DNA from: Pseudomonadota bacterium
GTDB taxonomy: Bacteria; Pseudomonadota; Gammaproteobacteria; Pseudomonadales; Azotimanducaceae
DNA: 36,129 nucleotides
Reading direction: 5' to 3'
Assembly (NCBI GenBank): GCA_009936775.1
Contig: JAACDW010000025.1
Location: 1-36,129 of the forward strand
In this document: positions 1-36,129 of the stretch, in pieces
Numbering within the stretch: position 1 is the first letter of the stretch
How the letters are laid out: every line of letters begins with the position of its first letter
The notes under the pieces: generated by a model
The model's database searches: none
The model's input: the letters and a program-made list of their open reading frames with translations, nothing else
Told to the model about the DNA's origin: nothing
Program-made: the position numbers and the translations under genes

Positions 1-2
1 AA

Positions 3-1700
3 GACAGTCGCGCTAAGCGTTGGGATGCGTATGTCTCTTTTGACGTTAGCGAAACCTTGAACGTTAAGTACACCTACAGCGACGGCGACACCTCGCAGAT
101 GTACATCAAAGAATACGATTACTCAAACCAGCAGCCTTCCGCCAGCGATGATCTTGTATCCCTCGACGGTGGGGTCGCGTACATGAATCGATTTGGTGAG
201 CTGCCGTATGATTACGATGAGACATCTCACGAAGTGTTAATCACCTATTCGCCTAATGACAAGCTGACGATTCAGGGTGGCGCATTTCAATACGCCAACG
301 GCACACGTTGGGCAGTTATTCGAAATGAGCTGAATAATCCCTGGAGAGACGGTACTGCGGACGAGCAGTGGTCGACCTACGACGGTCCTGACACGCACGC
401 ATGGGGCGCGGTAACGGGTATGAACAGCTTCTCCAGCTGCCAAGAGGGGCTTGAGGCTTTCAACGCAGCTTATAGCTGGTTTAGAACCAGCGCTGAGCAG
501 GCGGCAGCGGAAGGCGCTACCACCTGGTATACCTGCCCAGAAGGCGACTATCACACGCAGAATGTCTACTACGGCACAAGAGCTAAGCAAAAGAGCCAAG
601 CTGTATTTGCTAATGTTGACTACACAATTAACGAGACTTGGGCCATTTCAGCGGGTCTGCGCTATGTAGAGGACGAGAAGCTTCAGAGCCTGCAAGGCCA
701 ACAAGGCTTTTTCTGTACTGGATTCCTTCAAGCAGGTCCGGCATGCGCTGGATACGACAACGGTGGTTTCGACTACCCTAATACTTGGGACGCGGTTGTT
801 GGCCAAGCAACGTTAGAGTATACGCTGCCGAACGACAGCCTGCTTTACGGCCGCCTGTCGACGGGTCACCAAGCTGGTGTATTCAATCGAGAAGAGAACG
901 GTCAAGTCTTTGCACAGGACTGGTCAAACGAATCAAACCTGATGAACTTTGAAGTTGGTGCAAAAGGTTTTGCTATGGACGGGCGTCTGCAGTACGCACT
1001 TGGCGCTTACCTGATGCAATACGACGACATGCAGATTGAAGCGTTTCAGCCTGCGCCAGATGGGTCGTCCATGCCGATAACGTCTGAAACTCCCATTGTT
1101 GAGTATGCTGGCAACATCGGAAAAACTGATGTGTGGGGTGTTGAGTTTGAGTACGCCTACGCATTGAACGATCGCATGCGACTCATGGGTTTCTACGCTT
1201 ATCAGGATTCAGAACTCGGACAGCATGAATCTGTTGTCGCTGGTGATCCAGATGCACAATGGGACTACCATGAACACCTAGATGAGCAGACCGGTATGAT
1301 GCGTACAAGCCCATACCAGCTGCCTGCAGACCAGACCGGTAACCAATTGCCAAATCAGCCTAAGCATAAGGCTGCGGCGACTCTCAGCTACGATTATCCG
1401 CTAACCGGCGGGTCTTCGCTGACCTTCTACGGCACCTACAATTACATCGCAGAAGCGTATCCGACGATTGCTAACGTTGAGTTGTATAAGATGCCAAGCT
1501 ACTCGCGTTTGGACCTCTCAGCTTCTTGGTTTAGCAGCGACGAGTCCGTAAACGTACAGTTTTTTGTGAACAACGTGCTAGACGAAATCGGCATCAATGA
1601 GTTCATGATGGACGGTAACTTAGGAGGAAACCTTGCTCTGGCTCAGCTGACTAATCATCGGTACATGGGACTTCGAGTGAGATACACGCCTAACTTCTAG
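3..1700 (+). CDS. TonB-dependent receptor, C-terminal part (5' end lies outside the window)
   Basis: Frame stays open from base 3 (DSRAKRWDAYVSFDVSETLNVKYTYSDGD...) into the listed ORF. Beta-barrel-like alternating strands, 'LSASWFSSDESVNVQFFVNNVLDE', and a terminal aromatic strand 'RYMGLRVRYTPNF'. Confidence 0.85.
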   Translation, partial: DSRAKRWDAYVSFDVSETLNVKYTYSDGDTSQMYIKEYDYSNQQPSASDDLVSLDGGVAYMNRFGELPYDYDETSHEVLITYSPNDKLTIQGGAFQYANGTRWAVIRNELNNPWRDGTADEQWSTYDGPDTHAWGAVTGMNSFSSCQEGLEAFNAAYSWFRTSAEQAAAEGATTWYTCPEGDYHTQNVYYGTRAKQKSQAVFANVDYTINETWAISAGLRYVEDEKLQSLQGQQGFFCTGFLQAGPACAGYDNGGFDYPNTWDAVVGQATLEYTLPNDSLLYGRLSTGHQAGVFNREENGQVFAQDWSNESNLMNFEVGAKGFAMDGRLQYALGAYLMQYDDMQIEAFQPAPDGSSMPITSETPIVEYAGNIGKTDVWGVEFEYAYALNDRMRLMGFYAYQDSELGQHESVVAGDPDAQWDYHEHLDEQTGMMRTSPYQLPADQTGNQLPNQPKHKAAATLSYDYPLTGGSSLTFYGTYNYIAEAYPTIANVELYKMPSYSRLDLSASWFSSDESVNVQFFVNNVLDEIGINEFMMDGNLGGNLALAQLTNHRYMGLRVRYTPNF

Positions 1701-1723
1701 CGTTGTTTGGCTAGAAAGTATGC

Positions 1724-1750
1724 AAAGGGGGCCATTGGCCCCCTTTTTTT
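1724..1750 (+). terminator. Rho-independent terminator after the TonB-dependent receptor
   Basis: GGGGGCC-ATT-GGCCCCC stem (1727-1743) followed by TTTTTTT. Confidence 0.9.
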
Positions 1751-1883
1751 GTCGCCGCCCTATTGGAAGCCGCAACGAGATAAAGTTGGCAGTGCTCGAA
1801 ACGGGTAAGCCCCAGACGAATAAATGAGCCCGCAACCGCTATGAATTGCTCTCAGACTCAACCCTAGTTCGGCGTTTCCAGTG

Positions 1884-2450
1884 ATGCAAAACACAGACTG
1901 GTGGTTGTTCGTTTTGTTGGGATGCCTGTGCGGTTCCAGTTTTCTGTTTGCAGAGGTTCGCTAGGCGTTTTAGTGTGCGTTTCGCATTGTGCTGTCTGAG
2001 CTGCTGGCTCGTACCCAATGCCACCCCAATAAATTGCTAATCTGCAATCTGTCGAATACGGCAATCTTAAATAATAACTTGCCCTCGCTATTGATTAGCC
2101 ATGCGCAGCAGACGATCGCGGGAGGATTTGCCACCCTTCTTACCGCCAATACGGTACTGCTTACTGTTGAGATCTCAGCGGCAGTGGTTCCCAGCAAAAA
2201 GTAAACCCTGAACACAGCGGTAGTGCGGCGACCGGGTGGCTAGTCGTCGATATAGCTGTGGGTTGTGAAAACATTTTTCAGATCTGTCAAAACGATGCTG
2301 GCAAACATCTGATTTTATTAGCAGCCTCGTTTTGTGCCTTTGTTGGCATTCGGGGCGAATTCAAGTTGGTGCAGGCACCAGCGCTTAGGTCAGCGACTGG
2401 CATGCGCACAGCCACTACGCTCGCAGGTGTGCAAAATACTAGGGGCTCGT
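1884..2450 (+). pseudogene. Decayed EamA/DMT-family permease remnant
   Basis: Frame-0 read from 1884 gives MQNTDWWLFVLLGCLCGSSFLFAEVR*AF*...NTAILNNNLPSLLISHAQQTIAGGFATLLTANTVLLTVEISAAVV. A second frame (2258-2461) gives GKHLILLAASFCAFVGIRGEFKLVQAPALRSATGMRTATTLA. These resemble successive EamA blocks (DW.L...LG..WGSSFLF; NN.LP..LI.WAQ..I..G.A..L.A.TPL.T; G.L..LLAA..YA..G...R.......P...ATGQ.T.AT), broken by stops and a frameshift. Confidence 0.65.
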
Positions 2451-2457
2451 CAGAGTG

Positions 2458-3111
2458 CTAAATGAACCGTCCGTAACTTACTTTTTTTGCCCGCTCGAAA
2501 AATTCATCCCACTGTTCCTCAGTGAGTAGTTTGGGCTCGCCGAGTTGCCGCGTCAGCACATATTGCCGACACATAATTTCCAGCCGGTGCGCAAGGTTCA
2601 CTGCGCTCTTGAGGTTTTTGCCGCGGCAAATCATGCCGTGATTGCCCAGCAGACATGCTGTTCTGGTTGCTAGCGCCCGTGCTGCATCGTCACCCAGTGA
2701 CTGCGTGCCGAATGTCGAATAAGGCACGCAGGGCACATCGTTACCGCCGAATGAGCCGACCAAATAGTGGAAGCCGGGTAGCGGCATCAATTGTGAGGCC
2801 AGCGCCACGCAGTAATCTGAGTGGGTGTGCACTACTGCTTCAGCGCTTGGCTTTGCAAGGTACACGGCGGCGTGCATACGCCACTCGGATGAGGGTTTAC
2901 GGTCGCCTTCCCATTCACCATCCAATGACACACGAACAACGCTTTCCGGTGTGATGTTGTCGGCAGAGGCACCAGATGGAGAAATCAGCATGCCGTATTC
3001 AAAGCGACAGCTGAGGTTGCCTGATGACAATTCATTCAACCCAATCTGCTCAACGTATCGGTATTGCTCAGCTAGGTGTTCGCGTAACTGTTGTTCATTT
3101 TCAGAGGACAT
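2458..3111 (-). CDS. Class II aldolase/adducin family protein (OtnC/3-oxo-tetronate 4-phosphate decarboxylase-like)
   Basis: HTHSDYCVALAS metal-binding motif, 'GNLSCRFEYGMLISPSG', 'LLGNHGMICRGKNL'; adjacent to a DUF1537-type kinase. Confidence 0.85.
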   Translation of the reverse strand: MSSENEQQLREHLAEQYRYVEQIGLNELSSGNLSCRFEYGMLISPSGASADNITPESVVRVSLDGEWEGDRKPSSEWRMHAAVYLAKPSAEAVVHTHSDYCVALASQLMPLPGFHYLVGSFGGNDVPCVPYSTFGTQSLGDDAARALATRTACLLGNHGMICRGKNLKSAVNLAHRLEIMCRQYVLTRQLGEPKLLTEEQWDEFFERAKKVSYGRFI

Positions 3112-3127
3112 AATTTACCTGTTGGTT

Positions 3128-4420
3128 TTATTCGTTTGCATCTGCTTCGCGCATGCGTTCAAGGGCTGTAAACATAAAGTCTTGGCCACCCAAGGCGCCA
3201 GCTTTCAGCACAAAGGACGTGGGTTCTGGGCCCGCCTGATGACAGTAGCCTCCGCTTAGGTTATCAAATGGTGCTACCTGCACTTGGGCGACGCCCAGCG
3301 ACGCGAAAACTTGACCCGATGTTTCGCCACCGGCGACCATAAACTTGCGTACGCCAAGCCGCTGCAAAATCACCGCTGCGTTGCCCAACAGTTCGTCCGC
3401 TAGCTCGGCGGCACCCTTTACACCTAATTCAGCTTGGGCGCGTTTCACGCCGTCGACATCGGCGGACGTCGTCACCGCTATGGGACCTTCGCCTAACCGT
3501 GGCGCGGCCCAATTTTCGAGTTCGGTTTCAAAGTGCTCTGTTGGGGCAAGCAAATCAATGCGATAAACTGGATGAGAGGCTTCAAAGTAATCCAATTGCG
3601 CTCTGGTTGCTTCGGCGCAGCTACCGGCGATGATCGCCTCGTAACCCGGTGAAGCTGGCAACAGGTGGGGTGTTTTGCTGGTTTGCGCAGTCTTCGCAGG
3701 GGCGGGGGCTGCGTCGCGCCATGCCCTGGCGAGAAACATAGGCAGGGCGTCCGCACCAGTTGTTAGCGGCCAGGCCAAGGTCAATTGCGCAATACTTGCC
3801 ACATCATCATTGTCCGCAGCATCGGTGACAAATAAACCAGTACCATCTGCAACCTGAGTATCGACGTACGCTTCTGCAGCTTCTTTGCCAGCAATGAGCC
3901 TGGAGTGGGGGATAACGCCTGCCTTGCCCTGGGTTTGTGCCGTCAGAACTTCCACTAAATTGGAATTCGTCATAGGGGTGACCGGATCAAAGCGTTTGCT
4001 GGACTCCCCCAGCATGATGTTGCCGAGAAACATCCGGCCCTGAAAAATTGTCACGCTGTATTCGGGAAACGCGGGGCAAAAAATTGTGCGGTCAGTGCCC
4101 AGCGTCGTCATCAGCGCCTCCGCAATGGGGCCAATGTTGCCTTCGTCTGTTGAATCAAAGGTCGCGCAATATTTGTAGTAGACTCTCTTGGCTCCGGCGG
4201 CGACAAGCCCCAACGCAGAGTTGTTGGCGTCCGCGACAGCGTCAGTTGGCGGGATCAGGCGGATTTTTCGACCAATTACTAAGGCTTCTGCACCGGACGG
4301 CACATCTGCGATTACCTCGGTGGACGTCACCAATGGACAGCGTACCCCCTCACGTTCGAGCAAGCTTGCGACCATCATGCCGCCGGTCAGGTCATCGGCA
4401 ATGACACCCAGTTCAATCAA
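3128..4420 (-). CDS. Four-carbon acid sugar kinase (DUF1537; 3-oxo-tetronate kinase-like)
   Basis: N-terminal 'ELGVIADDLTGG' and 'YYKYCATFDSTDEGNIGPIAEAL', C-terminal 'VAGGETSGQVFASLG'. Start placed at TTG (4418-4420) after AGGAGA. The ORF track extends to 4567, but that extension lacks family similarity. Confidence 0.85.
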   Translation of the reverse strand: MIELGVIADDLTGGMMVASLLEREGVRCPLVTSTEVIADVPSGAEALVIGRKIRLIPPTDAVADANNSALGLVAAGAKRVYYKYCATFDSTDEGNIGPIAEALMTTLGTDRTIFCPAFPEYSVTIFQGRMFLGNIMLGESSKRFDPVTPMTNSNLVEVLTAQTQGKAGVIPHSRLIAGKEAAEAYVDTQVADGTGLFVTDAADNDDVASIAQLTLAWPLTTGADALPMFLARAWRDAAPAPAKTAQTSKTPHLLPASPGYEAIIAGSCAEATRAQLDYFEASHPVYRIDLLAPTEHFETELENWAAPRLGEGPIAVTTSADVDGVKRAQAELGVKGAAELADELLGNAAVILQRLGVRKFMVAGGETSGQVFASLGVAQVQVAPFDNLSGGYCHQAGPEPTSFVLKAGALGGQDFMFTALERMREADANE

Positions 4421-4513
4421 TGAGAGCTCTCCTAGAATCTTTGCTGAGCAGGGATCGGCATTTGATCCGCGCGGCACCATTAATCGCGCCAAAATATCGG
4501 CTTTGGCGCAATT

Positions 4514-4523
4514 GCAACGTTGC
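4514..4523. promoter_or_regulatory. Perfect 10-bp palindrome GCAACGTTGC, candidate LacI-family operator
   Basis: GCAACGTTGC with central CpG inside the divergent otnK/cyclase intergenic region. Confidence 0.35.
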
Positions 4524-4750
4524 GCTGGAGCATAGAGAAGTTGCTCCTTTAAGTTCAAACCGAGCATTCAGGTTTGTCTGAAAGATCACCCAAAATGGCT
4601 GCGGCTGTGGATGAACTCGCCGAGACGACTTGCGCAGATCGGCGGCTGCACTGAACGGCTGGGTAATGGGTGAATGTCTGCCAGTTAGCGGTTGGAGCTT
4701 TTTGCCTCGGCACGTAATCTGAGCGACTTACAAGGTAAAGGAAGCGCGGC

Positions 4751-5566
4751 ATGTTCTCGTTGGACGGATATAAACTTGTTGATCTCAGTCCCCGAATTAG
4801 AGCTCGGGTGCATCGTGTTGATGGCACCATAGAAGAGGGTACAGTGGACCCTTACGGGCGTCCTTGGGTGATGCAGGAAGGCAGATTTGCCGGCGATAAT
4901 TCGCTCTACACCCTGTACTCGGCGCCTCAAGGCGACGCGGTATGGCATCAGGAAAGAATGACCTCGCATCACGGTGCACACGTGCAGGGCGGCAAAGGCC
5001 ATATCAGTCATTGGGTTGGCGCGTCGCCAGACATGCAAGGCCTTTGGGAGATGCCCGTGGAGACCTTGATGGGCGCCGCCGCCGTTTGCAATCTCTCCCA
5101 CTTGGAGCCGCGCACTTTGGGCGAAGGCGAAGAGTATCCGCTTGGTGAAGGCTATGCTCTACGCAGTAAGGCCGGAGAACTGCGCGGCGCAGAAATTAAG
5201 CCCGAGCATTTGGGCAACATTGCGCAAGGCGATATTGTGTTAATGACCAGTTCCCATGAAGGCTTGGAGCAACCTTGGTTGTCCCAGACTACGGTTGATT
5301 GGTTGATCAACGACCGTCAGATTAAAATGCTAGGGGTGAGCGCTACAGGTATTCAGTGGCAGTACGATCTTAAGCTGGCAGCGCCAGCAAACTCACCAAT
5401 CAGACGGATGTTGTTGGGGGCCAATGTGCCGATAGCCCACCCCTTGGTGAACATAGATCAATTGCAATCGGATCGAGTGTTCTATGTTGGGCTACCTCTG
5501 CGCATGCAGAAGTTTGAGGCAAGTTTTATCAGGGCAGTGGCGTATGAAGCCCCGGAGGAAGCGTAA
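4751..5566 (+). CDS. Cyclase family protein (kynurenine formamidase-like fold), copy 1
   Basis: 'VDLSPRIRARVHRVDGT', motif HHGAHVQGGKGH, 'IKMLGVSATGIQW', 'VPIAHPLVNIDQL'; RBS AAGGAAG upstream of the ATG. Confidence 0.8.
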   Translation: MFSLDGYKLVDLSPRIRARVHRVDGTIEEGTVDPYGRPWVMQEGRFAGDNSLYTLYSAPQGDAVWHQERMTSHHGAHVQGGKGHISHWVGASPDMQGLWEMPVETLMGAAAVCNLSHLEPRTLGEGEEYPLGEGYALRSKAGELRGAEIKPEHLGNIAQGDIVLMTSSHEGLEQPWLSQTTVDWLINDRQIKMLGVSATGIQWQYDLKLAAPANSPIRRMLLGANVPIAHPLVNIDQLQSDRVFYVGLPLRMQKFEASFIRAVAYEAPEEA

Positions 5567-6306
5567 TGATCGATATGAAAAATACCCGCGTTGTCGATTT
5601 GACCTGGGAAATCACGTCCCGGCTGACACGATTGGACGGGTCCATAGAAGCGGGTACCCGGGATGTCTACAACATGCCTTGGATTGTGGAAGAAAGCATA
5701 AACGAACGTGACGGGACCATAGAGCATTTGGTTGGTAGTAATCGCCAGACCATTGCGGAATGGCCCATTGGTGGCGTCAGCGGGCATATGGGTTCGCACA
5801 TTCAGCTCGGTGTCGGCCACAACGACAACTGGACTTGCCTGCCCGAAGGCATGCTCGGCTTGTGGGATATGCCGCTCTCCACCTACTGTGGAGAAGCCGT
5901 GGTGTGCAAGCTAGACCATCTCGAGGGGCAGCCAATCTTGCCCGAGCATCTTGCCAACGTCAGAGAAGGCGACATTGTATTGTTGGGCAGCTCGCACAGT
6001 GGTGAGCAACAGCCCACTATCGTCGGCGACACCGCTGACTGGCTGGCAGAAGAAATGAAGATCAAGATGCTTGGCGTAGGCGTCCCCGGCATCTCTTGGG
6101 AAACCAATACCGACGCCCCCGAGCCAGGGAATTCGCCGACCCACCGCGCGATGACAGGGAACAACATCCCCATTCTGTATCCGTTGGTAAACATTGATAA
6201 ACTGACGCAGGAGCGCGTCTACGTGATGAGTTTTCCGTTGAACGTCGATCCGATGGAGGGCACTTGGGTACGTGCTGTAGCGGTGGAGGATACCTCCTCA
6301 GAGTAA
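5566..6306 (+). CDS. Cyclase family protein, copy 2 (paralog of the preceding gene)
   Basis: Stop/start overlap TAATG with the upstream gene; shared blocks 'VDLTWEITSRLTRLDGSIEAGT', HMGSHIQLGVGH, 'IKMLGVGVPGISW', 'IPILYPLVNIDKL'. Confidence 0.8.
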   Translation: MIDMKNTRVVDLTWEITSRLTRLDGSIEAGTRDVYNMPWIVEESINERDGTIEHLVGSNRQTIAEWPIGGVSGHMGSHIQLGVGHNDNWTCLPEGMLGLWDMPLSTYCGEAVVCKLDHLEGQPILPEHLANVREGDIVLLGSSHSGEQQPTIVGDTADWLAEEMKIKMLGVGVPGISWETNTDAPEPGNSPTHRAMTGNNIPILYPLVNIDKLTQERVYVMSFPLNVDPMEGTWVRAVAVEDTSSE

Positions 6307-6386
6307 GCGGGGCGTTTGCTGGGCTAATCCGCTGTGCGTGAGCTGCGATAGGTCACCGCGGTTGAGGGTTAGGGAATAATACAAAA

Positions 6387-6713
6387 ATGAACAGACTTGG
6401 CTGCGTTGTTATTTTACTGTGCGCGACGGCTCAATCTACGCTTGCCGCGCAGCAGCAGACAGCGGTAACAGATATTGGTTTCTGGGCCGCAAAAGACTGT
6501 CGTAGTACAAGCAAAGCGGCGGGCATTTATAGCTACGTCTCTGGTGCCGCTATGCAGGCTGCCGATGCGGCCAACGAGGCCGGTCAGACAGAGCAATTGA
6601 AAGAGTCTTATGAATCTGCGCTGCTGTTCTCTCGGCTGTCTGCTAATTTGGCCACTACCTTCGAGGCTTTTTGTAAAAACAACCCCAAGCACGACGCCGA
6701 AGCTTCCGACTAG
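6387..6713 (+). CDS. Small secreted hypothetical protein
   Basis: 108-aa ORF with signal peptide 'MNRLGCVVILLCATAQSTLAA' and a coding-like downstream sequence. Confidence 0.6.
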   Translation: MNRLGCVVILLCATAQSTLAAQQQTAVTDIGFWAAKDCRSTSKAAGIYSYVSGAAMQAADAANEAGQTEQLKESYESALLFSRLSANLATTFEAFCKNNPKHDAEASD

Positions 6714-6761
6714 CTGCGCGAGCGATTCCTGTGTCGTTGTATTCTAGTAGGAGACGTGTGA

Positions 6762-7118
6762 ATGCAGACCCATGAAGGCGGTTGCCACTGCGGCGCGGTG
6801 CGCTTCGCAGTAGAAATCGATTCACCAGTGACGGGCCTGTATCGTTGCAACTGCACGCTATGCCGTAAAAAAGGCATTGTCATGAAGGCGATACCGGACG
6901 CCGACTTCAGGTTGCTCTGTGGGGCCGAGCAACTCAGTCTTTACCAATGGAATAAACGCATCGCCGAGCATTTTTTTTGCACCATCTGCGGCGTCTATAC
7001 CCACCATCGCCGCCGCCGAGATGCCACCCAGTTCAGTATTAACATTGAGTGTCTAGATAATCAGCCGATGCCTTGTGAGGAAATGATTGGCCTCGCCAGT
7101 GGGCTTGAACACGATTGA
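6762..7118 (+). CDS. GFA family protein (CENP-V/GFA zinc domain)
   Basis: GGCHCGAVRFAVE, CNCTLCRKKG, HFFCTICGVYTHHRRR zinc-ligand pattern. Confidence 0.9.
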   Translation: MQTHEGGCHCGAVRFAVEIDSPVTGLYRCNCTLCRKKGIVMKAIPDADFRLLCGAEQLSLYQWNKRIAEHFFCTICGVYTHHRRRRDATQFSINIECLDNQPMPCEEMIGLASGLEHD

Positions 7119-7163
7119 GGTGGCTGGCGCTTGCGCAAGCGGCATTGAATGATTCTGCGGCAA

Positions 7164-7190
7164 CAAAAAAAGGGGCATGAAGCCCCTGTT
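7164..7190 (-). terminator. Rho-independent terminator for the enoyl-CoA hydratase gene
   Basis: Minus strand AGGGGC-TTCAT-GCCCCT followed by TTTTTT. Confidence 0.8.
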
Positions 7191-7236
7191 TGCGTGCAGC
7201 GGATTTGTGCCGGCAAGCCGCTCTTCGGTGCCTGTT

Positions 7237-7998
7237 TTAGGTACCAGTCCAGTTTGGGGCGCGTTTTTCGGCAAAAGCAACCGGGCCTTCCTTGGCGTCA
7301 TTGGAACTGAATACCGACTTTTGCAGTGGTACCTGCATCTCCCAGAGCTTGTCTTCCTCGATACCGCTGGCGGCGGCTCGTACGAGGGATTTCGAGGCAT
7401 TTACAGCCAGTGGTGCGTTTTCAGCAATTCGTTCCGCCAGCGCAATTGCGGCATCAAGCGCCTCGCCTGATTCGGTTATGGCACTAAGCAGGCCAGCTTC
7501 CATGGCCTCTTCTGCGCTTATGGGTTCTCCCGTTAATGCCATTTCCATTGCCTTGGCGTAACCAACTCTGGCGGGCAGTCGGAATACGCCACCTGCCGCG
7601 GCAAATAACCCTACTTTTACTTCGCGGATACCGATTTTTGCACCCTTGGCAGCGACGATGAGGTCGCAGGTCAGCATAACTTCGCAGCCGCCAGCTAGGG
7701 CGAAGCCATTTACCGCCGCAATCAATGGCTTGTTGGCACCGCTGCGCACGAACTGATTCAGCGGGCCGATGTCTTCACCGCGGGCAAAGGCCTTGAGATC
7801 CATGCCGGCGCAAAAAGCCCTACCGTTACCGGTAATAACGCCCGCAGTTAAAGTATCGTCAGCATCGAGCTCTTGAACGGCAGTCCATAGGCCGTTGGAC
7901 AATGCGCCATTGATGGCATTCATTGCTTCGGGGCGGTTTAGCGTGATCACCAAGATGCGCCCGCGGCGCTCGACGATTACTGCTTGTTCCTCGCTCAT
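7237..7998 (-). CDS. Enoyl-CoA hydratase/isomerase (crotonase) family protein
   Basis: 'ILVITLNRPEAMNAIN', 'GNGRAFCAGMDLKAFARGED', 'PLIAAVNGFALAGGCEVMLTCDLIVAA'. Confidence 0.92.
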   Translation of the reverse strand: MSEEQAVIVERRGRILVITLNRPEAMNAINGALSNGLWTAVQELDADDTLTAGVITGNGRAFCAGMDLKAFARGEDIGPLNQFVRSGANKPLIAAVNGFALAGGCEVMLTCDLIVAAKGAKIGIREVKVGLFAAAGGVFRLPARVGYAKAMEMALTGEPISAEEAMEAGLLSAITESGEALDAAIALAERIAENAPLAVNASKSLVRAAASGIEEDKLWEMQVPLQKSVFSSNDAKEGPVAFAEKRAPNWTGT

Positions 7999-8083
7999 TA
8001 CTCTCTCCTTAGTTTTGGGTCAGACCCGAGCATCGCATAACTGGCCGTGAAGCAAAACGCTGCCGTTCGGTAACAGCCCCCAC

Positions 8084-8344
8084 TTAGCGCTTCAAAACCT
8101 TGAGAAGTTCCTCGACTTTCGCATCGAAGTCGTCTGTTGCGGCTAATGACCCGCGAACGCAGGCGTTCAGGTGGGTCTCAAGAACCTTTCCCTCTACCGT
8201 TGAAAGTGCCTTCCTGATCGCCTTAAGTTGATTGAGGACGTCGACACAGTACTTTTCTTCTTCAATCATCTTTGCGACGCCGCGGACTTGGCCTTCGATA
8301 CGCCGCATATTGGGCAGCAACTGAGTATGGTTGGGGTGTTTCAT
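8084..8344 (-). CDS. Metal-sensing CsoR/RcnR-family (DUF156) transcriptional regulator
   Basis: MKHPNHTQLLPNMRRIEGQVRGVAKMIEEEKYCVDVLNQLKAIRKAL...VLETHLNACV. Cys...His-x3-Cys ligand pattern. Start trimmed from the 190-aa ORF. Confidence 0.9.
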   Translation of the reverse strand: MKHPNHTQLLPNMRRIEGQVRGVAKMIEEEKYCVDVLNQLKAIRKALSTVEGKVLETHLNACVRGSLAATDDFDAKVEELLKVLKR

Positions 8345-8346
8345 AG

Positions 8347-8727
8347 TCAAAAAACTCGTGGAACGATGTAGGTAAACACAGTGGCAAAGCAAAACAGACC
8401 CACCGAGCCAAAGTAAATGTAACGCCCGCGCTGCCTCGTTTTCAAACATGCGCGCCCAAGCTCCGGGTCTGCCGGGCAGGGCATGCGCGCAGTCTTGTAG
8501 TTTAGCCAGCCTGCCAGCGTAATGCCCGCGAGTGCAGCCAAGGAAATCGCTACTTTGTGTTGAGAAAGCGTGATCAAAAACGGAAATACGGTCAACAAAC
8601 TGGCGAAGCTCGCGCCAGCCCCGAGTACGACAAACAACGAGGGTAACGCGCAGCAAATGAGCGTTGAAGACGAGGCAAAAAGAGAAAAATAGTTGGCGGT
8701 CTTGGTGTTGACTGTACTGGCGTTCAT
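8347..8727 (-). CDS. Small membrane protein, MerT-like (putative heavy-metal transport)
   Basis: Several hydrophobic helices, 'STLICCALPSLFVVLGAGASFASLL' resembling the MerT CC-P motif; located between an HMA-domain gene and the regulator. Confidence 0.6.
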   Translation of the reverse strand: MNASTVNTKTANYFSLFASSSTLICCALPSLFVVLGAGASFASLLTVFPFLITLSQHKVAISLAALAGITLAGWLNYKTARMPCPADPELGRACLKTRQRGRYIYFGSVGLFCFATVFTYIVPRVF

Positions 8728-9113
8728 ATTTTCTTTACCAGCACGTCGGTAACGTTTTGACCGTTGGCCAAGATTTTTTTCTCAATATCCTGCCGGTCGA
8801 CCAGAGCGTCAGGCGTATAGGCGATTAGCACTTGGCCATTGCCCAAATCTACATCGATTTTGGTTACCGTTTTGTCGCGCTTAAAGGTTTTTTCTATGCC
8901 TCTCGCGCAGAAATCGCAGACCATGCCTAACACGCTAACGACGGCAATTTGAGCGCTGCCCAGGCCGTTTGTAAATTGGTTAAGCCGGGGCTCATCGAAC
9001 TCGACCTGTTGGCCACTGATCTGATGTTGGTGTGTTGCATGGTCGTGTTGGTCGGCGATTTCCGCGAACCCTGGCGCAGCAACAAGTAACAGTATAAGTG
9101 ATAGTTTATGCAT
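8724..9113 (-). CDS. Secreted heavy-metal-associated (HMA/MerP-like) domain protein
   Basis: Signal peptide 'MHKLSLILLLVAAPGFA'; HMA core 'VVSVLGMVCDFCARGIEKTFKRDKTVTKIDVDLGNGQVLI' with CxxC. Confidence 0.8.
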   Translation of the reverse strand: MHKLSLILLLVAAPGFAEIADQHDHATHQHQISGQQVEFDEPRLNQFTNGLGSAQIAVVSVLGMVCDFCARGIEKTFKRDKTVTKIDVDLGNGQVLIAYTPDALVDRQDIEKKILANGQNVTDVLVKKI

Positions 9114-9122
9114 ATCTTTCCT

Positions 9123-9725
9123 CTAGAAACGTCGTACTAAATGAATGTCCCACTCGGCCTTAGGGTGATAGCCGAACTCCACCAGAAAGCCGCCTTTAAA
9201 AAATTTTAATACTGGATAGACGGACCAACTGTCATAGCCCGTGTTGTTGCGAGCTTTAATCATCAGCCAGGTGTGCAGGTCCCCGTACTCACCTACGTAG
9301 GGAGCTACCCCTAACTGCAGGTACTGGTCGTCGTAGTCACCCTTGCGGGTTTTGGTGTGTTGGTAACTAAAGCCCGCAAACCAGCGACGAGTCTCCCAGT
9401 CGCCGAATATGCCATAGAAATGTTCGTCCAAACCTCGAGAACTGAGGCCCGAATGCAAATACAAATTGCGCTGTGAGTGCCGGGTGTTCTTGCGGTTCAG
9501 TAGGTAGGTAGCTCGCGCATAGGCGTGGTCGCCATCGCCTTGTTTTTCGGTAATTGCTTCGATGCCCAGCGAGTACTTAAACGTGGGCGAGTAGTGGTAG
9601 TAAACCGAGTTCTTGTATCGATCAGAAAACCCCATGAGGGTGGAGCCGCCGGAGTAGGAGATAGGTCTTGCGGCCAAAATTGGCGACAACAGACAAAGCA
9701 GGATAGTGAAAGTTTTGATACCCAT
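9123..9725 (-). CDS. Secreted beta-barrel-like hypothetical protein, first gene of the metal operon
   Basis: Start trimmed to MGIKTFTILLCLLSPILAARPISYSGG (signal peptide); alternating aromatic strands, ends in '...WDIHLVRRF' (terminal Phe). Confidence 0.65.
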   Translation of the reverse strand: MGIKTFTILLCLLSPILAARPISYSGGSTLMGFSDRYKNSVYYHYSPTFKYSLGIEAITEKQGDGDHAYARATYLLNRKNTRHSQRNLYLHSGLSSRGLDEHFYGIFGDWETRRWFAGFSYQHTKTRKGDYDDQYLQLGVAPYVGEYGDLHTWLMIKARNNTGYDSWSVYPVLKFFKGGFLVEFGYHPKAEWDIHLVRRF

Positions 9726-9734
9726 GGGGGGTAT
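9718..9734. promoter_or_regulatory. CsoR-type operator ATACCC-ATG-GGGGGTAT
   Basis: 17 bp matching the ATACCC-N3-GGGGGTAT style of CsoR-family operators; overlaps the -10 and start codon of the operon that encodes a CsoR-family regulator. Confidence 0.7.
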
Positions 9735-9760
9735 AATGGCAAGCCGGCTGTTTTTGTCAA
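9733..9760 (-). promoter_or_regulatory. Sigma70 promoter of the metal operon
   Basis: Minus strand TTGACA (9760-9755), 16-bp spacer, CATTAT (9738-9733). Confidence 0.6.
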
Positions 9761-10160
9761 TAAGTGAAACTTGCGATGCGGCGAAATTGCCTACTGGTTC
9801 GCTTTTGCGACGTAGTGGTGTCCAAGTGATCCTGTTTCGTTTGCCTCGCTCGCCGTTACCGGCTCCTGCAATAAGAGTAGGGCTCTTGTTTGGATCATCA
9901 CATGTGTGGGGGAGTCTGATGCGATGCAGATGATCTTCTTGCACGCGAGGCTGAACCAGATTCGCAGCCTATACAACCGCTCACCGTCGCTGCGGCAGGC
10001 CGACGCACAAATCACGCCGCTGTCGATTGCACCTCATCTGCTACTGAGACTTCGAGAGCGTAGCCGCTTATTATAACGTCGCCGACGAATGGTGTTTGTG
10101 GCAGCCTAAGTCGAGTTCCGTGCCACTGATGATGGAAAAAACAACTGAGGACACTACGCG

Positions 10161-12194
10161 TTGAATAAAATTTTGTTGCTTGTGCCTTGGATCATTTGCC
10201 TCGCCGTGGCCTGCGGTGGCGGTTCATCAGCTCCCACGGTGCCGCCTTTATTTGTGCCGCCTCCAGCTGGGTCTACGGGCCTATGGATAACCGGTAGCGA
10301 TGGAGATGGCTTGGTTGAGTACATTGCCAAGTTGAGTCGAGAGTCTGCCGCTAGAAACGCGTTTGGCGAACCGCTGGCGCTCGAAGCGGCGCCCGCAGCG
10401 GATGCGGTTGGTGGCACATTCTCCGGTACCTATACGTTGCAAGCCGAGGTAGATGAACACGACATTGTGAAATACGACGGCTCCACACTGGCAATTGCCC
10501 CGAGTCGCAGTGGCTGCTGCTTTGTTGTAGATACCTTCGCGCTGGAAGTTGATGAAGCCATGCAGACGCCAACTCCGTTGGAGTCGCAAATCAGGCTATT
10601 TACCACTGACGCGGTTGCCGGTAGCGCGAGACAGGCTGGCAGCATTGCCCTGCCCGAGGGCATATCGGCAGAAGGCATTTACTTAAATGACAACTCGTTG
10701 CAGGCGCTGCTGTCGACCTCTTGGTGGGGGTCTTTTGGTGAGCGGTTTACAGATCCTTTTTATTGGCGGGAGCAGACGGTAAGGCTTCAGTCCTACGATA
10801 TTACTAATCTGGATTCGCCGAGCTTGGTCAGCGAACTGCGCATTGAGGGCGGTTTGGTGGCTTCGCGCCGAGCGGGTGATGAGGTGTATCTTATTACCCG
10901 ACACACGCCAAATATTGATGGTCTTATCGCTTACCCCCAGACCGCGGCGCAAATTGCCAATAACCAAACGGCTTTGGCGGCTGTATCCGAGTCGAGTGTG
11001 CTGCCGCAAATCGTCATAGACGATGTGCCCATCACACCGTTCTCACTCGATGACTGCTACCGGGTTGACCAAGAGCACCCGCTGGCGGCCGATTTACCTG
11101 CCGATTCGGTTTTGACAACGCTGCTCACTGTGTCTGCATCGAGCGGCGAGATCCTGCGATCAGCCTGCATTTTGGAACCCGTCGGTGGCGTGTACGTGAG
11201 CAATGACAGCATCGCGTTGACCTATGTCCGTTGGGATGTCGAGTCTGCGACGACACTGGTGCATCTGCTGGATCGGCAGACATATGACTATCTTGGCTCA
11301 GAGGAGGTCCAAGGGGCGCTCTACTCAGGTGGTAACAACGACTTTCGCATCAGCGAGCACGAGGGTGTTCTGCGGCTGGTGACAACCGAGCGGACTGACA
11401 ACCCCGAGGATCAGTTTCAGCACCGCTTGTTTACGCTTCGGCCGGAAGCAGCGGCGCCCGAGCTTGAGGTATTGGGCGTGCTAGGCGATGCCCCGTCGGA
11501 GCGTATCGGTAAGGTTAACGAGGATCTTTACGGCGTCAGATTTACCGGGTCCCGGGCCTACCTCGTGACGTTCGAGCGTATCGATCCGCTCTATGTGGTC
11601 GATCTCTCCGAGCCAATGTCACCGACTATTGTGGGTGAGCTAGAGGTGCCTGGCTTTTCTGATCTGCTGCATGAGGTCAACGCTGAATTGCTGCTAGGCC
11701 TTGGCTCCAGCGAGCGTCGCTTCCCCAAGCTAGAGCTATATAATGTGTCCGATGTGAGCAACCCTGAGTCGCTCAGCTGTGTTGAGCTGGGCACCGTGCG
11801 CGCGGCCGGAGCCATGGTATTCGATGGCTGCGATGTGTTGGGGCCTGCTGAGTGGGAATGGAGCTACAGTCCAGCTCAATACAACCGCTACGCATTCACT
11901 TATTTAGCAGGTCAGGACACAGACCGTTTGACTGTGCCTTATTCGGCAGGGGGTAGAGTCGAGGGTGGTTATCAATCTGTCGACCGAGTTGCGCTGTTTG
12001 AACTTACCGATAAGACGACGCCAGCAGATGCGGCGCTAAACTTGGTTGGAGAGGTAGAACTTAACCCCGGCGCTGTAAGCGGTGACACCCGGGTAATCAT
12101 CGATACCGATGCGTTGTACGTGATTGCCCATTCGGACCTTTTGAGCGGTTTTTGGACTAACCCGGAAGCCGTTGCTCCCATCCCGGCGAATTAA
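10161..12194 (+). CDS. Lipoprotein with C-terminal beta-propeller domain (COG4880-type)
   Basis: Lipobox 'ICLAVACGGGSS'; 'EVDEHDIVKYDGSTLAI', 'LRLVTTERTD', 'RIGKVNEDLYGVRFTGSRAYLVTFERIDPLYVVDLSEPMSPTIVGELEVPGFSDLLH'. TTG start with GAGG upstream. Confidence 0.8.
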   Translation: MNKILLLVPWIICLAVACGGGSSAPTVPPLFVPPPAGSTGLWITGSDGDGLVEYIAKLSRESAARNAFGEPLALEAAPAADAVGGTFSGTYTLQAEVDEHDIVKYDGSTLAIAPSRSGCCFVVDTFALEVDEAMQTPTPLESQIRLFTTDAVAGSARQAGSIALPEGISAEGIYLNDNSLQALLSTSWWGSFGERFTDPFYWREQTVRLQSYDITNLDSPSLVSELRIEGGLVASRRAGDEVYLITRHTPNIDGLIAYPQTAAQIANNQTALAAVSESSVLPQIVIDDVPITPFSLDDCYRVDQEHPLAADLPADSVLTTLLTVSASSGEILRSACILEPVGGVYVSNDSIALTYVRWDVESATTLVHLLDRQTYDYLGSEEVQGALYSGGNNDFRISEHEGVLRLVTTERTDNPEDQFQHRLFTLRPEAAAPELEVLGVLGDAPSERIGKVNEDLYGVRFTGSRAYLVTFERIDPLYVVDLSEPMSPTIVGELEVPGFSDLLHEVNAELLLGLGSSERRFPKLELYNVSDVSNPESLSCVELGTVRAAGAMVFDGCDVLGPAEWEWSYSPAQYNRYAFTYLAGQDTDRLTVPYSAGGRVEGGYQSVDRVALFELTDKTTPADAALNLVGEVELNPGAVSGDTRVIIDTDALYVIAHSDLLSGFWTNPEAVAPIPAN

Positions 12195-12292
12195 CCTGCG
12201 ACGGTTGATGGCTTGGTGGGCAGGGCGAGTTGCAATGGTGGTGTAGTGCAATAGTCTGATGATCCATATCTGTAACAGCATGGTGCCAGCGC

Positions 12293-13027
12293 ATGGAGAA
12301 GGTGAGCCTAAAGGGATACATACGTGTGCCGCAGCATCAGTTGGCGGCAACGGAAGCCGAGCTGGAGCGTCATATCGCCCTAACTCGAGCCGAAGCAGGT
12401 TGCTTGTCATTTGCAGTCACTGCAAGCCCCCGTGATCCACTGTGTTTCGATGTGGCTGAAACCTTTGTCAGTACTGAGGCCTTCGCACTGCATCAGCAGC
12501 GCGCGCAAAGCAGTGCTTGGGGTGCCCTCACTCGGGATTTCCAGCGTCACTATGAGGTCAGTGGTTTAGATCCCGTAGCAGCCAGTAATGCCCAATACAT
12601 GCTGCAAGCCTTGAAGCTGGCCGACGCGGCAGGTGCAGCCGGTGAGGTGCCTGTCGGCGCTGTTTTAGTGCGCGATGACGAGGTGATCGGGCAGGGCTTT
12701 AACCAGCCGATTGCAGGCTGTGATCCAACAGCTCACGCGGAGATTGTCGCCTTGCGTCAGGGGGCACAGGATCAGCGCAATTACCGCCTGCCGGGCAGTG
12801 TGCTATATGTAACCATCGAACCCTGTTTGATGTGTGTTGGCGCCCTTGTGCACGCGCGCGTCGGGCGCGTGGTCTTTGGAGCACGGGAGCCGAAAGCCGG
12901 TGCGCTGTTGAGCCACTCATGGATTGATCAGCACCCCACAAATCATCGCTTCGAAGTGACCGGCGGCGTGCTCAGTGATCTGTGTGCCAGTCGCATGAGT
13001 GAGTTCTTTGCCGCCAAGCGACGTTGA
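12293..13027 (+). CDS. tadA: Fusion: N-terminal antibiotic biosynthesis monooxygenase (ABM)-like domain plus C-terminal tRNA(adenine34) deaminase
   Basis: Residues ~5-90 'GYIRVPQHQLAATEAELERHIALTRAEAGCLSF...SAWGALTRDFQRHYEV' are ABM-like. C-terminal 'YMLQALKLADAAGAAGEVPVGAVLV...DPTAHAEIVALRQG...YVTIEPCLMCVGALVHARVGRVVFGAREPKAGA' is TadA. Confidence 0.9.
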   Translation: MEKVSLKGYIRVPQHQLAATEAELERHIALTRAEAGCLSFAVTASPRDPLCFDVAETFVSTEAFALHQQRAQSSAWGALTRDFQRHYEVSGLDPVAASNAQYMLQALKLADAAGAAGEVPVGAVLVRDDEVIGQGFNQPIAGCDPTAHAEIVALRQGAQDQRNYRLPGSVLYVTIEPCLMCVGALVHARVGRVVFGAREPKAGALLSHSWIDQHPTNHRFEVTGGVLSDLCASRMSEFFAAKRR

Positions 13028-13108
13028 GCTTGCCGGCGCCCTTGCACTGACTCGTCGGCGACATTGGTTTATCATGTGGCCTTTCTCAGCTCGCTATAGG
13101 CAAGCACC

Positions 13109-16100
13109 TTGAATGTGACTCCCAACTCTGTGCCGCCCCTGCTCCTTGATGGTCCCGCGGCGTTGTCAGTTTTCTCTCTCGCCAAAATTCAGACCAACGT
13201 ACCTGAGGTGGTTTACGCCGAATTCGTTCACTTGCTTCAGTTGCAGGAAGACCTAAGCGCCGAGCAGCTGCAACAGGTGCAACAGCTGCTGCATTATGGG
13301 CCAACCCAAGAATTGCCAGCGCGGCGGGGTGTTCGCGCGCTAACTGTGCTGCCTCGTAGTGGCACCATTTCAGCTTGGTCGAGTAAGGCTACCGACATTT
13401 TTGCACGTTGCGGTTTGCGCACGGTGCTGCGGGTAGAGCGGGGAGTGCGATGGTTTGTTGCAGATGGTGCCGATTCTGCCGGTTCTGCCAATGGGGCAAG
13501 CGTGAACCAGTCCGCTTTGTATGACCGCATGACCGAAGAATGCTGGACTGACGAATCTTTTAACGACTGGTTTTACCAGGCTGAACCCAAGCCAATGGCT
13601 CACGTGGCGTTGCTGGAAGACGGCTTGCCGGCTCTGCAGGAGGCCAATTCGCGACTTGGCTTGGCCCTTTCCGATGATGAATTTGACTACCTGCATAACG
13701 CCTATGTGGCTCTTGCGCGCAATCCTACTGATGTGGAACTTATGATGTTTGCGCAGGCGAATTCTGAGCACTCTCGACATAAGATTTTTAACGCCGACTG
13801 GATCGTCGACCAACAACCGCAAAGTCGCTCCCTATTCAGTATGATTCGTAACACGCATCGCCAGATCAATGGCGAAGGGATACTCAGCGCCTATAGCGAT
13901 AACGCAGCGGTGATAGCAGGGCCCCAGGCAGATCGCTTATGGGTCGATGGCAGCTCCCAGCGTTACGAGTTTGCGCCAGAACTCGCGCACATATTGATGA
14001 AGGTCGAAACTCACAATCACCCCACCGCCATTGCGCCGTTTGCGGGTGCGGCAACCGGTGCCGGCGGTGAAATTCGAGATGAGGGGGCGGTGGGGCGTGG
14101 CTCGAAACCAAAGGCGGGACTGACTGGTTTTACGACGTCGCATCTGAACCTGCCCGAGCTACCCCAGCCCTGGGAACTGGCAACGGGAAAACCCGAACAT
14201 ATGGTATCCGCGCTGGATATCATGCTCGAAGGCCCTATTGGCGCAGCCAGCTTCAATAATGAATTCGGCCGACCTGCAATTAGCGGTTATTTCCGCACTT
14301 TTGAGTATCAGGCGTCGGCTGACGAGCCGGTGCGGGGTTACCACAAGCCGGTGATGATCGCTGGCGGTGTGGGTAGCGTGCGCGACGACCACGTGCATGC
14401 AAAAGACTTCCCGCAAGCGACAGCGCTCGTCGTGCTGGGCGGCCCCGCGATGTTGATCGGTCTGGGCGGCGGCGCTGCCTCAAGTATGGCGTCTGGCAGC
14501 AGTTCCTCTGATTTGGACTTTGCCTCAGTGCAGCGCGGCAACCCTGAAATGCAGCGGCGCTGCCAAGAAGTCATTGATCGCTGTTGTGCATTAAATGAAG
14601 ACAACCCCATTTTGCTGATCCACGACGTTGGTGCAGGTGGTTTGTCCAATGCGCTGCCAGAGCTGATTCATGACGCCCATACGGGCGGGCGCATTGAACT
14701 GCGTGACGTGCTCAGCGCGGATGCCGGTATGAGTCCGCTGGAAATTTGGTGCAATGAAGCTCAAGAGCGTTATGTGCTGGGAATAGCAGCGCAACAGCTG
14801 CAGGCATTTGAGGCTATCTGCGGTCGCGAGCGCTGCCCCTACGCAGTGGTAGGCCGCTCTGCCAGTGGCGGCCAGTTGCAGGTAACCGATGCTCACTTCG
14901 GCAACAGCCCGGTGAATTTGCCGCTGGACGTGCTGCTGGGCAATACACCTAAAATGACACGCACCTTCGATCGACAAGTAAAAGCTCTGCCTGCGCTGGC
15001 ACTGGCTGACATAGTGCTCGACCAAGCCATCGATCGCGTGCTGCATTTGCCAGCAGTAGCCAGTAAACAGTTTTTGATCACCATTGGCGATCGCAGCATA
15101 ACGGGCATGGTGGCGACCCAACCCATGATCGGGCCCTGGCAGGTGCCGGTAGCCGATGCAGCGGTCACTTTATCTGGTTACCGCACCTATGCAGGTGAGG
15201 CCTTTGCCATGGGCGAGCGCAGTCCGCTGGCGCTAATAAACCCCAGTGCTGCCGCTCGCATGGCGGTGGCCGAAGCGCTAACAAATATTGTCAGCGCAGA
15301 TATCGAATCGTTGGCACGGGTAGTGCTCTCTGCCAACTGGATGGCGGCAGCGGGCAGCAATACCGAGGAACAGGCACTGTTCGATGCGGTAGCCGCCGTC
15401 GGCGAGGAATTTTGCCCCGCCTTGGGTATCGCCATTCCCGTTGGCAAGGATTCTTTGTCCATGCAAACCCGCTGGCAGGACGAGCAAGGCGCGAAAGCCG
15501 TGGTGTCGCCGGTGACGCTTGTGGTGTCAAGTTTTGCCCCCGTAATCGATACCCGTCTGACGGTGACCCCTGAACTGCAGCTGCAACAGGACAGCGTGCT
15601 GGTGCTGCTCGATTTGGGCGCTCAGCGACTCGGTGGTAGCGCGCTAGCGCAGGTGTACGGCCAACTGGGTAACGCGGCCCCAGATGTGGAAGACCCTCAA
15701 GCTCTGAAAGCTCTGCTCAATCTTGCCATTGAGTGGAAGCGTCAGGGCAAAATTTTAGCCATGCACGACCGCTCAGATGGTGGGCTGTTGACAACCTTGC
15801 TGGAAATGGCTTTCGCCGGTCGCCTTGGGCTGAACATCGATCTGCCGAGAGATGCAGCAGTGCTGCCTACTTTGTTTAATGAAGAAATTGGCCTAGTACT
15901 GCAGATCGCGAAGACAGATTTGCCTGCCCTGCGCGCTGCCGCTCCCGCTGGGTGCAGTGTGGTGGCGCAGATTCGCAGTGACGAACAAGTCGTCATCCTA
16001 CAGGCCGGGCAGCAGCTGTACGCCGCCTCGCGTGGCGTTCTGCAGCAGCAATGGGCGCAAACCAGTTATGTGATGCAGCGTCGGCGCGATTCCACAGCAT

Positions 16101-16975
16101 GCGCTGACGAAGAGTTTGCCAGTGTTATGACGAGTCGCGACGACAATCCCGGGCTCAATGCGCGGCTCAGCTTCGATCCAAAGCAAATTCCTGCGGTCGT
16201 TGGCTTGACCTCACCGAGCATCGCGATTCTGCGCGAGCAAGGGGTCAATGGGCAGATCGAAATGGCTGCAGCTTTTAGTGCGGCGGGCTTCGACTGCGTT
16301 GACGTGCATATGACAGACCTAGTTTCCGGCTCGCGTAAGTTGACAGACTTTCAGGCCTTCGCCGCCTGTGGTGGCTTTTCCTATGGCGACGTACTTGGGG
16401 CTGGTGGTGGTTGGGCGAAAAGCGTGCTGTTCGACACAAGGCTGCGCGAACAGTTTGCCGAGTTCTTTGCCGCTGACACCCTTGCGCTGGGTATTTGCAA
16501 CGGCTGCCAAATGCTTTCCCAGCTGCGGATGCTTATCCCCGAAGCCGAGCATTGGCCGACTTTTGTGCGCAACCGCAGCGAGCAGTTTGAGGGCCGTACC
16601 GTAATGGTGCGCATAGAAGACGGGAGCAGCCCCTGGCTGGCCGATATGGCCGGCAGTGTAATGCCTGTGGCGGTAGCCCACGGCGAGGGACGCCCGGAGC
16701 TTAGTAACGCCGCCGCAGCAGCACTTGTACAGCGACAGCAGGTTGCTCTGCGTTACGTGGATGCAGGCCACAATGTGGCCGCCTTATACCCGGATAACCC
16801 CAACGGTGCCCCGGGCGGATTGGCAGGTCTTACTGCAGCACAGGGTCGGGTGCTGGCCATGATGCCTCATCCCGAGCGTGTCTACCGCAGCATTCAAAAT
16901 GTGTGGAGTGATCCGGCTTGGCAGGAAAATGGGCCTTGGCTGCGTTTGTTCCGTAACGCTCGCCGCCTGTTTTAG
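13109..16975 (+). CDS. purL: Phosphoribosylformylglycinamidine synthase
   Basis: 1288 aa; '[19 protein letters not shown]', '[40 protein letters not shown]', C-terminal glutaminase '[14 protein letters not shown]', '[10 protein letters not shown]'. Confidence 0.98.
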
Positions 16976-17413
16976 TCCGCTAACCGAGACACCGATCTCG
17001 CCCCAGGAATCTCCTTTCGTCACTCGCGGCGAGTGAGTTCGCTGACAAAATTTCGGCCACATCTAACGAATTTGCAAAAAGATGTTGCATCAAACCTAAA
17101 GCACTAATGCTGCTCGGAGTTCGAAGCACACAGCGAGGCGCGAGGATACGGTCTTTCTCTACTAGGCGGATCATTGACTTTTTTTCACAGTGTTTTTGCT
17201 ATTTGTTGCCAACGGATGCGGCGCCGAGCTGGATGGCGCAACTGAGGAATTAGCGAACGACGGTGAACGCGATGACCTACACTTCGGCGGCCCCGAAACA
17301 CAGTCACTGATTCGCCTCGATGATCAGTGGCGCGAAGCCAATGACCGCAGGGCACGGTGCAAATTAGGAAAGATATGGCTGCGTATGTCTGATAAGTAAC
17401 GCTCGCGACCGGC

Positions 17414-17959
17414 TTACGCTGAGCGGCGACGAAATTCTAAATTCTCATAATGCACCGGGAACGATTGAGCTGCTCGATCGGCAAAATAATGCTTTAGCGT
17501 GGCGTTGATGACAGGAAAAGCCAATTCATCCCACGGAATGTCCTGTTCGCGGAAGAGTGCAACGTCCAATGATTCAGAGCCGCTACTAAACGTTGGTCCA
17601 AGCAAATCGGCTTTGAAAAACATATAAACCTGAGAAATGTGTGGCAGGCTGAAAACGGTATAAAGTTTCGCGTTGGCAACCTCTGCATTGGCCTCCTCCA
17701 TGGTTGCCCGAGCGCCGCCATCTGCGGCTGTTTCGCCGTTCTCCATAAACCCCGCAGGCAGCGTCCAATAGCCGCGACGTGGTTCTATCGCCCGTTTGCA
17801 TAACAGTACCTGATCGCCCCAGATGGGCAGGGTGCCTGCAACGATCTTGGGGTTCTGGTAATGGATGGCGCCGCAGTTATTGCAAACCGCGCGCTCTCTG
17901 GTGTCGTCTTCCGGCACTTTGTAATCTACGGTTGCGCCGCAGGCGCTGCAAAATTTCAT
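17414..17959 (-). CDS. NUDIX hydrolase with N-terminal zinc ribbon
   Basis: MKFCSACG...CNNCG zinc ribbon; Nudix box '[25 protein letters not shown]'. Start trimmed from the 204-aa ORF. Confidence 0.9.
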
Positions 17960-18127
17960 AAAGCCAGTATACCTATTTGTGACAGTGGCTGGCATCGCTT
18001 GCGCGCATTGTTGTAGTGGTTGGTGCAAGGGTTCATTACCATGGCTGAGACGCAGATGCCGGGGGACTGCGAGATTGCAAAAAGACCGCTGTTGTTGTGA
18101 ATGGGTAAACGCCGAGGAGGGCGGACA

Positions 18128-18682
18128 ATGTTGTACGAGCTAGACGGAAAAAAGGTGCGCGCAGAGGGCGATTATTGGGTGGCCGATTCCGCGGTAGTGG
18201 TTGGTAATGTGCTGCTCAAACAAGATGCCAGTGTTTGGTTTAATGCGGTCGTGCGCGGTGATAACGACTTGATCACCATCGGCGAGGGTTCCAATGTGCA
18301 AGATGGCTCTGTGCTGCACACTGACCCGGGCCATCCACTCGTGATTGGTGCGCATGTCACCATTGGGCATAAAGTCATGTTGCACGGCTGCGATATCGGA
18401 GAGGGGTCGCTTATCGGCATTAACGCGGTGGTGTTGAACGGCGCAAAGATTGGCAAAAATTGCATTGTTGGTGCCAATGCACTGATTACCGAAGGCAAGG
18501 AAATTCCGGATAACTCCATGGTCATGGGCTCCCCAGGTAAGGTGGTTAAAACACTAACCGATGAGCAGGCCATGGGTATTCGTATTGGCGCTGCCCACTA
18601 TGTGCAAAATGCCAAACGCTTCAAGGCAGGGGTGGTGCTGCAAAGCGCCGCTCAAGCGGCTGCCAGAGCGGCAGCAGATTAA
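18128..18682 (+). CDS. Gamma carbonic anhydrase family protein (left-handed beta-helix)
   Basis: '[74 protein letters not shown]'; start ATG 18128 after GAGGAGG. Confidence 0.92.
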
Positions 18683-18703
18683 GGCGTGGTGGAAGGAAAG
18701 ACT

Positions 18704-19903
18704 GTGACTGTCAATTCGCCGATAACGCTTGGTACTGCGCTGACCCCCTGTGCAACCAAGGCAATGATGTTGGGCAGCGGTGAACTTGGCAAGGAAGTGG
18801 TGATCGAACTGCAGCGTATGGGAGTGGAGGTTGTTGCAGTAGACCGATACGCCAACGCCCCGGCAATGCAGGTGGCCCATCGCAGCCATGTCATCGATAT
18901 GCTCGACGGCACAGCCTTACAGCAGATTATCGAACTGGAATCTCCGGACTTGGTGGTACCGGAAATTGAGGCTATCGCCACACCAATATTGGAGCAGATG
19001 GAGCAGTCTGGGCTGCGAGTGATTCCCACCGCGACGGCGGCGCGACTGACGATGGATCGAGAGGGCATTCGGCGGTTGGCCGCCGAGAAGTTAGAGGTGC
19101 GAACGTCGCCCTATCAATTTGCCGACAACGAAGCGGCCTATCGCCAAGCGGTTGCAACCATTGGTCTGCCGTGCATCGTCAAGCCGGTGATGTCCAGTTC
19201 TGGCAAGGGGCAGTCGACGCTGCGAAGCGAGGACGATATCGATGCGGCTTGGCAGTACGCGGTGGCCGGTGCTCGCGGTGCTGGCGGCACAGTGATCATC
19301 GAGGGTTTTGTTGATTTTGACTATGAGATTACGCTGCTGACCGTGCGGCATCGTGATGGCACCAGCTTTTGTGCTCCCATCGGTCACCGCCAGCAGGGGG
19401 GTGACTATCAAGAATCATGGCAGCCCCAGCCCATGTCGGCTGAGGCTCTGGCGCAAAGCCAAGGGATTGCCGAAACGGTGACCACAGCCCTGGGCGGTTG
19501 GGGATTGTTTGGCGTGGAATTTTTCATCAAGGGCGACGACGTCTATTTTTCTGAGGTCAGTCCGCGGCCCCACGATACCGGCATGGTCACCCTGATCAGT
19601 CAGGATCTGAGTGAATTTGCTCTCCACGCGCGGGCCATATTGGGGCTGCCGATCCCCAACATTCGCCAGCTAGGACCAGCGGCATCAGCAGTGGTACTGG
19701 CCCACGGCCATTCCCGGTCGTTATCTTTTGGCGGCCTCGAGCAGGCGCTGGCAGAACCAGATACTCAACTGCGCCTATTCGGCAAGCCTGAGGTGGCTGG
19801 TGAGCGCCGTGTCGGCGTTGCTCTAGCCCTGGGCGATTCACTGGCAGACGCCCGGTCGAAGGCGCAGCGCTCGGCGACTGCGGTCACAGTGAATCTGGGG
19901 TAA
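18704..19903 (+). CDS. purT: Formate-dependent phosphoribosylglycinamide formyltransferase
   Basis: '[48 protein letters not shown]', '[13 protein letters not shown]', '[18 protein letters not shown]'. GTG at 18704 follows GGAAGGAAA; the in-frame ORF opens at 18686. Confidence 0.95.
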
Positions 19904-19980
19904 AGCCGGTTTAGGGTGCATTTTGGGACGGTCAGACCTAGCTTGGTTTTTGTGAAAAGGCCAAGCAGTCAGCGCGGGGG

Positions 19981-20008
19981 TTGCAATGCCCGAGTGGGGC
20001 ATTATAGT
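19981..20008 (+). promoter_or_regulatory. Candidate sigma70 promoter upstream of the leuA leader
   Basis: TTGCAA (19981-19986), 16-bp spacer, TATAGT (20003-20008). Confidence 0.4.
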
Positions 20009-20071
20009 CGCGCTATGGGAAGTACCTGTTACAGCGAAAAATATGCGCCTACCGAGCTTGCTCGGAGCGCT

Positions 20072-20149
20072 GTGCTGACTGGTGCACCACTGTCTGACGC
20101 GCTGCTTCTTGCGCTACTTCTGCTGCCGGGGCTCCGGCACAACTCTTAA
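20072..20149 (+). CDS. Candidate Leu-rich leader peptide upstream of leuA
   Basis: GTG-initiated VLTGAPLSDALLLALLLLPGLRHNS* with GGAG upstream; 10 of 25 residues are Leu, including CTG CTT CTT GCG CTA CTT CTG CTG. Confidence 0.4.
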   Translation: MLTGAPLSDALLLALLLLPGLRHNS

Positions 20150-20277
20150 CACCCTAGGGCCACGCCCAACCTAACCTTGAAGAAATCCGACACAGCCTCG
20201 GATGTCCGTTATGATAGTTCAGATAACGCCAGTGCTATATGAGTGGCAGGGCCTTCTGGCAAAACAGAGTGAGAGTT

Positions 20278-21969
20278 ATGAGTAGTCACCCAACCAGCGG
20301 TCGCGCTGTCGGCGCGATGCCTTTTGAAAAGTACAAAGCCTTTGCGGCCGTCGATCTGCCAGATCGCCAATGGCCGAGCAAGGTGCTCACCCAAGCCCCG
20401 CGTTGGTGCAGTGTGGATCTACGCGACGGCAACCAAGCGCTGATCGATCCCATGAGCGTCGATGAAAAAATGCGTCTGTGGGACCTCTTGCTGGAAGTTG
20501 GTTTTGCCGAAATTGAGGTGGGTTTTCCTGCTGCATCCCAGCCGGATTTTGACTTTATTCGCCGCATCATTGACGAAGATCGAATACCGGACGACGTCCA
20601 TATTCAAATTCTTTGTCAGGCTCGCAAAGAGTTGATCGAACGTTCGGTAGAGGCGCTGGAAGGCGCGCCGAACGTAATTTTCCATCTCTACAACTCCACT
20701 TCGGAGCTACAGCGGCGGGTGGTTTTTGGTATGGACCGGCAGGGTATTATCGACTTGGCCGTTGACGGCACGGCACTCGTGCGCGAAGGCTTAAAAAACT
20801 TCGCTTCCAATGTGACCTTTGAATATTCGCCGGAAAGCTTTACCGGCACCGAGCTAGATTTCGCGACAGATATTTGCACGGCGGTGGCTGATACTTGGGG
20901 AGCGACACCTGAAGCTCCCATGATTATCAACTTGCCCAGCACTGTAGAGATGTCGACGCCGAATATTTACGCAGACCAAATCGAATGGTTTTGCCGCAAC
21001 TTTCCGCGTCGCGACAGTGCGGTTATTAGTCTGCACACCCATAACGACCGGGGTACCGGCGTGGCGGCGACAGAACTTGGGCTGATGGCTGGTGCTCAGC
21101 GGGTGGAAGGCACGTTGTTTGGTAATGGCGAGCGCACCGGAAACTGCGACCTTATCACCATGGGCATGAACCTGTTTAGCCAAGGCATTGATCCCACGCT
21201 GAACTTTCAGCAGATGCCGAAAATACGCGAGGTGGCAGAGTCGGTGAACAAATTGGCGGTTCCTGAACGTCACCCCTATGCTGGTGAACTGGTGTTTACC
21301 GCGTTTTCTGGTTCTCACCAAGATGCCATTAAGAAAGGCATGTCGATGGTAGATCGCAGTTCCTGGGAAGTACCTTACTTACCCATTGACCCTGCGGATG
21401 TGGGCAGTTCCTACAAAGAAACCATCCGGGTTAACAGCCAGTCCGGCAAGGGTGGGGTGGGCTTTATGCTGGAAGAGCATTATGGCTTGGCTCTGCCCCG
21501 TGATTTGCTGGTGGAATTCAGCAGCTATGTCCAAAAGCTTACCGAGTCCCTCGACCGTGAAGTCAAAACAGACGAAATATATCAGTGTCTGCTCGATACC
21601 TATGTGGTCGATAGCGAGCCCTACCGTCTGGTGGATTACGATTTGCTACCCGGCCGCGAACAAGATCAACGCTGTGTCGCTCGAGTTGGTGCATCAGACA
21701 ATGTGCTCACCATTGACGGCGAAGGCTCCGGCCCTATCGAAGCCTTTGTTACCGCGCTGGGGGAAACGCTAAACGAACCCGTTACTGTGCTGAGCTATCA
21801 GGAAGTAGCCATGGGCACAGGGAGCGATGCGCAAGCGATATGCATTGTCTCTATCGAGGACAGAGAAGAAGGTCGGCGCTGCTATGGACTGGGCCTGAGT
21901 CGTAACACCACGACCACGGCATTCAATGCCATCATCTCAGCCATGAACAGGCGCTGGCGCCAGGCCTAA
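20278..21969 (+). CDS. leuA: 2-isopropylmalate synthase
   Basis: 'APRWCSVDLRDGNQALIDPMSVDEKMRLWDLLLEVGFAEIEVGFPAASQPDFDF', 'SLHTHNDRGTGVAATELGLMAGAQRVEGTLFGNGERTGNCDL'. Start ATG 20278 favoured over 20239. Confidence 0.96.
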   Translation: MSSHPTSGRAVGAMPFEKYKAFAAVDLPDRQWPSKVLTQAPRWCSVDLRDGNQALIDPMSVDEKMRLWDLLLEVGFAEIEVGFPAASQPDFDFIRRIIDEDRIPDDVHIQILCQARKELIERSVEALEGAPNVIFHLYNSTSELQRRVVFGMDRQGIIDLAVDGTALVREGLKNFASNVTFEYSPESFTGTELDFATDICTAVADTWGATPEAPMIINLPSTVEMSTPNIYADQIEWFCRNFPRRDSAVISLHTHNDRGTGVAATELGLMAGAQRVEGTLFGNGERTGNCDLITMGMNLFSQGIDPTLNFQQMPKIREVAESVNKLAVPERHPYAGELVFTAFSGSHQDAIKKGMSMVDRSSWEVPYLPIDPADVGSSYKETIRVNSQSGKGGVGFMLEEHYGLALPRDLLVEFSSYVQKLTESLDREVKTDEIYQCLLDTYVVDSEPYRLVDYDLLPGREQDQRCVARVGASDNVLTIDGEGSGPIEAFVTALGETLNEPVTVLSYQEVAMGTGSDAQAICIVSIEDREEGRRCYGLGLSRNTTTTAFNAIISAMNRRWRQA

Positions 21970-22018
21970 CGTGAACGCCGCGAGCATCAAGGGGTCGAGC
22001 ACTTGTGCAGCGCCCCGA

Positions 22019-23323
22019 TTAGGATGCGGTCTGGTCTTCTGGATCAGACTCTAACGGATCGGCCTCCGCCGCAGACTGCCGGCGAATGGTCAGGGATTTA
22101 ACAATGTTGTCCTTAATTTGCAGCGTTTCGATCTGATACTCTCCCACCCGCAAGCAGACATTGGTTTCCGGAATCGTCTCTAGGTGTTCAAGTACAAAGC
22201 CGCTAAGGGTTTTCGGTCCGAAGGTCGGTAGGTCCCAGCGCAGTGCCCGATTAATATCGCGCAGCACGGCCATGCCATCAATGACATAGCTGCCGTCATC
22301 TTGAGGCGAAATTTCAGGCATGTTGGCCGCGTAGTCGCTGGTGAACTCGCCAACAATTTCTTCCAGTATGTCCTCCAAGGTCACAATGCCCTGAACGTCG
22401 CCATATTCGTCAACGACGAGCGCTAGACGCTGCTTTTCTTTTTGAAAGTTAAACAACTGGGTATGCAGTGGGGTCGCTTCTGGTACGTAGTACGGTTCTC
22501 GGGTCAGCTGCAGCAAATCTGCCTTGGTAAAATCCTCACTGAGAATCAATCGAGAAACCCTTCGTAGATGCAAAATGCCAAGTACATTGTCGAAGTTTTC
22601 TTTATAAACCGGCAGCAGCGTGTGTTGCGATGCCGCCACACCAGACATGATGGTGCCTAGTTCTTCATCAATATTGATAGCCACGATTTCTGCCTTGGGC
22701 ACCATGATGTCATCGACGGTGACCGATGCCAGATCCAAAATACGCGTCAGCATTTTTTGGCGCTCGCCTACGGATGTGGCCCCTTCGTCCACTACGGTCT
22801 TCAGTTCGTCAGTGGTCAGCTGGTCATCGTCTTTGCTGGCGGGTAAAAACGGTGCCACCAGCGCGTTACTAACGACGTTGATTAAGGTCACAACGGGCAT
22901 CAGTACTCTTTGCAGCGGTTGTAGCACATATACCGCTTTCAGCGCCCAATTCTCAGGGCGCTCCGCAGCCAGAGTCTTTGGCGCGACTTCCGCGAAAATC
23001 AAAAATACGATGGTCAGCACCCAAGGCGCCAATAGCACACCGGTATCGCCGATAAGCTGAAAACCAATAACCGTTGCAACCGTGGCCGCAGAGAAGTTCA
23101 CCAGATTGTTGCCCACCAAGATAACGCCGAGTAGGCGGTCTTGGCGCTGGAGCATTGCATCAGCCTTCTTTGCACCGCGGTTACCGCGTTTTACGAGGTG
23201 CCGTAAACGGTAGCGGTTTAGTGCCATCATGGCGGTTTCGGTGCCGGAGAAATACGCCGAAAGCAAAATCATCAAGCCGATACTGAGCAGCAAATAACTG
23301 GTTGGAATCGCGTTTATGTCCAT
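22019..23323 (-). CDS. CNNM/CorC-HlyC family transporter (DUF21 plus CBS pair plus CorC_HlyC)
   Basis: 'LILLSAYFSGTETAMMALNRYRLRHLVKRGNRGAKKA', 'VDDIMVPKAEIVAIN', 'LALVVDEYGDVQGIVTLEDILEEIVGEF', 'VIDGMAVLRDINRAL'. Confidence 0.93.
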   Translation of the reverse strand: MDINAIPTSYLLLSIGLMILLSAYFSGTETAMMALNRYRLRHLVKRGNRGAKKADAMLQRQDRLLGVILVGNNLVNFSAATVATVIGFQLIGDTGVLLAPWVLTIVFLIFAEVAPKTLAAERPENWALKAVYVLQPLQRVLMPVVTLINVVSNALVAPFLPASKDDDQLTTDELKTVVDEGATSVGERQKMLTRILDLASVTVDDIMVPKAEIVAINIDEELGTIMSGVAASQHTLLPVYKENFDNVLGILHLRRVSRLILSEDFTKADLLQLTREPYYVPEATPLHTQLFNFQKEKQRLALVVDEYGDVQGIVTLEDILEEIVGEFTSDYAANMPEISPQDDGSYVIDGMAVLRDINRALRWDLPTFGPKTLSGFVLEHLETIPETNVCLRVGEYQIETLQIKDNIVKSLTIRRQSAAEADPLESDPEDQTAS

Positions 23324-23348
23324 TTGAGGCTGAGTCGCTTGCAGGTCT

Positions 23349-24191
23349 TTAGAGTAGGTATTCGAGAACGAACTTGCTACCCAGATAACCCAACAGCAGC
23401 AGGGCGAAGGCGGCTAAATTCCAGCGGACACCAGTGACGCCGCGCCAACCAAAGAGGTGGTGGCCGGTCAAAAAACCGGCATAAACTAACCATGACAGGG
23501 TGGTCAGTACGGTGTGGTGAACTAAGCGCTGATCAAACATGTCCTGTAGAAACAAAACCCCGGTGGCGATGGATAGGGTGAGCAGACCAAGCCCCAGCCA
23601 GAGCATGGTGATAAATAAGTCTTCCATGCTTTCCAGTGGCGGCAAAATGCCCAATAAACCGCTGCGTGGAGAACGCAGTCGCCGCTCCTGAACCCCAATC
23701 AGCAACGACTGCAGGGCGGCAGTCATCAGCGCAGCGTATGCACTGATAGACAGCAAAATATGCCCGATCTGCACCGAGTCTAGAGCAATTGGTTGCGTGC
23801 GGCCTTGAGGCAGCACGGCTAGCGCAACAACGCTGGCTGCGGCTATCGGTAAACACAGTAACAGTAGGTTGTCGGCGCGCACCCGCACCGCACTGAGGGC
23901 AATGACACCAACCATCACGCAGGTCACCAAGTTGCTTACTCCCAGTAAGCTTAGCGTCAGTGTCGTATCCGGTGCTTGCTGCACCAAGGTGTTGTTGATC
24001 ACGACCAGCTGAGCCGATAACCCAACGAAGGCGGCGACGACGGCATAGAAGGAGACTGCGCTGGGTGCCACGGCGCCTGTCGGCTCGTGAGCTTGCTGTA
24101 AACGCGTGTCGAGGTGTCGCCACAATAACCAAAAGGCTGCTGCATAAAAAAACAACGCAGCCGCGTAGGCGATAGAAGTGATGTTGTTCAT
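23349..24191 (-). CDS. CcsA-like cytochrome c assembly inner membrane protein (YpjD-like)
   Basis: Polytopic; 'HILLSISAYAALMTAALQSLLIGVQERRLR', 'LLTLSIATGVLFLQDMFDQRLVHHTVLTTLSWLVYAGFLTGHHLFGWRGVTGVRW'. Start trimmed to MNNITSIAYAAAL. Confidence 0.9.
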   Translation of the reverse strand: MNNITSIAYAAALFFYAAAFWLLWRHLDTRLQQAHEPTGAVAPSAVSFYAVVAAFVGLSAQLVVINNTLVQQAPDTTLTLSLLGVSNLVTCVMVGVIALSAVRVRADNLLLLCLPIAAASVVALAVLPQGRTQPIALDSVQIGHILLSISAYAALMTAALQSLLIGVQERRLRSPRSGLLGILPPLESMEDLFITMLWLGLGLLTLSIATGVLFLQDMFDQRLVHHTVLTTLSWLVYAGFLTGHHLFGWRGVTGVRWNLAAFALLLLGYLGSKFVLEYLL

Positions 24192-24426
24192 GGGACCTTC
24201 ACGTGCGTGGCAAGTTCGGCTTCTGACGATACCCAAACAGGCGGCCGCGTGATTGCTTTAGGAGCCTTTCTTAGCGTCGATATGTGTTAAGTGTGTCACA
24301 ACGACGCGTTGCGGTGAAGCTTCGGCGTAGCGGCAAAAATACACATTTGGTATACCCCTACGCGTTTCGCCGCCTGCCGCTGTATTTGGCATTGCAATCA
24401 AAATTACAACAAAAAGGGAGGGTGAT

Positions 24427-25902
24427 ATGAATCGGGCACTGGATATTGTGGTTTGGCTCACAGACTTATTTGTATTGCTCGTGGGTTTGACAGTTTTAGG
24501 GATCCTTTGCATCTATGTGATTGACCGGTTCCAAACCACTCACTCGTTGCGGCGTAACTTTCCGGTGCTCGCACGCTTTCGCTACCTGTTTGAAGATTTG
24601 GGCGAATTTTTCCGGCAGTACTTTTTTGCCATGGACCGTGAAGAACTGCCGTTTAATCGTGCCGAGCGCAGTTGGGTCTACCGCGCCGCCAAGGGCGTTG
24701 ATACTACTGTGGCTTTTGGCTCGACTCGGGACCTACGTCCCACCGGGTCGGTACTGTTTGTAAACTGCGCTTACCCAACACTCGAGGAGGATGCTGTTCC
24801 TCCTAAAACACTGGTTTTTGGTCCTGATGCCAAACACCCCTACGAAACTGCTGCATTTTTCAATGTTTCCGGCATGAGTTACGGCGCAATCAGTCGGCCT
24901 GCAATAACAGCCTTGTCCACCGGAGCGGCCAAAGCCGGCATTTGGATGAATACCGGCGAGGGCGGTTTGTCACCGGCCCATATTGCTGGTGGCGCCGACA
25001 TTGTGTTCCAAATTGGCACGGCCAATTATGGTGTGCGTGATAGCCAAGGCCAGCTTGATGAAGCCAAGCTGGCAGAGGTGGCCGCGCATGCACAGGTGCG
25101 CATGTTCGAGATCAAACTCAGTCAAGGGGCTAAACCGGGCAAGGGGGGTATTCTCCCGGGTGCCAAGGTGACGGCTGAAATTGCACGTATTCGAGCCATT
25201 CCCGAGGGCGAGGACTCCATCAGCCCGAATCGGAATCCGGCCATCAACAATACAGAAGATCTGTTGGCTGCCATCGATCGAGTGCGTCGGGTGACGGGTA
25301 AGCCCGTGGGCTTTAAATCGGTGATTGGTGCCTATGGCTGGCTTGATGAACTGTGCGCGTTGATCGCGCAGAAAGGACATGAGTACGCGCCTGATTTTAT
25401 TACCATCGACAGCGCTGACGGCGGTACCGGTGCAGCGCCTGCCAGCCTTATTGATTACATGGGTCTACCGCTCAAGGAGAGTCTGCCGCTTGTCGTCGAC
25501 ATACTGACCCGCCACGGTCTGCGTCAGCGCATTCGAGTCATTGCAAGCGGCAAGTTGACCAGCCCGGGACAGGTGGCTTGGGCCATGTGTGCGGGGGCTG
25601 ATGTGGCAGTTTCCGCTCGCGGGTTTTTGTTCTCTCTCGGTTGTATCCAAGCACTGCAGTGCAACAAAAATACCTGCCCGACCGGCATTACAACCCACAA
25701 TCCAAAGCTGCAGCGTGGCTTGGTGGTAGAAGACAAGGCGGAACGGGTGGCCAATTACGCGACAACCCTGATGCATGAGGTAGAGATTATTGCCCACTCC
25801 TGCGGGGTTACCGAGCCTCGGGCGCTAGACCGCGTGCACTGTCGTCAGGTCATTGAAGACGGCACTTCGGTGTCCCTTTCGGACCTTTACGGAGAGGGTT
25901 AA
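24427..25902 (+). CDS. FMN-binding glutamate synthase family protein (orphan GltB central domain, N-terminal TM helix)
   Basis: 'FNVSGMSYGAISRPAITALSTGAAKAGIWMNTGEGGLSPAH', 'EIKLSQGAKPGKGGILPGAKVTAEIARIR', 'DFITIDSADGGTGAAPASLIDYMGLP', 'CNKNTCPTGITTHNPKLQRGL'. Confidence 0.92.
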   Translation: MNRALDIVVWLTDLFVLLVGLTVLGILCIYVIDRFQTTHSLRRNFPVLARFRYLFEDLGEFFRQYFFAMDREELPFNRAERSWVYRAAKGVDTTVAFGSTRDLRPTGSVLFVNCAYPTLEEDAVPPKTLVFGPDAKHPYETAAFFNVSGMSYGAISRPAITALSTGAAKAGIWMNTGEGGLSPAHIAGGADIVFQIGTANYGVRDSQGQLDEAKLAEVAAHAQVRMFEIKLSQGAKPGKGGILPGAKVTAEIARIRAIPEGEDSISPNRNPAINNTEDLLAAIDRVRRVTGKPVGFKSVIGAYGWLDELCALIAQKGHEYAPDFITIDSADGGTGAAPASLIDYMGLPLKESLPLVVDILTRHGLRQRIRVIASGKLTSPGQVAWAMCAGADVAVSARGFLFSLGCIQALQCNKNTCPTGITTHNPKLQRGLVVEDKAERVANYATTLMHEVEIIAHSCGVTEPRALDRVHCRQVIEDGTSVSLSDLYGEG

Positions 25903-25959
25903 CGCAACAGCCAGCTCTCGCGCTATACTGATCTTCGAGTAACCAAGCACAATAGACTT

Positions 25960-27357
25960 ATGTTCGAGAGCTTATCCGACCGGCTTTCCCACAGCCTGAA
26001 AAAGATCACCGGCAAAGCCCGGCTCACAGACGATAACATTGCTGAGGCCCTGCGTGATGTGCGGTTGGCACTGCTTGAAGCCGACGTTGCCTTGTCCGTG
26101 GTTAAAGGCTTTGTTGAACAGGTGCGCAGCAAGGCGTTAGGGCAAGCGGTGACCTCGGCGCTTAACCCCAGTGAGGCCTTCATTAAAATCGTTCACGATG
26201 AGCTAGTGCACATCATGGGCGATGCCAACGACGCACTGAATCTGGCCACCAAGCCGCCAGCGGTCATTCTTATGGCTGGTTTGCAAGGTGCCGGTAAAAC
26301 CACCACGGTCGCTAAACTGGCGCGCTTGCTGAAAGAGCGAGAGAAGAAAAAGGTTGCCGTTGTGAGTGCCGACGTCTACCGCCCGGCGGCGATCGCTCAA
26401 CTGCAAACCTTAGCTGACGAAGTGGGTGCCAGCTTTATTGAGTCTAATGCAGACGAAAAACCCGCCGACATTGCGCAGCGCGCGCTGGCCGAAGCCAACA
26501 AACAATTGGCCGATGTGCTGATTCTCGACACCGCAGGTCGGTTGGCTGTAGACACGGAAATGATGGCCGAAATACAGGCCCTGCATCAGATCATAAAGCC
26601 CATCGAGACCCTGTTCGTTGTCGACGCCATGACAGGCCAAGATGCAGCGAATACCGCAAAGGCGTTCAACGACGCACTTCCCTTGACCGGCATAGTGCTC
26701 GCGAAAACTGACGGCGACGCCAGAGGCGGCGCGGCGCTCAGCGTTCGCGCGATTACCGGCAAACCCATTAAGTTCATGGGTATTGGCGAAAAAACCGATG
26801 GCCTAGAGCCGTTTTATCCTGACCGCCTCGCTTCGCGCATTCTGGGTATGGGCGATGTGCTGTCGCTTATCGAGGAAGCCGAGCGCAAGGTTGATAAAGA
26901 CAAGGCCCAACGTCTTGCGAAGAAAATGCAGAGCGGGCGCAAGTTTGACCTAGAGGACTTTCGCGACCAACTGCAGCAAATGGATAACATGGGCGGTGTT
27001 GCCGGCATGATGGACAAGCTGCCAGGCATGGGGCAAATACCTGAGGCAGCCAAGGCCAAGGTAAACGACAACCAGTTCAAGCGCATGGGCGTCATCATTG
27101 ATTCCATGACGGTGAAAGAGCGGCAGTTTCCGGATTTGCTCAATGGCTCGCGGAAAAAACGCATTGCCGACGGGAGCGGTACACAAATTGCGGACGTTAA
27201 CCGCTTGCTCAAGCAGCACAAGCAGATGCAAAAGATGATGAAGAAGGTCAGCCGCAAGGGCGGTATGCAGCGCATGATGCGCGGCGTGCAGGGAATGCCC
27301 GGTATGCAGATGCCTGGCGGTCCGGCTGGCTTGCCACCGGGTATGCGGCGGCGTTGA
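25960..27357 (+). CDS. ffh: Signal recognition particle protein
   Basis: 'MFESLSDRLSHSLKKITGKARLTDDNIAEALRDVRLALLEADVAL', 'GLQGAGKTTTVAKLA', 'ILDTAGRLAVD', Met-rich C-terminal M domain. Confidence 0.98.
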   Translation: MFESLSDRLSHSLKKITGKARLTDDNIAEALRDVRLALLEADVALSVVKGFVEQVRSKALGQAVTSALNPSEAFIKIVHDELVHIMGDANDALNLATKPPAVILMAGLQGAGKTTTVAKLARLLKEREKKKVAVVSADVYRPAAIAQLQTLADEVGASFIESNADEKPADIAQRALAEANKQLADVLILDTAGRLAVDTEMMAEIQALHQIIKPIETLFVVDAMTGQDAANTAKAFNDALPLTGIVLAKTDGDARGGAALSVRAITGKPIKFMGIGEKTDGLEPFYPDRLASRILGMGDVLSLIEEAERKVDKDKAQRLAKKMQSGRKFDLEDFRDQLQQMDNMGGVAGMMDKLPGMGQIPEAAKAKVNDNQFKRMGVIIDSMTVKERQFPDLLNGSRKKRIADGSGTQIADVNRLLKQHKQMQKMMKKVSRKGGMQRMMRGVQGMPGMQMPGGPAGLPPGMRRR

Positions 27358-27526
27358 TCGCAGCGGTTTTGAGCACTTGCGCCGGCGGTTCGTTGCTATA
27401 TCATACCGCGCCTTCCAGTCACGCAAGCATGCGGCACTGAACGAATACAGGTGCTTTACCCCGACGCCAACAGCGCAGCAGCGCGGGCATTAAGGTTAAA
27501 GCTGCGGAAAACACGAAGAGATTACT

Positions 27527-27790
27527 ATGGTAACAATCCGTCTTGCCCGACACGGCGCGAAAAAAAGCCCGTTCTATCACATCACTGTTGCAGATCGCTC
27601 ATCCTCTCGGGACGGCCGCTTTGTAGAGCGCGTTGGCTTTTATAATCCAGTAGCAAAGGGACAGGCCGAGGTGCTGCGCCTTGATTTAGAACGCGTTGAC
27701 TACTGGATGGGCGTAGGCGCGCAGCCTTCCGAGCGCGTCGCTAAGTTGATCAAGCAAGCACGTAAGCAAAGTGAAGGAGCCGCAGCCTAG
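27527..27790 (+). CDS. rpsP: 30S ribosomal protein S16
   Basis: '[41 protein letters not shown]'. Confidence 0.98.
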
Positions 27791-27864
27791 GGCAGCGGTG
27801 GGCCAGTTGTCGTGTACAGGCGGTGGCCTAGGCGACAACACACGAAGCGGATGTTGATGCAAGG

Positions 27865-27890
27865 GCGTGGCTTCTAAGCCGCGCTTTTTT
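27865..27890 (+). terminator. Intrinsic terminator-like hairpin between rpsP and rimM
   Basis: GCGTGGC-TTCTAA-GCCGCGC followed by TTTTTT. Confidence 0.75.
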
Positions 27891-27930
27891 ATGCCTGAAC
27901 GAATGACGTAGATCTTGAGAAGAAAGCTCG

Positions 27931-28476
27931 ATGAGTGAGACAACTGCGCTTTACGCTGGGTCGTCGACCATGGTCGTGGTGGGCAAACTAGGCCGTCCCT
28001 ACGGCGTACGTGGCTGGCAAGTGCTGCATTCGTTTACCGAGCCAGCGGCCAATCTGTTTGCTTATACTCCGTGGTATCTGCAACGCGCTCCGAATGCGGG
28101 TTGGACGCTGATTGCCGAACGCGACAGCAAGCCACACAAAGACGCCTACGTCGCGCAGATCAATGGCATTGCCGACCGTGACCAAGCGCAATTACTTAAC
28201 GGCGCCTTAATAGGCGTGACGCGAGGCAGCATTCCTGAGCCGGAACTGGACGAATATTGCTGGCACGACTTAATCGGCTGTGTTGTGACCAATAAAGAGG
28301 GCACAGTACTGGGCGCCGTCAGTGAACTGATGGAAACCGGTGCCCACGCGGTTTTATGCGTGCGGCGCGCTGATTCAAAGCGCGATCTGCTGGTGCCCTT
28401 TACGCAAGAATACGTAGTCGAGGTCAATGCGCAGAGCAAACAACTGCGTGTTGATTGGCAGGCAGACTGGTCGTGA
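27931..28476 (+). CDS. rimM: 16S rRNA processing protein RimM
   Basis: 'VVVGKLGRPYGVRGWQVLHSFTEP', 'YCWHDLIGCVVTNKEGTVLGAVSELMETGAHAVLCV', 'LVPFTQEYVVEV'. Confidence 0.96.
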   Translation: MSETTALYAGSSTMVVVGKLGRPYGVRGWQVLHSFTEPAANLFAYTPWYLQRAPNAGWTLIAERDSKPHKDAYVAQINGIADRDQAQLLNGALIGVTRGSIPEPELDEYCWHDLIGCVVTNKEGTVLGAVSELMETGAHAVLCVRRADSKRDLLVPFTQEYVVEVNAQSKQLRVDWQADWS

Positions 28477-28486
28477 GCAAGCAGCT

Positions 28487-29266
28487 ATGTGGTTAGGGGT
28501 TTTAACGCTGCTACCAGAGATGTTTGCTGCGGTTACTCAAGAGGGGGTGTTTGCCCGAGCCTTGTCCGCTGGAAGCCTGAGTCTTGAGTGTTTCAACCCC
28601 AGAGACTTTACCGAGGATAAACACCGTACCGTCGATGACCGGCCCTACGGAGGCGGCCCCGGTATGGTGATGATGGTCGAGCCGCTGCAAAGAGCGTTAG
28701 ATGCCGCCAAAGCCAAGGCACCCAAGGGCACCCAAGTCATACTCATGAGCCCTCAGGGACAGCGTTTCGACCAGCAAATGGCAATAACGGCGAGCCAGCA
28801 CGCCGGTCTGATTCTGATTTGTGGCCGCTATGAAGGAATCGACGAGCGCTTTGTCAGCCAGTACGTGGATAGCGAGTGGTCGGTAGGGGACTACGTGCTC
28901 AGTGGTGGTGAGCTACCGGCGATGACGGTTATGGACGCCATTTCTCGGCACTTACCGGGAACCTTGGGCAATCAACGGTCGGTTATTGATGAATCACACC
29001 TTGATGGAACGCTCGATTACCCTCACTATACGCGCCCTGAAATTGTCGGCGCGCAAGTGGTGCCGTCACAACTGATGAGTGGCGATCACAATCGCACCAA
29101 GCGGTATCGGCGTGCTTTGGCACTGCAAAGAACCTTGGAACGCCGCCCGGATTTATTGACGGGTAGGCTTTTCGATCCGCTAGACAGGCAATTACTAACA
29201 GCAGCTGCGCTGCAGCTCGGTCCGCACACTGTGGAGGAAGAACGTGAGAAGAAACAAGATCATTGA
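28487..29266 (+). CDS. trmD: tRNA (guanine-N1)-methyltransferase
   Basis: '[13 protein letters not shown]', '[21 protein letters not shown]', '[45 protein letters not shown]'. Start trimmed to ATG 28487. Confidence 0.97.
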
Positions 29267-29594
29267 AGAAATCGAGAACAGCCAACTTAAGGACGTTCCC
29301 GAATTCAGCCCTGGCGACACAATCAGTGTGCAGGTGCGGGTAAAGGAAGGTAGCCGCGAGCGTTTGCAGGTATTCGAGGGCGTGGTTATCGGCATTAAGA
29401 GCCGTGGCCTGAACTCATCCTTTATCGTGCGTAAAATTTCTCACGGCGTTGGCGTCGAGCGTACGTTTCAAACGCACAGTCCGCTGATCAGCAGCATTGA
29501 AGTGAAGCGTCGTGGCGATGTACGCCAAGCCAAACTTTACTACCTGCGAGAGCGCTCAGGTCGTTCGGCACGCATCAAAGAAAAGATCAACTAA
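29244..29594 (+). CDS. rplS: 50S ribosomal protein L19
   Basis: '[66 protein letters not shown]'. GTG start overlapping the trmD 3' end. Confidence 0.97.
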
Positions 29595-29618
29595 AGAGCG
29601 AGCGCCTTCGCTCGATCG

Positions 29619-29646
29619 AAAAGGCCAGCATTGCTGGCCTTTTTTG
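29619..29646 (+). terminator. Rho-independent terminator after rplS
   Basis: AAGGCCAGC-ATT-GCTGGCCTTTTTT. Confidence 0.9.
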
Positions 29647-29823
29647 TTGCAGGTGTCTTTTGTCGCTGTCCTCTTTCGTCACAGGTGCATTGCCAGTTTG
29701 CCGCTGGCGTAATCCTTAGCTGCCTATCGCGCTCGATTTTGAAACCCAGTTTTGCCAACCCGCGCGCGAAATGCCGCTGCTGTCGTGTCGAAAAAAAACA
29801 ACAGATGTGCCATGTTGCCCGTC

Positions 29824-30726
29824 ATGGTTAATGCAGTTGCCTCGACAGATGAAATCGATCGCTACCTAGAGACACTTTGGCTCGAGCGTGGCCTGTCCGA
29901 AAACACATTGGCCGCCTATCGACGGGACCTCGCCTTTACCGCACAAGCGCTGGCCACTCAGGGCATTGACCAATTGACTGTGGCGCAGACCACAAATTGG
30001 CTCGATGTGCTCGCGCTGCGGCATGAGCGCAAGCTTAGCCCGCGCAGTACGGCCCGTTGGCTGAGCACACTAACAGGCTTTTATCGTCAGGCAGCTTTGC
30101 AACAGCGTATTGTCAGCGATCCCACGCAACAAATAGCTCACCCCAAGCTGGGCCGTACCTTACCTGGTGCCTGGAGTATGTCGCAGGTAGACGCCTTGCT
30201 GCAGGCTCCCGATGTACAGACACCGCTAGGCCTGCGCGACCGCAGTATGCTCGAAGTGCTCTACGCCAGCGGCTTGCGCATTACCGAACTGGGGACTCTA
30301 GAACTGACCAATGTAAATCAACGCCAAGGGGTGATTCGGGTGATGGGTAAGGGTGGCAAGGAACGCTTGGTACCTGCAGGAGAGGCGTCGTTAGCCTGGC
30401 TGGCACGCTACCTGCGCGATGCACGCCCAACCCTGCTACCGCATGGCGGGCCAATGCTATTTCCCAGTCGGCTAGGGCGCACTATGACCCGACAAACGTT
30501 CTGGCACGCGATAAAGCGCTATGCGCTGCTGGCGGGTATTGACCAAAAGGTCTCGCCGCACACCCTACGTCATGCATTTGCCACCCATCTCGTGGATAAT
30601 GGCGCGGACCTTCGAGCAGTGCAGATGATGCTTGGTCACGCAGATTTATCGACGAGACAGATTTACACCCATGTGGCCAATCAGCGTTTAAAAAACCTCG
30701 TGCTAGAACATCATCCACGCGGGTGA
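29824..30726 (+). CDS. xerD: Site-specific tyrosine recombinase XerD
   Basis: 'LSENTLAAYRRDLAFTAQAL', 'LEVLYASGLRITEL', 'VRVMGKGGKERLVP', 'SPHTLRHAFATHLVDNGADLRAVQMMLGHADLSTRQIYTHV'. Start codon uncertain (29812 or 29824). Confidence 0.95.
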   Translation: MVNAVASTDEIDRYLETLWLERGLSENTLAAYRRDLAFTAQALATQGIDQLTVAQTTNWLDVLALRHERKLSPRSTARWLSTLTGFYRQAALQQRIVSDPTQQIAHPKLGRTLPGAWSMSQVDALLQAPDVQTPLGLRDRSMLEVLYASGLRITELGTLELTNVNQRQGVIRVMGKGGKERLVPAGEASLAWLARYLRDARPTLLPHGGPMLFPSRLGRTMTRQTFWHAIKRYALLAGIDQKVSPHTLRHAFATHLVDNGADLRAVQMMLGHADLSTRQIYTHVANQRLKNLVLEHHPRG

Positions 30727-30775
30727 TATGCAGGCCTCAGCGCCTCGCCCCCATTTGTCAGCTACAGGACTACTC

Positions 30776-31615
30776 ATGCCTAATTTAGCCTTAAAACTGT
30801 TTGCGACTCGCTCTTATCGCTCCACTCGCCTGATCGGCCTGCGTCTGTCGGGCCGGGTCGGACTTGTTATGCTCCTCGGTCTGTTTACCATGTTTGGGCA
30901 GGCTGCCGCTGGCCCAGATGTGACCCAAACACAGCTGGACGCTGCAGTTGCCAAGCTGCAAGAGATCCGACCGGACCTACCAATTCATGAGGTTTATCCC
31001 ACTGCGGTAGACGGATTGTTTGGCGCTGATTTTCCAGACGGTGCCACTATGTACATTACGGCAGACGGCAAATACATGATCGTTGGTGATATGTATGCCA
31101 TCGGTAACGAGCTGTCGAATGTTTCGGAACAGCGACGCACGCTGCAGCGCAAGGCCGCCATTGCACAGGTATCGCTTGCCGATATGGTGGTCTTTCCGGC
31201 CAAGGGTAAGCCACAGGCGGTCATCAACATTTTCACCGATGTGGACTGCGGCTACTGCCGTAAGCTCCATAACGAAATCGATCAGTATGCAGAACTGGGT
31301 ATCGAGGTCCGCTACCTGGCCTATCCGCGTGAGGGGTTAGAGTCCGTCACCGCCGATACCATGCGCTCGGTTTGGTGCTCGAGCGATCCTGCCGCAGCGC
31401 TTACCCGAGCGAAGAACAGCCAGCGGATCGCCCAGCGTAACTGCCCAGACGATCCTGTCGATGAGCAATACGCGCTAGGTCGTCGGCTTGGCGTGAGCGG
31501 AACACCCTCAATTATCACCGACGATGGGGTTATGCTGCCGGGCTATGTGCCTGCTGCCCAATTGGCCCTACGCCTTGGTTTGAGTGTTCAACAGCTGCCT
31601 GAGAGAGAATTTTGA
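30776..31615 (+). CDS. dsbC: Thiol:disulfide interchange protein DsbC
   Basis: Signal peptide, 'NIFTDVDCGYCRKLHNEID' CGYC active site, 'SGTPSIITDDGVMLPGYVPAAQL'. The listed ORF opens at 30728; 30776 gives a signal-peptide-bearing start. Confidence 0.93.
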   Translation: MPNLALKLFATRSYRSTRLIGLRLSGRVGLVMLLGLFTMFGQAAAGPDVTQTQLDAAVAKLQEIRPDLPIHEVYPTAVDGLFGADFPDGATMYITADGKYMIVGDMYAIGNELSNVSEQRRTLQRKAAIAQVSLADMVVFPAKGKPQAVINIFTDVDCGYCRKLHNEIDQYAELGIEVRYLAYPREGLESVTADTMRSVWCSSDPAAALTRAKNSQRIAQRNCPDDPVDEQYALGRRLGVSGTPSIITDDGVMLPGYVPAAQLALRLGLSVQQLPEREF

Positions 31616-32898
31616 GAGAAGTAAAGTTAGGAATCGCTGGCCTTGGCACCGTTGCGCAGGGCGTATTTGCTCTTATCCAACGTAATGGCGCGCTGATACG
31701 GCAGCGCAGTGGTGTATCGCTGCGCGTCGTCAGAGTTGCCAGCCGCAGCGCGAAGCCTGAAATCGACCTGCAGGGAGCCACCTTCAGTACGGCTGTGAGC
31801 GATCTGCTGCAAGATCCAGAAGTCGACGTTATTTTAGAGTTGATGGGCGGTCAGGATACTGCTCTTGAGTTGATCCGCAGCGCACTGGCCGCCAACAAAC
31901 CCATTGTGACCGCCAATAAGGCTGTACTGACCGCCCACGGCAATGAGTTGACCGCAGGGCAGGGCGCACATTTGCTGCGTTTTGAAGCCTCAGTGGCCGG
32001 AGCCATCCCCATTATTCAAGGGATTGGTGGCGGCTTGGCCGCGAATCGGCTTAACTCTCTTGCTGGCATCATCAACGGCACCTGCAATTATATTTTCGGC
32101 GAAATGGAAGCCAATCAGACCCCGTTTGATGAGGTTCTTGCCGAAGCCCAACGCTTGGGTTATGCAGAGGCGGATCCCAGTTTCGATATTGACGGCATTG
32201 ACGCAGCGCACAAACTGACCATTTTGCTGGCCTTAGGCTTTACCGGCCAATACGACCTTTCTACCGTATTTGTTGAAGGCATTCGGCACATAACGGTGGC
32301 GGATATTCAGTTTGCCAAAGAACTTGGTTACCGCATCAAACACCTTGGCATCATCCTAAATTCCGACGCCGGCGTTGAAGCCCGCGCGCACTGCGCCCTT
32401 GTGCCCAATGATGCACTGTTGGCGCATGTGAACGGGGTACTAAACGCCGTGCAGATCAATAGCGACGGGGCAGGGGAAACTCTGTTCAGCGGGCCCGGGG
32501 CGGGTGGCGAGGCCACCGCGTCGGCTGTGCTGTCCGATGTCATAGCTCTTGCGCAGCAGGGCTCGCAGAAGAATGCGCGAGAAGCCGCAGAGGCTGTCAC
32601 CACCGCCCCTACCCTTATACCCATGAGCCAAGTCAGTAGCGCCAATTACCTGCGCATTCCAACGCTTGACCGCCCGGGTGTTTTCGCCCAAGTGACTCAA
32701 GCCCTGTCTGAATTTGCCATCAGCATTGATGCAGCCATTCAGCACGAAGCGTCCTCATCGCAGCCGGTTGTCGACATCGTACTGCTCACCGACAGCGTGC
32801 TTGAAGAAACCATGAATGCGGCACTGCAGCGTCTGCAAAGTCTCGACATCGTCGCTGCGGACATTGTTCGGCTGCGAGTCGCGCCGGCGGCGCTTTGA
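31612..32898 (+). CDS. hom: Homoserine dehydrogenase
   Basis: 'VKLGIAGLGTVAQGVF', 'PIVTANKAVLTAHGNEL', 'EASVAGAIPIIQGIGGGLAANRLNSLAGIINGTCNYIFGEM', C-terminal ACT domain. Confidence 0.97.
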   Translation: MREVKLGIAGLGTVAQGVFALIQRNGALIRQRSGVSLRVVRVASRSAKPEIDLQGATFSTAVSDLLQDPEVDVILELMGGQDTALELIRSALAANKPIVTANKAVLTAHGNELTAGQGAHLLRFEASVAGAIPIIQGIGGGLAANRLNSLAGIINGTCNYIFGEMEANQTPFDEVLAEAQRLGYAEADPSFDIDGIDAAHKLTILLALGFTGQYDLSTVFVEGIRHITVADIQFAKELGYRIKHLGIILNSDAGVEARAHCALVPNDALLAHVNGVLNAVQINSDGAGETLFSGPGAGGEATASAVLSDVIALAQQGSQKNAREAAEAVTTAPTLIPMSQVSSANYLRIPTLDRPGVFAQVTQALSEFAISIDAAIQHEASSSQPVVDIVLLTDSVLEETMNAALQRLQSLDIVAADIVRLRVAPAAL

Positions 32899-34610
32899 GC
32901 GCTAGCCCGGTGCGTATTGAGCAGCGGCAGGCGTCTAATTCTCTGGGCCTAGACGATGACCTGCTAGGGCGCGTGTATGACGCCCGTGGCATTGAAGATT
33001 CCCAGCAGTTAGAGCGCGGTCTCGGCAAGCTGCTCTCACCCGCAGACTTACCGGATATTGAACGCGCCGTCCAGCGTCTGGCCGAGGCCCTTGAGCAGAA
33101 CGAAAAAATTCTCATCGTCGGCGATTTTGATGCCGATGGCGCCACCTCGGTGGCGCTGTGTTTGTTGGCCCTGCGCGCGATGGGTGCACTGCAGGTGGAT
33201 TTTTTGGTCCCCAATCGTTTCGACTACGGCTACGGTCTGTCACCGGAAATTGTGCAGCTGGCGGCAGCCATGGAACCCAATGTGATCGTCACAGTCGATA
33301 ACGGCGTTGCCAGCGTCGATGGCGTGGCGCTGGCAAACGCATCGGGTATTGATGTCATCGTTACCGACCACCACTTACCCGGCGACGTACTGCCCGATGC
33401 CCACGCCCTCGTGAACCCCAATGTGGGCAACAACAACTTCGCTAGCAAGGCCATGGCTGGGGTTGGCGTTGCTTATTATCTGCTCAGTTGGCTACGCCAA
33501 ACCTTACGCCAGCGCGACTACTTCAGTTCCCGAGGCATCCCAGAACCCAATATGGCCCAATACCTTGATCTGGTTGCCTTGGGCACGGTGGCCGATGTGG
33601 TTCCGCTGGATCAAAACAACCGCATCTTGGTACATCAGGGCTTGCTGCGTATGCAGCGCGGTATGGTCCGGCCCGGAATAGCGGCGCTGGCAAGAGTCGC
33701 TAAGCGCGATCTGACAACCCTGTCTGCTGCAGATGTGGGATTTGCCATCGGTCCGCGCTTGAATGCGGCAGGGCGTTTGCAAGATATGAGTGTGGGCATT
33801 CGCTGCCTCGTCACCGATGACCTTGCAGAAGCCGGGCAGTTGGCAGCGGCGCTGGATGGTTTGAATCAAACTCGTCGAGACATCGAGCAGGGCATGATTA
33901 CCGATGCAGAAATGATCCTCACCCAAATCACTCCGTCCCCAGATGCAACCGGTATCGCTGTCTACCACGAGAGCTTCCATCAGGGCGTGGTGGGTATTGT
34001 CGCTGGTCGCTTGAGAGAAAAATTTCACCGACCTGCCATTGTCTTTGCCGACGCCTCGGACACGTCAGACGAACTCAAGGGTTCTGCTCGCAGCATCGAA
34101 GGCCTCAACATACGCGACGTTCTCGACAGCATCGCCACCCGCCTGCCGGGGATGCTGCTGAAATTTGGCGGGCATGCCATGGCCGCAGGATTAAGCATCA
34201 AGCGCGTGCACCTGCCACGCTTTCAAAAAGCCTTCGATAAAGCCGTTAAAGCTGCGGTCACCGCCGACATGCTGGATGCGGTGCTTCTTACCGACGGCGC
34301 ACTAACCTCAGAGCAGTTAAATCTCGACACGGTGGTGAAACTCGCCGACGCGGGACCTTGGGGTAATGGCTTTGCTGAGCCGCAATTTGTCGGCGAGTTC
34401 AAACTTGTGAATCAACGGGTAGTAGGCCAGGACCATTTACAACTGGTACTGGGATTTAATGACCGGCTCATCGACGCCATCGCCTTTCGTCAAGCGCCGC
34501 TTCAAGGCCAGCCCGAGGAGGTCAGAGTGGTCTACAAACCGGCTCTGAATGACTACGCCGGACGGCAAACCCTGCAGCTGATGGTAGAGTACCTAGAGCC
34601 GATGTCTTAG
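32895..34610 (+). CDS. recJ: Single-stranded-DNA-specific exonuclease RecJ
   Basis: 'ILIVGDFDADGATSVALCLLAL', 'VTVDNGVASVDGVALA', 'VIVTDHHLPGDVLPDAHALVNP', 'LLKFGGHAMAAGLSI'. Confidence 0.97.
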   Translation: MSASPVRIEQRQASNSLGLDDDLLGRVYDARGIEDSQQLERGLGKLLSPADLPDIERAVQRLAEALEQNEKILIVGDFDADGATSVALCLLALRAMGALQVDFLVPNRFDYGYGLSPEIVQLAAAMEPNVIVTVDNGVASVDGVALANASGIDVIVTDHHLPGDVLPDAHALVNPNVGNNNFASKAMAGVGVAYYLLSWLRQTLRQRDYFSSRGIPEPNMAQYLDLVALGTVADVVPLDQNNRILVHQGLLRMQRGMVRPGIAALARVAKRDLTTLSAADVGFAIGPRLNAAGRLQDMSVGIRCLVTDDLAEAGQLAAALDGLNQTRRDIEQGMITDAEMILTQITPSPDATGIAVYHESFHQGVVGIVAGRLREKFHRPAIVFADASDTSDELKGSARSIEGLNIRDVLDSIATRLPGMLLKFGGHAMAAGLSIKRVHLPRFQKAFDKAVKAAVTADMLDAVLLTDGALTSEQLNLDTVVKLADAGPWGNGFAEPQFVGEFKLVNQRVVGQDHLQLVLGFNDRLIDAIAFRQAPLQGQPEEVRVVYKPALNDYAGRQTLQLMVEYLEPMS

Positions 34611-34652
34611 ACTGAGCGCCGCGCACATCACACCCGAGACAAGAAAAACTTC

Positions 34653-35751
34653 ATGGCTGAAATCACCGGCATCCGCGAATACTTAAAAGACCTACAGGAG
34701 CGCGATGCAGCGCTTCGGGGGTATCTTTGACTTCGAGGAAAAGCGCGAGCGGCTGCAAGAAGTAGAGCTGGAACTGGCGGACGGGGAGGTATGGAATGAC
34801 CCCGAGCGCGCCCAGCAGCTAGGCAAGGAGCGGGCGTCCCTTGACCAGGTAGTGGGCCTGCTCAGTACCCTTGGCGACAGCCTTACTGACCTCTCCGAAT
34901 TGGCCGAAATGGCCAGCGATGAAGCCGACCAAAGTGCCCTCGATGATGTGGCAACTGAACTGCAGGGTCTTGAAGGCCAGTTGGCGGCGCTAGAGTTTCG
35001 ACGTATGTTTCAAGGGGTACTAGACGGCGCCAATTGCTATTTGGAAATTCAGTCAGGGTCTGGCGGCACCGAAGCCCAAGACTGGGCCGAAATGCTGCTA
35101 CGCATGTACCTGCGCTGGGCCGAGCAGCGCGGTTTTGCGGTGGCGGTTACAGAGGTTTCCGAGGGCGATGTGGCAGGCATTAAAAGCGCCTCAGTGATGA
35201 TTAGCGGCGAATACGCCTACGGCTGGCTGCGTACCGAAACCGGCGTACACCGATTGGTGCGCAAATCGCCGTTTGATTCCGGCAATCGTCGGCATACCTC
35301 CTTTGCCTCGGTTTTTGTGTCTGCAGAAATAGACGACGACATAGAGATCGAAATTAATCCGGCAGATGTTCGGGTTGACACCTATCGAGCCAGCGGCGCA
35401 GGCGGCCAGCATGTGAACCGTACAGACTCGGCAGTACGGCTTACCCACCTGCCCACCAATACCGTTGTACAGTGTCAAAGCGAGCGCTCTCAGCATCAAA
35501 ATAAAGACAACGCTTACAAGCAGTTGCGTGCCAAGCTCTATGAGCTGGAGCTGCAGCAGCGGCGCGCAGAACAGCAAGCCATCGAAGACGCCAAGGCGGA
35601 TATCGGCTGGGGCAGCCAAATACGCAGTTACGTACTGGATCAGTCTCGTGTTAAGGACCTGCGTACCGAGATCGAGCGCACAGATCCGACCAAGGTGCTC
35701 GACGGTGACCTAGACCCATTTATGGAAGCCTGCTTGAAAGCCGGACTTTAG
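34653..35751 (+). CDS. prfB: Peptide chain release factor 2, with programmed +1 frameshift at CTT TGA C (34725-34731)
   Basis: Frame-0 segment [25 protein letters not shown] (34653-34730), then +1 continuation [22 protein letters not shown]... with GGQ in '[21 protein letters not shown]'. Slippery site CGGGGGTATCTTTGAC. Confidence 0.97.
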
Positions 35752-35782
35752 CCCTGCGCCACTAAGATTCAGAAGGAAAATC

Positions 35783-36129
35783 ATGAGCGAAGAAAGAGAT
35801 GTATTACTCAATCGTCGGGCCAAGATGGAAGCTTGGCTGGAGAAGAGTAAGGTCTATCGAAACGATTTTCGGCGTCAGGCGCTGGCGGCAGACCTGCAAA
35901 GCAATTATGCCAACCAAGACAAAGCCGGCTTGGCAGAGGCCGGAGTGCGTACGGCGGTGGCTGGCAGAGTCATGCTGCGGCGCGTTATGGGTAAGGCCAG
36001 CTTCGTTACCCTGCAAGATGTTAGCGGGCAAATTCAGTGTTATCTCACCAAGAACGACCTGGGCGACGACGAATACGAAGACTTTTCCCAGTTTTGGGAA
36101 ATGGGCGATATCGTCGGCGTTAGCGGCAC
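35783..36129 (+). CDS. lysS: Lysyl-tRNA synthetase, N-terminal part (truncated by window end)
   Basis: ATG at 35783 after AAGGAAAA; 'MSEERDVLLNRRAKMEAWLEKSKVYRNDFRRQALAADLQSNYAN...VAGRVMLRRVMGKASFVTLQDVSGQIQCYLTKNDLG' OB-fold; downstream of prfB. Confidence 0.93.
   Translation, partial: MSEERDVLLNRRAKMEAWLEKSKVYRNDFRRQALAADLQSNYANQDKAGLAEAGVRTAVAGRVMLRRVMGKASFVTLQDVSGQIQCYLTKNDLGDDEYEDFSQFWEMGDIVGVSG

Follow-up and report, generated by a model that had tools for sequence, protein, structure and literature searches.

An in-frame fusion of an ABM domain to the tRNA adenosine-34 deaminase TadA, conserved across one bacterial clade

TadA is usually a small enzyme of one domain, essential in E. 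coli. In B. subtilis it is dispensable (PMC10454642). Among eukaryotes, ADAT3 has the same order of domains as the bacterial protein described here, a ferredoxin-like domain at the N-terminus and then a deaminase domain of the TadA type, but ADAT3 lacks catalytic activity and works as the partner of ADAT2, and its N-domain binds tRNA via basic surfaces (PMC8216470); archaeal CDAT8 has been described alongside it (PMC8216470). The ABM domain, for which 315 Pfam architectures have been counted (PMC12274486), is known to fuse promiscuously, and is found in frame with enzymes in the ABM-CoA ligase and ABM-glyoxalase (PMC12274486), ABM-polyketide cyclase (PMC6689052) and ABM-APH kinase fusions. Non-catalytic, chaperone-like roles of ABM proteins also have precedent (PMC6689052). 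The joining to TadA adds a further ABM partner, which, unlike those of the other ABM-enzyme fusions, is a core translation enzyme. Our literature search, with most subscription journals outside its reach, found no paper describing an ABM-TadA fusion.

Additional ABM fusions were seen among the loci that we fetched. In two of them (L071:3998-5224 and L054:4001-5236), a kinase domain of the aminoglycoside/hydroxyurea type (APH_6_hur, PF04655) is joined in frame to an ABM of the same subfamily as that of the ABM-TadA fusion, and a third locus (L075:3917-5218) contains a long frame of the same kind; no ATG lies between the domains of the ABM-kinase loci in the stretch checked. A Plantibacter locus (L119:3947-5341) has ABM in one frame with the epoxide hydrolase N-terminal domain PF06441, a less certain fusion because an in-frame ATG stands between the domains.

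Architecture of the fusion gene

The window, that is, the whole 36,129-nucleotide stretch of DNA analysed, contains a single open reading frame in which ABM is followed by a complete TadA with HAE and PCxxC motifs. Pfam, NCBIfam and the motifs agree on this assignment, which had been made in a preliminary description from the sequence. The features are given below.

12293..13027, + strand: ABM-TadA fusion gene, an uninterrupted ORF of 244 amino acids with full-length homologues in 7 species (62-68% identity)
12314..12520, + strand: ABM domain PF03992, residues 8-76 (Pfam 32.7 bits against a cut-off of 23.1, E 8.7e-8; fold match to solved ABM structures)
12563..12598, + strand: junction GLDPVAASNAQY, residues 91-102, with coil only at about residues 91-93 and then TadA helix 1, from alignment and model
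12584..13021, + strand: TadA, tRNA adenosine-34 deaminase, residues 98-243 (NCBIfam equivalog NF008113, 182.5 bits against a cut-off of 150, E 5e-54)
12599..12601, + strand: internal ATG, Met103, inside TadA helix 1; an unlikely start, as TadA homology begins 4-9 residues earlier
12734..12742, + strand: HAE catalytic/zinc motif of TadA, residues 148-150, from alignment to E. coli TadA
12821..12835, + strand: PCLMC zinc motif of TadA (PCxxC), residues 177-181, from alignment to E. coli TadA
13109..16975, + strand: purL, the neighbouring gene; the tadA-purL order is common to the fused and the inspected non-fused genus members

The exact start could be either ATG 12293 or GTG 12302, a few codons apart, and the homologues open with MVTL. 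The ABM family residues present in the window protein are H27, E34, G36, E56, H67, R70, S74 and W76. TadA homology indeed starts ahead of the internal ATG at 12599, as had been proposed: the alignment to E. coli TadA (1z3a, E 6.5e-47) runs from residue 94 and the Pfam deaminase families match from residue 99, before Met103. No in-frame ATG, GTG or TTG occurs in the window protein from residue 76 to Met103. The 20 bases before 12599 contain no Shine-Dalgarno match (+0.7 kcal/mol, compared with a random mean of -3.0), in agreement with the earlier remark that a clear ribosome-binding site is lacking there, and the strength of this signal is a poor guide to an internal start because the separate tadA genes also go without it.

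The AlphaFold2 monomer of the whole fusion was predicted confidently (pLDDT 93.9, pTM 0.82), with a linker of about 3 coil residues connecting the final strand of ABM to TadA helix 1. The TadA half resembles solved bacterial TadAs (E. coli 1z3a and S. aureus 2b3j; TM 0.88-0.92 normalised to the solved TadA) in its complete deaminase domain and its HAE and PCxxC motifs, which are invariant in the alignment of all eight fusions, and its gene lies beside purL as in relatives; it differs in the N-terminal ABM domain and in its C-terminus, which stops right at FF..(K/R)R, where most relatives have a further tail. The ABM half alone gave a model with a pLDDT of 96.9, whose top fold matches were 2fb0, 2omo and 1x7v (PA3566), and also LsrG; by sequence, PA3566 is its nearest solved relative (E 2.3e-8). 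It thus shares the beta-alpha-beta-beta-alpha-beta fold of stand-alone ABM proteins (PF03992; PA3566 1x7v, LsrG, 2omo, YgiN and ArqI PA0709) and scores over the Pfam cut-off, but is a member of a HIALTRAEPGC / HQxRxxxSxW subfamily that seems to be uncharacterised, and is joined to a tRNA enzyme. No NCBIfam model names this ABM subfamily, and the PF03992 family is functionally mixed.

Several observations concern the surroundings of the gene. In every fused TadA (13003-13027 in the window), FF..(K/R)R closes the protein, whereas most relatives extend by another 3-19 residues; this tail is also missing in a few non-fused TadAs. Directly upstream of the fusion, positions 10161-12194 (+) encode a protein of 677 aa in which Pfam recognises a Beta_propel domain (PF09826, E 1.5e-75), and in the other fused species the upstream neighbour appears to be different. 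Further upstream, a small cluster at 8084-9113 (-), perhaps a metal-handling operon, comprises a metal-sensitive repressor (PF02583), a protein with an HMA domain (PF00403) and a third protein, of 126 aa, that matches no Pfam family.

Distribution and history of the fusion

A genus search over 40 genomes, 35 of which gave a match, revealed the full-length fusion without stops in 7 further species, so that eight fused species are known including that of the window. The search for the same architecture in relatives, which the preliminary description had suggested as a check, therefore supports its view that the fusion is real. Several of the fused relatives are marine assemblies, including OM182 and K189A clade bacteria (gammaproteobacteria). 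The suggestion that the fusion is lineage-specific likewise held, since it occurs in one clade and was not found in the samples of the order (392 genomes), the class (369) and the phylum (399); the matches listed for these samples were limited to strict E-values (1e-52 to 1e-57), and a distant fusion could have escaped. In addition, a scan of genome contigs with an ABM alignment returned 80 loci, namely 7 fused, 2 with a separate ABM adjoining tadA, and 71 without TadA in the fetched flanks.

The fused copies cluster in the trees of TadA (support 89/64, modest), PurL (98/97) and ABM (98/96), and they stand cleanly apart from the species with adjacent genes, with the ABM tree alone not firmly separating the ABM groups. 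One origin followed by vertical inheritance is therefore the simplest reading of these phylogenies.

Five genus members (G005, G021, G017, G016 and G058) instead carry a separate ABM gene directly upstream of tadA, with a gap of roughly 70-150 bases; in three of the five, ABM and tadA share a reading frame that is interrupted by stops. The separate ABM of G016 has lost otherwise invariant residues and that of G058, close to a contig end, lacks its start, so that both copies may be decaying. Damage of this kind is seen at L014, where the ABM gene upstream of tadA has Tyr in place of the invariant His, among other losses, and at L039:1-350, where the separate ABM gene, close to a contig end, has no start or first strand. 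Between ABM and tadA, the adjacent-gene species share a conserved block, GCTGGCGCTGTTAATATAG, a candidate promoter with an extended -10 look; it was not found before the fused genes with up to five mismatches allowed.

The simplest history would start from an ancestor with the ABM gene just upstream of tadA, in which the stop codon and the intergenic stretch were lost. In the ABM tree, the fused and the adjacent ABMs do not come together, and their joining is not rejected (AU p 0.18); as the two groups are neither united nor firmly kept apart, the order of adjacency first and fusion later is one that we infer.

Constraint on the ABM half and the role of the fused protein

In the closest fused pairs, dN/dS was 0.08-0.13 for ABM and 0.07-0.10 for TadA, whereas the free adjacent genes gave 0.16-0.23 for ABM (few pairs, the higher values involving the possibly decaying G016) and 0.06-0.08 for TadA; most of the more distant pairs were saturated at synonymous sites and were left out. 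The ABM half is thus nearly as constrained as TadA and is under purifying selection. Furthermore, the residues invariant in 71 stand-alone ABMs are all kept in each of the eight fusions; some of these residues belong to the pattern by which the stand-alone proteins had been retrieved, and E56, S74 and R85, together with the nearly invariant W76 and Y87, are conserved ABM residues outside it. The fusion is real, single-copy and conserved across one clade, with both halves intact and under purifying selection.

It is also the only TadA detectable in the window genome, a draft that is 94% complete. When this genome was searched with the fused protein, the only other match was a weak deaminase (E 2e-8), which we take to be RibD-like. 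Since the genome also contains a tRNA-Arg(ACG) gene (G000:C74, found with ARAGORN), the fusion is very likely its working A34 deaminase. We consider it probable that the protein represents the only detectable A34 deaminase of the cell with a permanent ABM domain, two working domains being made as one protein. One transcript would then yield one protein, whose TadA half would carry out the usual editing of A34 in tRNA-Arg(ACG) and whose ABM half would keep a small-molecule pocket function of its own and help hold the homodimer together. A contribution of ABM to assembly is likely; the model, with its short linker and two confidently predicted domains, is compatible with the earlier proposal that the ABM half may alter assembly. 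The advantage would probably lie in co-production and stability rather than in altered editing specificity.

The preliminary description had alternatively offered the ABM domain as a lineage-specific passenger. On such a reading, a neighbouring gene would have been joined by chance and kept only because a stop or frameshift in ABM would remove TadA as well. The single origin is consistent with this idea, nonsense changes would be purged automatically, and ABM is a promiscuous domain, with an APH-type kinase as another partner among the fetched loci. However, the dN/dS values show that missense changes are purged too, and more strongly than in the few free adjacent ABM pairs, and no invariant family residue has been lost from any fusion. 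A decayed passenger is unlikely because the ABM half keeps these residues, folds confidently in the model and is nearly as constrained as TadA. Its low dN/dS might simply stem from a requirement to fold in a way harmless to TadA, and such a folding constraint may explain part of the signal; overall, we regard the passenger explanation as disfavoured and rather improbable.

Regulatory coupling, in which the ABM pocket would bind a small molecule (quinol, aldehyde, heme or similar) and change the activity of the TadA dimer, is possible, and we give it a similarly small chance of being the correct account. The pocket-type residues are fully conserved, the junction is short in the model, and for another ABM protein, ArqI, modification by glyoxal and interaction with a partner enzyme have been described (PMC12274486), but ArqI is a distant ABM relative. 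Guilt by association gave no lead, as the stand-alone ABMs in ten loci had unrelated neighbours, none of them connected with tRNA or purine metabolism. The coupling of redox or quinone chemistry to wobble editing, raised in the preliminary description, is neither favoured nor disfavoured by our results.

It appears still more doubtful that the ferredoxin-like fold of ABM serves as a tRNA-handling domain, helping to bind the tRNA body like the ADAT3 N-domain, which is required for tRNA binding (PMC8216470). The domain order and the fold class are the same, and in Foldseek almost the entire fusion aligns with ADAT3 chains (276-283 columns; 7nz8_B); however, the rmsd over this alignment is 13-16 A, with the domains arranged differently, and no sequence kinship was seen between the ADAT3 N-domain and ABM. 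In addition, the ABM half is acidic rather than basic in seven of the eight fusions (net charge 0 to -8, from sequence charge only). The charge and the arrangement count against ADAT3-like tRNA binding, and the likeness is therefore one of analogy only.

Finally, an artefact of sequencing or assembly, or translation of TadA solely from 12599, is hardly credible: the window comes from a draft assembly of 293 contigs, an internal ATG is present and two-gene relatives exist, but the same open frame in eight divergent species from separate assemblies rules out an indel at the junction, and a start at 12599, which is without sequence support, would cut TadA helix 1.

The fusion of ABM to TadA thus provides a bacterial parallel to ADAT3 in domain order. 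If regulatory coupling were true, wobble inosine would respond to the metabolic state of the cell. A clade whose only detectable TadA has a conserved and constrained extra domain offers a natural test of whether wobble editing can be tied to something else.
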